This document shows positions 1-64,000 of a DNA stretch of 64,000 nt, piece by piece. Made by a program: the position numbers and the translations under genes. This DNA comes from Myxococcales bacterium. Lineage in GTDB: Bacteria; Myxococcota; Myxococcia; Myxococcales; JAKAPL01. The stretch's first letter is position 1, and each line of letters begins with the position of its first letter. Under the pieces are notes generated by a model. The model had not been told where the DNA came from and did no database searches. It saw only the letters and a list, made by a program, of their open reading frames with translations. The DNA is taken from positions 1 through 64,000 of the forward strand of contig JAKAPL010000009.1 of NCBI GenBank assembly GCA_021807105.1. Direction: 5' to 3'.

Positions 1-1302
1 TGCCCGGCGCCGGAGACGGCCTCGTGCGGCGGCTACGTGTGCGGGGCGAGCACGTGCAAGACGAGCTGCGCGACGAGCGCGGACTGCGCGTTCTGCTACG
101 ACTGCGGCGAGGGGGGGCAGTGCGTGGCCGCTGATCTCCAGAGGGACCCGGGGAACTGCGGGAGCTGCGGGAAGGCGTGTCCGAGCGGGGAGGCGTGCGT
201 GGGGGGAGCCTGCGGGTGCGAGATCGGGGGGATAGGCTACGCGGACGGGGGGATGGAGGTGGGGAACGTTTGCGGCTACTGCAACGTGGCGGCGAACGGG
301 ACAGGGTGGACGGCGCTAGCGAACGGGGTCGCGTGTGGGGACGGCGGCTGGATCTGTGAGGGAGGGAGTTGCTCTCCGTACTGCCCGGCGGGGGAGAGCC
401 CGACGTTCGGGACGGCGGTGACGTACGGGGTGGGGAGCCATCCCATATCGGTGGCGATCGGGGACTTGAACGGGGACGGGGAGGCGGACCTGGCGGTGGC
501 GAACGAGGGTAGCACCACGGTGAGCGTGCTGCTGAACGAGGGGAGCGGGAGGTTTGGGACGGCGGAGACGTACGGGGTGGGGAGCAATCCCATATCGGTG
601 GCGATCGGGGACTTGAACGGGGACGGGGAGGCGGACCTGGCGGTGGCGAACTGGGACCGCACGGTGAGCGTGCTGCTGAACGAGGGGAGCGGGAGGTTTG
701 GGACGGCGGTGACGTACGGGGTGGGGAGCGGGGCCTCATCGGTGGCGATCGGGGACTTGAACGGGGACGGGAAGGCGGACCTGGCGGTGGCAAACTCTAA
801 CGACGCCACGGTGAGCGTGCTGCTGAACGAGGGGAGCGGGGTGTTTGGGACGGCGGTGACGTACGGGGTGGGGAGCTATCCCGTGTCGGTGGCGATCGGG
901 GACTTGAACGGGGACGGGAAGGCGGACCTGGCGGTGGCGAACTCCGGCTTCAACGGCAGCGGCAACACGGTGAGCGTGCTGCTGAACGAGGGGAGCGGGG
1001 TGTTTGGGACGCAGGTGACGTACGGGGTGGGGATCGATCCCTATTCGGTGGCGATCGGGGACTTGAACGGGGACGGGGAGGCGGACCTGGCGGTGGCGAA
1101 CTTTGGCGGGGGTAGCGGCAACACGGTGAGCGTGCTGCTGAACGAGGGGAGCGGGAGGTTTGGGACGGCGGTGACGTACGGGGTGGGGAGCGGGCCCTTT
1201 TCGGTGGCGATCGGGGACTTGAACGGGGACGGGAAGGCGGACCTGGCGGTGGCGAACTCGGAGAGCAGCACGGTGAGTGTGCTGCTGAACGAGTGTAAGT
1301 AG
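1..1302 (+). CDS. Cysteine-rich FG-GAP (VCBS-like) repeat protein, 5' end outside window
   Basis: The frame is open from base 1, so the true start lies upstream; GTG at 37 is only the first start codon in view. The visible N-terminal part is Cys-rich, with a DPxNCGxCGxxC pattern like the Cys-rich repeats common in myxobacterial surface proteins. The rest is six FG-GAP-like repeats, each with the core IGDLNGDGxADLAVAN, whose D-x-N-x-D-G spacing resembles a calcium loop. Such proteins are normally exported and form beta-propeller-like adhesion domains. Only six blades are visible and no C-terminal anchor is seen; it ends in NECK. The export signal would be upstream. A perfect hairpin terminator follows. 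Function beyond a secreted or surface role is unknown. Confidence 0.75.
   Translation, partial: CPAPETASCGGYVCGASTCKTSCATSADCAFCYDCGEGGQCVAADLQRDPGNCGSCGKACPSGEACVGGACGCEIGGIGYADGGMEVGNVCGYCNVAANGTGWTALANGVACGDGGWICEGGSCSPYCPAGESPTFGTAVTYGVGSHPISVAIGDLNGDGEADLAVANEGSTTVSVLLNEGSGRFGTAETYGVGSNPISVAIGDLNGDGEADLAVANWDRTVSVLLNEGSGRFGTAVTYGVGSGASSVAIGDLNGDGKADLAVANSNDATVSVLLNEGSGVFGTAVTYGVGSYPVSVAIGDLNGDGKADLAVANSGFNGSGNTVSVLLNEGSGVFGTQVTYGVGIDPYSVAIGDLNGDGEADLAVANFGGGSGNTVSVLLNEGSGRFGTAVTYGVGSGPFSVAIGDLNGDGKADLAVANSESSTVSVLLNECK
406..1293 (+). repeat. Six near-identical tandem FG-GAP coding repeats (144-159 bp)
   Basis: The block beginning GTGGCGATCGGGGACTTG recurs at 451, 598, 742, 889, 1048 and 1204. 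Spacings are 147, 144, 147, 159 and 156 bp, and identity over the core is almost complete at the nucleotide level, including third codon positions. Length differences fall in the loop after LAVAN. This suggests recent duplication or ongoing gene conversion. Confidence 0.9.
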
Positions 1303-1334
1303 GCGGCGGGGAGGGAGGGGGTTGAGAGGGGGGT

Positions 1335-1368
1335 GCAGGGGGGCTTTGCCCCCCTGCGGGATTTTATT
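1335..1368 (+). terminator. Intrinsic terminator after the FG-GAP gene
   Basis: A perfect 10-bp stem (GCAGGGGGGC, 1335-1344, with its complement at 1348-1357) closes a TTT loop and is followed by a T-rich tail at 1362-1368. It lies 33 bases after the stop codon of the upstream gene. Confidence 0.75.
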
Positions 1369-1989
1369 GGGCTCTCCGGGGAGGCGGGGACGGACATCCG
1401 AATCGTCTCGTGGTTACGGGCGGTTGCGCGCGATCTCGTCTCGGCCCTGGTGACGGACATCGGAGGGGCGAACGGGATGAGCGGACGGCCGGGTGCGCCG
1501 CGCGGCGGTGAGCGGCAGGGGAGAAGACGTTCGCCCCCACCGCTCCCCCGGGGATCGCGCGGGTATCTCCGAGTCCTTGCTGGCGAATCCGGTTGTCCGT
1601 CACCGCGTCCCCCGCGTCCCGGTTGCGCAGCAATGTCTTCGCGTCCGACACCTTCGTATTCGCCCACTGCCGGTTGAGCTGCTTGTACTCGTCCGCAAGC
1701 GCCTCGTAATCCAAAGGCAGGCATCCAACAAGCGTGTCGTAGCGCGGCCAAGCACCGCCGCAACCAAACGCGGCCAAGGGGCGCGGGCCGCGCTACGGGA
1801 TGGGGTGACGGACAGCAAGATTCGGGAGTCCCCTCCGGGCGTATCCGCGCGGGCGGCGCGCAGGCGGCGCGGGCCCCTCGCGAGGCGCGTCGAGATCGGA
1901 AAACCGCGCGTAACCACGGGCGGACAGGGGCTTCCGGGCGCCGGAGCACTCGGGCGGCCCGGCTCGGGCAGCGGAACGAAAGACGCCGC
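1369..1989. repeat. Gene-free stretch holding imperfect inverted repeats
   Basis: No convincing gene is seen in these 620 bases. A segment near 1408-1437 (GTGGTTACG...CGATCTCG) recurs inverted at about 1889-1917. The 11-mer GGTGACGGACA occurs at 1448, inverted near 1605, and again near 1803, each followed by similar sequence. The pieces look like diverged inverted copies of a repeat around a core at about 1620-1790. On the minus strand the core could encode a short peptide (residues such as EALADEYKQLNRQW) that I do not recognise. Bases 1740-1775 also match a segment at 33233-33269. Confidence 0.45.
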
Positions 1990-2018
1990 TTGTCCGCGGT
2001 CCGACCGGCGGGTAGGAT
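1990..2018 (+). promoter_or_regulatory. Sigma-70-type promoter of tdk
   Basis: TTGTCC at 1990-1995 and TAGGAT at 2013-2018 are separated by 17 bp. Transcription would start near 2025, about four bases before the ATG at 2029, giving a nearly leaderless mRNA. The same arrangement is found before hslV. Confidence 0.5.
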
Positions 2019-2028
2019 GACCCGCTCC

Positions 2029-2607
2029 ATGAACGTCCTCCCCAAGAACGTCGGCTGGATCGAGGTGATCTGCGGCCCGATGTTCTCCGGCAAGACCGAG
2101 GAGCTGATCCGCCGGCTGAAGAGGGCCGCGATCGGGCAGCAACGCGTCCAGATCTTCAAGCCCGGCCTCGACAAGCGGTACGGGGAAGGGCAGATCGTGA
2201 GCCACAGCGAGCAGCGGCTCGACTCCACGGCCGTCGAGGATGCGGCGGAGATCCTCGCGAAGCTCCACGCCGGCACGCAGGTCGTCGGGATCGACGAGGT
2301 CCAGTTCCTCGGGGCCGGCGCCGTGCCCATCTGCGAGACGCTCGCCGACCGCGGCCTCCGGGTCATCGTCGCGGGCCTGGATCAGGACTATCGCGGCGTG
2401 CCGTTCGACCCGATCCCGCAGCTCCTCGCGGTCGCCGAATACATCACCAAGGAGCTGGCGGTCTGCGTGGTCTGCGGGAACCCGGCCCACCGGTCGCAGC
2501 GGATCGTGGCGGACGGCCGGCGCATCCTGGTCGGCGCGAAGGGCGACTACGAGGCCCGCTGCCGGGCCTGCTTCCGGCCGGAGGCCGCCGCCGCGGAGAG
2601 CGGCTGA
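2029..2607 (+). CDS. tdk: Thymidine kinase (type II, TK1-like)
   Basis: Phosphorylates thymidine (and deoxyuridine) with ATP in the cytosolic pyrimidine salvage pathway. It shows the P-loop GPMFSGKT near the N-terminus, the DEVQF Walker-B-type motif, and two CxxC pairs (CVVCG and CRACF) that bind the structural zinc of type II enzymes. The start at 2029 gives 192 residues, usual for the family, with about ten residues before the P-loop; ATG 2017 and TTG 1990 are in-frame alternatives but 1990 lies in the -35 box. The next gene begins three bases after the stop, so tdk heads a salvage operon with two phosphoribosyltransferase genes. Confidence 0.93.
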   Translation: MNVLPKNVGWIEVICGPMFSGKTEELIRRLKRAAIGQQRVQIFKPGLDKRYGEGQIVSHSEQRLDSTAVEDAAEILAKLHAGTQVVGIDEVQFLGAGAVPICETLADRGLRVIVAGLDQDYRGVPFDPIPQLLAVAEYITKELAVCVVCGNPAHRSQRIVADGRRILVGAKGDYEARCRACFRPEAAAAESG

Positions 2608-2610
2608 ACG

Positions 2611-3426
2611 ATGCGCGACCCGATCTACGATCGAGGCCAGTTCCGCCTCTCCGAGCTGGAGCACCGGTACGGGCCGAACGTCCACCTTCTGCAGAACCCC
2701 TTCCTGCTCACGCAGCTCGCGTTCCTCTCCGCGAAGGGGACGGCGCAGCCCGCGATCAACGAGCTGGTGGTCCTGCTCTACCAGGACCTCGTCAAGACCT
2801 TCATCAACGTCGAGCTGCCGCGCGAGCACGTCGCGATCCCGACGCGCATGATCGACGTCCACCCGCTCGGCGTCTTCCAGGGGGAGATCGTCGACCGCTC
2901 CGTTCGCGCGGTCACCGTGGACATCGCGCGCGCCGGCACGCTCCCTTCCCACGTGACCTACGACCTCTTGAACCGCCTGCTCGATCCCCGGCTCGTCCGC
3001 CAGGATCACCTCATCATGGCCCGGCAGGTGGACGAGCGCCATCAGGTCGTCGGGTCGCAGATCTTCGGGGCGAAGATCGGCGGCGACGTGGACGACGCCT
3101 TCCTGATCTTCCCCGACCCGATGGGCGCGACCGGCGGATCGATGGCCGAGGCGATCGGCTATTACAAGGCGAAGGTCCCCGGCAAGCCGCGGCGCGTCGT
3201 CACGTTGAACCTGATCGTCACCCCGGAGTACCTCCGGCGGATGAAGGCGGTCCACCCCGAGGCGGTCGTCTACGCGGTCCGGCTCGATCGGGGCCTCTCG
3301 GCGCCCGAGGTGCTGGCGACCCTCCCCGGCACCCGCTGGGACGACGAGCGGGGCCTCGATGATCGGCAGTACATCGTCCCGGGCGCCGGCGGCCTCGGGG
3401 AGATCATGAACAATGCGTACGTCTGA
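2611..3426 (+). CDS. Uracil phosphoribosyltransferase-like protein (long form)
   Basis: A phosphoribosyltransferase of the uracil PRTase type, expected to make UMP from uracil and PRPP. The PRPP-binding motif DPMGATGGSM (around residues 172-181) matches the DPMLATGGS of Upp, the VDIARAGTLPS segment matches the RAGLGM flexible-loop region, and HPEAVVYAVRLDRGL followed by YIVPGAGGLGE resembles the uracil-binding end. At 271 residues it is about 60 longer than classical Upp, with an extra N-terminal region. It sits between tdk and hpt, supporting a salvage role. Substrate is inferred; the altered C-terminal end (MNNAYV) could change specificity. Confidence 0.75.
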   Translation: MRDPIYDRGQFRLSELEHRYGPNVHLLQNPFLLTQLAFLSAKGTAQPAINELVVLLYQDLVKTFINVELPREHVAIPTRMIDVHPLGVFQGEIVDRSVRAVTVDIARAGTLPSHVTYDLLNRLLDPRLVRQDHLIMARQVDERHQVVGSQIFGAKIGGDVDDAFLIFPDPMGATGGSMAEAIGYYKAKVPGKPRRVVTLNLIVTPEYLRRMKAVHPEAVVYAVRLDRGLSAPEVLATLPGTRWDDERGLDDRQYIVPGAGGLGEIMNNAYV

Positions 3427-3621
3427 TCGACGACCTCGGAGGATGCCCGTGCCGCGCGAAGAGAGAGGGATGCGCCTGCGAAGACGAGCCGCGATGGGGT
3501 GGGCGGGGGGAGCTCGGCTCCCCTCGCCGGCGGAGCGCCGTGAGGCGGTCCGGCCGTCCCGGCGCGGCCGGCGTGAGCGCGCCGGGTCGCGGCGTTGCCC
3601 GGCCGTCCTGCGAGGCCCCTG

Positions 3622-4203
<582 letters not shown>

Positions 4204-4206
4204 GCG

Positions 4207-4923
4207 ATGACCGAGGAGAGCGGCAAGGGGATCGGGCCGGCCTTCCGGCGCTTCCTGACGGCGGTCGTCATCCTCGCGCTCGCCGCCGCGGTGGTCTGGC
4301 TCGCGAGCGAGCGCAACTCCCATCACTACTTCCTCCAGGCGGACGGGCGGCGGGTGACCGTCGGGCGCGGCTGGTTCGCGCCGGCTGGCCACGGCCCCTT
4401 CCGGCCGCGCGATCCCGCGCTCGCGCGGGCGTACCAGCCGTTCACGCTCCCCGAGGGGGTGGCGGGTCCGGCGGCGGACGGCGAGGAATTCGACGACCGC
4501 GGCGAGCTGGACCGGCGGCTGGGCGCCCTCCTGCTCGACTCGGCGAAGGCGCGCCTCGCGCGCGGGGACCCGCAGCGGCTCGCCCGAGGCATCGCCTACC
4601 TCGACCAGGCCGCGCGGCTCGAACAGCTCTCCTCGGACGAGCGCGGCCGCCTCTCGTCGCTCCGGTCCGAGGTCGCCTACTTCGAGGCCGCGGGCCGGAT
4701 CGAGGCGGGGCTCGCCGCGCTCCAGGAGGCGCGGAGGCTGCTCGAACAGGCGACCGCCGGCGATCCGGCGCACGCCCGCGCGGCGGCCGAGCTGCTCGAT
4801 CGTCTCGGCCCGGCGTTCGACGGCCTGTTGCGGGCGACGCGCGGCGCGGATCTCCCGCCGGCCGCGGCGCCGGCCGCGGTTTCACCGAGTCCGGTCCCGC
4901 CGGAGGCGCGCGACGGCGGTTGA
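4207..4923 (+). CDS. Membrane-anchored protein of unknown function
   Basis: I do not recognise this 238-residue protein. It has one clear membrane segment (about residues 16-34, LTAVVILALAAAVVWLA) after a short basic N-terminus, suggesting a cytoplasmic N-terminus with the rest outside. The middle (about 95-200) is Ala/Leu/Arg-rich and probably helical, with TPR-like character (LARGIAYLDQAARLEQL, RRLLEQATAGDPAHARA). The C-terminus is Pro/Ala-rich. It begins three bases after hpt and shortly precedes a methyltransferase-like gene, so it is probably co-transcribed. Confidence 0.6.
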   Translation: MTEESGKGIGPAFRRFLTAVVILALAAAVVWLASERNSHHYFLQADGRRVTVGRGWFAPAGHGPFRPRDPALARAYQPFTLPEGVAGPAADGEEFDDRGELDRRLGALLLDSAKARLARGDPQRLARGIAYLDQAARLEQLSSDERGRLSSLRSEVAYFEAAGRIEAGLAALQEARRLLEQATAGDPAHARAAAELLDRLGPAFDGLLRATRGADLPPAAAPAAVSPSPVPPEARDGG

Positions 4924-4956
4924 CGGAGCGGCCCGCGATGCTGGAGAGCTAACCCG

Positions 4957-6567
4957 ATGTCGACGGAGAGCGACGCGCAGGCCGTCCGAGAGGGGGGCGA
5001 CTTGCTCCCGCGCTATCTCTTCCTCGAGCCGTGGTTCGACGGCCGGCCCGTGCTCGAGGTCGGCGCGCTGGGCCTCTTCGGCACGGCGGGGGCCCGGCTC
5101 TGCCTCTCCCGCGCGGCGCGCCGGGTCGTCTGCCTGGGGAGTGCGCAGGAGGTCGCCGCGGCCGGGGAGGACGGGGACGCCGCGATCGAGCTGCTGCCCC
5201 TGGACGCGGCGCTGCCCCCGGAGACGTTCGGACTGGTGCTGCTGCACGATTCACGCCCCCTCCTCGCCCCCGGCGGCGTCGATCGCTTCGCCCGCGCGCT
5301 CGCGCCCGGCGGCCGGCTGCTCGCGGTCGCGGCGGGCGGGCCTCCAGCGTCGCTCGCCGGACATCCAGACGACCGCCCCGACTACGCCGCGCTCGCGCCG
5401 CTGCTTTCCGCGCGCTTCCCCGCGGTCCAGGTGGTCGTGCAGAGCCCGCTGGCCGGCTACACGCTCTCCCCCCACGGCGTGGAGAACCCGGAGACCGTCG
5501 TGGACGCGAGCCTCGCGGGCGCGCCGGAGCCTTCGCACTACCTCTTCCTCTGCGGCGACGCGCCGGCGCCGCTGCGGGAGCTCTCGCTCGTCGCCCTGCC
5601 CGCGGCGCCGCTCTTCGCGGGCCGCGCCCGGGAGTCCCAGGAGCTGCTCCGCGCGGCGGAGCAGCTCCGCGGGGCGCTCGCGGCCGCCGAGGCCGAGCGC
5701 GGCGAGTGGAGGAGCCGGGCCGAATCGCTGCAGCGGGAGGTCGAGCAGCGGGAGGCGCTCCTCGCCTGGCGGGAGCAGGAGGCGCGGGCGGCGGTCGAGG
5801 ACGCCGGCCACGCGCGCCGCGAAGCCGAAGCCTATCGCGAAGATCGCGACCACGCGCGCCGGCAGCTCGCCGCGCGCTCCGAGGAGCTCGCGGCGGCCCT
5901 CGCCCGGGCCGCGGCGGCGGAGGAGGACTGGCGCAGGCTCGACGCCGAGCACGAGCGGCTCGGGGGGGCCGAGGAGGTGCGGCGGGAGCTGGAGCAGGTC
6001 CGCGCGCAGCTCGCCCGCGCCGAGGAGGAGCGGGACGCGAACGCCGCCGCGGAGCGGACTTGGAGAGGCCGCTTCGAGGAGGAGACGGAAGCCCGGCGGC
6101 GCGCGGCCGAGGAGGCCGACCGGGCGGCCACGGCCGAGGAGGCCGCCCGCGAGCGGGCGGAGCGGGTGGAGGCCGAGGCCCGCGCGATCGAGGAGCGCGA
6201 CGCGCTCGCGGCGGGGCAGGCCGAGAGGGCGATCGCCGCCGCGACCGCCGAGCGGGAGGCCGAAGAGACCGCCCGCGAGGAGCTGCGCGACGAGGTCGCG
6301 CGGCTGCGCGCGGCGAGCCGGGTGAGCGCGGAAGAGAACGCGCGGCTCGCCGCCGAGCTGGCGCAGGCGCGCCACCTCGTCGAGCTCGCGCGCCGGAGCC
6401 CGGGGGCCCTCGGACTCGCGGAGGTGGACTGGGGCGTCCAGGCGGAGGCCGGCGAGGTCCAGGCGGAGGTCGAGCGGCTGCGGGCGCTGGTCGAGGAGCT
6501 CCGTCGCGATCTCGCGACCGCCCGCGCGGCGGCCGGCCCCTTGGCGGCGTCGGGTTCTCGGCCCTGA
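4957..6567 (+). CDS. Methyltransferase-like domain fused to a long coiled coil
   Basis: The first 210 or so residues resemble a Rossmann-type SAM methyltransferase, with VLEVGALGLFGT at the SAM-binding position and LAPGGRLLAVAAG after it, but the glycine loop is degenerate and activity is doubtful. From about residue 220 to 530 the protein is an almost unbroken Glu/Ala/Arg-rich coiled coil. Related two-part proteins occur in myxobacteria, where coiled-coil partners act in cell-envelope or motility machines; that link is inference. The start is preceded by GGAGAG. No signal peptide or membrane segment is visible, so it is probably cytoplasmic. Confidence 0.6.
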   Translation: MSTESDAQAVREGGDLLPRYLFLEPWFDGRPVLEVGALGLFGTAGARLCLSRAARRVVCLGSAQEVAAAGEDGDAAIELLPLDAALPPETFGLVLLHDSRPLLAPGGVDRFARALAPGGRLLAVAAGGPPASLAGHPDDRPDYAALAPLLSARFPAVQVVVQSPLAGYTLSPHGVENPETVVDASLAGAPEPSHYLFLCGDAPAPLRELSLVALPAAPLFAGRARESQELLRAAEQLRGALAAAEAERGEWRSRAESLQREVEQREALLAWREQEARAAVEDAGHARREAEAYREDRDHARRQLAARSEELAAALARAAAAEEDWRRLDAEHERLGGAEEVRRELEQVRAQLARAEEERDANAAAERTWRGRFEEETEARRRAAEEADRAATAEEAARERAERVEAEARAIEERDALAAGQAERAIAAATAEREAEETAREELRDEVARLRAASRVSAEENARLAAELAQARHLVELARRSPGALGLAEVDWGVQAEAGEVQAEVERLRALVEELRRDLATARAAAGPLAASGSRP

Positions 6568-6614
6568 ATGGCCGCGCCGCGCTCCTGCCGTGAAGCCGGC
6601 GGTCCGTCGCCGAG

Positions 6615-7373
6615 TCAGCTCCCGAAGAACGACGCTTCGAGCAGCATGACGAGCAGGTTGCAGCTCGCGTGGTAGAGGATGCCGGCGGGGAGGGCGTCCG
6701 TCTTCTCGCGCAGCCAGCCGAAGAGGAGCGCGGGGAAGAAGACCGCCAGCCGCCAGGGATACGGCTCGACCAGGTGGCCCGCGGCGAAGAGCGCCTGGGT
6801 GAGGAGGAAGCCGGCGCCGGCGTGGACGCCCAAGCGCCGGGGGCCGGCCCCGAAGCGGAGCCGGAGCCGCTGCTGGAGATAGCCCCGGTAGAAGAACTCC
6901 TCGGGTAACGCGACGACGAGGAGCTGATCGGCGATCTTCAGGAGGAAGCGATGGGGCCAGCGAAAGGCGAAGTGGGCGGCCCCGGCGTAGGGGCCGAGGA
7001 GGGCGGCGACCGGCCGGGGCAGGGCGGGCAGGAGCGAGACGAAGCCCCAGTACAGGACGGCATAGAGCGGGAAGGTCACGAGCGCGAAGATCCCGAACCA
7101 CCGGAGCGACGGCCCGAGCTTCGTGAAGGAGAGGCCGTAGTCCTCGGGGAACTCGTCGCGCCGCCTCATGGCGAGCAGCGGCAGATAGAGGAAGAGGAGG
7201 GCCGCGACGGTCTTCGCCTTCAGGAGCCCGTCGAGGAGCGGCAGCCCGGCGAGAAAGCCGCCGAGGAGCGGATCGAGCAGCCATCGGGCGAGCGTCACGC
7301 CGCCGATCGCGACCGCCCAGAGCACGAGCGCCTCGCGCAGCGGCTCGCGGTCCCGGACGGCGGTGGTCGCCAT
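6615..7373 (-). CDS. CPBP-family glutamic-type intramembrane protease
   Basis: A polytopic membrane protein of 252 residues carrying the CPBP (Abi) motifs: EEFFYRG with the paired glutamates and arginine, a second motif around FAAGH, and HASCNLLV near the C-terminus. These residues form the active site of glutamic intramembrane proteases related to Rce1. Myxobacteria use one such enzyme to process sorting-tagged surface proteins, and an FG-GAP protein lies nearby, but I see no sorting tag here, so the substrate is open. It is transcribed convergently with the preceding gene. Confidence 0.8.
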   Translation of the reverse strand: MATTAVRDREPLREALVLWAVAIGGVTLARWLLDPLLGGFLAGLPLLDGLLKAKTVAALLFLYLPLLAMRRRDEFPEDYGLSFTKLGPSLRWFGIFALVTFPLYAVLYWGFVSLLPALPRPVAALLGPYAGAAHFAFRWPHRFLLKIADQLLVVALPEEFFYRGYLQQRLRLRFGAGPRRLGVHAGAGFLLTQALFAAGHLVEPYPWRLAVFFPALLFGWLREKTDALPAGILYHASCNLLVMLLEASFFGS

Positions 7374-7533
7374 TGCCGCAGTCTAGCGAATCTCCTGCGA
7401 CCGCGGCATCCTCCCGTGGGTACGCCTCGTTGCCGTGGGCCGCATCCGGGAGGGGGCGGCCTCGACGGCCCGGAGCGGTCCGGGGATCCCTTTGCAAGCT
7501 CTTTGTCCACGCCCCTGGTAAGACCTCCGGGCG

Positions 7534-8463
7534 ATGGCGGTCGTCCTCGTCTTCCTCGACGGCGTGGGGCTCGGCGCGCGCGACCCGGCGATCAATCCGC
7601 TCGCGCGCAGGACGGGGCTGCTCTCCCAGTTTCGCGGCGGGGACGGCGTCCCGCTCCCGCGCGGCGGCGCGCGCCGGGGGCTCGACGCGACGCTCGGGGT
7701 CGCGGGCCGCCCCCAGTCCGCGACCGGCCAGACGGCGCTCTACACCGGCGAGAACGCGCCCGCGCTCCTCGGCCGTCACCTCGTCGGCTTCCCGAACGCC
7801 GCCCTCCGGGATCTTCTCGCCCGCCGCTCGCTCTTTCGCCGGCTCGCCGATGCGGGCGCGCGGGTCGCGCTCGCGAACGGCTATCCCGCCGTCTACCTCG
7901 ACGCGCTCGGCGTGGCGCACCGCCCGCTCGTGGGACCGCCCGAGCCCGCCCTCCCGGCCGCGGCGCGGCGGCTCAAGCCCGCGGCCGGCCTCTTCGCCGT
8001 CGTGTCGGCGGGCCTGCCCGTCGCGACCTTCGACGACGTGCGGGCGGGCCGCGCCTTGACGCACGACGTGACGGGCGCCTCCGCCCGGACGCGCTTGCCC
8101 GGCCTCGTGCCCGAGCGCACCCCGGAAGAGGCCGCCGCCGTCCTCGCCTCCCGCGCGGCCACGCTCGACTTCTGCCTCTTCGAGAGCTTCCTCCTCGACG
8201 CAGCCGGCCACGCGCGCGACTTCGCCGCCGCGCAGGAGGCGCTCGGGAGCCTCGATCGCTTCCTCCGCCGGCTCCTCGACCTCCTCCCTGCGGGCCACTC
8301 GCTGCTCGTCACGAGCGACCACGGCAACGTGGAGGATCTGCGGACGCGCAGCCACACGCGCGCGGACGTCCCGCTGCTCGTGTTCGGCCCGCTCGCGGCG
8401 CGGCCCCTGCCCGCGCGCCTCACCGGCGTCGCCGACCTCGTCCTAGGAGGGGTGCTCGCGTGA
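7534..8463 (+). CDS. Alkaline-phosphatase-superfamily metalloenzyme (phosphoglycerate-mutase-like)
   Basis: The N-terminal FLDGVGLG supplies the first metal aspartate. RPQSATGQTALYTGENAP contains the likely Ser/Thr nucleophile, and TSDHGNVED followed by SHTRADVPLL gives the metal-binding Asp/His set of the metalloenzyme superfamily that contains cofactor-independent phosphoglycerate mutase and phosphopentomutase. At 309 residues it is much shorter than GpmI (about 510), lacking the large inserted domain, so it more likely acts on another phosphate ester. The context gives no pathway. Confidence 0.75.
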   Translation: MAVVLVFLDGVGLGARDPAINPLARRTGLLSQFRGGDGVPLPRGGARRGLDATLGVAGRPQSATGQTALYTGENAPALLGRHLVGFPNAALRDLLARRSLFRRLADAGARVALANGYPAVYLDALGVAHRPLVGPPEPALPAAARRLKPAAGLFAVVSAGLPVATFDDVRAGRALTHDVTGASARTRLPGLVPERTPEEAAAVLASRAATLDFCLFESFLLDAAGHARDFAAAQEALGSLDRFLRRLLDLLPAGHSLLVTSDHGNVEDLRTRSHTRADVPLLVFGPLAARPLPARLTGVADLVLGGVLA

Positions 8464-8619
8464 GGGGCGCCGCTCGCGAGGCGGGGGCGGGGCTTCGGGG
8501 AGGGCAGGCAGGGGCGCGGACAGCGTCGCGAGAGGGCGTGCGCGGCGGGATCCGCGCCGGCTCCGGCCGCTCAAGGAGCGCCGCCCGGCGGTCCGGACCT
8601 CGCAGCGCGGCCGACCTTC

Positions 8620-8650
8620 TTGCCCGTCTGCGTCGCTGGGAGGGTAGACT
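8620..8650 (+). promoter_or_regulatory. Possible promoter of the lipoprotein peptidase gene
   Basis: TTGCCC at 8620-8625 and TAGACT at 8645-8650 are 19 bp apart. The -10 box lies seven bases before the GTG at 8658, so the mRNA would be leaderless. The spacing is long and the call is tentative. Confidence 0.35.
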
Positions 8651-8657
8651 TTCGGCG

Positions 8658-9485
8658 GTGAACGCCGGCGGGCCGAGCCTTCGAGAGATCGCGCGGGCAG
8701 GAGGACGGGCGCGGCTGCGCGGGGCCGTGCTCGCGCTCTCGCTGGCGGCCTGCGCGCACGCGCCGCCCCCCCGCGGGTCGATCGAGGTCGCGCCCGGCGT
8801 GCTGCTCGTCCGCTGCGAGGACGGCGTCTGCGCGCGCGACTGCGCCGAGGTCGAGGAGGCCGCCCGCCGCGCCCTCCCGGCCCTCCGGCGCTGGGGATCC
8901 CTCGCCGCCGCGGTCGAGATCGAGGTGCTCCCGACCCACGAGGCGCTGGAAGAGGCGATCCGCCGGCCGGGCTGGAGCTGGCTGCGCGCCTGGGCGCGCT
9001 ACGACGACGTCTTCCTGCAGGCGCCGGGGAGCTGGGGGACCTTCCAGGGTCGGATCGCCTCCTTGAGCACGTTGCTCTCGCACGAGCTGACCCACTGCGC
9101 GATGTTCCAGGCCGCGGCCGGCCCCGCCGATTGGACGAGCCGCCGCATCCCCCTCTGGTTCCGGGAGGGGATGGCGAGCTGGGCGGCCGGCCAGGAGAGG
9201 CGCCGCCTGCCGCGGTCCCAGCTCGCGCCCCCGCTCGCGCAGGATACGAGCCTCGACCCCTTCGCGGACGGGGAGGCGCTCAGCAGGAGCGACCCGGGGC
9301 TCGTCTACTCCGCCGCCCACTGGGCGTTCGTCGATCTCGTGGCCCGCTTCGGCGAAGCGGGCGTGCGGCGCGTCCTCGCCGCGATGAAGAGCGGCCTCGA
9401 CTTCCCCGCGGCCTTCGGAGCGGCGCTCGGCATCTCGCCCGCGGACTTCACGGAGGACGAGCTGCGCCGCCTCCGCCGCCCCTGA
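8658..9485 (+). CDS. Lipoprotein with gluzincin-type (HExxH) peptidase domain
   Basis: An Arg-rich N-terminus leads into a hydrophobic stretch ending in LSLAAC, a lipobox, so the protein is probably a lipoprotein. The motif SHELTHC carries the HExxH zinc site; PLWFREGMASWAAG downstream supplies the third-ligand glutamate region typical of the peptidase MA-like family. A conserved LVYSAAHWAFVDLVARFG block follows. Length is 275 residues from the GTG at 8658, chosen because no Shine-Dalgarno site is present and a -10-like box lies directly upstream. Substrate unknown. A strong terminator lies about 105 bases downstream. Confidence 0.7.
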   Translation: MNAGGPSLREIARAGGRARLRGAVLALSLAACAHAPPPRGSIEVAPGVLLVRCEDGVCARDCAEVEEAARRALPALRRWGSLAAAVEIEVLPTHEALEEAIRRPGWSWLRAWARYDDVFLQAPGSWGTFQGRIASLSTLLSHELTHCAMFQAAAGPADWTSRRIPLWFREGMASWAAGQERRRLPRSQLAPPLAQDTSLDPFADGEALSRSDPGLVYSAAHWAFVDLVARFGEAGVRRVLAAMKSGLDFPAAFGAALGISPADFTEDELRRLRRP

Positions 9486-9833
9486 CGGCGGGACCTTGCG
9501 CCCGCGCCGCGCGTCGCCATCTTTGCCTGCGGAAGCGACGCGCGGGGGGGACGGGCCGGAAGGCTCGTGGAGCGCGTCGCCGCGGGGGCGCCGGCCCGCG
9601 GACGCGAGAGCGTTCGCGGGCCGGTTTTTGTCCACGATGCGGAAGGCGGCCGCCTCTGGTAGATAGGGCGCGGTCTGCGTTCGTCCGGGAAGAAGAAAGA
9701 TAAGGATCCTGAAGAGAGCAGCAGGAAGGCACCGGCCCTGTCTCCTCCGCTCCTGCCTCGCGGCCGGAGCAGAGGTTCGGGCGTCGCACGGTTCGGACAA
9801 CATCTTCCCCCAGAGGGTTCCCCCAGAGGTCCC
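9486..9833. other. Intergenic stretch before proS
   Basis: No gene is seen. It holds the terminator at 9591-9629 and then about 200 bases of leader before proS. The leader carries GGCGGCCGCC near 9645 and two direct copies of TCCCCCAGAGG just before the start, the second supplying the AGAGG Shine-Dalgarno. I found no clear T-box or other riboswitch core. Confidence 0.4.
9591..9629 (+). terminator. Intrinsic terminator between the lipoprotein gene and proS
   Basis: A perfect 10-bp stem (CCGGCCCGCG, 9591-9600, paired with 9615-9624) encloses a small inner hairpin (ACGC-GAGA-GCGT) and is followed directly by five T at 9625-9629. Confidence 0.85.
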
Positions 9834-11597
9834 ATGCGTTTCTCGAAGCTGTTCATCCCGACGCTGAAGGAGATACCGGCCGACGCGACCGTGGCGAGCC
9901 ACGTGCTGCTCTTGCGCGCGGGCTTCCTCCGTCCGCTCGCGGCCGGCATCTACAGCCACCTGCCCCTCTTCCGCCGGGTCATGCTCAAGATCGAGGCGAT
10001 CGTCCGCGCGGAGATGGACCGGATCGGCGCGCAGGAGTTCCGGCTGCCCGCCCTCCACCCGGCCGAGATCTGGAAGGAGACGGGCCGGTGGGACGTGATG
10101 GGGGAGACGATGTTCCGCCTCACGGACCGCGGCGGCCGGTCGATGGGGCTCGGCATGACGCACGAGGAGATCTTCACCTCGATCGCGCGCGGCGAGCTGC
10201 GCAGTTGGCGGCAGCTCCCGCAGGTCTGGTACCAGATCCAGACGAAGTTCCGCGACGAGCCGCGCCCGAAGAGCGGCGTCCTTCGGGTCCGCGAGTTCAC
10301 GATGAAGGACGCCTACAGCTTCGACCTCGACCAGGCCGGCCTCGACCGATCCTTCGAAGACCAGCGCCGGGCGTACGGCGCCATCTTCCGCCGCTGCGGC
10401 CTCTCCTTCGTCGCGGTCGACGCCCACAGCGGCGCGATGGGCGGGTCCGCCTCGACCGAGTTCATGGTCCGCACCGACGCAGGGGAGGACGACGTCGCCG
10501 CCTGCGGTTCGTGCGGCTACGCGGCGAACGTCGAGCGGGCGGAGAGCCGCGGGGCCGCCGCCGCGGCCGAACCCGATCCGGCGGCGCGGGTCTTAAAGAA
10601 GTTCGCGACCCCCGGCGTGCGGACGATCGACGACCTCGCCGCCCCTCCGTACGGCCAGCCCGCCGCCCGCCAGCTCAAGACGCTCGTCTACGTGGCGGAT
10701 GGCCAACCCGTGGTCGCGGTCGTGCGCGGCGACGACGAGTTGAACGAGGCGAAGCTCCAGACCGCGGCCGGCGCGCAGCTCCTCCGTCCGGCCCGCCCGG
10801 AGGAGATCTCCGTCTCGCTCGGCGCGCATCCGGGCTCGCTCGGGGGGCTCTACGATCCTCGCCGGGCCGGCGCGCCGCGGCTCTTGGTCGACGCGAGCCT
10901 GCGTGGCCTCTCCGGGATGGTGACCGGCGCGAACGAGGACGGCTTCCACTACGCGGGCGTCGACGTCGCCCGCGAGCTCGCCCACGGCGCCTTCGCCGAT
11001 CTGCGCCGCGTCCGCACGGGCGAGCGTTGCGCGCGCTGCGAGCGCGGGAAGCTCGACCTCTTCAAGGCGCTGGAGATCGGCCACATCTTCAAGCTCGGCA
11101 CGCGCTACTCGGCCGCGATGGGCGCGCGCGTGCTCGACCCCGAGGGGCGCGAGGTGCCGATCGTGATGGGCAGCTACGGCATCGGCGTCGAGCGGATCGC
11201 CGCCGCCGCGGTGGAGCTGCACCACGACGAGGACGGGATCGTCTGGCCGCTCTCGATCGCGCCGTACCAGGTGACCGTGGTGGCGTTGCAGCAACAGGAT
11301 CCGGCGGTCGCCCGCGCCGCCGAGCAGCTCTACGACGGGCTGAGCGCGGCCGGCGTCGAGGTCCTCCTCGACGATCGGGACGAGCGGGCGGGCGTGAAGC
11401 TCAAGGACGCCGATCTGATCGGCATCCCGATCCGGATCGCCGTCGGCAAGAAGTCGCTCGCCGAGGGGAAGGTCGAATACAAGCCGCGCGGCGAGCCCGC
11501 CGCCGAGCGGATCGCGCCCGAGGAGGTGGTGCGGCGGGTCCAGCGGGCGCTCGCGGAGGTGAGCTTCGTCGACGCGCTCGGGGGGCGTCGGGAATAG
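9834..11597 (+). CDS. proS: Prolyl-tRNA synthetase (bacterial type with editing insertion)
   Basis: Charges tRNA-Pro in the cytosol. The class II core is visible: the N-terminal [15 protein letters not shown], the motif 2 region [18 protein letters not shown], and [13 protein letters not shown] of motif 3. Between motifs 2 and 3 (about residues 225-390) lies the YbaK-like insertion that hydrolyses mischarged Ala-tRNA-Pro, and the C-terminus carries the anticodon-binding domain ([20 protein letters not shown]). At 587 residues it has the usual bacterial length. ATG 9834 follows an AGAGG site. pyrF begins 12 bases after its stop. Confidence 0.97.
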
Positions 11598-11609
11598 GGA
11601 TCCTGGCTC

Positions 11610-12365
11610 GTGTCCGCCTCCGCCCGAAGCCGCTTCTCCTCTCCTGCGTCGCGCATCGCCGTCGCGCTCGACGTGCCGGCCCTGCCGCGGGCGGTCGAGC
11701 TGGCCGCGGAGCTCTCCGGAGCGGTCGGCTTCTTCAAGGTCGGGCTCGAGCTGTTCGCCGCCGAGGGGCCGCGCGCCGTCCACGAGATTGGCTCGGTCGG
11801 CTCCGTGTTCCTCGACCTGAAGCTCCACGACATCCCGCGCACCATGGAGGGGGCCGCGCGCGCGGCCGGGCGCCTGGGCGTCGCGCTGCTCACGGTCCAC
11901 GCGCTGGCGGGCGAAGAGGCGATCGGGGCGGCGGTCGCCGGGGCGGGGGAGGGCGCTCGCCAGGCCGGGGTCGCGGCGCCGCTCGTCCTCGGCGTGACCG
12001 TCCTCACGAGCCACGCTCCCGGCGCGCTCGCGCGCGTCGGCCTCGCCGGGTCGGTCGAGGAGGCCACGGTCCGGCTCGGCGCCCTCGCGGTCGGGGCGGG
12101 CGCCGCCGGGCTCGTCTGCTCGCCGCACGAGATCCTCGCCCTGCGGCGCGAGGTCGGCGGCGGACCCCTGCTCGTCGTCCCAGGCATCCGCCCGGCCGTG
12201 GTCGCGGGCGACGATCAAGCCCGCACCTCCTCGGCCGCCCAGGCCATCGCCGCCGGCGCGGACATCCTCGTCGCCGGCCGCCCCATTACGAACGCCGCGG
12301 CGCCGCGCGCGGCTGCCCTCGCGCTGGCGGGGGAGATCGCCGGCGCGGGGTGGAGGTCCCCGTGA
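11610..12365 (+). CDS. pyrF: Orotidine 5'-phosphate decarboxylase
   Basis: Last step of de novo UMP synthesis. IAVALDVP at the N-terminus and FLDLKLHDIP (about residues 67-76) carry the catalytic Asp/Lys array, and VVPGIRP plus the C-terminal GADILVAGRPIT bind phosphate. Length 251 residues from GTG 11610. It shares an operon with proS. The stop is followed by about 145 bases that include the mfd promoter. Confidence 0.94.
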   Translation: MSASARSRFSSPASRIAVALDVPALPRAVELAAELSGAVGFFKVGLELFAAEGPRAVHEIGSVGSVFLDLKLHDIPRTMEGAARAAGRLGVALLTVHALAGEEAIGAAVAGAGEGARQAGVAAPLVLGVTVLTSHAPGALARVGLAGSVEEATVRLGALAVGAGAAGLVCSPHEILALRREVGGGPLLVVPGIRPAVVAGDDQARTSSAAQAIAAGADILVAGRPITNAAAPRAAALALAGEIAGAGWRSP

Positions 12366-12470
12366 ACCCGCGGTCGCCGGGCGACGCGGCCGCCGGAGCC
12401 TGGAGGAGCAGCCCGTCCTCGGGAGGCAGGCCGCGGGATTCCTCCGGACTCACCTCCTCCAGGAGGCTGC

Positions 12471-12500
12471 TTGACGCCCCGCGCGTGGGGTCCTTGATAC
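12471..12500 (+). promoter_or_regulatory. Promoter of mfd
   Basis: TTGACG at 12471-12476 pairs with TTGATA (12494-12499, 17 bp) or TGATAC (12495-12500, 18 bp). Predicted transcription start is near 12507, four bases before the GTG start. A CCCC-GCGCGT-GGGG hairpin lies in the spacer. Confidence 0.5.
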
Positions 12501-12510
12501 CGCCCCGTCC

Positions 12511-15500
12511 GTGGCCTCCATGACCTCCGCCTCCAGCGCCTTCGACGCCCTCGCGGCCCGGCTGCGCTCGGGCGAGCGCGCCGTCGACGTGGCAGGGGTC
12601 GCGGGTGGGGCGCGGGGGCACCTAGTGCGGCTCCTCTTGCGCGCGGGGTTGGGACCTCTGGTCGCCGTCGCGCCCGACGAGGAGCGGGCGGACCTCCTCG
12701 AGCGCGATCTCCGCTTCTTCCTCTCCCCGGCCGGCGAGTCGGCGGCCGACCCGGCCGTCGTGAGGCTCCCCGCCGACGCCGTCCTGCCCTACGACGAGCT
12801 CTCCCCGGACTGCGACATCGAACGGTCGCGCCTCGCGACCCTGTTCGTGCTCTCCCAGCGCGGACTCGGGCGGCGGCCGGCGGCGCTCGTCCTCTCCGTG
12901 CGCGCGCTTGCCCGCAAGGTGATCCCGAAGAGGATCGTCGACGAGCGGAGCGAGCTGACGGGGAAGGGCGCGACGCTCGATCGCGACGAGCTCGCGCGCC
13001 GGCTCGCCGGGCTCGGCTACTCGGCGGTCCCGCTCGTCGAGGACCCGGGGACGTTCGCGGTCCGGGGCGGCATCGTGGATCTCTTCTCGCCGCTCTACGA
13101 GAAGCCGGCGCGGCTGGAGCTGTTCGGGGACGAGGTGGAGTCGCTGCGGCTCTTCGATCCCGAGACCCAGCGGACCGTGGGGGAGCTTTCGGAGCTGCTC
13201 GTCTGCCCCGCGCGCGAGATCCTCTTCGACGAGGAGAGCATCGGCAAGGCCGTGGCGGCGGCGCGGGCGGCCGGCGATCGCGTCAACCGGCCCAGCCGTA
13301 AGGTCCGCGAGCTGACCGACCTCATCGAGCAGTCGATCCCGGGGCTCGGCGTAGCCGCACTCCTGCCGGGCTTCTACGGGCAGCTCGACACCGTCGCCGG
13401 GTATCTGCCGGAGGACCCTCTCTTCCTCGTCGACGAGCCCGCCGAGTGCGCGCGGGAGGCCGCCGACCTCGCAGAGAGGCTCGCGGAGGAGTTCGCCGCG
13501 GCCGAGGAGCGCGGGGAGATTGCCCTGCCGCCCGAGGAACACTTCGCCGATCCGGAGGCTCTGCTCGCGGCGGGCCGGGTCGTGCGCCTGCACGGCAGAG
13601 GCGAGGCCGGGATCGCGCCGGCCGGGAGCGTGCCCGTGCGGTTCGCATTCGGAGAGACCGCGGAGCTGCGTTCCGCCATCCTCGCCCACCACGGCGAGGA
13701 GGGCGCCCTCTCCCCGCTCGCCCTCCGGCTGTCCGCCTGGCGCGACGAGGGGATCGCGGCGGCCGTCGCCTGTCACGGGGCGGGGCAGGTGGACCGGCTG
13801 GCGCGGCTGCTGCGCGACCGGAACGTGCCCGTGAAGGTCCACCCCGAGCCGTTCTCGGCCGCCCCCGATCCGCTCTACGACCCGGCCGTACGGGCGCACC
13901 TCTTCGCGGGCGAGGTGAGCCACGGCTTCACCGACCTCGGGGGGCGGATCGCGGTCGTCTCGGACGAGGACGTCTTCGGGCCGCGCTCGGGGAGGACCGT
14001 GAAGCGGCGGCGCATCGAGCAGCCGTTCGTCGACGCCTTCAAGGAGCTCAACGAGGGCGACCTCGTCGTCCACGTCGACCACGGCATCGGCCGTTACGCC
14101 GGCCTGGTGCGCATGCAGATCCGCGGCGTGGACGGCGACTTCCTCCTCCTGCGCTACGACGGCGCCGACAAGCTCTACCTGCCCGTCGAGAAGCTCCGGT
14201 TGGTGCAGAAGTTCGCCGGGGGCGACCCCGGGACCGTCAAGCTGGACAAGCTGGGGGGGCAGGGGTGGGCAAAGACCAAGCAGAAGGTGAAGGAGCAGCT
14301 CCTCCGGATGGCCGGCGAGCTCCTGGACATCTACGCGGCGCGCAAGGTCCATCCCGGGCACGCGTTCAGCAAGCCGGACCGCTACTTCCACGAGTTCGAG
14401 GCGGACTTCCCGTTCACGGAGACGCCCGATCAGGCACGCGCCATCGCCGAGGTGCTCGCGGACATGGAGGCGGCGCGGCCGATGGATCGCCTCGTCTGCG
14501 GCGATGTCGGCTTCGGCAAGACCGAGGTAGCCCTGCGGGCCACCTTCAAGGCCGTGCTCGACAAGAAGCAGGTCGCGCTGCTCGTGCCGACGACCGTGCT
14601 CGCGAGCCAGCACTACCGGACATTCCGGGAGAGGTTCTCCGACTACCCGGTGACCGTCGAGCTGCTCTCGAGCCTGAAGAGCGCGGCCGAGAGTCGGGAC
14701 ATCCTCGCGCGGCTCGCGGCCGGAACGATCGACGTCGTCATCGGGACCCACAAGCTCCTCTCCCCGGGCGTCGCGTTCCGCGACCTGGGGCTCGTCGTCG
14801 TGGACGAGGAGCAACGGTTCGGGGTCGCCCACAAGGAGCGGCTCAAGAAGCTGCGCAAGGTCGTGGACGTGCTGACGCTCACCGCGACGCCGATCCCGCG
14901 GACCCTGCACATGGCGATGGCCGGGATCCGCGATCTCTCGATCATCGCGACCCCGCCCGAGGATCGGCGGGCCATCCGGACGTTCGTCGCGAGGTTCGAT
15001 CCGGCGCTCGTGACCGAGGCGATCGAGCGCGAACTGGCGCGCGGCGGCCAGGTGTTCTTCGTCCACAACCGTGTCCGCTCCATCGAGGCGATGGAGCGCT
15101 TCCTCGCGAAGATCTGCCCCAAGGCGAGGCTCGCCGTGGCCCACGGGCAGATGGCGGAGCAGAAGCTCGATCAGGTGATGAGCGAGTTCATCGAACGGAA
15201 GTACGACGTCCTCGTCTGCACGTCGATCATCGAGGCGGGGCTGGACATCCCGAGCGCCAACACCATCCTCGTGAACCGCGCCGACACGTTTGGGCTCGCG
15301 CAGCTCTACCAGATCCGGGGGCGCGTGGGCCGCAGCCGCGATCGGGCGTATGCCTACCTCTTCGTGCCAGCCCACCGGGCGACCACCAAGGACGCGGCGC
15401 GGCGCCTCGCGGCTCTCCAGGAGCTGACCGAGCTGGGAGCCGGCTTCCGCGTGGCCTCCCACGACATGGAGATCCGCGGGGCGGGGAACCTCCTGGGCCC

Positions 15501-16047
15501 GGACCAGTCCGGGCCGATCGCGGCCGTCGGGTTCGACCTCTATACGCAGCTCATGGACGAGGCGGTGCGGGAGCTGTCGGGTGAGCCGCCGCGGGAGGAG
15601 GTCGAGCCGGAGATTGCCCTGCCCGTCGCCGCGCTCCTGCCGGAGGACTACCTGCCCGACGTCCATCAGCGGCTCCTCTTCTACAAGAAGCTCGCCGCCG
15701 CCCAGAACGACGACGAGCTGTCGGACATCCGCGGGGAGCTCTCGGACCGCTGCGGGGATCTTCCGGTGGAGGTGGACAACTTGACCGAGCAGGCCTCGCT
15801 GCGGATCGCGCTGCGCAAGCTCCGGCTGAGGGGGCTGGAGGCGGGAGCAGGGCGGCTCGTCCTTTCGCTCGGCCCCTCACCCGCGCTCGACGCGGGCAGG
15901 CTCGCTGCCAAGGTGCAGAAGAGCGCCGGCCGCTGGCGCCTGACTCCGGACATGAAGCTCGTCAGCCGGCTCGACGGATCGCCGGAGGGGCAGGACCTTC
16001 TCGAGGCGGCGCGAGTCCTGGTGCGCGAGGTCGCCTCCTGCGGCTGA
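12511..16047 (+). CDS. mfd: Transcription-repair coupling factor
   Basis: DNA translocase that removes RNA polymerase stalled at lesions and recruits UvrA. It shows the UvrB-like N-terminal domains, the RNA-polymerase-interaction domain (EGDLVVHVDHGIGRYAGL, about residue 510), the RecG-like helicase core with Walker A GDVGFGKTEVA and the DEEQ box VVDEEQRFG, motif VI QIRGRVGRSRDRAYAY, and the C-terminal D7 domain. Length is 1178 residues, the normal size. Start GTG 12511 fits a near-leaderless mRNA; ATG 12520 is the alternative. It stands alone between pyrF and rpsO. Confidence 0.97.
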   Translation: MASMTSASSAFDALAARLRSGERAVDVAGVAGGARGHLVRLLLRAGLGPLVAVAPDEERADLLERDLRFFLSPAGESAADPAVVRLPADAVLPYDELSPDCDIERSRLATLFVLSQRGLGRRPAALVLSVRALARKVIPKRIVDERSELTGKGATLDRDELARRLAGLGYSAVPLVEDPGTFAVRGGIVDLFSPLYEKPARLELFGDEVESLRLFDPETQRTVGELSELLVCPAREILFDEESIGKAVAAARAAGDRVNRPSRKVRELTDLIEQSIPGLGVAALLPGFYGQLDTVAGYLPEDPLFLVDEPAECAREAADLAERLAEEFAAAEERGEIALPPEEHFADPEALLAAGRVVRLHGRGEAGIAPAGSVPVRFAFGETAELRSAILAHHGEEGALSPLALRLSAWRDEGIAAAVACHGAGQVDRLARLLRDRNVPVKVHPEPFSAAPDPLYDPAVRAHLFAGEVSHGFTDLGGRIAVVSDEDVFGPRSGRTVKRRRIEQPFVDAFKELNEGDLVVHVDHGIGRYAGLVRMQIRGVDGDFLLLRYDGADKLYLPVEKLRLVQKFAGGDPGTVKLDKLGGQGWAKTKQKVKEQLLRMAGELLDIYAARKVHPGHAFSKPDRYFHEFEADFPFTETPDQARAIAEVLADMEAARPMDRLVCGDVGFGKTEVALRATFKAVLDKKQVALLVPTTVLASQHYRTFRERFSDYPVTVELLSSLKSAAESRDILARLAAGTIDVVIGTHKLLSPGVAFRDLGLVVVDEEQRFGVAHKERLKKLRKVVDVLTLTATPIPRTLHMAMAGIRDLSIIATPPEDRRAIRTFVARFDPALVTEAIERELARGGQVFFVHNRVRSIEAMERFLAKICPKARLAVAHGQMAEQKLDQVMSEFIERKYDVLVCTSIIEAGLDIPSANTILVNRADTFGLAQLYQIRGRVGRSRDRAYAYLFVPAHRATTKDAARRLAALQELTELGAGFRVASHDMEIRGAGNLLGPDQSGPIAAVGFDLYTQLMDEAVRELSGEPPREEVEPEIALPVAALLPEDYLPDVHQRLLFYKKLAAAQNDDELSDIRGELSDRCGDLPVEVDNLTEQASLRIALRKLRLRGLEAGAGRLVLSLGPSPALDAGRLAAKVQKSAGRWRLTPDMKLVSRLDGSPEGQDLLEAARVLVREVASCG

Positions 16048-16069
16048 ACGGGGCCGGCGCTCCCGGGGT

Positions 16070-16099
16070 TTGACAGCGCCGGCTCGTGCCAGGTATAGG
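16070..16099 (+). promoter_or_regulatory. Strong sigma-70-type promoter of rpsO
   Basis: A consensus TTGACA at 16070-16075 and TATAGG at 16094-16099, 18 bp apart. The transcript would have a leader of about 45 bases, long enough for the S15 autoregulation known in this family, though I cannot show a specific fold. Confidence 0.65.
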
Positions 16100-16151
16100 A
16101 AGAAACCCCGTGGCGGGCAGGGAGCCGCGGCGGTGATTGGAGCGTCGGATC

Positions 16152-16421
16152 ATGGCGTTGTTGCAGGAACGAAAGTCGGAAGTGATCGGGAAGTTCCAGG
16201 TCCATGGGAAGGACACGGGATCGCCCGAAGTCCAGATCGCCTTGCTCACGGAGCGGATCGGTTCGCTTTCGGAGCATTTCAAGGGTCACGCCAAGGATCA
16301 TCATTCGAGGCGGGGCCTTCTCAAGCTGGTCGGGCAGCGGCGGCGTCTGCTCGACTATCTGCGCATCAAGGACGCCGAGCGTTACAAGAAGCTCATCGAG
16401 GTGCTGGGAATCCGCAAGTAG
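16152..16421 (+). CDS. rpsO: 30S ribosomal protein S15
   Basis: Binds 16S rRNA helices early in 30S assembly. The 89-residue sequence has the family hallmarks: [35 protein letters not shown] and [19 protein letters not shown] 16152 is preceded by GGAG nine bases upstream; a GTG-type start further upstream would add a non-conserved tail. It is followed by pnp, the common rpsO-pnp order, separated by 281 bases holding a 7-bp hairpin right after the stop (16423-16440) and a terminator-like structure. Confidence 0.96.
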
Positions 16422-16504
16422 ACGGCGCCGACAGGCGCCGGTGGCGGGCTGGCCGATGCCGCGTCGTCCCGCGGCGGTGGCGAAGGCCCGAATCATAGAC
16501 GAGG

Positions 16505-16543
16505 CGCCCGCCCGGCGGGCGCGGCGGCCGGCGGGAGGTTTTT
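16505..16543 (+). terminator. Possible rpsO terminator or attenuator
   Basis: A GC-rich structure (CCCGCC at 16507-16512 pairing with GGCGGG at 16530-16535, plus an inner GCGCCCG/CGGGCGC hairpin) is followed by AGG and five T at 16539-16543. It probably gives partial read-through into pnp. Confidence 0.45.
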
Positions 16544-16702
16544 GGTTTCCGATCCCACGGTCTCTCGGAAGACGAGGGACCGCTAGACCAGGGATCAAGA
16601 GCCTTCCGGCGTGCGGCCCATCGAGCGTGCGCCTCCCCAACGGACCAGAGAGACCCTGGAGCGCCGAGAGGGCGCGCGGGGTCTAAAGTCCAGGAGAAGG
16701 TG

Positions 16703-18808
16703 ATGACCTACAAGACAGAGAGCATCAAGCTCGGCGCGGCTGACCTCACGATCGAGCTGGGGAAGGTCGCGAAGCAGGCCGACGGTTCGGCCTGGATCCG
16801 CTACGGCGAGACCGTCGTGCTCGTGACCGCGTGCAGCGCGCAGGAGAGGCGCGAGGGGATCGACTTCTTCCCCCTCACCGTGGATTATCAGGAGAAGATG
16901 TACGCGGCCGGGCGGATCCCCGGCGGCTACTTCCGGCGCGAGGGAAGGCCCACCGAGAAAGAGACGCTCACCTCGCGCCTCGTCGACCGCTCGTGCCGGC
17001 CGCTCTTCCCGGAAGGCTACGCCAACGAGACGCAGGTCATCGCGACCGTCCTCTCGATGGACCAGCAGAATGAGGGGGACGTGCTGGCGTTGACCGGCGC
17101 GTCGGTCGCGTTGACCCTCTCCAACATCCCTTGGGGTGGGCCGCTGTGCGGCGTGCGGGTCGGGCGGCGCGACGGGCAGCTCATCGCGAACCCGACGCTC
17201 GCGGAGCGCGCGGAGTGCGATCTCGACATCGTGCTCGCCGTCTCGCGGGACGCGATCGTCATGGTCGAGGGCGGGGCGAAGGAGGTCCCGGAGGAGGTGA
17301 TGGTCGAGGCGTTGCTCTTCGGCCACCGCGTGGCGCAGCCGGTCGTCGAGGCCCAGGAGCGGCTCGCGCGCGAGTTGGGAATCGTGAAGCGGGCGTTCGA
17401 CGCGCCGGCGCGCGACGCGGCCTTCGCCGCCCAGGTGCGCGAGCTGGCATGGAAGCCGATCGCCGCCGCCTACGCGATCGCGGAGAAGCTGCCGCGGTAC
17501 GCGGAGCTGGGGAAGATCGGCAAGGAGGTCGTCGCGAAGCTCGGGGAGGCGGCCGCGGGGCGCGAAAAGGAGATCAAGGGGATCCTCGAGGATCTGAAGT
17601 ACGAGTACATGCGAGGAATGATCGTCTCGGAGGGGCGGAGGATCGCCGGACGCAGGCACGACGAGATCCGACCGATCACCTGCGAGGTGGGCGTGCTGCC
17701 GCGGGCCCACGGGTCGGCCCTGTTCACCCGCGGGGAGACGCAGGCGCTGGTGGCGACCACCCTCGGGACGGCGATGGACGAGCAGCGGGTCGAGCAGCTC
17801 ACGGGCCAGACGTTCAAGAAGTTCCTGCTCCACTACAACTTCCCCCCGTTCTCGGTGGGCGAGGTGAAGTTCCTCCGGTCTGCGGGGCGGCGTGAGATCG
17901 GCCACGGCGCTCTCGCCGAGCGGGCGCTCAAGCAGGTGCTCCCGTCCGAGGAGAAGTTCCCGTACACGGTCCGGGTGGTCTCCGACATCCTCGAATCCAA
18001 CGGCTCCTCGTCGATGGCCAGCGTCTGCGGCGGCTGCCTCTCGCTCATGGACGCGGGCGTGCCGATCCAGGCGCCGGTGGCCGGGATCGCCATGGGGCTC
18101 ATCAAGGAAGGCGAGAAGATCGCCATCCTCTCCGACATCCTCGGCGACGAGGACCACCTCGGGGACATGGACTTCAAGGTGTGCGGGACCAAGACCGGCA
18201 TCACCTCGATCCAGATGGACATCAAGATCGCGGGCGTGGATCAGGCGATCCTCGCGCGCGCGCTGGAGCAGGCGCGGGTCGGGCGGCTCCACATCCTAGA
18301 GAAGATGGTCGCCGCGATCGCCGCGCCGAGGCCGGACGTGAGCCGCTTTGCGCCGAGGATCACGACCATCCGGATTCGCGCCGAACGGATCAAGGACGTG
18401 ATCGGGCCCGGCGGCAAGGTGATCAAGGACATCATCGCCCGCACGGGCTGCTCGATCGACGTCGAGGACGACGGCAGCGTCGCCATCGCCTCCTCGGACC
18501 CGGCGGCTGTCGAGCAGGCCATCAAGATGATCCGCAACCTCACTCAGGAGGCGGAGATCGGGAAGACCTACCTCGGCACCGTCCGAAAGATCATGGAGTT
18601 CGGCGCGTTCGTGGAGATCTTCCCCGGGACCGACGGCCTCGTACACATCTCGGAGCTCTCGGACAAGCGGGTCAAGGCGGTCACCGACGTCCTGCACGAG
18701 GGCGACGAAGTGCTCGTGAAGGTGCTGTCGGTCGATCGGCAGGGAAAGATCCGGCTCTCGCGGAAGGAGGCGTTGAGCGAGGGCGCGGGGGGGCAGGACA
18801 AGAAGTAG
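16703..18808 (+). CDS. pnp: Polyribonucleotide nucleotidyltransferase (PNPase)
   Basis: Phosphorolytic 3'-5' exoribonuclease of the RNA degradosome. Two RNase PH-like halves are visible ([21 protein letters not shown] and [17 protein letters not shown] types of block), then a KH domain ([16 protein letters not shown]) and a C-terminal S1 domain ([18 protein letters not shown]). Length about 701 residues is standard. ATG 16703 sits six bases after AGGAG; the GTG three bases earlier is too close to it. dut begins at the next base after the stop. Confidence 0.97.
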
Positions 18809-19255
18809 GTGGGGGTCCCGGTCAGAATCCGTCGGGTAGGCGGACGAGGCGAGCCGCTTCCTCTTCCCGCCTATCAGACGGCCGGGGCGGCCGGCGTGGA
18901 CCTGCGCGCGGACCTCGACGTGACCATCGCCCCCGGGGAACGAATCCCGGTCCCCACCGGGCTCGCGTTCGAGATCCCGGAGGGCCATGAAGGGCAGGTG
19001 CGCGCCCGGAGCGGTCTCGCTCTGCGGACCGGGCTCGGGTTGCCGAACGCGCCGGGGACGATCGATTCCGACTTCCGCGGCGAGCTCTCCGTGCTCCTCG
19101 TCAATTGGGGCGGCGCGCCGGTCCGGATCGCGCGCGGCGAGCGGATCGCGCAGCTCGTGATCGCGCCGGTCGTCCACGCGGACTTCCAGCTCGTCGACGC
19201 GCTCTCCCCGAGCGTCCGCGGCGGCGGCGGTTTCGGTCACACGGGCTCCACCTAG
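18809..19255 (+). CDS. dut: dUTP diphosphatase
   Basis: Hydrolyses dUTP to dUMP and PPi, keeping uracil out of DNA. The five trimeric dUTPase motifs are present: AGVDLRADLD, ARSGLAL, GTIDSDFRGELSVLLVNWG, RGERIAQLVI and the C-terminal GGGGFGHTGST arm. Length 148 residues. The GTG start directly abuts the pnp stop, so it is translationally coupled. Its TAG stop lies inside a CTAG that forms the left flank of a family A mobile element. Confidence 0.95.
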   Translation: MGVPVRIRRVGGRGEPLPLPAYQTAGAAGVDLRADLDVTIAPGERIPVPTGLAFEIPEGHEGQVRARSGLALRTGLGLPNAPGTIDSDFRGELSVLLVNWGGAPVRIARGERIAQLVIAPVVHADFQLVDALSPSVRGGGGFGHTGST

Positions 19256-19685
19256 GAGGCTAGTGTCCCCTGGCTGCCTGCTGCGAAGGTCGATCCCTTC
19301 GCTGCGACGGGCGGCCTCGTCGCTTCGCTGTTCAACGTAATGCTAAAGAGTACGTTTGATGCTGCTCACCCTTCGGGCGCCCGTCTCGCCTTAGCCCGTC
19401 TTATTCACGGTCCGGCTGCTGCGGCGTCCGATCCCGCGCCTCCCGAAGGGGGGGCTTGCCACCCCTACAACGACATGGGGGGGTGTGCTCGCTCCGTACC
19501 TCCTCGCGGGGGGCTTGCCACCCTCCAAACGACTTGGGGGGAGGTGCTTTACGCACGCCTCGTCGGTCATCGCTCTCGCTTGCCCTTCTCGGCTGCGGTC
19601 TCGAACGCCTCGCTACGCCGGACCGTGAATAAGACGGGCTCAGGTCTCGGCCCTCTCGCGACGGCACCCATGGGACACCAGCCTC
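19256..19685 (+). mobile_element. Family A MITE-like element, interrupted by a family B element
   Basis: Flanked by CTAG on both sides (19252-19255, 19686-19689), with ends GAGGCT and AGCCTC. Without the inserted B element and a 3-bp duplication it is 181 bp, the same as the copy at 39257-39437. The left terminus (GTGTCCCC) matches the complement of the right terminus (GTGTCCCA), forming an inverted repeat. No reading frame for a transposase is present. The left CTAG contains the dut stop codon. Confidence 0.75.
19394..19639 (+). mobile_element. Family B MITE-like element inserted in a family A element
   Basis: A 246-bp element with perfect 21-bp terminal inverted repeats beginning GCCCGTCTTATTCACGG. 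It is flanked by TTA (19391-19393) and TCA (19640-19642). The uninterrupted family A copy at 39257-39437 has a single TTA (39392-39394) at the same place, so this is an insertion with a 3-bp, now imperfect, TNA target duplication. About 30 bp near 19508-19540 is an internal duplication absent from the copy at 37152. Confidence 0.8.
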
Positions 19686-19745
19686 CTAGGCAGGACGGCC
19701 GACCTGTGCTAGAACGCTCCGGTTTCAGGACCGGGAGTCCGTCGA

Positions 19746-22079
19746 TTGCTTTGCTACCGTTGCGGCAGCCACGTTCCGGATGGAAGCGAGACCTGCAGCA
19801 GTTGCGGGCAGCGTTTCGACAACGCTGCCCGCGGCAGCAGGGTGGCCAAGGAGCGTCGTAAGCCCGGAGACCCGGAAGGGACCGGGATCAAGATCGGAGA
19901 GGTCCTGGCGAACCGCTACGAGGTTCGCGCGGTCGTCGGCCAGGGCCCGGTGGGAGTGGTCCTGCGGGCGCTGGACCGCGAGGTCGACGTGGAGATCGGC
20001 CTCAAGCTGATCTCCCCGCGGCTGCTCCAGTCCCCGGACGAGAGGGCCGAGTTCATGCGTCTGCTCCGGCAGGCGAAGCGGCTGTCGCACCCCAACATCG
20101 TCCGGATCTACGAGATTGGCATGCTGGAGACGGAGGGGACGCTTCCTCGCCCCTTCTTCACCATGCAGCTCCTGGACGGGCTCACGCTCCGGCGGGTGAT
20201 CGACCTGCGGCGCGAGAAGGATCAGATCTTTGGGTTGCGGGAAGTGGAGCCTATCCTGGCGCAGATCGCGCTGGGGCTCGAGCATGGGGCGGCCTTCGGC
20301 CCTCACGGCGATCTGAAACCCGACAACGTGATCGTCCTGCCGGATCTGCTCAAGGTCACCGACTTCGGGCTCGAGCCGGCCATGCCTCGGGTGCCGTTCG
20401 TCGCGGCCCAGCGCACCCGGAAGGCCGATGGCTACCTCGCGCCGGAGGTGCTCGCCGGCCGCCCCGTCGATGGTCGCGCGGACGTGTTTTCCCTGGGCGT
20501 GATCCTCGGAGAGATGGCCGGGGGAATCGCCCCAGGGAGCGAACAGCCGACCCTCTTGCGCGAGGCCAATCCAGACCTGCCTCCCGCCATCGAGGCGCTC
20601 TACCGGCGTGCGATATCCCAGACGCCAGAGGGCCGCTTCCCGTCGGCGGGTGACTTCGCCGCCGAGCTGTTGGAGATTGCGGAGACCACCGCGCCGCCGC
20701 TGCCGCACGTGGCGCCGCCCAAGGCTCCCAAGCGCGGCGCGGCAATGCCCGCGGTGCCCCCGCCGTTTCACCCGCGCCCCCCACCTCCGCCCGAAGCCTC
20801 CGGGGAGTTCGCGGTCGCCGGCTATGTCACGGAGGAGGTGACCGATCCCACCGCGGCTCCGCTCGCCGATCTGCCGCCGGAGCCTCCCCCCGAATCACCT
20901 CCTCCGCCTCCGGCGCGTCCCCTCTCCGGCGAGGATGTCACCCGCGCAGCTCGCGCGCCCAGGCTGCCGCCGGCTGAGCCAGAGCCCGCGGTTGAAGCCG
21001 CGAAGCTCGATGCCCAGCGCATGCCGCGTGAGCGAGCCGGGAAGTCGCCTGCAACGCGAACCGGGCTCCCCTGGATGGCCATCGCCCCGCTGCTCGCGAT
21101 CGCGGCCGCGGGCGCCGGATATGGCGGCTACGTCGCCCTGCTCGACTGGAAAGACCGCGAGAAGGCGCAACTCGAAGCTCAGATGGCCAGGGAGAAGGCC
21201 CAGATCGAGGCGCAGATTCGGCAGGATCTCCAGAAGCAGTTGCTCGCCTCGCAAGGCGACGCAGGAGTGGCGGCCGTGGATGGTGGCGTCGCGGCAACGG
21301 TGGCCGATGCCGGCCCTGCGTCTCCCGTCGCCGAGACGGCAAGCCCGGAGGGTCCGCCCGCGCAGGTGAAGAAGGTGATGACTGCCAAGACAGCCGAAAA
21401 AGTCGGGGTGGAATCGAAGGTCCGGCAAGTCGACCTCGCAAGAGCGGGTGGGAGCGTAGCCGTGACCCGCGCATCCGCGGGAGAGGAGAAACGGCCCGAG
21501 GCCGCTGATTCCCGCTGTCCGCCGGACATGCGGTTTGTCCGGGGAGGGACGTTCCGGTTGGGGACGGCTCCGAACGACGACCTCGGCAACTTTGGCGATC
21601 GAGCCGAGAAGCGCGTCTCGCTGCACGGGTATTGCATTGACCAGTATGAGTACCCCGACCGTCAGGGCGAGCCGCCCATGGTCGGCGTGAGTTGGAACGG
21701 CGCGGAAGGGGCGTGTGCGGCCCAGGGCAAGAGGCTCTGCAGCGAAGAGGAGTGGGAGAAGGCTTGCAAGGGCCCCGCGAACCTCCGATTCCCTTACGGA
21801 GAGGCGTTTCAAGGAGGAGTCTGCAACGGGCCGGGCCGCGCAATTCGACCGGTGGGCGGCTCGCCGGGGTGCAAGTCGGGATATGGGATCTTCGACCTGT
21901 CGGGGAACGTGGCCGAGTGGACGTCGACGAAGTTTCAGGTGGGCGCGACGGACCGGACGGTGAAGGGGGGATCGTTCGCTAGCAGCGATACGGACCTGCG
22001 CTGCTCGGCGCGGGCGAACCGCCCGCCGGAAAGCAAGTCGGGGAAGGTTGGGTTCCGTTGCTGCGCCGACCTTCATTAA
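19746..22079 (+). CDS. Zinc-ribbon Ser/Thr kinase fused to a periplasmic FGE-sulfatase domain
   Basis: A 777-residue protein in four parts. Cys 3, 6, 17 and 20 form a zinc ribbon. Residues about 58-310 are a Ser/Thr kinase domain with a VGQGPVG loop, Lys87, HGDLKPDNV (187-195) and DFG (206-208), so catalytic residues are kept although HRD is HGD. A Pro/Ala-rich linker leads to a membrane segment (about 440-465). After a Glu/Gln-rich stretch the C-terminal 190 residues are an FGE-sulfatase domain (CPPDMRFVRGGTFRLG, YGIFDLSGNVAEWTS). This suggests an outside sensing or modifying domain tied to an inside kinase. TTG 19746 follows GGGAG. Its TAA stop borders a family B element. Confidence 0.82.
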   Translation: MLCYRCGSHVPDGSETCSSCGQRFDNAARGSRVAKERRKPGDPEGTGIKIGEVLANRYEVRAVVGQGPVGVVLRALDREVDVEIGLKLISPRLLQSPDERAEFMRLLRQAKRLSHPNIVRIYEIGMLETEGTLPRPFFTMQLLDGLTLRRVIDLRREKDQIFGLREVEPILAQIALGLEHGAAFGPHGDLKPDNVIVLPDLLKVTDFGLEPAMPRVPFVAAQRTRKADGYLAPEVLAGRPVDGRADVFSLGVILGEMAGGIAPGSEQPTLLREANPDLPPAIEALYRRAISQTPEGRFPSAGDFAAELLEIAETTAPPLPHVAPPKAPKRGAAMPAVPPPFHPRPPPPPEASGEFAVAGYVTEEVTDPTAAPLADLPPEPPPESPPPPPARPLSGEDVTRAARAPRLPPAEPEPAVEAAKLDAQRMPRERAGKSPATRTGLPWMAIAPLLAIAAAGAGYGGYVALLDWKDREKAQLEAQMAREKAQIEAQIRQDLQKQLLASQGDAGVAAVDGGVAATVADAGPASPVAETASPEGPPAQVKKVMTAKTAEKVGVESKVRQVDLARAGGSVAVTRASAGEEKRPEAADSRCPPDMRFVRGGTFRLGTAPNDDLGNFGDRAEKRVSLHGYCIDQYEYPDRQGEPPMVGVSWNGAEGACAAQGKRLCSEEEWEKACKGPANLRFPYGEAFQGGVCNGPGRAIRPVGGSPGCKSGYGIFDLSGNVAEWTSTKFQVGATDRTVKGGSFASSDTDLRCSARANRPPESKSGKVGFRCCADLH

Positions 22080-22262
22080 CCCCGTCTTACTCACGGTCCG
22101 GCTGCTGCGACGTCCGATCCCGCGCCTCCCGAAGGGGGGGCTTGCTACCCTTACCACGACATGGGGGGGGGCTGCTCGCTCCTCCCTCCTGCGGCGGGCT
22201 TCACGCCCGCCTCGTCGATCGTCGCTCTCGTTGACCCGGTGGGTGGTCCGGTGCAAAACCTG
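22080..22262 (+). mobile_element. Degenerate family B element
   Basis: Starts directly after the kinase TAA stop with CCCCGTCTTACTCACGG, then follows the family B interior closely for about 150 bases. The right end, near 22262, is badly decayed (GGTCCGGTGCAAAACC against the expected GGACCGTGAATAAGACG), so the boundary is approximate. Confidence 0.6.
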
Positions 22263-22568
22263 CCGGCCGGCGCACCCATGGGCGCTCGCGGAGAGCGGTG
22301 TTGCGAGCTCCCACGAGGGTGCCCGCCCGTGAATCGGCGAACCGGAGCCGTGGACGGGGCTTCGAGGATCCTGTCCTCCTCGTCGTATCGTCGAGCGTTC
22401 GAGCGGCCGGCCGCCTTTGCGCCAAGAGAGGCGTAGAGTCTAGGGTTTCGCAGCTCGTTTTCACCGTTGAAATTGTCGCGGGGCGACGGCGCGGGAGTGC
22501 GTCGTTTCACCCATGGCGAGGCCGCCGCCTCGTTGCTTCGTGAAAACAAACGGCGGGTCCAAGAGATG
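22263..22568. other. Gene-free stretch upstream of the respiratory module
   Basis: About 300 bases with no credible gene. The base composition is less extreme than in the genes around it and AT-richer patches appear near 22450-22480 and 22540. It leads into the GG-N10-GC promoter and could contain upstream activator sites, but I could not identify a repeated operator. Confidence 0.35.
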
Positions 22569-22582
22569 GGCATGGCCGTTGC
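22569..22582 (+). promoter_or_regulatory. Sigma-54-type promoter of the first cytochrome gene
   Basis: GGGCATGGCCGTTGCAT contains GG (22569-22570) and GC (22581-22582) exactly ten bases apart, matching the -24/-12 consensus TGGCAC-N5-TTGC at most positions. Transcription would begin near 22594, 33 bases before the ATG. An almost identical site precedes the paralogous gene at 26072. Confidence 0.6.
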
Positions 22583-22626
22583 ATAGTGGGATGTCCGGCT
22601 GCTCACTCTTGCCAAGGAGATCACTC

Positions 22627-22944
22627 ATGCGGCTGGCGTTGCTCTCGCTTCTCGGCGCACTCTCCCTTTCCAGCGTCGCGTTCGGTATGGACATCGGCGA
22701 GCGCAAGTATGACGCGCTCTGCGCGAGCTGCCATGGAAAGGACGGGAAGGCGCAGACCCCGGTCGGGCGCAAGCTCAAGGCCAAGGATCTCACCACGCCG
22801 GGCCTGTTCAGCAAGTACACCGACGCGCAGTTGGTGAAGAAGATTCAGGAGGGTAACCCGGCGAAGAAGTTCCCGGCGTTCAAGAACAAGATGAGCGAGG
22901 CCGAGATCGAGGCGGTCGTCGCCTACCTCCGGACCCTGAAGTAG
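22627..22944 (+). CDS. Small periplasmic cytochrome c (first paralogue)
   Basis: A 105-residue monoheme cytochrome with a signal peptide (MRLALLSLLGALSLSSVAFG) and heme motif CASCH. It should be a soluble electron carrier in the periplasm. In class I cytochromes of this shape the axial methionine lies in a K-M-P-A-F segment; here the segment reads KKFPAFK, with Phe in that place, while a Met occurs four residues later (NKMSE). The start follows AAGGAG. A second copy (26072-26392) shares most of the sequence. It is the first gene of the respiratory module, behind a sigma-54-type promoter. Confidence 0.9.
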   Translation: MRLALLSLLGALSLSSVAFGMDIGERKYDALCASCHGKDGKAQTPVGRKLKAKDLTTPGLFSKYTDAQLVKKIQEGNPAKKFPAFKNKMSEAEIEAVVAYLRTLK

Positions 22945-22979
22945 CCACGGGCCAACGTGCGTTCCTCCCGCGGGGCGGC

Positions 22980-23549
22980 ATGAAGACGATCGCCCAGAGC
23001 TGGATCCTCCTCGCCCTCGCGGGAGGCGCGGGTTGCGGCGTGGCGCCGCAGCAAGCGCCGCTGCCGGGGCAGACCCCCGAGGCGGTCGCCGCGGCGACGG
23101 TGCCGGGCGCGCCAAGCGCGCCCAAGGCGGACGAGTATCCCGTTCCACCGCCGCCGTTCTCGGAGGGGATCTACCCCTGCTCGTTCTGCCACGACATGCT
23201 GGACCCCAACCCGACGCCGCGGGTCCTGAACAACCACGACGCGGAGCAGCCGCTGCGCCATGGTCCCGGCCGGTGGTGCTACGACTGCCACAACCCCAAG
23301 CCGATGGACGTCTTGCGGCTCGCCAACGGGACGACGATACCCTTCTCCGAGTCCTACCGGCTCTGCGGCCAGTGCCATGGGGACAAGTATCGCGACTGGA
23401 AGGTTGGGGTCCACGGGAAGCGGACTGGGAGCTGGAACGGCAAGAAGGAGTACCGGCTCTGCGTGAACTGTCACAACCCCCATGCGCCCCACTTCAAGCC
23501 GCTGAGACCGTTGCCTCCGCCAGTCCGGCCAGCGGAGATCCACGAGTGA
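22980..23549 (+). CDS. Tetraheme cytochrome c lipoprotein
   Basis: A 189-residue exported protein with lipobox LAGGAGC (Cys19), so probably membrane-tethered on the periplasmic side. It has four heme motifs: CSFCH (67-71), CYDCH (100-104), CGQCH (129-133) and CVNCH (161-165). Followed directly by ferredoxin-like and NrfD-like genes, it resembles the cytochrome subunit of quinol oxidoreductase complexes of the Nrf/Psr/Cbc4 type, passing electrons between the iron-sulfur subunit and soluble cytochromes. The direction of flow is not shown by sequence. Confidence 0.85.
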   Translation: MKTIAQSWILLALAGGAGCGVAPQQAPLPGQTPEAVAAATVPGAPSAPKADEYPVPPPPFSEGIYPCSFCHDMLDPNPTPRVLNNHDAEQPLRHGPGRWCYDCHNPKPMDVLRLANGTTIPFSESYRLCGQCHGDKYRDWKVGVHGKRTGSWNGKKEYRLCVNCHNPHAPHFKPLRPLPPPVRPAEIHE

Positions 23550-23556
23550 CCGACTC

Positions 23557-24513
23557 ATGACCGAGGACCCATCCCCCCCTTCCCGCGACGCTCTCGATTC
23601 GCCCGAGGAGTCCCGAGAGGAGTCTTTGCAGCAATCCACGCGGCGCAGCTTCCTCGCCTACGCGGCGGCGGCGGCGGCGGGCGCCGTCCTCGCGAGCTGC
23701 ACCCCCGAGGAACGCGAGGCCTACCTCCAGAAACGTTTTCGCGAGCTCTCCAAGGAAGACGTCGCCAAGGTGGTCGCCCGACTCGAGGCGGAATACGCCC
23801 GGAAGTATGGCAAGCCCTTCAAGGTCGGTGTGGAGCCGGCCATCCCGAGGACGCTCTTCGGCTACGCACTCGATCTGTCGCGCTGCATCGGCTGCCGGCG
23901 CTGCGTCTATGCCTGCGTGAAGGAGAACAACCAGTCGCGGCGGTCGCCGCCCATCCAATGGATCTCCGTCCTGGAGATGGACAAGAGGACCGGCGTCGAC
24001 GTGATGGAATCCAACCTCTACTACGACCCGAAGGAGGTGCCACGAGAGGGGCACTTCTACATGCCGGTCCAGTGCCAGCAGTGCCGCAACCCCCCCTGCA
24101 CGCGGGTCTGCCCCGTCGGCGCCACGTGGCAGGAGCCAGACGGGATCGTGGTCGTCGACTACAACTGGTGTGTCGGCTGCCGCTGCTGCATGTCTGCCTG
24201 CCCGTACGGCGCGCGTCACTTCAACTGGGGTGAGCCGCACCTCCCGCCCGAGGAGGCGAACCAGGAGACGCACTACCTCGGGAATCGCCCCAGGATGCGC
24301 GGGGTCGTGGAGAAATGCACCTTCTGCATCCAGCGCACGCGCAAGGGGCTCTATCCCGCCTGCGTCGAGATCTGTCCCGTCGGGGCGCGCAAATTCGGCA
24401 ACCTGCTCGATCCAGAGAGCGAGGTCCGATACATCATCGAGAACAAGCGCGTCTTCCTCCTGAAGGAGGAGCTGAACACCCAGCCGAAGTTCTTCTACTT
24501 CTACGGAGTCTAG
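23557..24513 (+). CDS. Tat-exported four-cluster ferredoxin-like subunit (NrfC/PsrB/HmcB type)
   Basis: 318 residues. A twin-arginine signal (TRRSFLAYAAAAAAG) ends in a lipobox-like VLASC. The mature part carries ferredoxin-type cysteine groups: CIGCRRCVYAC, CQQCRNPPCTRVCPVG, CVGCRCCMSACPYG, and CTFC with CVEICPVG, enough for four [4Fe-4S] clusters. This is the electron-transfer subunit that docks on NrfD/PsrC membrane proteins. The start lies seven bases after the tetraheme gene's stop. Its TAG stop is part of the CTAG at the left edge of a family A element, which separates it from its NrfD partner. Confidence 0.92.
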   Translation: MTEDPSPPSRDALDSPEESREESLQQSTRRSFLAYAAAAAAGAVLASCTPEEREAYLQKRFRELSKEDVAKVVARLEAEYARKYGKPFKVGVEPAIPRTLFGYALDLSRCIGCRRCVYACVKENNQSRRSPPIQWISVLEMDKRTGVDVMESNLYYDPKEVPREGHFYMPVQCQQCRNPPCTRVCPVGATWQEPDGIVVVDYNWCVGCRCCMSACPYGARHFNWGEPHLPPEEANQETHYLGNRPRMRGVVEKCTFCIQRTRKGLYPACVEICPVGARKFGNLLDPESEVRYIIENKRVFLLKEELNTQPKFFYFYGV

Positions 24514-24682
24514 GAGGCTCGGGTCCAATGGGTGCCATCGCGAGAGCGCCGAGACCGAGGCGAGACGGGCGCCCGAGAGGTGAGCAGCGGAATCGTAGTC
24601 TTTTCAGTACGTTTTGCAGCGAAGCGACGAGGCCGCCCGTCGCATCGGCTTTCGCAGTAGGCAGCCATTTAACCCCAGCCTC
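24514..24682 (-). mobile_element. Family A MITE-like element inside the respiratory operon
   Basis: 169 bp flanked by CTAG (24510-24513 and 24683-24686), ends GAGGCT and AGCCTC, in opposite orientation to the copies at 19256 and 39257. Its interior matches them, including the segments equivalent to GACGGGCGGCCTCGTCGC and GGGCGCCCGTCTCGCC. The left CTAG carries the stop codon of the ferredoxin-like gene and the right end lies 14 bases before the NrfD start. Confidence 0.8.
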
Positions 24683-24696
24683 CTAGAGCCTCGACC

Positions 24697-25920
24697 ATGC
24701 CCTTCGTCGAATTCACGGTCAACAGCGTACGAACGGTGCTCAGGGGCAACCGGGCCTACTGGCTCTGGATCGTGTTCCTCCTCGCGCTCGTCGGCATCGG
24801 CGGGTTCGGATACGCGCATCAGGTGAGGAGCGGGCTCATCGCGACCCACATGCGGGATCCGGTCTCTTGGGGCTTCTACATCGGCAACTTCACCTTCCTG
24901 GTCGGGGTCGCGGCGGCCGCGGTCGTGCTGGTGATCCCCGCGTATGTCTATCACTGGAAGCCGATCAAGGAGATCGTCGTCTTCGGCGAGCTGCTCGCGG
25001 TTGCAGCGATCGTCATGTGCGGACTCTTCGTGCTGGTGGACATGGGGCGCCCCGACCGCCTTTGGCATCTGATCCCGTGGATCGGCCACTGGAACGGGCC
25101 CGGCTCGATCCTCGCCTGGGACGCGCTCGTCCTGAACCTCTACTTCCTCCTGAATTTCGTCATCGTGACCCACATCCTCTTCCGCGGCTTCAACGGGCGG
25201 GAGTACTCGAAGCGCTTCGCCACTCCGCTCATCCTCTTGTCGATTCCGGCGGCGGTGAGCATCCACACGGTGACGGCGTTTCTTTACAACGGCATGGCCG
25301 CCCGACCCTACTGGAACTCCGCGATCCTGGCGCCACGCTTCCTCGCCTCGGCCTTCTGCTCCGGTCCGGCGATCATGCTGATCCTCCTTCAGGTCGTCCG
25401 CAAGATCATGCCGATCGAGATCAAGGACGAGGCCCTCTGGAAGATCGCCGAGTTGATGGCTTACGCGATGTTCGTCAACCTGTTCCTCTTCGGCGCCGAG
25501 ATCTTTCGGGAGTATTACTCGCGGACGGAGCACCTGCTGTTTTTCCGCTATGCCTACAGCGGCCTGAACGGCCACCGGACTCTCGTGCCGTTCACCTGGT
25601 TGGCGCTCTTCTGCAGCGTGACCGCCTTCCTCCTCTTTCTCATCCCGCGGACCAGAAAGAACTGGGTGGCGCTCAACGTGGGCGCGGTCCTGATCTTCGC
25701 CGGCGTTTACATCGAGAAGGGCGTCGCGCTCGTCATCCCGGGCTACACGCCGTCGGTCCTCGGCGAGATCTTCGAATACTTCCCCAGCCGGACCGAGGCC
25801 ATGGTCTCGGCTGGCGTGTTCGGGGTGGGGTTCCTCCTCTACACGCTGATGGTCAAGGTGGCCGTGGCCATCATGACCGGCCGGCTCTCGTCGCGACGAT
25901 CAGAGGCGGCGGGGGTCTGA
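24697..25920 (+). CDS. NrfD/PsrC-type integral membrane quinone-binding subunit
   Basis: A 407-residue polytopic membrane protein with about ten hydrophobic segments, fitting the NrfD/PsrC/HybB family, which exchanges electrons with the quinone pool through an iron-sulfur partner. Visible family features are SWGFYIGNFTFLVGVAAAA near the N-terminus, LVDMGRPDRLWHL (the DxGRPxR motif), and GPGSILAWDALVLNLYF. Its partner is the preceding ferredoxin-like gene. No strong Shine-Dalgarno is seen, perhaps because the element inserted just upstream replaced it. Confidence 0.92.
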   Translation: MPFVEFTVNSVRTVLRGNRAYWLWIVFLLALVGIGGFGYAHQVRSGLIATHMRDPVSWGFYIGNFTFLVGVAAAAVVLVIPAYVYHWKPIKEIVVFGELLAVAAIVMCGLFVLVDMGRPDRLWHLIPWIGHWNGPGSILAWDALVLNLYFLLNFVIVTHILFRGFNGREYSKRFATPLILLSIPAAVSIHTVTAFLYNGMAARPYWNSAILAPRFLASAFCSGPAIMLILLQVVRKIMPIEIKDEALWKIAELMAYAMFVNLFLFGAEIFREYYSRTEHLLFFRYAYSGLNGHRTLVPFTWLALFCSVTAFLLFLIPRTRKNWVALNVGAVLIFAGVYIEKGVALVIPGYTPSVLGEIFEYFPSRTEAMVSAGVFGVGFLLYTLMVKVAVAIMTGRLSSRRSEAAGV

Positions 25921-26007
25921 GCCGCGAGCTGGGGCTTTACGCCCGCGCCGGGGCTCCTGCCCCGGGCCCGCCGGCGCAACCAGCGGTTCCCAAAGGAGCC
26001 CCGGGTG

Positions 26008-26021
26008 GGCATGATCCTTGC
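26008..26021 (+). promoter_or_regulatory. Sigma-54-type promoter of the second cytochrome gene
   Basis: GGGCATGATCCTTGCC has GG (26008-26009) and GC (26020-26021) ten bases apart, sharing GGGCAT and TTGC with the site at 22569. Transcription would start near 26033, about 39 bases before the ATG. Confidence 0.6.
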
Positions 26022-26071
26022 CTTCAATCGCTGGCGGCACTAGGCTGTCTGCTTCCACCAAGGAGATCGTC

Positions 26072-26392
26072 ATGCGCCTAACGATGCTTTCGGTTCTCGG
26101 TGTCGTTTCCCTCTCCCTATCGACTGTCGCCCTCGGCATGAGCGAAGGCGAGCGCAAGTTCAACGCGAAGTGCGCGGCCTGTCACGGCAAGGACGGCAAG
26201 GGGCAGACGACGATGGGGAAGAAGCTGAAGGTCAAGGATCTCACCGATGGGGCGATCGCGAAGTACACCGACGATCAACTGGTGAAGAAGATCGAGGTGG
26301 GGGACCCGGCGAAGAAGTTCCCCGCGTTCAAAGGGAAGCTGTCCGAGGACGAGATCCGGTCCATCGCCGTCTACCTGCGGACGCTGAAGTAG
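26072..26392 (+). CDS. Small periplasmic cytochrome c (second paralogue)
   Basis: A 106-residue homologue of the cytochrome at 22627, with a signal peptide (ending VALG), heme motif CAACH, and the same TDDQLVKKIE and AYLRTLK-like end. The region expected to supply the axial Met again reads KKFPAFK, and here no Met follows it (GKLSEDE), so the distal ligand is unclear. Start follows AAGGAG. It has its own sigma-54-type promoter, so it can be made separately from the NrfD operon while responding to the same signal. Confidence 0.9.
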   Translation: MRLTMLSVLGVVSLSLSTVALGMSEGERKFNAKCAACHGKDGKGQTTMGKKLKVKDLTDGAIAKYTDDQLVKKIEVGDPAKKFPAFKGKLSEDEIRSIAVYLRTLK

Positions 26393-26425
26393 CGTTCGCC
26401 GTCTCGCCGCCGGGGGAGCCGTGGT

Positions 26426-26451
26426 CCCCGGGGAACCGCGGTTCCCCGGGG
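26426..26451. other. Perfect 26-bp palindrome between cytochrome genes
   Basis: The two halves, CCCCGGGGAACCG and its exact complement CGGTTCCCCGGGG, meet without a spacer. As RNA it would form a very stable hairpin between the second small cytochrome gene and the NapC-like gene. No T-run follows, so it could limit read-through or protect the upstream mRNA end. Confidence 0.6.
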
Positions 26452-26477
26452 GCCCCTTCCAGTCGAGGCATGCCTCC

Positions 26478-27941
26478 ATGAAACCCATGACGATCCTGGC
26501 GAGGATCTGGTCGAACTGGCTCACCCTGCTCGGGGCCACCATCGGCGCCGCGGCCGGGGCCGCGATTGTGCTGTTGCTCGCGTTCGAGTTCATCGCGGGG
26601 CGGACGAACCCGTACGCGACCACCCTGCTCGTCCTCATCCTGCCGTCCATCTTCCTCGGTGGCCTCTTCCTCGCCGTGGGCGGCCTGGTCTTCGAGTGGC
26701 GCCGCCGGAAACGGGGCGAGGCTCCCGGCGGTTCGACCTTCGAGCTGTTCCGAGCGGTGACGGAGAACCCGCGGGCCCGCAGGCTCATCCGTTTCTTCGC
26801 CGTCGCCGCGGTCGGCTCCATCGGGGTGATTGGAATTGGCAGCAACCAGGCGATCACCTACATGGACTCGCCGAAGTTCTGCGGGACGACCTGCCACGTC
26901 CAGATGAAGCCGGAGTGGACGAGCTACCAGAACGCCAAGCACTCGCACGTCGCCTGCGTCGAGTGCCACATCGGGAAGGGAGCCTCGTGGGAGGCGAAGT
27001 CGAAGGTCGAGGGGGTCTCGCAGGTCTGGCACGTCGTCACGGGTACCTACGAGCACCCCATCCCGACGCCCATCGCCCACCTGCGGTCCGCCCGCGACAC
27101 CTGCGAGCGATGCCATTGGCCGGAGCAGTTCATCGGGAACCGGCTCCATGTCTTCCCCCACTTCCTCCCCGACGAGAAGAACACCCCTTCCTACGACGTC
27201 TTCGTCATGCGGATCGGCGGCCGGAACGCCCGGACCGGCGAGTACGAGGGAATCCACTGGCACGTGGGCCACGACGCCCAGGTGCGTTTCCAGTACTACG
27301 ACGCCGCGCAGACGAAGATCGGCGAGATCACGGTCGTCGAAGGCGGCAAGGTGGTGGCCGCGTATGGTCCTCCCGACAAGCTGAAGGCTCTCCCCGTCCT
27401 CGGCGAGCGGACGATGGACTGCATCGACTGCCACAACCGCCCCACGCACGTCTTTGACGCGAGCCCCCGAGCGGCGGTCGATCGCGTCATGGCCGCCGGC
27501 CGCCTCGATTCGAAGACCCCCTGGCTCGCCAAGGCGAGCGCAGCAGTCCTCTCGGAGAAGTCGATCCCGGCCGGAGCGGACGCCCGGTGGTTCCGGAGCG
27601 CCCTGGCGGACGCCTACGCGAAGGACTGGCCCGCGGTGAAACCGTCGCCCTCGTCGCTCGACCAGGCCGCGGCCACCCTGACGGGCGTATACGCGAGCGA
27701 CATCTTCCCTACCATGGGCGTGAGCTGGGGTACCCACCGGAGTCACCTCGGCCACGCGAACGACTACGATGACGCCCCCGAGTACGGCTGCTTCCGTTGC
27801 CACGACGGCGACCGGACGAAGACGATGCCGGACGGCACCAAGGTCGCCCTGGACCAGGACTGCGACAAGTGTCACGACGCGATCGCCGGCGGCGAGGATC
27901 CGGCGACCTTCGACCCGCAGATCAAGGAACTCCTCCCCTGA
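26478..27941 (+). CDS. NapC/NirT-like membrane cytochrome c with extended multiheme domain
   Basis: 487 residues from ATG 26478. Hydrophobic segments at about 14-36, 48-71 and 103-122 precede the heme domain. Heme motifs: a CX3CH site CGTTCH (135-140), CVECH (160-164), CERCH (209-213), CIDCH (315-319), CFRCH (438-442) and CDKCH (462-466). The first three lie in a NapC-like region; the others are in a long C-terminal part not found in tetraheme NapC. Such proteins oxidise quinol and feed periplasmic reductases or carriers. It ends the respiratory cluster. Confidence 0.85.
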   Translation: MKPMTILARIWSNWLTLLGATIGAAAGAAIVLLLAFEFIAGRTNPYATTLLVLILPSIFLGGLFLAVGGLVFEWRRRKRGEAPGGSTFELFRAVTENPRARRLIRFFAVAAVGSIGVIGIGSNQAITYMDSPKFCGTTCHVQMKPEWTSYQNAKHSHVACVECHIGKGASWEAKSKVEGVSQVWHVVTGTYEHPIPTPIAHLRSARDTCERCHWPEQFIGNRLHVFPHFLPDEKNTPSYDVFVMRIGGRNARTGEYEGIHWHVGHDAQVRFQYYDAAQTKIGEITVVEGGKVVAAYGPPDKLKALPVLGERTMDCIDCHNRPTHVFDASPRAAVDRVMAAGRLDSKTPWLAKASAAVLSEKSIPAGADARWFRSALADAYAKDWPAVKPSPSSLDQAAATLTGVYASDIFPTMGVSWGTHRSHLGHANDYDDAPEYGCFRCHDGDRTKTMPDGTKVALDQDCDKCHDAIAGGEDPATFDPQIKELLP

Positions 27942-28211
27942 CCTCCCTTCGGGCCGCGCAGGCGCGGCGCCTGCCACGCCGCGTCGGCGCGGCTCGCGGC
28001 GGGACCGCACCGTGATTCGAGCCGCGAGGGCTGCGACGGTTGCCACTGCGGCGAGCGCCACGACACGCCCGACGTGCGCGCCTCCCGAACCAGCGTCCAC
28101 GGCCAGGGAGTCCTCAGGGCCGGCCTGGCGGTGGCGCCCGCGTGCGCGGACTGTCACGGCGTCCACGACCTCCCGATCGTCGCCCTCCACGCGCGGTTCC
28201 GGCAGCGGGGT
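27942..28211 (+). pseudogene. Remnant of a multiheme cytochrome c gene
   Basis: In the same frame as the preceding gene, directly after its TGA, the sequence encodes heme motifs CDGCH (28032-28046) and CADCH (28143-28157) with the flanking SVHGQGVLRAG and CADCHGVHDLP typical of tetra- to octaheme cytochromes. No start codon with ribosome site is seen, the first 80 bases are low-complexity GC, and the frame runs without a stop into the 3' end of the convergent TPR gene. I read it as a truncated, dead cytochrome or a lost C-terminal extension of the NapC-like protein. Confidence 0.55.
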
Positions 28212-30086
28212 TCATCGTCCCGCCCTGGCCGTCCGCCCGGTCAGCCAGAGGAGCTTACCCTCGATCGACGCCTGCAACGCGGGGTCTGGCTGCTTGCGCA
28301 GGATCGCGACCGCCGCCTTCCAGGCGCGCTGCGCGGCGGGCAGGTCCCCGGTCCGGGCGCACGCCTCGCCGAGGTGGTCGAGGATCACGGGCTCTCCGGG
28401 ATCGAGCGAAGCCGCTCGCCGGAGCCAGGCGAGCGCCGCCGCGAGCCGGCCCTCGCGGAAGTAGACCCAGCCGAGCGAGTCGGCGATGGCCCCGCTCTCG
28501 GGCTCGAGATCCAGCGCGGCCCGCGTCAGCTTCTCCGCCTCAGGGAGCTTCCTGCCCTGCTCGGCGTAGGTGTACCCGATGAAGTTCATGGCCTCGGCGT
28601 TGTCGGGATCCCGCGCGAGCAGCCGGCGCATCGCCGCGACGGCCTCGTCCCGGCGTCCCTGCCGCGCCAGCTCGTCTCCCTGGGCGAAGGCCAGGTCCGG
28701 GTCGTCCGGCTGCGCCTTCAAGGCGCGGGCGAGGACGGCGAGCGCCTCCGATCCCCTTCCGAGCGTCCGGTCCAGGGAGGCGAGGGCGATCGCGAGGTCC
28801 ACGCCCGGGCCGAGCGTCGCGATGGCCCGCTCGAGCAGCGCCGCGCCCTCGGCGGTCCGCCCCGCGGCCCGGTCGGCGCGGGCGAGCGCAGCGTAGAGAG
28901 GCTGGGCGCCGGGCCGCTGGCGGAGCGCCGCGGAGACGCTCGCGATCGCCTCGCCCGCCCGCCCCGCTTTCGAGAGCGCGATCGCGCGCCGGGCCTGCGC
29001 GTCCACCCAGTCCGGGTCCGCGAGCGGGACGAGGGCGAGATCGGAGGCCGCCGCGAGGTCGTCTCCCGCCTCATCGAGGACCATCCCGCGCAGGTAGCGG
29101 TATCGGCCGTCGCCGGGCGCCGCGGCGACGGCGGCGGACAGCTCGGAGAGCGCCTCGGTGAACAGCCGGGCCTGGGCGTAGGCGAGGCCGATCTCGGCGG
29201 CGGCCGCCGTGGGGTCGTCCGCGGCCGAGGCGAAGGCGTCGAAGGCGCGGCGGGCCGCGGCGCGATCGAGCGCCGGGTCGTCGGCGCGGGCGGCCCGGCG
29301 GAGCCGGTGGCGCCCCAGCTCGAAGAGCGCAGTGACGTCCTCCGGCGCGGCGCGAGCCGCCCGCTCCCAGCAGTCGAGGGCCCGCCGATCGTCGTGGCGC
29401 AGGTCGGCGAGGCGCGCCATCGCGGAGAGGGTCCGCTCGTCGCCGGGGTCCACCGCCATGGCGCGGTCGAGGTAGGCGCCGGCGCGGGCCTGGTCGCCGT
29501 GCTCCAGGAAGAGCAGGCCGAAGTCACGCCAGCCCGAGGCGTCGCCGGGGATGGCCGCGGCCCACGCGGAGAGACAGGCGCCAAGGCCAGGCTCATCCCC
29601 CTGACGCATGAGCGCCTGGGCGAGCGCGCGCCAGGCGTCCGCGTCCCCGGGGTCGAGGTCCGCCGCGCGGCGCAGCTCCGCGATCGCCTCGGCCTCGCGG
29701 TCCGTTCCTGACAGGATCAGGCCCAAGGCGAGGTGGGCCTCGGGCGACGCCGGGTCGTCGTGGAGCGCGAGCCGCAGCGAGGTCTCCGCCTCCTCGCCCA
29801 GGCCGAGCTTCCATGCCTCGGCGGCCAGCCGGACACGGACATGGGCGGCCGCGGGGTCGAAGAGGAGCGTCTCGCGGTAGTCGCGGACGGCTGAAGCGTC
29901 GTCTCCTGCCTCCGTGTCCAGGTCGCCTTCGAGGTAGTGGAGAAGGGCCTCCGGGCTCGCCCACGCCTGCGCCCCCTCCCGGTCGGCGGCCTCGGCCTCG
30001 GCGATGGCCTCCCGATCCACCGGCGGGAACGACCGCGGACCCTGAGACGCGGAGGCCGCGAAGAGCACGAGGAGCAGCGGCAGCAT
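28212..30086 (-). CDS. Exported tetratricopeptide-repeat protein
   Basis: 624 residues from the ATG at 30086, beginning with a signal peptide (MLPLLLVLFAASASQG). The rest is a nearly continuous array of TPR units (for example EAHLALGLILSGTDREAEA, DADAWRALAQALMRQGDEP). The last repeats (NFIGYTYAEQG and GAIADSLGWVYFREGRLAAAL) are the best conserved and match a common family of envelope-associated TPR proteins. It probably scaffolds a periplasmic or outer-membrane complex; the partner is unknown. It is divergent from the glycosyltransferase gene. Confidence 0.8.
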   Translation of the reverse strand: MLPLLLVLFAASASQGPRSFPPVDREAIAEAEAADREGAQAWASPEALLHYLEGDLDTEAGDDASAVRDYRETLLFDPAAAHVRVRLAAEAWKLGLGEEAETSLRLALHDDPASPEAHLALGLILSGTDREAEAIAELRRAADLDPGDADAWRALAQALMRQGDEPGLGACLSAWAAAIPGDASGWRDFGLLFLEHGDQARAGAYLDRAMAVDPGDERTLSAMARLADLRHDDRRALDCWERAARAAPEDVTALFELGRHRLRRAARADDPALDRAAARRAFDAFASAADDPTAAAAEIGLAYAQARLFTEALSELSAAVAAAPGDGRYRYLRGMVLDEAGDDLAAASDLALVPLADPDWVDAQARRAIALSKAGRAGEAIASVSAALRQRPGAQPLYAALARADRAAGRTAEGAALLERAIATLGPGVDLAIALASLDRTLGRGSEALAVLARALKAQPDDPDLAFAQGDELARQGRRDEAVAAMRRLLARDPDNAEAMNFIGYTYAEQGRKLPEAEKLTRAALDLEPESGAIADSLGWVYFREGRLAAALAWLRRAASLDPGEPVILDHLGEACARTGDLPAAQRAWKAAVAILRKQPDPALQASIEGKLLWLTGRTARAGR

Positions 30087-30351
30087 CGATTCGTGAGTGT
30101 ACCGCGCGCGGGCCAGACCCGCCAGACGACCGGCCAAGAGGCGAGAACCTCGGCGAATCCGGGAGCCTCGTTCGGAAATCCCTTCTCACGGATGGGACGC
30201 GCCCGCGGCCATACGGTAAGCTTCTTCCACCTTTTTTGACAATGGGACGGAAACTCGGAAACTCTTTCCGAAAGAGCCGTGTGGACAAGGACTAAGCCTT
30301 TGAAACGCCATCTGGTTTTGTGATGGCGCGACGATTGCCTCAAGACCTCGC
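30087..30351. promoter_or_regulatory. Divergent intergenic region between the TPR and glycosyltransferase genes
   Basis: AT-richer than its surroundings. A consensus TTGACA lies at 30236-30241 on the plus strand, but I see no convincing -10 at the right distance. Overlapping short hairpins (CGGAAA-CTC-TTTCCG and CTCTTT-CCG-AAAGAG) lie near 30257-30275. It probably holds both promoters. Confidence 0.35.
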
Positions 30352-31767
30352 ATGGCCACTCTTCCTCCGCTTTCCAACGTCGTATCCTTGCCCGCCACTG
30401 TCGAGCTCGAGCCGCCGCGCCAGCCGCGCGCGACCCCGAGACCCGTTCGGATCGCCCTCCGGGTGTTGGCCGTCGGCGCGCTCGCGGGTCTCTGGTGGAA
30501 CCTCGCAGCCGGCGGATTCGCGCGAGGGGAGGCGTGGCTCGCCGCCATCCCCGGCCTCGGGGCGCTCGCCTGGTGGGTCCAGGCGGCGGGCGTGGGGCTG
30601 CTCGCCCTGACGACGATCCGGACCGCCCTCTGGCTCTTCTACCGGCCCGTCCGCCCCAACGGATTCACCCCCTTCATCACCGCGCTCGTCCCCGCCTACA
30701 ACGAGGGACGGATGGTGAAGAACGCGCTTCTCTCCCTCGCCCGCGCCGACTATCCCGAGGGCAAGCTCCAGGTCATCGGCATCGACGATGGCAGCCGCGA
30801 CGACACCTGGGAGCATATGCAGGCCGCCGCCCGGCTCTATCCGGACCGGATCCGCGTCCTGCGGCTGCCGCACAACCAGGGGAAGCGCGCGGCCCTCCAC
30901 GCGGGCTTGCGCGAGGCGACCGGCGAAGTGGTCGTGACGACCGACTCCGACTGCATCGTCGCCCGCGACGCGCTTCACGCGCTCGTCGCCCCGCTCGCCG
31001 ACCCGCGCGTCGGCGCCGTGGCTGGGAAGGTGATCATCCACAACCGGAAGGGCTCGCTCATCACCCGGATGATGGTCCCGCAGTTCCTCGTGACCTTCGA
31101 CTTCCTCCGGGCCGCGCAGTCGGTCACGGGGACGGTCCTCTGCTGTCCCGGCGCGCTCGCCGCCTACCGGCTCGGCGCGCTGCGCCCGCTCCTCCCCGCC
31201 TGGCTCGACCAGCGGTTCCTGGGCACGCGGGTCGGCCCCGGCGAAGACCGCTACCTGACGACGCTGCTGATGCGCGCCGGCTACGAGGCCCGATACCAGG
31301 CGACCGCGCTGGTCCACACCATCGTCCCGACGCACTACCGCGGCCTGACGCGGATGTACCTCCGGTGGGACCGGAGCGACATCCGTGAGAGCCTGGCCGC
31401 GATCTTCCGCCCGCCGCGCCGGACCGGCTGGCGCGCGCTCGCGACCCCCATCGCGATCGCCCACGTGATCGGCACGCTGATCTCGGTGCCGCTCGCGTTC
31501 GTCTCGGCCTGGGCGCTGCTCGTGCTCCTCGCGACCCACCCCCTGGTCGCGCTCGTCGGCCTGGGGAGCCTCGGCCTGCCGAGTCTGATGGCCATGGCCC
31601 AATGCCTGGACTCCGAATGGAGCCTCGACTCGCTCTGGCTGATCGCGTACGCCTACTTCGCGCCGGCGATCCTCTGGGTGCGCCCCTGGGCGGCGCTCAC
31701 CCTGCGCGATCAGGCCTGGATGAGCCGCCGGCTCCCCCAGCCAGCGGCGGTCCGCGCGGCGGCGTAG
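30352..31767 (+). CDS. Processive family 2 glycosyltransferase (HasA/NodC/PgaC-like)
   Basis: 471 residues. Hydrophobic segments near residues 35-60 and 70-95 precede a GT2 domain with LVPAYNEGRMV, the UDP-binding IDDGSRDDT, and TTDSDCIV (DxD type). GEDRYLT serves as the ED motif and YLRWDRSDIRES corresponds to the QxxRW block of polysaccharide synthases. Three or four membrane segments follow. It should polymerise a sugar from a UDP donor and export it through the membrane. It stands alone, so the polymer cannot be named. Start ATG 30352. Confidence 0.85.
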   Translation: MATLPPLSNVVSLPATVELEPPRQPRATPRPVRIALRVLAVGALAGLWWNLAAGGFARGEAWLAAIPGLGALAWWVQAAGVGLLALTTIRTALWLFYRPVRPNGFTPFITALVPAYNEGRMVKNALLSLARADYPEGKLQVIGIDDGSRDDTWEHMQAAARLYPDRIRVLRLPHNQGKRAALHAGLREATGEVVVTTDSDCIVARDALHALVAPLADPRVGAVAGKVIIHNRKGSLITRMMVPQFLVTFDFLRAAQSVTGTVLCCPGALAAYRLGALRPLLPAWLDQRFLGTRVGPGEDRYLTTLLMRAGYEARYQATALVHTIVPTHYRGLTRMYLRWDRSDIRESLAAIFRPPRRTGWRALATPIAIAHVIGTLISVPLAFVSAWALLVLLATHPLVALVGLGSLGLPSLMAMAQCLDSEWSLDSLWLIAYAYFAPAILWVRPWAALTLRDQAWMSRRLPQPAAVRAAA

Positions 31768-31929
31768 GCCGTTCGAGGGCAGCGCACCTCTTGCCGCGTT
31801 CCTCCTCGACCCCCGCGGCGGGGCGAGCTGCTCGCGCTCGCGAAGGAGTTCGGCATCGACCGGCCAGCGCGCCCACGGCGGCCGCGGGAGGGCAGACGGT
31901 CTGCCGGCGGCGCCGGCGATCCCGTGGCC

Positions 31930-32121
31930 TTACGCGGCCTTGACGACCTTGCCGGCCTTGATGCAGCGCGTGCAGACGCGGACGCGAGCGACACGGCCGT
32001 CGATCTTCGCCTTGACTCGCTGGAGGTTCGGCAGGGTGCGTCTCTTGGTCTTGTTGTTCGCGTGGCTGACGCGGTTGCCGACGAGCGGCCTCTTGCCGCA
32101 GATGTGACAGACCCAGGCCAT
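31930..32121 (-). CDS. rpmB: 50S ribosomal protein L28 (zinc-binding form)
   Basis: 63 residues: [16 protein letters not shown], then [10 protein letters not shown] and a C-terminal [13 protein letters not shown]. The CxxC pairs mark the zinc-binding C+ form of bL28. The start at 32121 is preceded by GGAGGAG; a longer in-frame extension upstream is not conserved. About 1.2 kb of gene-free DNA lies on its 5' side. Confidence 0.95.
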
Positions 32122-32436
32122 GTGGAACTCCTCCGCGGCCTTCGCCGCGCTGCCGAAGGAGCGCCTCCCATACCGCAAGTCACGCCCGGAGGCAAGCCTC
32201 GATCGCGAGCCTGGCGTCGGGCGTCGCTCGGGTCGTGCCGGTCTCGCCGGCTGTGCGGTCGCCGAGAAGGCGTTCCCGCTCCCGCTCTCCAGCGTGCTTC
32301 GCGAAGCAGCCTCGGCGTTGCGGCCAATCGGCCTGCCGCGCAGCGGTCTTGAGTTCGACAGACTTGGGCCTCGGGAGATAGCGGGGGCTCATCGTCTCCA
32401 ACGGAGGAGCGCCGCAGGCGAGCGATTCCGAGAGGG
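32122..32436. other. Gene-free stretch between rpmB and the 21-bp repeat array
   Basis: Contains the rpmB ribosome site and presumably its promoter. A minus-strand frame is open here, but its peptide (segments such as [15 protein letters not shown]) is not one I recognise, and it has no ribosome site. Nothing else is supported. Confidence 0.35.
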
Positions 32437-33193
32437 TGGCGGCGAATCGGCGCCTGTTGGCGGCGCACGGCCACCAAGGCCCCGTTCGGCTTCGCGTGGC
32501 AGATGGCGGCAGCACGGCGGCAGGCGACCTCCCCGGGGAGGAGGGCGACGGCGGTCGCCGGCAAGGCGGGGAGCGCCGCCCATCTGGCGGCGCTTGGGAG
32601 GAGATTGGCGCTGCTCGCGCGGCGGATGGCGGCGCGAGGGGCTGTCGTCCCGCCATCGAGAGCGAGAATGGCGGCGGCGTGACGGATTTACGTTCACTCA
32701 TGGCGGTTTATGGCGGCATCATCTCCCATGGTGGCGTCGACTGTTGCGATGGGACCGCCGCTCGTGTCGCTGCTGGCGTCGCAGTGGCGGCCGATGGCGG
32801 TTACACGCGGGCTGACTTTGCATAGCTTCGGAATGAAACCGCCATCCGTGGCGTCGCTGTCGCCACCGTGGCGTCTATCGCCGCCATTCGCGCGCCACCA
32901 ACCGCCACGCTCGGCGCACCAACCGCCATTCTCGTTCTATGTGGCGTCGCATTGCGGAGAGCGACCGCCACCATGGCGTCAATATGCTGGGATCTGCCGG
33001 ATGGAAACGCCATGCTCGCTCCAGTCGCCGCCAATCTGGAGGAGAATGGCGCCAGGATCGCCGGCGGCGGCGCCATCGTCGTGACAACCGCTTCGATCGT
33101 CATCGCAGCCGCCGCCAACGTGGCGGTCTTAGAGCGGGATCGACGGGGATCTGTCGCTATCGTGGCGGTTTCTGGCGGTTGTCCGGACGATCG
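32437..33193. repeat. Degenerate 21-bp tandem repeat (minisatellite), about 36 units
   Basis: Non-coding DNA packed with TGGCG and its complement CGCCA. From 32585 to 33193 I find 18 TGGCG and 13 CGCCA. Measured from 32585 in steps of 21, 11 TGGCG fall at offset 0, 6 at offset 11 (one more at 12), and 12 of 13 CGCCA at offset 3. When written as 29 rows of 21 bases, the dinucleotide CG occupies columns 4-5 in 24 rows. Some units show a full dyad, for example CGCCA-TCCG-TGGCG in the row at 32837. Upstream, to about 32437, the motif continues with a one-base phase shift. Unit sequence is strongly diverged while the period is kept. Confidence 0.85.
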
Positions 33194-33232
33194 GGTCTCT
33201 TGCGTGGGTCCAGCCGCCGCCGCCCGAGGCCA

Positions 33233-33269
33233 TAGCGCGGCCAAGCAGCGCCGCAACGCAACGCGGTCC
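33233..33269. repeat. Dispersed 36-bp repeat shared with 1740-1775
   Basis: TAGCGCGGCCAAGCA then CGCCGCAAC and CGCGG match bases 1740-1775 in the same orientation with a handful of differences and one indel. Both copies lie in gene-free DNA a little upstream of a TAGGAT promoter. Confidence 0.5.
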
Positions 33270-33313
33270 ATGGGGTTCGACCCTCTTCCGGACCGGCTCC
33301 TCGCGGGAGCGCG

Positions 33314-33341
33314 TTGCAGTGCTCGTGATGGGTGCTAGGAT
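33314..33341 (+). promoter_or_regulatory. Sigma-70-type promoter of hslVU
   Basis: TTGCAG at 33314-33319 and TAGGAT at 33336-33341, 16 bp apart. The predicted transcript starts near 33348, four bases before ATG 33352. The -10 and following bases closely resemble those of tdk. Confidence 0.55.
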
Positions 33342-33351
33342 GACACGCCCC

Positions 33352-33888
<537 letters not shown>

Positions 33889-33891
33889 TCG

Positions 33892-35250
33892 GTGCCGGCG
33901 TCGTCTGTCTCCTCGCAAGGGCTGACCCCGCGGCAGGTCGTCGCGGAGTTGGACCGTTACATCATCGGCCAGAAGGCGGCCAAGCGCGCGGTGGCGATCG
34001 CCCTGCGCAACCGCTGGCGGCGGCAGAAGGTCGATCCGTCCCTGCGCGACGAGATCGTCCCGAAGAACATCATCCTGATCGGGCCGACCGGGGTGGGGAA
34101 GACGGAGATCGCGCGCCGGCTCGCCCGCCTCGCCGAGGCGCCGTTCATCAAGGTCGAGGCGGGCAAGTACACCGAGGTCGGCTACGTCGGGCGGGACGTG
34201 GACTCGATGATCCGCGACCTCACGGCCATCGCCGTCCAGCTCGTGCGCGACGAGGCGACGGAGAGGGTGCAGGGTCGGGCCCGGGATCTGGCCGAGGAGC
34301 GGCTGCTCGACGTGCTCTTCCCGCCGGTCGCCGGACCCGGCTTCAGCGCGACGCCGGGGACCTCGAGCGAGAGCCGGGAGAAGCTGCGGGCGATGCTCCA
34401 CGCGGGGACGCTCGACGGCCGGGAGGTCGAGCTGGACCTGCCCGAGAGGTCTCCCTCGCAGTTCTTCCAGCTCTTCAGCGGCGCGGGCATGGAGGAGATG
34501 GGGGTCAACCTGGGGGAGATGCTCGGCGGCACCCCCTTCGGCAAGCGGATGAAGCGGCGGCGGATGCCGGTCCCCGACGCGCTCGACCTCCTGCGGCAGG
34601 AGGAGGCGGGCAAGCTGATCGACATGGACCAGGTGACGCGCGAGGCCGTCCAGCGGACCGAGCAGTCGGGGATCGTCTTCATCGACGAGATCGACAAGAT
34701 CGCCGGCAAGGAGGGGGCGGGCGGCCCGGACGTGTCGCGCGAGGGGGTGCAGCGGGACCTCCTCCCGATCGTGGAGGGCTCGACGGTCACGACCAAGTAC
34801 GGGCCGGTGCGGACCGACCACATCCTCTTCATCGCGTCGGGCGCCTTCCACGTGGCGAGGCCGTCGGACCTGATCCCCGAGCTGCAGGGGCGCTTCCCCA
34901 TCCGCGTCGAGATGGATTCGCTCGGCAGCGCGGATTTCGTCCGGATCCTGACCGAGCCCCAGAACGCGCTCACCCGGCAGTACGCGGCGCTGCTCGCCAC
35001 CGAGGGGATCGAGCTGTCCTTCGCGCCGGACGCGGTCGCGGAGATCGCGCGCATCGCCCAGACGATCAACGATCGGACGGAAAACATCGGGGCGCGGCGG
35101 CTCCACACGATCCTGGAGCGGCTGCTCGACGAGATCGCCTTCGACGCGGACGAGCGGAAGGACAAACGGATCGCCGTGGACGCGGGCTACGTGCGCGCCC
35201 AGCTCCAGCCGCTCGTCGAGGACGAGGACCTCTCCCGGTACATTCTATGA
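33892..35250 (+). CDS. hslU: ATP-dependent protease ATPase subunit HslU
   Basis: AAA+ unfoldase that feeds substrates to HslV. Walker [16 protein letters not shown] and Walker [12 protein letters not shown] are intact, with the I-domain between them (about residues 110-245), the [17 protein letters not shown] sensor 2 region, and the C-terminal SRYIL tail that docks into HslV. 452 residues, GTG start. Its stop overlaps an ATG that could start a longer ArgD. Confidence 0.97.
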
Positions 35251-35318
35251 GCGACGGGCGATGGACGCTCGTCACGCAGCCGCCGGGGGACGCGCTTTCA
35301 CCCCTAGGGAGATCAGCC

Positions 35319-36509
35319 ATGACCAACGAGAAGGCCGTCGAGCTGGGACGGCGCGTCCTCACCCCCAACTACAAGCAGCAGCCGATCGCGCTCGTCCGCG
35401 GCGAAGGGACCCGCGTCTGGGACGCGGACGGGCGGCGCTACCTCGACATGCTCGCCGGGATCGCGACCTGCGCGCTCGGCCACTGCCATCCGGCGGTCCT
35501 CGCGGCCGCGCAGGCCCAGCTCCATCGGATCTGGCACGCGAGCAACGGCGTCTACACTCTGCCGTCGCTCCAACTCGCCGAGGCTCTCGTTCGGCGATCC
35601 TTCGCGAAACGGGTCTTCTTCTGCAACAGCGGCGCGGAGGCGAACGAGGCGGCCCTGAAGCTCGCCCGCCGCTTCCACTTCGCGAACGGGGCGCCGGAGC
35701 GGGTGGAGGTCGTCTGCGCGAACGGCTCTTTCCACGGGCGCACGCTCGGGGCGCTGGCGGCGACCGGGCAGCCGAAGTACCAGCAGGGGATCGGGCCGCT
35801 GCCGCCGGCCTTCGTCCACGTCCCCTTCGGCGATCTCGCGCCGCTGCGGGCGGCGGTCGGGCCGAAGACCGCCGCGGTGCTGCTGGAGATCATCCAGGGC
35901 GAGGGCGGCGTGCGGGTGGCCCCGCCGGGCTACATCGCGGGCGTCCGCCGCCTCTGCGACGAGCGCGGCGCGCTCTGGATCGCCGACGAGGTCCAGACAG
36001 GCATGGGCCGGACGGGGACGCTCTGGGCCCACGAGCAGGAGGGGGTGACGCCGGACATCATGACGGTCGCCAAGGCGCTCGCGAACGGCCTGCCGATCGG
36101 CGCCATGCTCGCGACGGAGAAGGCAGGCGTGGCGCTCACCCCCGGCACGCACGCCTCGACGTTCGGCGGCAACCCCGTGACCTGCGCGGCCGCGATCGCG
36201 GTCCTGGAGACCATCGATCGCGAGGGGCTCCTGCCCGCCTGCCGGGAGGCGGGGGAGCATCTGAAGGCCCGGCTGATCGACCTGAAGGAGCGCGTGGGCG
36301 GCCGGATCGCCGACGTCCGGGGCCGCGGCCTCCTCGTCGGCGTCGAGCTGACCTCGGAGGCGGCCCCGGTGATCGCGCGCTGCCGGGAGCTGGGGCTGAT
36401 CGTCAACCTCGCCTCGGAGAAGGTCATCCGCTTTGCCCCGGCGCTGCTCGTCACGAGAGCCGAAATCGACGAGGCGGCGTCGATCCTGGCGCGCGCGCTC
36501 GAGGGCTGA
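35319..36509 (+). CDS. argD: Acetylornithine aminotransferase (class III PLP aminotransferase)
   Basis: Transfers the amino group between acetylornithine and 2-oxoglutarate in arginine synthesis. 396 residues with FFCNSGAEANEAALKLAR (PLP phosphate site), SFHGRT, LEIIQGEGGV, the cofactor Asp in IADEVQTGMGRTG, and the Schiff-base Lys in TVAKALANGLPIG. ATG 35319 sits behind GGGAG; an upstream ATG at 35247 overlaps the hslU stop but would add a non-conserved tail. Related class III enzymes (for example succinylornithine or GABA transaminase) cannot be excluded, as no other arg gene is nearby. Confidence 0.85.
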   Translation: MTNEKAVELGRRVLTPNYKQQPIALVRGEGTRVWDADGRRYLDMLAGIATCALGHCHPAVLAAAQAQLHRIWHASNGVYTLPSLQLAEALVRRSFAKRVFFCNSGAEANEAALKLARRFHFANGAPERVEVVCANGSFHGRTLGALAATGQPKYQQGIGPLPPAFVHVPFGDLAPLRAAVGPKTAAVLLEIIQGEGGVRVAPPGYIAGVRRLCDERGALWIADEVQTGMGRTGTLWAHEQEGVTPDIMTVAKALANGLPIGAMLATEKAGVALTPGTHASTFGGNPVTCAAAIAVLETIDREGLLPACREAGEHLKARLIDLKERVGGRIADVRGRGLLVGVELTSEAAPVIARCRELGLIVNLASEKVIRFAPALLVTRAEIDEAASILARALEG

Positions 36510-36689
36510 AGGACCGGCCGCGCGTGGGGGCGCGAAGGGGGGCAGAGCGAAGAGCTGCTCAATTCATCCCCGGACCGGGCCAGGCCGTCGAGGCCGCCTC
36601 CCGGATGCGAGGCGGGGCAACGAGGTTGACGCCGCTCCGCTGCTTCCGGTAAAGCGCTGCCACTCCCTCTCCCCGCGACCGGAGCTGCC

Positions 36690-37151
36690 TTGCCGACCAA
36701 AGAGACACGAATCGAGCCCGTCGTTAAGCCTGGAGACCTGGCCGCCGCACTCGCCATTCGCGAGGTCGTCTTCATCGAGGAGCAGGCGGTGCCGCAGGAC
36801 ATCGAGCGGGACGACCAGGACGAGACCGCGTATCACGTGCTGGCGGTGCAGGGGGGCCACGCGATCGGGACCGGGCGGCTCGTCGCGACCCAGACGCCCC
36901 CGGAGGGCGAGCAAGGCCGGTGGGGCCGCATCGGGCGGATGGCGGTGCTGGAGAGCAGCCGGAAGTCGGGCGTGGGCCGGCAGATCCTGGCGGCCCTCGA
37001 AGTGCACGCCCGCGAGCTGGGGCTCGCCGGAATCGTCCTGCACGCGCAGGTCATGTCGAAGGGCTTCTACGAGAGGGAAGGGTACGAGCCCTTCGGCGCC
37101 ATCTTCGAGGAGGCCGGCATGCCGCACGTGAAGATGTCCAAGAAGCTGTAA
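36690..37151 (+). CDS. GNAT-family N-acetyltransferase (ElaA/YjcF-like)
   Basis: 153 residues. IREVVFIEEQAVPQDIERDD at the N-terminus and RIGRMAVLESSRKSGVGRQI, with the acetyl-CoA loop, followed by LHAQVMSKGFYEREGYEPFG, are typical of the small YjcF/ElaA type acetyltransferases. The substrate is not known. TTG start behind GGAG. The TAA stop (37149-37151) is also the left TNA flank of a family B element. Confidence 0.85.
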   Translation: MPTKETRIEPVVKPGDLAAALAIREVVFIEEQAVPQDIERDDQDETAYHVLAVQGGHAIGTGRLVATQTPPEGEQGRWGRIGRMAVLESSRKSGVGRQILAALEVHARELGLAGIVLHAQVMSKGFYEREGYEPFGAIFEEAGMPHVKMSKKL

Positions 37152-37367
37152 GCCCGTCTGATTCACGGTACGGCGCAGCGAGGCGTTTTTAGACCGCGAG
37201 CCGAGAAGGGCAAGCGAGAGCGACGACCGACGAGGCGTCGCGTAAAGCACCTCGCGAGGAGGTACGGAGCGAGCACACCCCCCCATGTCGTCGTAGGGGT
37301 GGCAAGCCCCCCCTTCGGGAGGCGCGGGATCGGACGACGCAGCAGCCGGGCCGTGAATAAGACGGGC
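37152..37367 (-). mobile_element. Family B MITE-like element between two convergent genes
   Basis: 216 bp, inverted relative to the copy at 19394, with terminal inverted repeats GCCCGTCTGATTCACGG and the complement of GCCCGTCTTATTCACGG. It is flanked by TAA (stop of the acetyltransferase) on the left and TCA (complement of the mtnA TGA stop) on the right, filling the whole intergenic space. No coding capacity. Confidence 0.8.
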
Positions 37368-38471
37368 TCAGCGGCTCGCCGAGCCGAGGACCCGCGCGAT
37401 CGCCTCGCGGCCGACCGGATCGACCTCGCCCCGATCGGTGAAGATCGAGCGGATGAGCGCCGCGGGCGTCACGTCGAAGGCCGGGTTCGTGGCGTGCGTC
37501 TGCGCGGGGCAGGTGCGTTCGCCGCCCCAGGCCGTGACCTCCTCCTCGGAGCGCTCCTCGATGGGGATGCCGCGGCCGTCCGGGAGCGCGAGGTCGAAGG
37601 TCGCGGCGGGGGCCGCGACGTGAAACGGGATGGCGTGGAAGCGGGCGTTGACGGCCACCGAGTAGGTCCCGATCTTGTTCGCCGCGTCGCCGTTCGCCGC
37701 GATCCGGTCGGCGCCGGTGACCACGAGCTGGATGCGTCCCCGGGCCATGAGACTTGCGGCGGCGCCGTCGCAGACGAGGGTGTGGGGGATCCCCCGGCGC
37801 GACAGCTCCCAGGCCGTGAGTCGGGCGCCCTGGAGCCGCGGTCGCGTCTCGTCGGCGTACACGTGGATCCTCTTGCCCTGCCGGTGAGCCTCCCAGAGGA
37901 CGCCGAGCGCGGTGCCGATCCCCCCCGTCGCGAGCGCGCCTGCGTTGCAGTGGGTGAGGACGCCCATGCCCGACTCGATCCTCGCCGCGCCGAGCGCCGC
38001 CATGCGCCGGTTGCCCGCGATGTCGTCCTCGTGGAGGGCGCGGGCGAGGGAGAGCAGGCGGGCGGGGGAGGGATCCTCGCGGGCGGCGGAGGCCAGCTTG
38101 TCGACGGCCCAGACGAGGTTCACGGCGGTCGGTCGAGCCGTGGCGAGGAGGTCGCGCGCGCGGGACAATCCGGTGGAAGGCGCCGGCCCCGGCACCGCTC
38201 CGGTCCCCGATCGCCGGGCGCCCGCTCGCGGCGAGGGCGCCGGGGGGGCCGCCGGCCCACGTGCCGCGAGCACCATCCCGTACGCTCCGGCGAGGCCGAT
38301 TGCCGGCGCGCCGCGGACGATCATGTCCTGGATGGCCGTCGCGACCTCCTGGGCCGTGCGGCACTCGATCCAGCGCTCCTCCCGCGGCAGCGCGCGCTGG
38401 TCGAGCAGCCGCAGGACGCCGGTCTCGGCGTCGCCGTGCCAGCAGAGCGGCGAGAGGGTCGCCTCATCCAT
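37368..38471 (-). CDS. mtnA: S-methyl-5-thioribose-1-phosphate isomerase (aIF2B-like)
   Basis: Converts methylthioribose-1-phosphate to the ribulose form in salvage of methylthioadenosine. Visible family blocks are MIVRGAPAIGLAGAYGM, HCNAGALATGGIGTALGV (catalytic Cys), VVTGADRIAANGDAANKIGT (catalytic Asp) and NPAFDVTPAALI. 367 residues. Between about residues 70 and 105 there is a Pro/Ala/Arg-rich insertion absent from the usual enzyme. Its start overlaps the end of the aldolase gene by 8 bases, indicating coupling. Its TGA stop borders a family B element. Confidence 0.9.
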   Translation of the reverse strand: MDEATLSPLCWHGDAETGVLRLLDQRALPREERWIECRTAQEVATAIQDMIVRGAPAIGLAGAYGMVLAARGPAAPPAPSPRAGARRSGTGAVPGPAPSTGLSRARDLLATARPTAVNLVWAVDKLASAAREDPSPARLLSLARALHEDDIAGNRRMAALGAARIESGMGVLTHCNAGALATGGIGTALGVLWEAHRQGKRIHVYADETRPRLQGARLTAWELSRRGIPHTLVCDGAAASLMARGRIQLVVTGADRIAANGDAANKIGTYSVAVNARFHAIPFHVAAPAATFDLALPDGRGIPIEERSEEEVTAWGGERTCPAQTHATNPAFDVTPAALIRSIFTDRGEVDPVGREAIARVLGSASR

Positions 38472-39189
38472 CGGGGTGCTCGTGGGCCGAGAGGAGCGCG
38501 CGCGCCTCGGCCTCGGGCAAGGGAAGCGGGCGGCCGAGCGCGTGGGCGCGCCAGAGGACCTCGGCGGCGTGCTCGAGCCGCTCGGTCAGAAAGTAAGCGT
38601 CGGCCACCGACCGGCCCGCGGCGATCGTCCCATGGCGTTCCAGGATGAGCGCGTCGCTCCGCTCGATCCGCCCGGCGAGCGAGCGCGCCAGGGCCTCGGT
38701 GCCGGGCCGCGCGTAAGGGACGACCTCGATGCGGCCGAGGCTCAGGATGACCTCGGGGAGGACGTCGTTGAGCCGCGGGCTGCGCACGAGCGAGAGCGCG
38801 ATGGAGGTCGGCGGGTGGGCGTGGACCACGGCCTCCACGTCCGGCCGGCGGCGCAGGACCTCGAGGTGCATCGGCAGCTCGCTCGTCGCGCTTCGCGCGC
38901 CCGCGACCTTGCGCCCCTCCTCGTCGACCACGATCAGGTCCTCGGGGGCGATGAACGCCTTGGCGACGCCGGTCGGGGTGACGAGGATCCGCCCGCCCCC
39001 GAGGCGCACCGAGACGTTTCCGTCGTTCGCCGACAGGAAGCCCTTCTGGTGCAGCAGGCGGCAGAATTGGACGATGGCCGCGCGCGACTCGCCCTCCGAG
39101 GGGCGTGGTGGAAAGCGGACGGATTCCACGGGGCCGCGCACTGTGGCATCCCCAGCGGCGCAGCGCAAGGGGCCGCAAAGGCGCCCCAC
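38464..39189 (-). CDS. Class II aldolase/adducin-family protein (MtnB- or FucA-like)
   Basis: 241 residues from a GTG. The class II aldolase zinc site is visible as HAHPP and ERHGTIAAG, with SANDGNVSVRL at the phosphate-binding N-terminus. Coupled to mtnA, it could be the methylthioribulose-1-phosphate dehydratase of the methionine salvage pathway, or the aldolase of the shunt that splits 5-deoxyribulose-1-phosphate-type sugars into DHAP and an aldehyde. Sequence alone does not decide. No other methionine-salvage gene lies nearby, which slightly favours the shunt. The first 25 or so residues are not conserved and the true start may be further in. Confidence 0.8.
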   Translation of the reverse strand: MGRLCGPLRCAAGDATVRGPVESVRFPPRPSEGESRAAIVQFCRLLHQKGFLSANDGNVSVRLGGGRILVTPTGVAKAFIAPEDLIVVDEEGRKVAGARSATSELPMHLEVLRRRPDVEAVVHAHPPTSIALSLVRSPRLNDVLPEVILSLGRIEVVPYARPGTEALARSLAGRIERSDALILERHGTIAAGRSVADAYFLTERLEHAAEVLWRAHALGRPLPLPEAEARALLSAHEHPDG

Positions 39190-39256
39190 TCCGCCCGCGA
39201 GCAGCCCACCCGCGTGAGAGGCGGCCCTGGGCGGCGAGGAGGGTGCAGCTCTCTAG

Positions 39257-39437
39257 GAGGCTCATGTGAAATGGCTGCCTGCTGTGAAAGCCGATCCCTT
39301 CGCTCGCGACGGGCGGCCTCGTCGCTTCGCTGCAAAACGTACTGCAAAGAGTACGTTTGACGCGGCTCACTCCTCGGGCGCCCGTCTCGCCTTAGGTCTC
39401 GGCGCTCTCGCGACGGCACCCATTTCACATGAGCCTC
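39257..39437 (+). mobile_element. Family A MITE-like element, intact copy
   Basis: 181 bp with matching termini GAGGCTCATGTGAAATGG and its exact complement at the right end. Left flank CTAG (39253-39256), right flank CTCG (one change). Carries the unoccupied TTA (39392-39394) into which a family B element has inserted in the copy at 19256. An internal hairpin CGTAC...GTACG lies near 39338-39355. It lies in the 316-base gap between degQ and the aldolase gene; the rest of that gap shows nothing else. Confidence 0.8.
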
Positions 39438-39505
39438 CTCGCCTCGCTCCTGGATCCAGGGCAGGCGGAGCGGTGGACGGGGCGCGCGACGGACGGGGCG
39501 CGGGC

Positions 39506-40981
39506 TCATCCGCCCGCGCGAACCGCGAAGTAGATGGACTGATGGCCGCGCTGGACGCGCAGCAGCGTCATCTCACCCGTGCCGGTCGCCCGGAGGGCCT
39601 CGTCGTACTCCTTCGGGGAGTGGACCGGGCGGCGGTTCACCTCGACGATCACGTCGCCCGGGCGGACTCCCGCCTCGGCGGCTGAGCTGTTCTGCTCGAC
39701 GCCCGCGACCTGGACGCCGTCGTCCGGGGCAATGCCCAGCGACTGCGCGAGGTCGGGATCGAGCGGAGCCACGGCCAGCCCGAGCGCGTCGGGGCGTCGC
39801 TCGGCCGGAGGGCCCGGTTGCCCGCCCGGCTCGCCGCCGCGGCCGGAGGGCGCCATTCCGTCGTCGGGCCGCTCCCCCACCCTGACCGAGAGCGTCTGCG
39901 GCTTCCCGTTGCGGACGACGCCGACCGCGATCTTCGAGCCTGGGCGAACGATCGCCACGCCCCGCGTCAGCTCGGAGGGGCTGTTCACCGGCGTCCCGTT
40001 GAGCGAGACCACCACGTCGCCGCTCTTGAACCCGGCCCGCGCCGCGGGGCCGCCCCGCATGACCTCCGCGACCAGGGCGCCCTTCGTGCCCCCCAGGCCG
40101 AGCGAGGTCGCGAGATCGGGGGTCAGCCGCTGGATGCCGACGCCGAGCCAGCCGCGGATCACGTGGCCGGTGACGAGCTGCGGCAGGAGCTGCTTCGCGA
40201 TGTTGATCGGCACGGCGAAGCCGATGCCCTGGCCGTGGGCGGTGATCGCCGTGTTGATGCCGATCACCGCCCCCTCCATGTCGAAGAGCGGGCCGCCCGA
40301 GTTGCCCGGGTTGATCAGCGCGTCGCTCTGGATGAAGTCGTCATAGGGCCCCGCGCCGATGGTCCGCTCCTTCGCCGAGACCATGCCGTGGGTCACCGAC
40401 AGCTCCAGGCCGAACGGGTTGCCGATGGCCACCACCCAATCGCCGACGTGGAGGACGTCGCTGTCGCCGAGCAGCAGGTAGGGAAAGGGGCCGCGCCCCG
40501 CGAGCTTGAGCAGCGCCACGTCGGTCTTGCTGTCCGCCCCGATGACCTTGGCGGGCAGCTCCCGGCCGTCGGCGAGCTTCACCTTGATCTGGTCGGCGCC
40601 CTCGATCACGTGGTTGTTGGTGAGGACGTAGCCCTTCTCGTCGATGAGGAAGCCCGACCCGAGGCTCTGCCGGGTCAGCTCCTGCTGCGGGATCTGGCCG
40701 CCGAAGAACTGCTGGAAGAACTGCCCGAACGGGTCCTGGGGGTTGCCCATCCAGCCGGGGTGGCGGATGCGCTGAGACGTCGCGATGTTCACGACCGCGG
40801 GCCGGATCAGCTTGACGAGCGGCGCGAGCGACGGGAAGGCCTGCGAGATCGACGGGACGAGGGCCGAGCCGGCCGGCTGGTCGTGCCAGAGGTGCTTGGG
40901 CGACACGGCGTAGGCAGGCGCGGCGAGAGATCCGGCGAGCAGGACGGGGACGAGGGAGAGCTTTCGGAGGGTCATGTTCAT
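39506..40981 (-). CDS. degQ: Periplasmic serine protease of the Do/DegQ (HtrA) family
   Basis: Periplasmic chaperone-protease. Signal peptide ending AAPAYA; trypsin-like domain with His124 (NNHVIEG), Asp154 (SKTDVALLKL) and Ser228 (GNSGGPLFD); then two PDZ domains (about residues 285-370 and 400-485). 491 residues, normal for DegP/Q. A Gly/Pro-rich linker separates the PDZ domains. It is at the 3' end of a minus-strand group of proteostasis genes. Confidence 0.95.
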   Translation of the reverse strand: MNMTLRKLSLVPVLLAGSLAAPAYAVSPKHLWHDQPAGSALVPSISQAFPSLAPLVKLIRPAVVNIATSQRIRHPGWMGNPQDPFGQFFQQFFGGQIPQQELTRQSLGSGFLIDEKGYVLTNNHVIEGADQIKVKLADGRELPAKVIGADSKTDVALLKLAGRGPFPYLLLGDSDVLHVGDWVVAIGNPFGLELSVTHGMVSAKERTIGAGPYDDFIQSDALINPGNSGGPLFDMEGAVIGINTAITAHGQGIGFAVPINIAKQLLPQLVTGHVIRGWLGVGIQRLTPDLATSLGLGGTKGALVAEVMRGGPAARAGFKSGDVVVSLNGTPVNSPSELTRGVAIVRPGSKIAVGVVRNGKPQTLSVRVGERPDDGMAPSGRGGEPGGQPGPPAERRPDALGLAVAPLDPDLAQSLGIAPDDGVQVAGVEQNSSAAEAGVRPGDVIVEVNRRPVHSPKEYDEALRATGTGEMTLLRVQRGHQSIYFAVRAGG

Positions 40982-41009
40982 TCCGTGGGCAAACAGCCAG
41001 GCGGTTGTG

Positions 41010-41618
41010 CTATTCCTCGGCCTCGCCGGCCGGCGAGGAGTCGCCTGACCCGGCGCGGGCGCCGGTGGGGAACCGCCCCACGCGGACGCGGGCGGGACGC
41101 AGGATCCGGGCGCCGTGCCGGTAGCCGGCCCGCACCTCTTCGATCACCCGGCCGTCGTCCTCGGCGCGATCGCAGGGAATCGAATCGACCGCCTCGTGCA
41201 GCGTCGGGTCGAACGGGTCGCCGAGGACGGCCATCCGCTCGATACCCGAGGAGAGCGCGCGGCGCAACAGCCCGTCGCGGATGAGGCGCAGCCCTTCGGT
41301 GATCGCCTCCGATCCCCCGCCGGCGGCAGCGAGGGAGCGATCCATCTCGTCCACCGCCTCCAGCAGCCCGAGGGCCACGTTGCCGCGCTCCACCTCCAGC
41401 ACGCGGTCGCGTTCCCGTTCGAGCCGCCGCCGGAAGTCCTCGCGCTCCTGCTGGAGCCGGCCCACCGCGCGCAGCGCCTGGTCGAGCTTCTCGCTCAACG
41501 CCGCGAGCCGCGCGTTCAGCTCCGCGACGCGCGGATCCTCGGCCGGGGCGCGCTCGGCACCCGGCGCCTCGGGCCCCGCCTGGGCCTCTCCCTCCGGTCG
41601 CTCTTCTGTGTGGTCCAC
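41010..41618 (-). CDS. grpE: Nucleotide exchange factor GrpE
   Basis: Releases ADP from DnaK. 202 residues with an acidic, disordered N-terminus, a long helix (LNARLAALSEKLDQALRAVG ... DFRRRLERERDRV) and the C-terminal beta domain (DPFDPTLHEAVDSIP, VIEEVRAGYRHGARILRPARV). The usual GGG(Y/W) segment reads AGYRHGARILRPA, as in the family. GTG start close behind a promoter. dnaK and dnaJ are not in view. Confidence 0.93.
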   Translation of the reverse strand: MDHTEERPEGEAQAGPEAPGAERAPAEDPRVAELNARLAALSEKLDQALRAVGRLQQEREDFRRRLERERDRVLEVERGNVALGLLEAVDEMDRSLAAAGGGSEAITEGLRLIRDGLLRRALSSGIERMAVLGDPFDPTLHEAVDSIPCDRAEDDGRVIEEVRAGYRHGARILRPARVRVGRFPTGARAGSGDSSPAGEAEE

Positions 41619-41628
41619 GATCGATGCG

Positions 41629-41656
41629 AAGCTAACCGCCGCCGGCCGGCTGTCAA
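41629..41656 (-). promoter_or_regulatory. Promoter of grpE
   Basis: On the minus strand, TTGACA (41656-41651) and TAGCTT (41634-41629) are 16 bp apart. The start would be near 41622, about four bases before the GTG. A short AGCCGGCT stem followed by six T just upstream may end the preceding gene's transcript. No CIRCE element is seen. Confidence 0.55.
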
Positions 41657-41672
41657 TGAAAAAAGAGCCGGC

Positions 41673-42035
41673 TTACCCGTGCCCATCGAGCGGGCCCTCC
41701 CCCGCCCGGTCGGGATCGCCGCGGATCTCGATCTCCATCGCCTGTAGGCTGTAGTAGAGGAGCCAGCGCTCAGCGTCGGTCATCGCCCCCGGAGGCAGGT
41801 CCGATTCGATCTCCTCGATGGTGAGGTAGCGGCGCCGCAGCCCCTTGGCGAAGAGCCGTTTGCGTGCCCGGTGGCTGTCACCGATCCGCTCCGCTTCGTT
41901 CACGAGGAGAAGATAGCGATCGCTCCGGCGTTCACCCCGAACCCCGCGCTCCGCGGACGGCGGGAGGGGAGGAGAAGGCCCGGCCGGCGCGGTCTCGAGG
42001 CGGGCCGCGCCGCGACGGCGACCCCGCGCCTTCAC
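41673..42035 (-). CDS. Free-standing sigma-70 region 1.1-like protein
   Basis: 120 residues. The first 40 are basic and Pro-rich. Residues about 41-105 (LLLVNEAERIGDSHRARKR ... RYLTIEEIESDLPPGAMTD ... LLYYSLQAMEIEIR) follow the pattern of region 1.1 of RpoD (LxxxGxxxGYLTxxEIxxxLP ... LxxMGIEV), the DNA-mimicking domain that autoinhibits primary sigma factors. There is no room for other sigma regions. It may act as a separate regulator of RNA polymerase. Weak GTG start. It lies between ftsH and grpE. Confidence 0.6.
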   Translation of the reverse strand: MKARGRRRGAARLETAPAGPSPPLPPSAERGVRGERRSDRYLLLVNEAERIGDSHRARKRLFAKGLRRRYLTIEEIESDLPPGAMTDAERWLLYYSLQAMEIEIRGDPDRAGEGPLDGHG

Positions 42036-42077
42036 GGGTTCTCGGGAGGCGTGGAGCGGCTCTCCCCGGTTCGCCCG

Positions 42078-44045
42078 CTACAACCCCGGCCGGGCCTCGG
42101 CCCCGCGATCGGCGGTCCGCTCACCCAACAGCTTGCGCAGCTCGTCCTGCTCGATCACCTCGTGGGCGAGCAGCCGCGCCGCCATCTCCTCCAGCCGATC
42201 GCGGTGGCGTGAGATGATCTCGTGCGCGCGGGTGAGCCCCTCGGCCACGAGCATTCGGATCTCGGCGTCTACCGCCCGGGCCGTCCGCTCGCTGTAGCTC
42301 CTCGTCTCGGGCGGCGCCACACCGCCGAGGAAGGGGGAGCGGCGATCCTCGCGCAGCGTCACCGGCCCGATGGCGTCAGACATGCCGTACTCGCGGACCA
42401 TCGCGCGCGCGACCTCGGTCGCCTGCTGGAGGTCGTTGGCCGCGCCGGTCGAGATCTCGCCGAAGGCCTCCTCCTCGGCAGCGCGCCCGCCGAGCAGGCC
42501 GGCGATCTTGTCCCGCAGCTCGGCCCGGGTCATGAGGTAACGATCCTCCAGCGGGAGTTGGAGCGTGTAGCCGAGCGCGCCGAGGCCGCGCGGCACGATC
42601 GAGACCTTGTGGACGGGCTGGCTGTGGGGCAGCAGCCACCCCACGAGCGCGTGGCCGGACTCGTGGTACGCGACGACCTCCTTCTCGCGGTCGTTGATCC
42701 TCCGGTTCTTCTTCTCCAGGCCGGCGAACACCCGCTCGATGGCCTCCTCGAAGTCGGCGAGGACGACCTGCTCCCGTCCCCTCCGCGCGGCGAGCAGCGC
42801 CGCCTCGTTGACGATGTTCGCGAGGTCCGCGCCGGCGAGGCCGGGGGTCCGGGAGGCGACGATCTTCAGATTCACGTCCGGACCGATCCGGACGTGCCGG
42901 GCGTGGATGCGGAGGATCTGCTCCCGCCCCCGCATGTCCGGGCGGTCGACGAGGACCTGGCGGTCGAAGCGGCCGGGACGCATCAGGGCTGGGTCGAGGA
43001 TCTCGGGCCGGTTGGTCGCGGCGAGCACGATGAGGCCGACCCGCGCGTCGAAGCCGTCCATCTCGGCGAGGAGCTGGTTGAGCGTCTGTTCCCGCTCGTC
43101 GTGGCCGCCGATGAAGCCGCCGTTGCGGCTCTTGCCGATCGCGTCCAGCTCGTCGATGAAGACGATGCACGGCGCCTTCCCCGCCGCCTGCGCGAAGAGG
43201 TCGCGCACGCGGGCGGCTCCGACGCCGACGAACATCTCGACGAACTCCGAGCCGGACAGGGAGAAGAACGGCACGCCCGCCTCCCCGGCCACCGCCCGGG
43301 CGAGCAGCGTCTTGCCCGTCCCCGGCGGGCCCACCAGCAGCACGCCCTTGGGGATGCGGCCGCCGAGCCGGCGAAACTTCTCCGGCGTGCGGAGGAACTC
43401 GACGATCTCCTTCAGCTCATCGACCGCCTCGTCGATGCCCGCCACGTCCTTGAAGCCGACGCCAGTGTTCGTCTCGGCGTAGATGCGGGCGCGCGTCTTG
43501 CCGAAGCCCATCACGCCCGGCGGCCCCTGACCGAGGCCGCCCTGCATGCGGCGAAGGATCCACGCCCAGAAGAGCAGGCCGAGCCCGATGGGGAGGATCC
43601 AGATCCAGAACGCCTCGGAGAGGCCCGAAGGCGTGACGCCCTCGTAGCGGACGCCGTGCGCGTTCAACGCCTCGATGAGCTTCGTGTCGCCTGGGACGCG
43701 CGTCGCCTCCCACGGCAGGGCGGCGGGCAGCGGGGCGACGAACCCCGGCGTTGTCGGGGGCTTCTTCTCCGGGGTCGGCGTCGGCGGCAGAACGGGATAG
43801 CCCTTGACCCAATCCGCCCCGACCTTGACGCGCGTGAACTTGCCTTTCTCCACCGCGGCGACGAAGTCGGAGTAGGCGACCCGGCGGACGCCCGCCTCGC
43901 CGAAGTAGGAGCGGAAGAGCAGGAAGGCGAGGACGGCGATCGCGGCCCAGGCGAGCGGTGAGCCGAGCCGGAGCCTGGGCGGCGAGGGCCGCTCGACTTT
44001 CTTACCGCGCGGGTTCAGACCCGCAGGCGTTTTCCCCTCCGGCAT
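42078..44045 (-). CDS. ftsH: ATP-dependent zinc metalloprotease FtsH
   Basis: Membrane-bound AAA+ protease that degrades unassembled membrane proteins and regulators. 655 residues: membrane segments at about 31-47 and 146-165 around a periplasmic domain, Walker A GPPGTGKT (239-246), Walker B VFIDELDA (295-302), [11 protein letters not shown] (356-363) and the zinc site HESGH (461-465). The periplasmic part contains an unusual Pro/Thr-rich stretch ([16 protein letters not shown]). ATG 44045 follows AGGA. Divergent from the porin-like gene. Confidence 0.96.
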
Positions 44046-44138
44046 GGATCCTGCCGGCAAAGATAGGTCGGGCCGGTTCCCCACACCCACGATCGGCTCC
44101 TCCCCGCCGCGGGGGCCGAAGAGGGGGCCGAAGATCGG

Positions 44139-44167
44139 TTGCGGAGCTTGCCGCCGGTGGGTACGCT
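44139..44167 (+). promoter_or_regulatory. Promoter of the outer-membrane-like protein gene
   Basis: TTGCGG at 44139-44144 and TACGCT at 44162-44167, 17 bp apart, in the divergent gap with ftsH. The transcript would start near 44174 and include the GGAGG site before ATG 44196. Confidence 0.5.
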
Positions 44168-44195
44168 GCCTACCCTCCCACCGCCGGAGGCGTAC

Positions 44196-45017
44196 ATGAG
44201 CGCCCGGACATCCACCGTCATCGCGCTGCTGACCGCGGCGTCCCCCGCAGCCGCCCAGGTGCAAGTCGATCTTTCGCGATCGGGGCCGGCAGAGAGTTGG
44301 ACCCTCCAGGAGAGCGACCGTCTCTTCCTCATCTCCCGCCAGGCCGCGACGATGGCGCCGATGACGTTCCGGGTGGGGACGGTCGATTCGCTCCAGGCGG
44401 TCCAGGCGCTCGGCTCTGGGTTCGACGCGGAGGTGTTCGGGGACCTCGCGCTGCTCTCGTGGCTCCAGCTCGGGGTCTCCGTCGACTACGGCGACGTCGG
44501 CGATCCCTCGGTCCAGGGTCTCGTGGCGCCCGCGGTTTACGCCCAGGCACAGATCCTGCGGCAGGCCACGGCGGGCCTGGACCTCGCGGGGGCGGTGAAC
44601 TTCAAGAAGTACGGATTTTCGAGCCCCACGGCCGACCGGCCCAACGACGGCGAGGTCGAAGGGCAGGTTCTCCTCGACCGCCGCTGGCGCCGGATCAGCC
44701 TCACCGCGAACGGGGTCTTCGGCAAATCGATCAGCGTTCCGGACTCCGACGCCGAGGTCAAGCTCGGGACGGGTTACTACCTGCTGCAGAACCTCCTGGT
44801 CGGGCTCGACGGGATCGGCCGGTACGACACCTCGTTCGACGGCGGGCCGCAGGACGGCACGCGCTACTGGGAGGTGACCGGTGGGCCGATGCTGACCTGG
44901 AAGATCTCGAACGTCACGGTCTCGGGCCTCGCCGGCGTCTCTGCCCCGATGCACGCGCCGGCGGTGGGTGCGACCGTGGGCCCCATCGGGATGGTGCAGC
45001 TCGGTTACTCGCCGTGA
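44196..45017 (+). CDS. Exported protein, probably outer-membrane beta-barrel
   Basis: 273 residues, not recognised. A signal peptide (ending SPAAAQ) is followed by alternating polar and hydrophobic beta-type segments, such as [51 protein letters not shown] and the last segment [12 protein letters not shown]. This pattern suggests a small barrel or barrel-like porin. GGAGG precedes the ATG. It has its own promoter and no obvious partner. Confidence 0.6.
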
Positions 45018-45140
45018 GCCCAGGCGCGGGCGGCGCGCCCGCGAATCCTCCGGTGGACTTCCTCGATGTCACGCCGCAGCGGCTTGCCAGCCGGACGGAG
45101 CTTCTCTAATCTTCCGCGCCTCTCTTTCCGGAGGACTGCC

Positions 45141-46169
45141 ATGCCGAAGGTCGCGATACTCACCGGGGGCGGGGATTGCCCGGGGCTCAACGCCGTCATC
45201 CGCGCCGTCGTCCGGCGGGCCGCGGGGCACGGCCTCTCGATCCTCGGGATCCTGGACGGCTGGAAGGGGCTCGTCGAGCCCGGGGGGCGGACGATGTCGC
45301 TCACCCGCGAGAACACCTCGGGCATCCTGCACCTCGGCGGGACGATGCTCGGGACGAGCCGCACCAACCCGTTCAAGAGGGAGGGCGGGCCGGAGGCGGT
45401 GGTCGAGAACCTCGCCGCGCTCGGCGTCGACTCGCTGATCGCTTGCGGGGGCGAGGACACGCTCGGCGTCGCGTGCAAGCTCGCCGACCGCGGGGTCAAG
45501 GTCGTCGGGGTGCCGAAGACGATCGACAACGACCTCTCGGGGACGGACTTCACGTTCGGCTTCGACACCGCGGTCTCGATCGCCACCGAGGCGATCGATC
45601 GGCTCCACTCGACGGCCGAGAGCCACCACCGCGTCCTCGTCTGCGAGGTGATGGGGCGGCACGCGGGGTGGATCGCGACCTACTCGGGCCTCGCCGGCGG
45701 AGCGGACGTGATCCTGGTCCCCGAGATCCCAGTGGACCTCGACGACGTTTGCGGCCACCTGAGGCGGCGGCACGATTCCGGCAGGCTCTTCTCCATCGTG
45801 GTCGCGGCCGAGGGGGCGAAGATCGGCGGCGAGAAGCTCCAGTCGCAGTCGCTCGACGCGTTCGGCCACGTGCGTCTCGGCGGCATCGGAGCGTTCCTCG
45901 CCGAGGAGATCGAGAAGCGGACGGGCTATGAGACGCGCTCGACGGTGCTCGGCCACCTCCAGCGCGGCGGGAGCCCGACGGCCTTCGACCGCGTGCTCGC
46001 GACCCGCTTCGGCGTCTTCGCCTGCGATCTGGCGGCGGCGGGGAAGTTCGGGCAGATGGCGGCGCTCCAGGGCAACGCCATCGTCGCCATCCCGATCTCC
46101 GAGGCGGTCGGGAAGCTCAAGACCGTGGACCGCGACCTCTACGACCTCTCGGCGGTCTTCTTCGGCTGA
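45141..46169 (+). CDS. 6-phosphofructokinase, predicted pyrophosphate-dependent
   Basis: Phosphorylates fructose 6-phosphate in glycolysis. 342 residues with GGGDCPGLNAVIR at the N-terminus, PKTIDNDLSGTDFTFGF (125-141), MGRHAGW and the C-terminal HLQRGGSPTAFDR. Two specificity positions point to PPi: Asp106 in GGED (103-106), where ATP enzymes have Gly, and Lys126 in PKTIDND, where ATP enzymes have Gly. The sequence is closest in style to the actinobacterial group III PFKs. ATG 45141 follows GGAGG. It is monocistronic. Confidence 0.88.
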   Translation: MPKVAILTGGGDCPGLNAVIRAVVRRAAGHGLSILGILDGWKGLVEPGGRTMSLTRENTSGILHLGGTMLGTSRTNPFKREGGPEAVVENLAALGVDSLIACGGEDTLGVACKLADRGVKVVGVPKTIDNDLSGTDFTFGFDTAVSIATEAIDRLHSTAESHHRVLVCEVMGRHAGWIATYSGLAGGADVILVPEIPVDLDDVCGHLRRRHDSGRLFSIVVAAEGAKIGGEKLQSQSLDAFGHVRLGGIGAFLAEEIEKRTGYETRSTVLGHLQRGGSPTAFDRVLATRFGVFACDLAAAGKFGQMAALQGNAIVAIPISEAVGKLKTVDRDLYDLSAVFFG

Positions 46170-46289
46170 TCGCGGCTCCGGCGGCGGGTGTTCCTCCGGG
46201 AAGGTGGATCTCCGAGGCATGCGGAAAGGCAGGAGGAGGGGTCGTCCTCCCCGGGGCTCTCCGCCCCTCCCCGGCGGGTTTCCCGCGCC

Positions 46290-47167
46290 ATGAACGACCA
46301 CCACGGGACGTTTCGCGCCTCGGGCGGAGAGCGGCTCGACCAGGCGCTCTCCCGCGCGCTCGGCATCTCCGTCGCGCGGGCGCGGCGGGCGATCCTCGCG
46401 GGGGGCGTGCGAGTGGAGGGGCGGCGCGCGCGCAAGGGCGAGCGGCTGTCCGCGGGGGCGCGCGTCGCGGTGGACTGGGCCGAAGAGCCCGTGCTCGTGG
46501 AACAGCCCGAGCTGCCGCTCCGGATCGCCTACGAGGACGGCGCGCTCGCGGCGGTGGTGAAGCCCGCCGGCTGGGCGACCCACCCGCTGCGGCCCGGAGA
46601 GACGGGGACGCTCGCGAACGCGGTGGCCGCGCGCTGGCCGGAGGGCGCGCTCGCCTCGCTCGCGCCGCGCGAGGCGGGGCTCTGTCACCGGCTCGACCGG
46701 GAGACCTCGGGGCTCGTGCTCGTCGCGCGCCGGCGCGAGGTCTGGCTCGCGGTCCGCGCGCTCCTGTCGCGGGGCGCGGTCGAGAAGGACTACCTCGCGC
46801 TGGCGCGGGGGACGCCGCCCAGCGAGGGGCGCACGGAGGCGCCGATCGTCGCGCGAGGGATCGCGCGGCCCGCGCGGACCTCGTGGAGGACGATCGACCG
46901 GAGGGGCGATCTCGCGCTGCTCGCGGTGCGAATCGAGACCGGCGTCCGCTGCAGATCCGCGCGCACCTCGCGGCACTCGGCTTCCCGCTGGCCGGCGATC
47001 CGGCGTTCGGGGGAGGCCCGCCGCCCGGGCTGCTCGACCGGCATCTGCTCCACGCCTGGAAGCTCGCGCTCGTCCACCCCGTCTCCGGCGAGCGGCTCGC
47101 GCTCGCCGCCCCGCTCCCGGACGACGCGCTCGTCTGCCTCGCCGAGCTGGGGCTGCGCGGACCGTAG
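46290..47167 (+). pseudogene. RluA-family pseudouridine synthase with a frameshift
   Basis: From ATG 46290 there is an N-terminal S4-like domain (GGERLDQALSRALGISVARA), the RIAYEDGALAAVVKPAGW block, and the catalytic LCHRLDRETSGLVLVAR. After VRIETGV (near 46944-46952) the conserved continuation, LQIRAHLAALGFPLAGDPAF to the end at 47167, is in the next frame, as if one base were missing in GTCCGCTGCAG. With one base restored the protein would be about 292 residues, a normal length. It is either a recent pseudogene or a sequencing error. The enzyme modifies uridines in rRNA. Confidence 0.8.
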
Positions 47168-47379
47168 CTCCCGCGGACGCGGCGCGTCGAGGCGGGGTTG
47201 TCGGCCACCAACTGCAGGCGATCCACGAAGGCGGCCGCGACTGCTTCGAAAATAGATTGCGCCGGACAAGGACCTACGCGGCCTCGGGGAGAAGGTGGAC
47301 GTCGAATCCGAGTCTGCCCTCCACGAGACATCACCGGATCTTTACGGAGACCCTGGGCGGGGGTATTCCTCTCGCCCTC

Positions 47380-48501
47380 ATGGCGCTCGCCGACATCGAG
47401 GGGCAGCCGCGCGCGCTCGAACAGCTCCGGGCGGCGCTCTCGTCCGGACGAATCCACCACGCCTACCTGTTCGCCGGACCGCCGGGAGCGGGCAAGTCGC
47501 GCGCGGCACGCCGGTTCGCGCAAGGCGCGAATTGCGAGCGCGGCGTGGACGGCTGCGGGGCCTGCGACGCCTGCCGGCGCATCGACCACGGGAGCCACCC
47601 GGACGTGCTCTCGATCGGCCCGACGCTCGCCGACGGGACCGCGGCGCGCGACGGGGAGATCCGCGTCGGGCAGGTCCGCGACCTCTGCGCCGCGCTCCAG
47701 CTCGCGCCCCTCCTCGCCCGGCGCAAGTTCGCGATCGTCGCCGCGGCGGAGCGGATGAACCCGCAGGCGCAGAACGCGCTCCTCAAGACGCTGGAGGAGC
47801 CGCCGCCGGACACGACGCTCGTGCTCGTCGGCGACGACGCCGAGAAGCTCCTCCCCACGGTCCGGTCGCGCTGCCTGCGCGTCTCGTTCGGGCCGCTGCC
47901 CGCCGAGGTCATCGAGAGGAGGCTCGTCGCCGAGGGGCTCGTACCGGAGGACGCGAAGCTGCGGGCGAGGCTCTGCCGCGGGGACGCGGGGATGGCGCGC
48001 AGGCTCGACGAGGCGGCGCTCCACCGGCGGGAGGAGCTGTGCGCGCAGCTCGCGCGGATCGTCGCGGCGCGCGGGACTGGGATGAGCGCTTGCGCCGAGG
48101 CGCTCGATCTCGCGGAGCGGCACGCGACGGACCGGTCGCGCGCGCTCGCGGTGCTCGCCGAGACGGCCTGGTGGCTGCGCGACGTGATCGTCGTCGGGGC
48201 GGGGGCGGACGGGACCACGGCGCGGGAGGACGGGGGGCCGCTGGAGCCCGGGGAGACGACGACCCGGGGCAGAGGCGGCTCCCCCACCTCCCCCACCTCC
48301 TGCCTCCCTGCCTTCGTTCGTGATCCGATCGTGAACCTGGACCGGCTCGACGACCTGCGTGGGGCGGCGGCGCGCCTCTCGCCGGCGGCGGCGCTCGCCG
48401 CCGTCGCGGCGCTCGGCGCGGCGGCGAGGGCCATCGAGGGGAACGGCGCGCCGAGGCTGCAGCTCGAGGCGGCGTTCCTCGTGCTGGCGGGAGCGGCATA
48501 G
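47380..48501 (+). CDS. holB: DNA polymerase III delta' subunit
   Basis: Clamp-loader ATPase-like subunit. 373 residues with AYLFAGPPGAGKSRAAR (Walker A), a zinc module CERGVDGCGACDACRRI, LKTLEEPPPDTTLVLV and the SRC motif in TVRSRCLR. The C-terminal region carries a Gly/Pro/Ser/Thr-rich insertion of about 30 residues (around 280-310) not expected in the family. ATG 47380. holA starts at the base after its stop, so the two clamp-loader genes are coupled. Confidence 0.9.
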   Translation: MALADIEGQPRALEQLRAALSSGRIHHAYLFAGPPGAGKSRAARRFAQGANCERGVDGCGACDACRRIDHGSHPDVLSIGPTLADGTAARDGEIRVGQVRDLCAALQLAPLLARRKFAIVAAAERMNPQAQNALLKTLEEPPPDTTLVLVGDDAEKLLPTVRSRCLRVSFGPLPAEVIERRLVAEGLVPEDAKLRARLCRGDAGMARRLDEAALHRREELCAQLARIVAARGTGMSACAEALDLAERHATDRSRALAVLAETAWWLRDVIVVGAGADGTTAREDGGPLEPGETTTRGRGGSPTSPTSCLPAFVRDPIVNLDRLDDLRGAAARLSPAAALAAVAALGAAARAIEGNGAPRLQLEAAFLVLAGAA

Positions 48502-49827
48502 ATGAAGGCGCACGAGGAGCTCGCCGCGGTGCTCGAGGAGATTGCCGCGGGGCACGCAAAGCCCGTCTACCTCCTCCACGGGGACGAGTACCTCTGCCGG
48601 ACGGCGGCGCTGGAGATCTCCCATGCGCTCGTCCCCGAAAAGAGCCGCGACCTGAACCTCGCGCTGTTCGATTCTGCGGCCGGGCCGTCGCGCGTCGCCG
48701 AGGAGCTGCGGACCGTGCCGATGTTCCGGGGCGTGAAGGCCGTCCTCGTCCAGCCCGCCGAGTTCCTTGCCCCGCGCAAGAGCGCGAGAGGGGGCGACCC
48801 TTGGGCGAAGGTCCGCGACCTCTGGGCGACGGGCAAGCGCCGGGAGGCGGCGCGGCGGACGCTCGCGCTCGCGGGGAGGGCGGGCTTCCCGCTCGAAGGG
48901 CTCGACCGGCGCGGCGCGGACGACTGGCGGCGGGCGGGGCTGCCGATGGGCCCGGGGGACGGGGAGATCCTCGCCGGCACGGTGGAGATGGCCGCGGCCG
49001 AAGGGCTCGGGATTCCCGAGAGCGACACGCGGGCGCTGGAGGAGTTGATCGAGAAGGGGCTGCCGTCGGGTCATCACCTCGTCGCCGTCGCGGAGGAGCT
49101 GGACGCGGGAGCGCCGCTCGTCAAGCTCATGAAGGCGAAGGGCGTCGAGATCGCCCGCGGGCTGCCGGCCGCGGCGGGGCCGGGCTGGAAGAAAGAGGCC
49201 GATGCCGGGGAGCTGTCCGCCGAGGTGCTCGGCCCGATGGGCAAGCGCATTCATCCCGACGCGGCGCGGCTCCTCGTCGCACGGGCGGGGAGCGACGCGC
49301 GCAGGCTCGCCTCGGAGCTTGGCAAGCTCGCCGCGTACCTCGGGGAGCGGGCGCAGATCGAGGTCGAAGACGTCCTCGCGCTCGTGCCACAGGAGGCGGG
49401 CGAAGACTTCTTCGCCGTCGGGAGGGCGGTCGAGGCGCGAGACGGGAAGGCACTCGTCGCGGCCATCGAGGCGGAGCTCGCCCTCGGGTCGGCGGAGCTC
49501 AGGATCCTCGGTGGGCTCGCCTCCGCGGCGCGGGGGCTGCTCGCCACGCGGGCGCTGCTCGACGGGCTCGGGGTCCCCCGCGGGATCGGCGCGCGCGAGT
49601 TCGAGGCGCGGGTGTTCCCGAAGCTCGCCGAGGCGGACAAGAGGGCGGGGCGAAAGCCGCAGCACCCGTTCCGGGCGTACAAGCGCGCCGAAGCGGCGTG
49701 GCGCTATGAGCCCCAGGAGCTCGCCCGCGCGCTCATAGGGCTCGCGCAGGCGGACATCGGGATCAAGACGGGGATGGACGCCAGCGCCTGGCTCGTCCGC
49801 GCGGCCGTCGCGCTCACCGGAGGGTAA
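48502..49827 (+). CDS. holA: DNA polymerase III delta subunit
   Basis: The clamp-loader subunit that opens the beta clamp. 441 residues, longer than the usual 340, with the family start KPVYLLHGDEYLCRTAALEI, the RTVPMFRGVKAVLVQ block, GMRIHPDAARLLVARAG-type motif and ELGKLAAYLGERAQIEVEDV. A region of about 90 residues (about 95-185, Arg/Gly/Ala-rich) between the first two blocks looks like an insertion. It directly follows holB, which is rare but fits function. Confidence 0.88.
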   Translation: MKAHEELAAVLEEIAAGHAKPVYLLHGDEYLCRTAALEISHALVPEKSRDLNLALFDSAAGPSRVAEELRTVPMFRGVKAVLVQPAEFLAPRKSARGGDPWAKVRDLWATGKRREAARRTLALAGRAGFPLEGLDRRGADDWRRAGLPMGPGDGEILAGTVEMAAAEGLGIPESDTRALEELIEKGLPSGHHLVAVAEELDAGAPLVKLMKAKGVEIARGLPAAAGPGWKKEADAGELSAEVLGPMGKRIHPDAARLLVARAGSDARRLASELGKLAAYLGERAQIEVEDVLALVPQEAGEDFFAVGRAVEARDGKALVAAIEAELALGSAELRILGGLASAARGLLATRALLDGLGVPRGIGAREFEARVFPKLAEADKRAGRKPQHPFRAYKRAEAAWRYEPQELARALIGLAQADIGIKTGMDASAWLVRAAVALTGG

Positions 49828-49830
49828 ACC

Positions 49831-51876
49831 ATGAAGAAGCTGCTCGTCACCAGCGCGCTGCCGTATGCCAACGGTCCCATCCACCTGGGTCACCTCGTCG
49901 AGGCCGTGCAGACCGACGTGATCGTCCGCTGGCAGCGGCTCGCGGGTCGGGACGCGATCTACGTCTGCGCCGACGACACCCACGGGACGCCCATCGAGCT
50001 GAAGGCGCGCGAGCAGGGCGTCACCCCCGAGGCGCTGATCGCGAGGGTCGGCGAGGGCCACCGAAGGGACTTCGCCGACTTCGAGATCAACTTCGCGAGG
50101 TACGGCAGCACCCACACGCCCGAGAACCGGGCCGTCGCCGTGGAGATCTTCGAGCGGCTCCGGGCGCGCGGGGACATCGATAGGCGGCCCATCGAGCTGT
50201 CGTACTGCGAGAAGGACCGGAGGTTCCTGCCCGACCGGTTCGTGCGGGGGACGTGTCCCAGGTGCGGGGCGGCCGACCAGTACGGGGACGTCTGCGAGAG
50301 CTGCAAGTCCACCTACCGGCCCGAGGAGCTGAAGGACGCGCGCTGCGCCCTCTGCGGGACGCCGCCGGTGCGCCGGACGTCCACGCACTACTTCTTCAAG
50401 CTCTCGCGCCATCTGCCGCTCCTGTCGGGGATCGCGGGCGGCCAGGCCGAGCCGCGGGTGGACGTCCAGGTCCAGCGGTTCCTGCAAGGCTGGATCGACA
50501 AGGGGCTCGACGACTGGTGTGTCTCGCGCGACGGCCCGTACTTCGGCTTCCCCATCCCGGGGGAAGAGGACAAGTTCTTCTACGTCTGGCTCGACGCGCC
50601 CATCGGGTACATCTCCAACAGCCCGGAGCGCGACGCGTACTGGAGGAAGGAGGCCGACGCCGAGATCTGGCACGTGATCGGCAAGGACATCATCTATTTC
50701 CACGCGCTGTTCTGGCCGGCGATGCTGGAGGGCGCGGACTACAAGCTGCCCTCGCGCATCCTCGTCCACGGGATGCTCAACGTCCGCGGGGAGAAGATGT
50801 CCAAGAGCCGCGGGAGGCTCACGACCGCGCGGGAGTACCTCTCCGTCCCGGGGCTCCACCCCGAGCATCTGCGTTACTACTTCGCCGCGAACCTGCCCCC
50901 GGAGCCGGTGGACATAGACCTCAACGCGGCCGACTTCCGCCACCGCGTCAACGCCGAGCTGGTCAACAACGTCGCGAATTTCGCCCACCGGACGCTCTCG
51001 CTCCTGCGCGATCGGTTTGGCGGGAGGATCGCCGCCGCCGAACCGGGTCCGGCGTGGACGGAGGCCGTCGAGGCCCTGCGGGCGGCCGTGCCCGCGTACG
51101 AGGCGCTCGACTTGAAGAGCGCGGTCGCTGCGATTGTGGCCGGCTGCGCCGTCGGGAACGGCTTCCTGCAAGCGAACAAACCCTGGGCGGCGGAGCCGGG
51201 AAAGGCGCACGCCGACTTGTCGCTCTGCGTAAACCTCGCCTACGCGGCCGCGCTGCTGCTCTCGCCGGTGACGCCGGGGATGAGCGCGGAGGTGTTGCGG
51301 CAGGTGGGGCGCGAGGGCGCGACGCTCGCAGACCTCGGGCTCGGTGGGGGCGGCCTGCCCGCACCGTGGATCCGGGAGGGGAAGGTCGGCGAGGGGAGGG
51401 CGCTGATGCCGAGGATCGAGACGAAGGCCGCGCAGGCGCTGGTGCCGGGGGAAGGCGCGGTGAAGGAGGCATCGAACGCGACGGCGCGCGGCTCCCTCGC
51501 CCCAGCCGTCTCCCCGGGCGTGGGAAGGGGGGAGGGGGCCGCGGGTCTGCCGGAGATCCCCTTCGAGACGTTCGCGGCCCTGGACCTTCGCTGCGGCGTC
51601 ATCCTGGCTGCGGAGACGGTCGCCGGAGCGAAGAAGCTCCTGAAGCTCACCGTGGACCTCGGCGAGGGATCGCCGCGGGTGATCGCGTCGGGGATCGCCG
51701 AGAGCTTCCGGCCCGAGCAGCTCGTCGAGAGGCACGTGGTCGTCGTCGCGAACCTGGCGCCCCGGACCCTTCGAGGCATCGCCTCGCGCGGGATGCTCCT
51801 CGCCGCCGGCGACGGGGCGGCCGTCTCCCTCGTCGAGCTTCCCCGCGGTGTGCCCGCGGGCGCGAAGGTCCGCTAG
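49831..51876 (+). CDS. metG: Methionyl-tRNA synthetase with C-terminal tRNA-binding domain
   Basis: Charges tRNA-Met. 681 residues: HIGH motif as HLGHL after ALPYANGPI, a four-cysteine zinc knuckle (CPRCG, CESC, CALCG), the KMSKS motif in KMSKSRGRL, the anticodon domain, and a C-terminal EMAP/Trbp111-like domain (ALDLRCGVILAAE ... ANLAPRTLRGIASRGMLLAA). Between the last two domains lies a low-complexity insert of about 40 residues encoded by a GC-rich palindromic stretch (near 51490-51545). Starts three bases after holA. Confidence 0.96.
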   Translation: MKKLLVTSALPYANGPIHLGHLVEAVQTDVIVRWQRLAGRDAIYVCADDTHGTPIELKAREQGVTPEALIARVGEGHRRDFADFEINFARYGSTHTPENRAVAVEIFERLRARGDIDRRPIELSYCEKDRRFLPDRFVRGTCPRCGAADQYGDVCESCKSTYRPEELKDARCALCGTPPVRRTSTHYFFKLSRHLPLLSGIAGGQAEPRVDVQVQRFLQGWIDKGLDDWCVSRDGPYFGFPIPGEEDKFFYVWLDAPIGYISNSPERDAYWRKEADAEIWHVIGKDIIYFHALFWPAMLEGADYKLPSRILVHGMLNVRGEKMSKSRGRLTTAREYLSVPGLHPEHLRYYFAANLPPEPVDIDLNAADFRHRVNAELVNNVANFAHRTLSLLRDRFGGRIAAAEPGPAWTEAVEALRAAVPAYEALDLKSAVAAIVAGCAVGNGFLQANKPWAAEPGKAHADLSLCVNLAYAAALLLSPVTPGMSAEVLRQVGREGATLADLGLGGGGLPAPWIREGKVGEGRALMPRIETKAAQALVPGEGAVKEASNATARGSLAPAVSPGVGRGEGAAGLPEIPFETFAALDLRCGVILAAETVAGAKKLLKLTVDLGEGSPRVIASGIAESFRPEQLVERHVVVVANLAPRTLRGIASRGMLLAAGDGAAVSLVELPRGVPAGAKVR

Positions 51877-51879
51877 CTC

Positions 51880-52665
51880 GTGCGTCTGATCGACTCGCAC
51901 TGCCACCTCGACGGCCCCGAGTACGACCCGGATCGCGCCGAGGTCATCGCACGGGCCAAGGCGGCCGGGGTCGTCAAGGCCGTCGTCGTCGGCCTCTGGC
52001 GCGGCCGCGGCGACTTCGGGAGAGCGTTCGACGTCGCGAGGTCGGAGCCGGGGTGGGCGTTCCCGACCCTCGGCATCCACCCGCACGACTGCGCCGGCGT
52101 CCCCGAGGAGGACTGGACACGGCTGGCCGCGCTCGCCGCGAAGCCGGAGGTCGTCGCCATCGGCGAGACCGGGCTCGACTACCACTACGACCACTCGCCG
52201 CGGGCCGATCAGCGAGCCGCGTTCGAGCGGCAACTCGATCTCGCCCGGCGCGCCGGCAAGCCCGCGATCCTCCACCTGCGCGAGGCCCACGCCGACGCCG
52301 TGGCGATCCTCGCGGCCTCGGGCGTCCAGCGGGCCGTCGTCCACTGCTTCTCCGAGGATCGGGCGGCCGCCGAGGAGTACCTCACCCTCGGGCTGTACGT
52401 CTCGTTCGCGGGCATCGTGACGTTCAAGACCGCGGGCGGCCTGCGCGAGGCGGCGGCGGCCGTGCCCCTTGGCCGGCTGCTCCTCGAGACCGACAGCCCG
52501 TTCCTCGCGCCTGTCCCCCTCCGCGGCAAGCGCAACGAGCCCGCCAACGTCGCGCTCGTCGCGCGGCAGGTGGCCGAGGTCAAGGGACTTCCAGCCGAGG
52601 AGGTCGCGGCGGCGGCGGCGGCCAACGCCGAACAGCTCTTCACCCTCGGCTCCGAATCCGGGTAG
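51880..52665 (+). CDS. tatD: TatD-family metal-dependent hydrolase (DNase)
   Basis: 261 residues with all TatD motifs: LIDSHCHLD, LGIHPHD, AIGETGLDYHY, ILHLREAH, VHCFS and LETDSPFL. Members are 3'-5' exonucleases linked to DNA repair and are often found next to metG, as here. GTG start three bases after metG. Confidence 0.93.
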   Translation: MRLIDSHCHLDGPEYDPDRAEVIARAKAAGVVKAVVVGLWRGRGDFGRAFDVARSEPGWAFPTLGIHPHDCAGVPEEDWTRLAALAAKPEVVAIGETGLDYHYDHSPRADQRAAFERQLDLARRAGKPAILHLREAHADAVAILAASGVQRAVVHCFSEDRAAAEEYLTLGLYVSFAGIVTFKTAGGLREAAAAVPLGRLLLETDSPFLAPVPLRGKRNEPANVALVARQVAEVKGLPAEEVAAAAAANAEQLFTLGSESG

Positions 52666-52675
52666 GCTCAGGATC

Positions 52676-54295
52676 GTGGGAGAGGTGAGCCCGGACATCG
52701 GGAGGAGGATCGGCAAGTACGAGATCGTGGGGGAGATCTCCGAGGGGGGGATGGGGAAGCTCTACCGGGCGCGGGCGAGGGGGCCGGGCGACCTCGAACG
52801 CGAGGTGGCGCTCAAGGTCATCCGGCCCGAGGTGCAGCGGCGGGAGGGCTTCGCCGAGATGTTCGTGCAGGAGGCGGAGATCCTCTCGAAGCTCTCCCAC
52901 GGGAACCTCGTCCACATGCTCGACTACGGGGTGGAAGGCGGGGAGGCGTTCCTGTGCCTGGAGCTGGTGCGGGGGAAGGACTTCAGCAAGTGGCTGGAGC
53001 ACCACCGCCGCGTCCTGCGCCGCCGGTTCCCGCCCCGGTTGACTCTCCGGATCGTGGAGCAGGTCGCGCGCGGGCTCGAGTACGCCTCGCGGATGAAGAT
53101 CGATGGCAAGGGAGGAGGGCTCATCCACCGCGACGTGTCGCCGTCGAACATCCTGATCTCGTTCGACGGTGGCGTGAAGTTGACCGACTTCGGTGTGGCG
53201 AAGATCCCGCGCGATCGGCCGCTGACCCGCGCCGGGGTCATCAAGGGCAAGCTCCGGTACATGTCGCCGGAGCAGATCACCGGTCAGAGGATCGACCCGC
53301 GTTCGGACGTCTTCGCCCTGGGCATCGTGCTCTGGGAGGCCCTGGCGGGCCGACATCTCTTCTGGGGCCATGGGGCAGCGATCGCCGAAGCGGTGTTGCG
53401 GGAGAAGATCAAGCGGCCCTCGGAGGTCGCCGATGACCTGCCGGAGGAGCTGGATGGCATCGTCCTCAAGGCGCTCGAGCGTAAGGTCGAGCGGCGCTAC
53501 GAATCGGCGGGGGAGCTCGCCGAAGACCTCGCGGAGCTCGGCCGGCGTCGAAAGACCATCGCCGACGACCGCGAGGTGGGCCAAGCGCTGCGCCAAGGGT
53601 TCCCCGCGGACGTCCCCGCGGTTCGGCTCGACCTGGGGACCTCGATCCGGCCCAGCTCCGGGCTCGTCCCGACGGTGAAGATCCGGCTGCCGCCGCTGCC
53701 GGTCGCCCCCGAGGAGGACGGCGCGCCGACGGTCGCCGACTCGCGTCCGGACGGCGCGCAGCGGACGGGCGAGACGCCCACGACCCCGGCGAGTCGCGCG
53801 ACGCGCCTCTGGCGCCCCGCCGCCGGAATCGCCGCCGCGCTGGCGGGCATCGGATGGCTCGTGGTCCGCTCCCCCGCGGGGAAGCCAGCGGCGGTCGCTC
53901 CGGAGCGACCCGCCGTCGCGCAGGCCGTACCGCCCGCGCCAGTGCCCACGGTCCGCCCGGCGCCCGCGCCGCTCGCTGCCCGCCCGGCGCCTCTGCTTGC
54001 CGGGATGAAGCTCCCCGACAGAGCCGTCGCGAGACCTCGGCCGAAAGCGGAGGGGGCCAGGAAGCCGGGCGTCATCGACATCCTGGGCGTCATCCCAGTC
54101 GTGGACATCGTCGTCGATGGGCTCGACCGCGACTGGTCGCCGAAGCGCGGGATACCGGTCTCCGCAGGCCGCCATCGCGTCGTGCTCCGGCCGGAATCCG
54201 GACCGGCACGCCGCTTCAGGGTGGTCGTCCCCGCGGCGGGCCGGGTGGTCTTCCAAGGCGCGCTCGCGTCGCTCACGCCGGAGATCGTGAAATAG
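52676..54295 (+). CDS. Transmembrane Ser/Thr protein kinase
   Basis: 539 residues. Kinase domain about 15-280: [10 protein letters not shown] loop, Lys47, HRDVSPSN (151-158), DFG (171-173), SPEQITG and [11 protein letters not shown], all catalytic residues kept. A Pro/Ala-rich linker, a membrane segment (about 381-397) and a second Pro-rich linker lead to an exported beta-rich domain (about 460-539) resembling a PEGA-type module ([13 protein letters not shown]). GTG 52676 lies about eight bases after TAGGCT, a possible -10 box inside the tatD end, so the message may be leaderless. GTG 52685 is an alternative. Confidence 0.88.
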
Positions 54296-54344
54296 AGTAA
54301 GCTCTCGCCGCGGGCCGCTCCCTTCCCGCCAGAGGAGGCCGAGG

Positions 54345-54827
54345 ATGCCGGAAAGCATGAAGCCGAGGGTCGAGCCGAGAGCGCGTCTCGAACCGCCCGA
54401 TCCCGAGGATGACGACCGGGCGCGTTCGCGGACGATGTCCCGCAAGGAGATGGCGCGCGATCTCCGCCGCCGGCAGCTCGTGGAGCCGGACCCCGAGGAG
54501 CTGCGGATCATGGAGCAGATCGAGAGGCTCCGTCCGCGGACCCGCGCCGACTGCGTGAACGGGCCGCGGCCCTGCCTGTTCGTCTCCTGCAAGCACCACC
54601 TCTACCTCGACGTGAACCCGCGCAGCGGCTCGGTGAAGCTCAACTTCCCCGACAAAGAGATCTGGGAGCTCGCCCACACCTGCGCGCTCGACGTCGCCGA
54701 CCAGGGCGGAATCACCCTCGAGGAGGTCGGGGAGATCATGAACCTGACCCGCGAGCGGGTCCGACAGGTCGAGGCGCTCGGCCTCTCGAAGCTCCGCGCG
54801 GCGTCCGGCGACGAGGAGGAGGGCTAG
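54345..54827 (+). CDS. Sigma-70 region 4-like DNA-binding protein
   Basis: 160 residues. The C-terminal part (about 118-150, [20 protein letters not shown] then [10 protein letters not shown]) is a near-perfect sigma-70 region 4.2 helix-turn-helix, which reads -35 boxes. The centre (about 63-115) has Cys residues in [19 protein letters not shown] and LAHTCALDV, which may bind metal; there is no region 2. It may be a transcription factor that imitates sigma region 4. ATG 54345 follows GAGG. Its TAG stop lies in the CTAG of a family A-type element. Confidence 0.72.
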
Positions 54828-54995
54828 GAGGCTGGTGTCCCGTCCAGAACATCCCTTGCCATTCGAGCGACCCTGGGACGCCCTCGCGGAGTTGCGCTCC
54901 CCGTGGAATACTTTCGAGAGCATGCCTCGGTCGGGCGCCTTCTGGGGACGCCCCAGGGTCGCTCTCGGTCCAGAAGGTATTTCTCGGAGGGGAGA
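54828..54995 (+). mobile_element. Family A-related element abutting purH
   Basis: 168 bp between CTAG at 54824-54827 (holding the upstream gene's stop) and CTAG at 54996-54999. The left end GAGGCTGGTGTCCC equals other family A ends; the right end has diverged. Internal arms near 54865-54880 and 54945-54964 (GAGCGACCCTGGGACG type) are inverted repeats. The right end supplies GGAGGGGAG, the purH ribosome-binding site. Confidence 0.55.
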
Positions 54996-54999
54996 CTAG

Positions 55000-56520
55000 A
55001 TGGCGCGCCGGCGCGCGCTCCTGTCGGTGTCGGACAAGTCCGGCCTCGTCGCGTTCGCTCGGGCGCTGGCCGCCGCCGGTTTCGAGCTCGTCTCGACAGG
55101 AGGAACGGCCCGGACGTTGCGGGACGGCGGCCTCGAGGTGACCGACGTGGCCGCGATCACCGGGCTCCCCGAGATGCTCGGCGGGCGGGTCAAGACCCTC
55201 CATCCTGCGATCCACGCGGGCATCCTCGCGCGGCGGCACCGAGCCGAGGACGTCGCGGCGCTGGAGGCGAACGGCTTCACGCCGATCGACGTCGTCGCCG
55301 TGAATCTCTACCCGTTCCGCGAGACCCTACAGGCCGGGGCGGGCGAGGAAGAGGCGATCGAACAGATCGACATCGGCGGTCCGGCGCTGCTCCGGGCGGC
55401 GGCCAAGAACTGGCGCCACGTGGCCGCGGTGGTCGACCCCGCCGATTATCCCGCCGTGGCGGGGGAGCTCTCGGCGGGCGCGACGTCCGAGGGGCTGCGG
55501 CGCGAGCTCATGGCGAAGGTCTTCGCGCACACCGCCGCCTATGACCTCGCGATCGCCGAGCACTTCGCGACGCAGGAGGGAGGCTTCCCCGGGCGGATGG
55601 GGATCGTCGCGTCGCTGCGGCAGTCGCTGCGGTACGGCGAGAACCCTCACCAGCGCGCCGGCTGGTACGTCCGCGAAGGCGGTCGCGGGGGGCTCGCCGC
55701 CGCGGCGGTGCTGCAGGGCAAGGCGCTCTCGTACAACAACCTCGTCGACCTGCACGCGGCGATCACGTGCTCGCGGGAGTTCGAGGGGCCGGCGGCGGTC
55801 GTCGTCAAGCACGCGACTCCGTGCGGCGTGGCTCGCGCGGCCGGGATCGCCGAGGCGTATCGGATCGCGCGCGGCGCCGACGAGACGAGCGCCTTCGGGG
55901 GCATCGTTGCGCTCAACCGGCCGGTCGATGGCGAGGCGGCGGCGGCGCTCGCCGAGACGTTCCTCGAGGCCGTGGCGGCGCCTGATTTCACGGACGACGC
56001 GCGGCGGTCGCTCGCGGGGAAGAAGAACCTTCGGCTGGTCGCGCTGCCGGAGGTGGTCGGGCCGCCCCTCGAGATCCGGAGCATCGGCGACGGCCTGCTC
56101 GTCCAAGAGCCCGACGTCGCGCCGGACGACCCGGCCTCCTTCCGCGTCGTCACCCGGCGGCAGCCGACGGACGAGGAGCGCCGCGCCCTGTACTTCGCCT
56201 GGCGGGTCGTCAAGCACGTCCGATCGAACGCCGTCGTCTTCGCGGCCGCCGATCGGACGCTCGCGATCGGCGGCGGCCAGACGAGTCGCGTCGAGGCGGT
56301 GGAGACGGCCGCGCGCAAGGGCGGCCCGCGCCTCGCCGGCTCCGCGGTCGCCTCGGACGGCTTCTTCCCGTTCCGTGACGGCCTCGACGCGGTGGCCCGC
56401 GCGGGGGCGGTCTGCGTCATCCAACCGGGCGGCTCGGTCCGCGACGCGGAGGTCATCGCGGCCGCCGACGAGCACGGGCTCGCGATGATCTTCACCGGCC
56501 GGCGCCACTTCCGGCACTAG
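55000..56520 (+). CDS. purH: Bifunctional AICAR transformylase/IMP cyclohydrolase
   Basis: Final two steps of IMP synthesis. 506 residues: the N-terminal cyclohydrolase domain (SVSDKSGLVAFARAL, GGRVKTLHPAIHAGILARR), then the transformylase domain with RYGENPHQRAGWY, LSYNNLVDL, VVKHATPCGVA, and the C-terminal FFPFRDGLDAVARAGAVCVI and RRHFRH end. ATG 55000 lies directly after the CTAG of a mobile element that carries its Shine-Dalgarno. The TAG stop again lies in CTAG. Confidence 0.97.
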   Translation: MARRRALLSVSDKSGLVAFARALAAAGFELVSTGGTARTLRDGGLEVTDVAAITGLPEMLGGRVKTLHPAIHAGILARRHRAEDVAALEANGFTPIDVVAVNLYPFRETLQAGAGEEEAIEQIDIGGPALLRAAAKNWRHVAAVVDPADYPAVAGELSAGATSEGLRRELMAKVFAHTAAYDLAIAEHFATQEGGFPGRMGIVASLRQSLRYGENPHQRAGWYVREGGRGGLAAAAVLQGKALSYNNLVDLHAAITCSREFEGPAAVVVKHATPCGVARAAGIAEAYRIARGADETSAFGGIVALNRPVDGEAAAALAETFLEAVAAPDFTDDARRSLAGKKNLRLVALPEVVGPPLEIRSIGDGLLVQEPDVAPDDPASFRVVTRRQPTDEERRALYFAWRVVKHVRSNAVVFAAADRTLAIGGGQTSRVEAVETAARKGGPRLAGSAVASDGFFPFRDGLDAVARAGAVCVIQPGGSVRDAEVIAAADEHGLAMIFTGRRHFRH

Positions 56521-56801
56521 GAGGCGGGCGTGAAACTGGAAGATCGCTCAGGAAAGATGTTCGGTAACCGTTCACGGGACGCAGCCGCGTCCCCCACGGG
56601 AGAACTCCTTCGGAGGCTGGAGACCATGAGGCCAGGGAAAGAGCATCCGAGCCGTGGCTCCCGGCTTCCGGGTCTGTCCTTGGGTATTGCCTCTCCGAGC
56701 GGTGAACGGTCACGGCGTTCGTGCTCCAGTCTGGAGAGGCGAATCGCCTGCTCCAACGGGGGCGTTTGACCCATCATGTTCGTTGAGCGCGAGCCACCTG
56801 G
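56521..56801. repeat. Intergenic segment with a family A-like left end
   Basis: Begins GAGGCGGGCGTGAAACTGG directly after the CTAG at 56517-56520 that contains the purH stop, which fits the family A left terminus. The rest is different: GGTAACCGTTCAC near 56562 pairs with GTGAACGGTCAC near 56701. No matching right end with CTAG was found, so it is either a decayed copy or a chance match. No gene is seen. Confidence 0.35.
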
Positions 56802-58043
56802 ATGAAGGCCCTGGTCATCGGCTCGGGAGCGCGCGAGCACGCGCTCGGCGAGCGGCTCCGGCAGGAGAGGTGGCGAGTCGCGTGCGCCCCGGGCAACGCC
56901 GGGATCGCGCGCCGGTTCCCTTGCCTGCCTCTGCGGCTCGACGACCCGGCGGCGGCGGTGGCCCTCGCGCGCGCGGAGGAGCCCGACCTCGTCGTCGTGG
57001 GGCCGGAGGCTCCTCTCGTCGCGGGGCTCGCGGATCGTCTCGCCGCCGGCGGCTTCGCCGTCTTCGGTCCGACGGCGGCCGCCGCGCGCATCGAGGGCAG
57101 CAAGGCGTTCGCCAAGGAGGTGATGGCCGAGGCGGGTGTCCCAACCGCGGCGCACGCGACGTTCGACCAACCGGACGCGGCTCGGGCCCACGCGCGGAGC
57201 CTCGGCGGGCGGGTGGTGGTCAAGGCCGACGGCCTGGCGGGCGGGAAGGGCGTCGCGGTCTGCGCGAACGTCGAGGAGGCCGAGGCGGCCATCGACGCGG
57301 CGCTCGTCCGCGGTGAGCTGGGGGAGGCCGGGCGAAGGCTCGTCCTCGAGGAGCGGCTGGAAGGTCGCGAGCTGTCGCTGATGGCCTTGTGCGACGGCCG
57401 GAGTTACGTCCTCCTGCCGCCGTGCCAGGATTACAAGCGGGCCCTGGACGGCGACCGCGGCCCCAACACCGGGGGGATGGGCGCCGTGAGTCCGCCTCTG
57501 GTTTCGCCGGCGCCGCTCGGGCCGCTCGCCGAGGCGACGATCGCGCCCGTGGTCGCGCGGCTCGCCGACCTCGGGACGCCGTTTCGCGGCACGCTCTACG
57601 CGGGCCTCATGCTGACGGCGGCCGGCCCCCGGGTGCTCGAGTACAACTGCCGGTTCGGCGATCCGGAGACGCAGGTCCTGGTCGAACGAATCGACGGCTT
57701 CCTGGGCGAGGCGATGCTGGCCGCGGCCCGCGGCTCACTCGCGGGCAGCCGGCTCGGCGCGCGGCCGGGAGCGGCGGCGGGCGTCGTCGTCTGCGCGAGG
57801 GGCTATCCCGGCGCCCCACGGCTCGGCGATCCCCTCCTGGGAATCGACGCCGCAGAGGCGGTCGCGCCGCTGCGCTTCGCGGGGGTCGGGGGCGCGCCGG
57901 AGCGTCCGGTCACCGCCGGCGGGCGCGTGGTCACGGTGGTCGGTCACGGTCCGGACCTGCCCGCCGCGGTGGCGCTCGCCTACCGCGCCGCCGCGCTCGT
58001 CTCCTTCCCCGGCGCGCGATTCCGCGGCGACATCGGCCGCTGA
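56802..58043 (+). CDS. purD: Phosphoribosylamine-glycine ligase
   Basis: Second step of purine synthesis, ATP-dependent. 413 residues with the N-terminal VIGSGAREHALGERL, the GPEAPLVAGLAD block, the ATP-grasp motifs VVVKADGLAGGKGVAV and LEERLEGRELSLMALCDG, DYKRALDGDRGPNTGGMGA, and EYNCRFGDPETQVL. ATG 56802. lptF starts at the base after its stop, so purine and LPS-transport genes share a transcript. Confidence 0.97.
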   Translation: MKALVIGSGAREHALGERLRQERWRVACAPGNAGIARRFPCLPLRLDDPAAAVALARAEEPDLVVVGPEAPLVAGLADRLAAGGFAVFGPTAAAARIEGSKAFAKEVMAEAGVPTAAHATFDQPDAARAHARSLGGRVVVKADGLAGGKGVAVCANVEEAEAAIDAALVRGELGEAGRRLVLEERLEGRELSLMALCDGRSYVLLPPCQDYKRALDGDRGPNTGGMGAVSPPLVSPAPLGPLAEATIAPVVARLADLGTPFRGTLYAGLMLTAAGPRVLEYNCRFGDPETQVLVERIDGFLGEAMLAAARGSLAGSRLGARPGAAAGVVVCARGYPGAPRLGDPLLGIDAAEAVAPLRFAGVGGAPERPVTAGGRVVTVVGHGPDLPAAVALAYRAAALVSFPGARFRGDIGR

Positions 58044-59165
58044 ATGACTCGCCCGGGTCGCATCCTCGACCGTTACCTCGCCCGCGAGGTCCTCGCCCCC
58101 GCGGCGACCGCGCTCGCCTTCCTCTTCCAACTCCTCGTCACCCTCCAGCTCCTCCGGAGGACCGACGTGCTGTTCGGCTCGGATCTCGGCCTCGGGGGCT
58201 TCCTGCGGCTCCTCTTGAACCTCACCCCTCACTACCTGACGCTCTCCGCCCCGGTCGCTCTCCTCGTCGGCGTGCTCGTGGGGCTCGGGCGCCTCGCCGA
58301 GGATCGCGAGATCGACGTCCTCCTGGGCAGCGGCGTCTCGCCGGGTACGCTCGCCGTGGCCCCCCTGATGCTCGCCGCGGCGACGGGGCTCCTCGTGCTC
58401 GGCCTGGAGCTGGGACCGGAGCCCGCGGGGCTGACCGCGGTGCGGCGCCAGGTCAACGAGCTGATCGAGGGCGGAGTCCAGCACGAGGTGAAGCCCGGCG
58501 TCTTCTACGACCAGCTCAGCGATCTCACGCTGTTCACGGAGGACATCGATCCCGCGACCGGCGACTGGCGCAACGTCTTGGTCGAGGACGACCGCGACCG
58601 CCAGGCTCCGCTCCTGCTGCTCGCCCGTTCGGGCAAGGTCATCCCGGGCCACGGCGGTACGATGATGAAGCTCGCCCTCGCCGACGGCGAGGCCCATCGC
58701 CCGCGGGCCCAGGGGCCGGACTACTCCATGGTCCGTTTTCGCTCCGCACTCCTCGACATCGGGGTCGAGGGTTCGATCCTCCGGCGAAACACCCTGCGCG
58801 CGCCCGACGAAGAACGGACGCTCGCGGATCTCTGGGACGAGAGCCGCAAAGAGCGCGCCGCCGGCGGCTGGTGGCAGCTCTCGGCGGTCGCGTTCCACCG
58901 GAGGCTTGGCCTGCCGCTCGCCGCGCTCAGCTTCGTCTGGCTCGGCGTCCCGATCGCGATCGGCTCGAGCGGTCTGGGCGGCGCGCGCACCCGCGGGTGG
59001 CTCCTCGGCCTGCTCGCGGTCGCGGCGTACTACGTGCTCCAGCACCTCGGCATCGGATGGGGGACGATGGGCAAGCTCCCCCCATGGTTCGCCGGCCAGC
59101 TCGCCAACGTGGGCGCGGTCGCGGCGGGGGCCGGGGCGTGGATCCTCGTGGGCCGGCGCCGGTGA
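58044..59165 (+). CDS. lptF: LPS export permease LptF-type protein
   Basis: 373-residue YjgP/YjgQ-family permease: an N-terminal RILDRYLAREVLAPAATALA, membrane segments at both ends, and a periplasmic jellyroll-like middle (about 110-260; LVEDDRDRQAPLLLLARSGKV). With LptG and LptB it forms the inner-membrane ABC transporter that extracts LPS. Its stop overlaps the start of lptG (GTGA). The F/G assignment is by order and is interchangeable. Confidence 0.88.
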   Translation: MTRPGRILDRYLAREVLAPAATALAFLFQLLVTLQLLRRTDVLFGSDLGLGGFLRLLLNLTPHYLTLSAPVALLVGVLVGLGRLAEDREIDVLLGSGVSPGTLAVAPLMLAAATGLLVLGLELGPEPAGLTAVRRQVNELIEGGVQHEVKPGVFYDQLSDLTLFTEDIDPATGDWRNVLVEDDRDRQAPLLLLARSGKVIPGHGGTMMKLALADGEAHRPRAQGPDYSMVRFRSALLDIGVEGSILRRNTLRAPDEERTLADLWDESRKERAAGGWWQLSAVAFHRRLGLPLAALSFVWLGVPIAIGSSGLGGARTRGWLLGLLAVAAYYVLQHLGIGWGTMGKLPPWFAGQLANVGAVAAGAGAWILVGRRR

Positions 59166-60250
59166 TCGACCGCATCGACCGCCATGTCGCCCGCCGCTTC
59201 GTCACCTCGTTCGTCGAGGTGCTCCTCGGCGTCTGCCTGCTCTACGCGATCATCGACTTCTCCGATCGCTCGGGTGACTACACGGGCCCGGGTTGGGTCT
59301 CGTGGGTCCTGCAACTCTACGCGAACCGACTCGCCAAGGTCGCGGTGCTCGTCTCCCCCGCGGCCATGCTGGTCGCCGCGGGCCTCACCGTCTCCTCGCT
59401 GCGCAGCCGCTCCGAGCTGGCCGCGATCCTCTCCGCCGGCCGCTCCCCGTTCCGCCTCGCCGTGCCGATCTTCGCCTGCGCCCTGGCCGCCGGCGGGATC
59501 GTCTACGCCTTCGACGACGCGGTCGCCGTCCACGCCGCGCTGCGGGCCGAGCGGATCACCGCCGAACATTTCCACGTCTGGGGATCGTGGCGGACCTACT
59601 TCGAGCGGCAGACCTGGCTGCGGCTCGGGGGGACCGTGCTGCACGTCGGCGATCCCACGCCGGATCACGGCTTCCGGGACGCGACCGTGCTCGAGATGTC
59701 GTCAGACTTCTCGCTGCGGCGGCGCGTCGACGCGAGGCGGATGAGCCCCGCCGGCGGGGATCTCTGGCTGCTCTCCGGCGCCCGCGTCCGGACCTTCGAC
59801 GGCGATCGCGAGAGCTTCGCCCGGATGGACACGCTGCGCCTCTCCCTCCCCGGCGCCGACGCCATCCACGATATCCTCCCGGGCCGGCCGGAGATGCTCT
59901 CGCGCGCGGAGCTGCGATCGCAGATCCGGCTGCGCCGGCGTCTCGGCCTCTCGACCGACGAGGACTGGTTCGAGTACTTCGGGCGGGTCGCCTACGTCCT
60001 CGTCGGCGCGGCGGGCACCCTCCTCGCGGCCGCGCTCGCACTCCGGGGGGGCCGCCGGGGGCACGTCGCGACCTCGCTGCTCGAAGGGCTCGTCGTCGCG
60101 GGGAGCCTCTGGGGGTCGCTCGGAGTGGCGCGCGCGCTCTCGATCTCGGGCAAGTTCTCCCCCGCGACGAGCGCGTTCGCGCCCGAGGTCCTCGCCCTCG
60201 CGCTGGGGACGGCGCTCGTCGTTCAGGCGGGGCGCAAGACGAACTGGTAG
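59162..60250 (+). CDS. lptG: LPS export permease LptG-type protein
   Basis: 362 residues, the second YjgP/YjgQ permease: IDRHVARRFVTSFVEVLLGVC, the SRSELAAILSAGRSPFRL coupling-helix region, a periplasmic middle part, and membrane segments at the C-terminus. Overlaps lptF by four bases at the start and runs 28 bases into the 3' end of the convergent glycosyltransferase gene. lptB is not in view. Confidence 0.88.
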   Translation: MIDRIDRHVARRFVTSFVEVLLGVCLLYAIIDFSDRSGDYTGPGWVSWVLQLYANRLAKVAVLVSPAAMLVAAGLTVSSLRSRSELAAILSAGRSPFRLAVPIFACALAAGGIVYAFDDAVAVHAALRAERITAEHFHVWGSWRTYFERQTWLRLGGTVLHVGDPTPDHGFRDATVLEMSSDFSLRRRVDARRMSPAGGDLWLLSGARVRTFDGDRESFARMDTLRLSLPGADAIHDILPGRPEMLSRAELRSQIRLRRRLGLSTDEDWFEYFGRVAYVLVGAAGTLLAAALALRGGRRGHVATSLLEGLVVAGSLWGSLGVARALSISGKFSPATSAFAPEVLALALGTALVVQAGRKTNW

Positions 60251-61296
60251 GCGAGGGCCGCCGCCCGAACCGCCGGCTCCCACGAACGATAGCGCCCGGC
60301 GCGCGCGCGGCACGCCGCCGCGAGGGCCGCCCGGCGTGCGGGATCCTCGATCAGCGCGCGGACGGCCTCCACCCACGCCGCGGGTCGATCCGGCGGCAGC
60401 AGGGCCCCCGTCCCCTCCCAGATCTCGTCCGTCGCCGAGCCCCTGCCGGCGAGGACCGGCGCCCCGCAGGCCGCCGCCTCGAGCGGCGGGAGCCCGAATC
60501 CTTCGTAGCGCGAGGGAAAGAGGAAGAGGCTCGCGCCCGTGTAGAGCGCCGGCAGGTCGGCCTCGGGGACGGCGGCGAGCCACGCGACGTTGGGCGCCTC
60601 CACGCGCGGGCCGCCCGCCCAGACGAGCGGCAGGGGGAAGCGGGCGGAGACCTCGCCGAGGAAGCGGGTGTTCTTGTGCTCCCGGCCGTTCGTGAGGACC
60701 AGGAGGTAGTCCGGCGGCAGTCCCAGCCGGGCTCGCAGCCCCGCGACGCGGTCAGCCGGGACCGGCGCGAACCGCGGCTCGACCGCGTTCGGGGCGACGG
60801 CGATCCGCGCGGCGGGGACCTCGAGCCGGCGGGAGATCTCCTCCGCGGCGAACCGGCTGACCGTCAGCACGCGCCCCGCTCGCCGGGCGGCGGCCCCCAC
60901 GACGGTGCGCAGGAAGGCGGCTCGTCCCGGGTGGGCCCAGCCCGGCAGCGCGAGGTGGTTCACGTCGTGGAGCGTCAGGACGAGCGGGCCGCGCCAGGCG
61001 GCGGGGACGGAATGGCTGGTGGCGTGGAGGACGTCCGCGCCCGCGTGTCGCAGGAGGAGCGGAAGCTCGATCTGCTCGAGCGGCGAGAGGAACGGGGCTC
61101 GCGCGATCAGCACGCGGTCGGAGGGACGGGGCAGGGCGACCCGCCGGTCCGGCGCGCAGATCGCGACGTACCGGAGATCGGGCGCCGCCGGCAGCCCCTC
61201 CCAGAGCGCGAGGGCGTAACGGGCGATGCCGTGAGGCCGCGTCCCCACCATGCGCAGGTCGATCGCGACGCGGGAAGGCTCGGCGGGCGACAGCAT
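60223..61296 (-). CDS. Family 4-type glycosyltransferase (GT-B)
   Basis: 357 residues. GIARYALALWEGLP and DVLHATSHSVP in the N-terminal domain, LTVSRFAAEEISRRL, then LVLTNGREHKN and the nucleotide-sugar site FLFPSRYEGFGLPPLEAAACG with the EX7E glutamates. Probably transfers a sugar during surface polysaccharide or LPS core assembly, in line with the lpt genes. A TATACT box lies eight bases upstream of ATG 61296 on the minus strand, so the message may be nearly leaderless. It is divergent from another glycosyltransferase gene, 37 bases apart. Confidence 0.88.
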   Translation of the reverse strand: MLSPAEPSRVAIDLRMVGTRPHGIARYALALWEGLPAAPDLRYVAICAPDRRVALPRPSDRVLIARAPFLSPLEQIELPLLLRHAGADVLHATSHSVPAAWRGPLVLTLHDVNHLALPGWAHPGRAAFLRTVVGAAARRAGRVLTVSRFAAEEISRRLEVPAARIAVAPNAVEPRFAPVPADRVAGLRARLGLPPDYLLVLTNGREHKNTRFLGEVSARFPLPLVWAGGPRVEAPNVAWLAAVPEADLPALYTGASLFLFPSRYEGFGLPPLEAAACGAPVLAGRGSATDEIWEGTGALLPPDRPAAWVEAVRALIEDPARRAALAAACRARAGRYRSWEPAVRAAALAYQFVLRPA

Positions 61297-61333
61297 GGGC
61301 CCCAGTATAGTCCCGGCGCGCTATAAGGCTCCG

Positions 61334-62668
61334 ATGGCGACGGACGTGACGATCCTCTTCGCGGACCGCTGGCCCGGCGAGCCCGGCTGGACCCTCGCGG
61401 GACGGCTCGGGAGGGCCGGCGCGCGCGTCGAGATCGTCACCGAGGCGCCGGGGACCGAGGAGTTCATCGAGCTGGATGACGAGGGGCGCTGCGTCCACCG
61501 CGTCTCCGGGCGGCGCAGCTACCTCCTGCGGGCGCTGGGGCTCGCGGACGCGCCCGGCGCGCTCGCCTTCGCCGTGCGGGCCATCGAGCGTTGCTGGGAG
61601 TTGTCCGGGCTCTGGGACCGCCGGATCCGTCACGTCGAGACGGCCAGCGCCCGCCTGCCGGGAAGTCTCGTGCGGCTCCTCCTCACGAGAGAAAATCTGC
61701 CCCCGCCGGCAGGGGAGGGGAGGGCAGAGGGGCGCCGCGCGCCTTCGAGCGGGACCGTCCGGGGCGCAGACGTGATCCTCTGCTCCTACCGCCGCCTGCC
61801 CGAGCTCTCCGTCGCGCTCCGGTCCGTCACGCGGGAGATCGCCCGAGCGCGGGCGCGAGGGATCGACTGCGGCGTGACGGTCGTCCACCAGGAGCAGGAC
61901 CTTCCGGCGCGCATCGCGGCGGGCGGCGGCGTGGGCGATGTCCGCTTCGTCTTCTCGAGCCCGCCGAGCCTCACCCGCGCGCGCAACGACGGCCTCGCCG
62001 CCACGAGCCGCGACCTCGTCGTCTTCGTCGACGACGACGTGGTCCTCGGCCGCGGCTTCCTCGCCGCCCACCTCGCCGCCGCCAACCGCTGGCCCGCCGC
62101 GGCGGGCGTCGCCGGCCGCATCCGATCGCGCAGCGAGCGCGGCAAGCTCACCCGCCGGCTCGCCGTCGGCCAGATCCGCGCGAGCGGGGTCATCGAGACG
62201 AACTACAACTCCCTATCGCGCGGCCGCACCCTCGTGGCCCAGACGCCGATGGGCACCAACATGGCGTTCAAGCGGCGGCTCGTGAACGCTCTCCTCGGTC
62301 CCCGCTGGTTCGACGAGCGGCTCTCCTCGTCCGCGTTCCGCGAGGAATCGCTCCTCTCCGTCGAGCTGTTCCGCCGGGGCGCCTATCTCGTCTACGAGCC
62401 GCGGGCCGCGCTCTACCACTTCGAGTCCCTGCGCGGCGGCTGCGAGAGCCGGGCCCCGCGCCGGCCGCTCGAAGCCCGCGCCCGCCACCTCGGCCTCGAC
62501 TACCACTTCGTCCGCCGCCTCCACCAGGACAGCCCGTTCGGCCCGCTCGCGGCGCTGCTGCTCGCCGCCCGCGATCTGCGCGACGTGCCCACCGCGCGCA
62601 TCCTCGCGGCGAAGCTCTACCTGAACGCGCGCGGGTGGTGGCTGGGGCGGAGGCTCGCGCCTGGCTGA
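61334..62668 (+). CDS. Two-part glycosyltransferase, C-terminal GT2 domain
   Basis: 444 residues. The first 110 or so resemble the start of a GT-B fold (ILFADRWPGEPGWTLAGRLG), but stop short. After a low-complexity insert (LTRENLPPPAGEGRAEGRR) a GT2 domain begins: VILCSYRRLPELSVAL, LTRARNDGLAATSRDLVVFV and the DDD metal site (VDDDVVLG), GTNMAFKRRLV and FREESLL. No membrane segment. It is likely part of the same surface-glycan pathway as the divergent gene. ATG 61334 lies seven bases after TATAAG. Confidence 0.82.
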   Translation: MATDVTILFADRWPGEPGWTLAGRLGRAGARVEIVTEAPGTEEFIELDDEGRCVHRVSGRRSYLLRALGLADAPGALAFAVRAIERCWELSGLWDRRIRHVETASARLPGSLVRLLLTRENLPPPAGEGRAEGRRAPSSGTVRGADVILCSYRRLPELSVALRSVTREIARARARGIDCGVTVVHQEQDLPARIAAGGGVGDVRFVFSSPPSLTRARNDGLAATSRDLVVFVDDDVVLGRGFLAAHLAAANRWPAAAGVAGRIRSRSERGKLTRRLAVGQIRASGVIETNYNSLSRGRTLVAQTPMGTNMAFKRRLVNALLGPRWFDERLSSSAFREESLLSVELFRRGAYLVYEPRAALYHFESLRGGCESRAPRRPLEARARHLGLDYHFVRRLHQDSPFGPLAALLLAARDLRDVPTARILAAKLYLNARGWWLGRRLAPG

Positions 62669-62827
62669 AGCGGCGGACGGGACGAGCTCGCCGCGTTCAA
62701 CCCGCGCCCCGTGCTCGCGGAGAAGCAGCCGGCCGGCGTGTTGACGGCCGGGCGCAGGGGAGGGTACACGCGTCGCAGGGGGCGAGCCTCCCGAAGAGAT
62801 TCCTGTACCGCCGACCACGCCAGCCAA

Positions 62828-64000
62828 GTGCGCCTTCCCATCCCCGCCGCCAGCCTGTCCCGCCCGCAGCTCTCACCGCTGCCCCGGGCTTCGCTCCTCG
62901 TCCTCGCTTCAACCCTCGGTCTGGCGATCATCCTCGTCACCTACTGGCCGGGCTGGGTTTCACCGGACTCGATCTACCAACTCCAACAGGCGCGCTCCGG
63001 CGTCTTCACGGACGGGCACCCGCCGTTGATGGCCTGGGTCTGGCGATGGCTCGATCTCGCATGGCCGGGGCCCCAGGGCATGCTCGTCCTCCAGAACGCT
63101 CTCTTCTGGGGCGGCCTCGCGCTCGCTTGCGGGATCTGGATTCAGTCGGCCGTGGGCGCGGCGGTGGTCCTGCTGATCGGGCTGTCGCCGGCGTGCTTCT
63201 CCAACCTTGGCACTGTCTGGAAGGATATCCAGATGGGGGCCGCGCTGCTTGCGGCGTTCGCGCTCCTCTCGAAGTACCGAATGGACAAGAACCGGGTCGC
63301 GCTGGGCGGCAGCGCCCTGTGCCTCTGTTACGCCTGCGCGGTCCGACACAACGGCATCGTAACTGCGGCGCCTCTTGTCTCTTGGCTTGCCTGGCTCGTG
63401 ACGCGACGGGCTCCCGAATGCCGGCGGCGGCTTTATACCGTTGCGCTCGCGGCGGCGCTGCTCGTGGGGATCGGCGTCACCGTGCGAGGCGTCGATGGCG
63501 AGTTGACCCACGGACGATCCCTTCATCTGGAGCAGCAAGCCATTGTCCACGACCTGGTTGCGCTCTCCGTCGCGACGGGAACGAACCTCTTCCCCGAACC
63601 CTGGCGGAGCGGCCCGAGCGCCGTTTCGCTCGAAGAGATGAGATCTCTCTACTTACCCGAGAGCGTCAACCCCCTGTACTCTACTTCGGGACCTCACTTC
63701 GATATCGTGACATCCCCTTCGGATCTGCTGGCCCTCGAGAGGACGTGGGCGCGCGCGCTTTTTGGCCACCCTGGGGCCTACCTGCGTCACCGATGGCTGC
63801 TCTTCAGCCGCCTCCTCGCCTTGCGAGGATACGGGGTGTACTATCCCTTCGCGGAATCGGCCTACCTGGACGATCTCCAGGTCGCAGCGGTCGGAGTCCG
63901 ATACCACTGGACGCCGTGGGACAAGTTCGTGCATCGTGCGCTCTTGCGGGTCCATAACTGGGTCTTCTTCCGGGGCTGGTGCTCCCTGCTCGCCATCGTG
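62828..64000 (+). CDS. Polytopic membrane protein, GT-C-like glycosyltransferase, 3' end outside window
   Basis: From GTG 62828 the frame stays open for 391 codons to the window edge, so the C-terminus is missing. Hydrophobic segments start at about residue 25 (LLVLASTLGLAIILVTYWPG) and recur. Between the first two, PDSIYQLQQARSG and DGHPPLMAWVW resemble the first periplasmic loop of GT-C (PMT/ArnT-like) transferases, with an acidic residue and an HPP motif. A later periplasmic part contains THGRSLHLEQQAIVHDL. The start is weakly supported, as no ribosome site is seen. Base composition here is slightly less GC-rich than upstream. Confidence 0.65.
   Translation, partial: MRLPIPAASLSRPQLSPLPRASLLVLASTLGLAIILVTYWPGWVSPDSIYQLQQARSGVFTDGHPPLMAWVWRWLDLAWPGPQGMLVLQNALFWGGLALACGIWIQSAVGAAVVLLIGLSPACFSNLGTVWKDIQMGAALLAAFALLSKYRMDKNRVALGGSALCLCYACAVRHNGIVTAAPLVSWLAWLVTRRAPECRRRLYTVALAAALLVGIGVTVRGVDGELTHGRSLHLEQQAIVHDLVALSVATGTNLFPEPWRSGPSAVSLEEMRSLYLPESVNPLYSTSGPHFDIVTSPSDLLALERTWARALFGHPGAYLRHRWLLFSRLLALRGYGVYYPFAESAYLDDLQVAAVGVRYHWTPWDKFVHRALLRVHNWVFFRGWCSLLAIV

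Follow-up and report, generated by a model that had tools for sequence, protein, structure and literature searches.

What holds a 21-bp register in place between two genes? The question is raised by a gene-free region between rpmB and hslV in the window, i.e., the whole stretch of 64,000 nucleotides of Myxococcales DNA that was analysed. Its relatives, too, place the organism in this order. A preliminary description had recognised there a hidden 21-bp minisatellite with a palindromic unit and had offered as explanations selection on helical phasing for cooperative protein binding, a fossil heptapeptide gene, a nucleoid or segregation site, or a regulatory array for rpmB/hslVU.

Autocorrelation over positions 32400–33250 gave a peak at lag 21 (0.416, against 0.286 for 500 dinucleotide shuffles; z 8.3), accompanied by peaks at lags 42 (z 7.7) and 63 (z 4.9), which is the head-to-tail periodicity of a tandem repeat or minisatellite; an elevation at lag 3 (z 5.5) is due to runs of GGC. 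In the same interval, TGGCG occurs 21 times against 2.8 expected and CGCCA 13 times against 2.0 expected, amounting to an approximately seven-fold excess. From 32585 onwards, TGGCG occupies phases 14 and 4 mod 21 in 17 of 18 cases and CGCCA occupies phase 17 in 12 of 13, while the TGGCG before that position are poorly in register (phases 13, 13 and 17). The two TGGCG phases lie one helical turn apart, i.e., in the helical phasing known from parS and iteron arrays, and the first and last in-register TGGCG (32585 and 33173) are separated by 588 bp, or 28 x 21. The period, the motif excess, the exact phase counts and span, and the near-absence of drift had all been claimed before and are confirmed. 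Tandem Repeats Finder recovered fragments of the array only (32839–32934), and the palindromic character attributed to the unit is reduced to some weak dyad symmetry (dyad excess 0.058). The strand bias between the two arms (Table 1) is a clearer feature of this array than unit palindromy.

Table 1. Parts and neighbours of the 21-bp array, in window coordinates.
Feature	Position	Strand	Basis or remark
Element, intergenic array in 21-bp register	~32483–33212	none	gene-free; homology to paralogs C124:70695-71417 and C129:37845-38609
Left end, not strictly in register; short inverted repeats, perfect or nearly so, e.g., CCTCCCCGGGGAGG, GCGCCGCCCATCTGGCGGCGC	32483–32584		kept in 3/3 copies
Left arm, TGGCG-rich 21-bp units (10 TGGCG, 1 CGCCA), phases 14 and 4 mod 21	32585–32830	+	
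Insertion point of 84 bases (4 x 21) in the C129 paralog, GGAGGAGAATGGCGG-type units	32612		paralog alignment
Right arm, CGCCA-rich 21-bp units (12 CGCCA, 6 TGGCG), small CGCCA-N3/4-TGGCG inverted repeats	32831–33130	-	
Single 21-bp unit missing from the C124 paralog (approximate)	32870–32890		paralog alignment
Right end, last in-register TGGCG (33163, 33173)	33131–33212		in the C129 copy, cut by a different dispersed repeat
rpmB, ribosomal protein L28, left neighbour, reads away from element	31930–32121	-	ORF, named from sequence
hslV, right neighbour	33352–33888	+	
hslU	33892–35250	+	named from sequence

A DNA search of 30 genomes yielded two further copies of the element, both in its own genome (G000, contigs C124 and C129; Table 1), and no copy of significant length in the other genomes; plasmid and phage collections held no match. 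The paralogs are 75–80% identical to the window element along the whole stretch, and their homology places its limits at ~32483–33212 instead of the 32437–33193 first proposed, a stretch that is gene-free as had been stated. Relative to the window element, the C129 copy is longer by 84 bp (4 x 21) and the C124 copy shorter by 21 bp, i.e., copy number changes by whole units as in a tandem repeat; the further gaps are one of 1 bp and one of 6 bp, the latter close to the end of the C129 copy. On both sides, the C124 copy is flanked by a MITE-like repeat with the ends CCGTCTTATTCACGGT / ACCGTGAAYAAGACGG (copies at 4440–4640 and 5440–5650 of L009, G000:C124:66000-76000); with short flanks masked, array-flanking dispersed repeats were found only at the array C124d. 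A separate dispersed repeat of ~65 bp (74–88% identical) adjoins the right side of the window element at 33233–33298, with other copies on G000 contigs C92, C71, C59, C57 and C29 and at window 1740–1781.

The preliminary description had missed that this element is one of many 21-bp arrays with different units. A periodicity scan covered 794 kb of the 3.76 Mb of its own genome, and arrays were classified with a gene caller trained with GC3/GC2 that recovers hslV, hslU and groEL. The period was 21n in 18 of 21 strong intergenic arrays and in one of nine coding arrays. By extrapolation, the genome is estimated to hold roughly 85 intergenic arrays, a figure which may be somewhat high because contigs C124, C129 and C18 were picked as array carriers. 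Of the intergenic regions 300 bp or longer, 16%, making up 27% of the bases, carry the 21/42/63 signal, compared with ~1% for any other period. Samples being as small as 120–200 kb for some genomes, the density of 21n arrays per Mb was ~23 in the own genome, 15 in G001 (same genus), 16 in G002 (same family) and 6 in G010 (another family), and the samples of G008, G013, G063 and G003 contained none. Searching genome-wide for a pattern of three TGGCG spaced by 21 bp proved too unspecific for GC-rich genomes and gave mainly coding-repeat matches.

Array lengths range roughly from 400 to 1100 bp. Unit sequences differ from family to family, several families having paralog pairs at other loci, and a motif common to the families was not found beyond chance (3/40 permutations reach the observed value); therefore, the property that the arrays share is their period. 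The arrays as a whole show no separate direct periodicity of 10–11 bp. Palindromic units were considered as a universal feature and rejected, since palindromy is significant in only a few families. In G001, 21-bp arrays with unrelated units lie upstream of yajQ (L317 2206-2583) and groEL (L325 429-533), both of which also have upstream 21-bp arrays in the own genome; such keeping of position at two of three loci is not significant because 16–23% of long intergenic regions carry arrays. In another G001 array (L305 865-1220, G001:C160), near-perfect palindromes CATACCGGCCGGTATG alternate in a 42-bp higher-order unit.

Other repeats are present as well. The other strong intergenic period is 85, represented in both genera by non-coding tandem arrays at L207 4684-5019 (G000:C2) and L231 1-399 (G002:C20). 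The window holds at 405–1293 a period-147 tandem repeat (five or six copies) that is probably coding, and at 22080–22626, 24514–24696, 37152–37367 and 39142–39505 members of dispersed intergenic families of ~150–180 bp with many loci. Repeats with at least three other copies cover ~26% of the sampled non-array intergenic bases.

The way in which paralogous arrays have diverged bears on how the register is kept. Seven paralog comparisons together comprise 726 substitutions, three non-21n indels and eight indels that are multiples of 21 (exactly 21, 42 or 84 being among them); three of the seven share one family and are, thus, not independent. In independent pairs, two non-21n indels occur per 405 substitutions, against 101 per 790 in 33 independent control pairs of other intergenic repeats of the own genome, aligned and trimmed as the arrays were. 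Per substitution, non-21n indels are ~26 times rarer in arrays than in these controls (P 5e-15), a ratio that is approximate because the controls, picked by BLAST identity, include families with frequent internal deletions. Such a deficit is what selection against rotation-changing indels would leave, and other causes may contribute to it. In the window family, there is one non-21n indel in 139 substitutions against the C124 copy and none in 162 against the C129 copy.

Substitutions, too, follow the register. In all seven paralog comparisons, the mismatch rate varies with phase (P 3e-3 to 9e-19), with its minimum at those register columns that are best conserved inside the array. In young arrays this is not proof of selection, because an exchange of unit variants alone puts mismatches on polymorphic columns; the window family, being old, is fairly free of this artefact and is the only such family. 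Across its three copies, the best conserved phases are 4–9 and 14–20, i.e., the motif positions, and the least conserved are 0–3 and 10–13. The comparison is biased if it is conditioned on an intact motif and was, therefore, redone with sites at which two of the copies are identical. At these sites, the remaining copy retains motif bases at 96.5–98.1% and other bases at 79–86% (P 2e-4 to 2e-6); motif pentamers are retained at 83–90%, compared with 29–58% for non-motif pentamers of equal G+C. This speaks for purifying selection on the motif of the window family. Taken as mutation patterns, these data indicate that selection acts on both the 21-bp spacing and the repeated motif. As regards the suggested selection on helical phasing, register and motif, hence, do show its signs, whereas the binding of a protein is what we infer from them.

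The account that we tentatively favour, at somewhat less than an even chance, is that selection acts on the helical register and the motifs of a clade-specific class of dispersed satellites, which would most likely serve as a DNA platform for cooperative protein binding. The element is one member of a dispersed intergenic class that is confined mainly to one Myxococcales family and has been copied to new loci, with the 21-bp register, two turns of B-DNA, as the class invariant. A putative DNA-binding protein would assemble cooperatively along one helix face of the arrays and recognise each family by a motif particular to it, which in the window family would be TGGCGG/CCGCCA. A non-21n indel would rotate downstream sites off the bound face and be selected against, and gain or loss of a whole 21-bp unit would be tolerated. 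Nucleoid architecture, local gene control or protection of intergenic DNA would be candidate functions, and one that serves many loci is preferred to one confined to hslVU. Several observations count against the platform. The families lack a common motif and, therefore, either numerous proteins or a single one of low sequence specificity would have to be involved. The missing direct signal at 10–11 bp speaks against the simplest model with one site per turn, which predicts it; palindromic units are significant in few families only; and 21 bp are also seven codons, with few stops in 31 of 32 sampled arrays.

The main rival is a selfish satellite in concerted evolution, shaped by mutation. Slippage, unequal crossing-over, and transposition or copying would make and spread arrays that have no host function, and the register would persist because indels vanish as units are lost or converted. 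We consider this possible, if rather unlikely. It agrees with the restriction of the arrays to a clade in which they come and go (the own genome has an array between ribF and pilB that G001 and G002 lack), with the ending of homology near the array ends in paralog sets, with the unrelated units of different families, and with the observed gains and losses of whole units. What it explains poorly is the old window family, whose units are too diverged for routine homogenisation and yet have hardly any non-21n indels, and whose motif is more conserved than the spacers. Moreover, a mutational origin alone leaves unexplained why the intergenic periods are 21n only.

An improbable alternative to the protein-binding platform is a structured RNA, in which the array is transcribed and arms of opposite strand pair in a 21-nt register that is kept for this reason. 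In the window and C124a/C77 families, the left and the right arm do lie on opposite strands, and single-sequence folds of the + strand are more stable than shuffles in two copies (z about -4). However, both strands of the window-family copies fold well, as for any inverted repeat, and the three-copy consensus fold, based on as few as three sequences, has an unfavourable covariation term (+8.85 kcal/mol) and many broken pairs. At gathering score, Rfam has no hit in the window, and inverted arms are lacking from most families, which are direct arrays.

A coding or fossil coding heptapeptide repeat, for which 21 bp would stand for seven codons, is very unlikely as an origin of the class and is already contradicted for the window element. 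It has in its favour that the period is a multiple of three, that non-21n indels are depleted, that one frame is open in 29 of 32 sampled arrays against 18.8 expected under a crude null moving substitutions to random columns, and that two array ORFs (L190, L197) were called as genes. The three window-family copies, however, have stops in all six frames, and their identity is flat across the codon (0.62, 0.64 and 0.69 by position mod 3); hence, the idea of a fossil heptapeptide gene fails for this element. Neither G001 nor G002 has a heptad-repeat gene at this locus, and coding arrays are not enriched for 21n. The open-frame excess is not taken as evidence for coding, given the way in which that null places substitutions and given that stops are low in all frames alike and not in one; the codon scores of the arrays are mostly below gene level, as judged by a poorly trained gene model. 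Equally remote is a regulatory array specific to the divergent rpmB–hslV promoters, as had also been proposed: the array does fill that intergenic region, but its paralogs and the other arrays adjoin unrelated genes in divergent, convergent and co-directional intergenic regions, and no array precedes hslV in G001 or G002, so that the element is not tied to hslVU.

As a rule, a common sequence is what defines bacterial intergenic repeats; the dozens of loci described for this one clade have a spacing in common instead. If a binding protein is found, the arrays would be a bacterial example of chromatin organisation based on helical register, together with ready natural test sites; if there is none, they would be an unusually clean case of a mutational process imposing a fixed 21-bp ruler. 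A bolder proposal, which we regard as speculative and unlikely in its full extent, is that a myxobacterial lineage organises a sizeable share of its intergenic DNA as sequence-diverse arrays, constituting a chromosomal scaffold defined by spacing, with a selected two-turn register that would be read by one low-specificity architectural protein or a set of proteins. A search of the open-access literature for 21-bp intergenic arrays in myxobacteria returned nothing relevant, which is weak evidence of novelty.

Among known systems, bacterial intergenic minisatellites and VNTRs resemble the arrays in having short head-to-tail intergenic units that are gained and lost as a whole. They differ in that the arrays described here occupy many loci with unrelated units of one period, keep their register when old, and conserve motif phases between paralogs. 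Iteron and partition arrays present repeated sites in helical register and in both orientations as a platform for cooperative binding, and they are usually single loci beside their own par genes. By analogy, the present arrays may offer the helically phased sites in both orientations of an iteron or parS/parC-type platform; unlike those, they occur at dozens of loci, with no adjacent par genes seen at the sampled ones. With REP/BIME elements and other dispersed intergenic palindromic repeats, they have in common that they are dispersed, non-coding, copied in families and partly of dyad symmetry. However, REP/BIME are defined by a common sequence and a hairpin, whereas the families described here share a period and have no short palindrome common to their copies. 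Finally, the A-tract signals with helical period (10–11 bp; PMC516772, PMC3940949) are likewise a periodicity tied to the helix and strong in intergenic regions; these consist of weak A/T tracts, in contrast to the arrays, which are G+C-rich tandem units with a strict period of 21.
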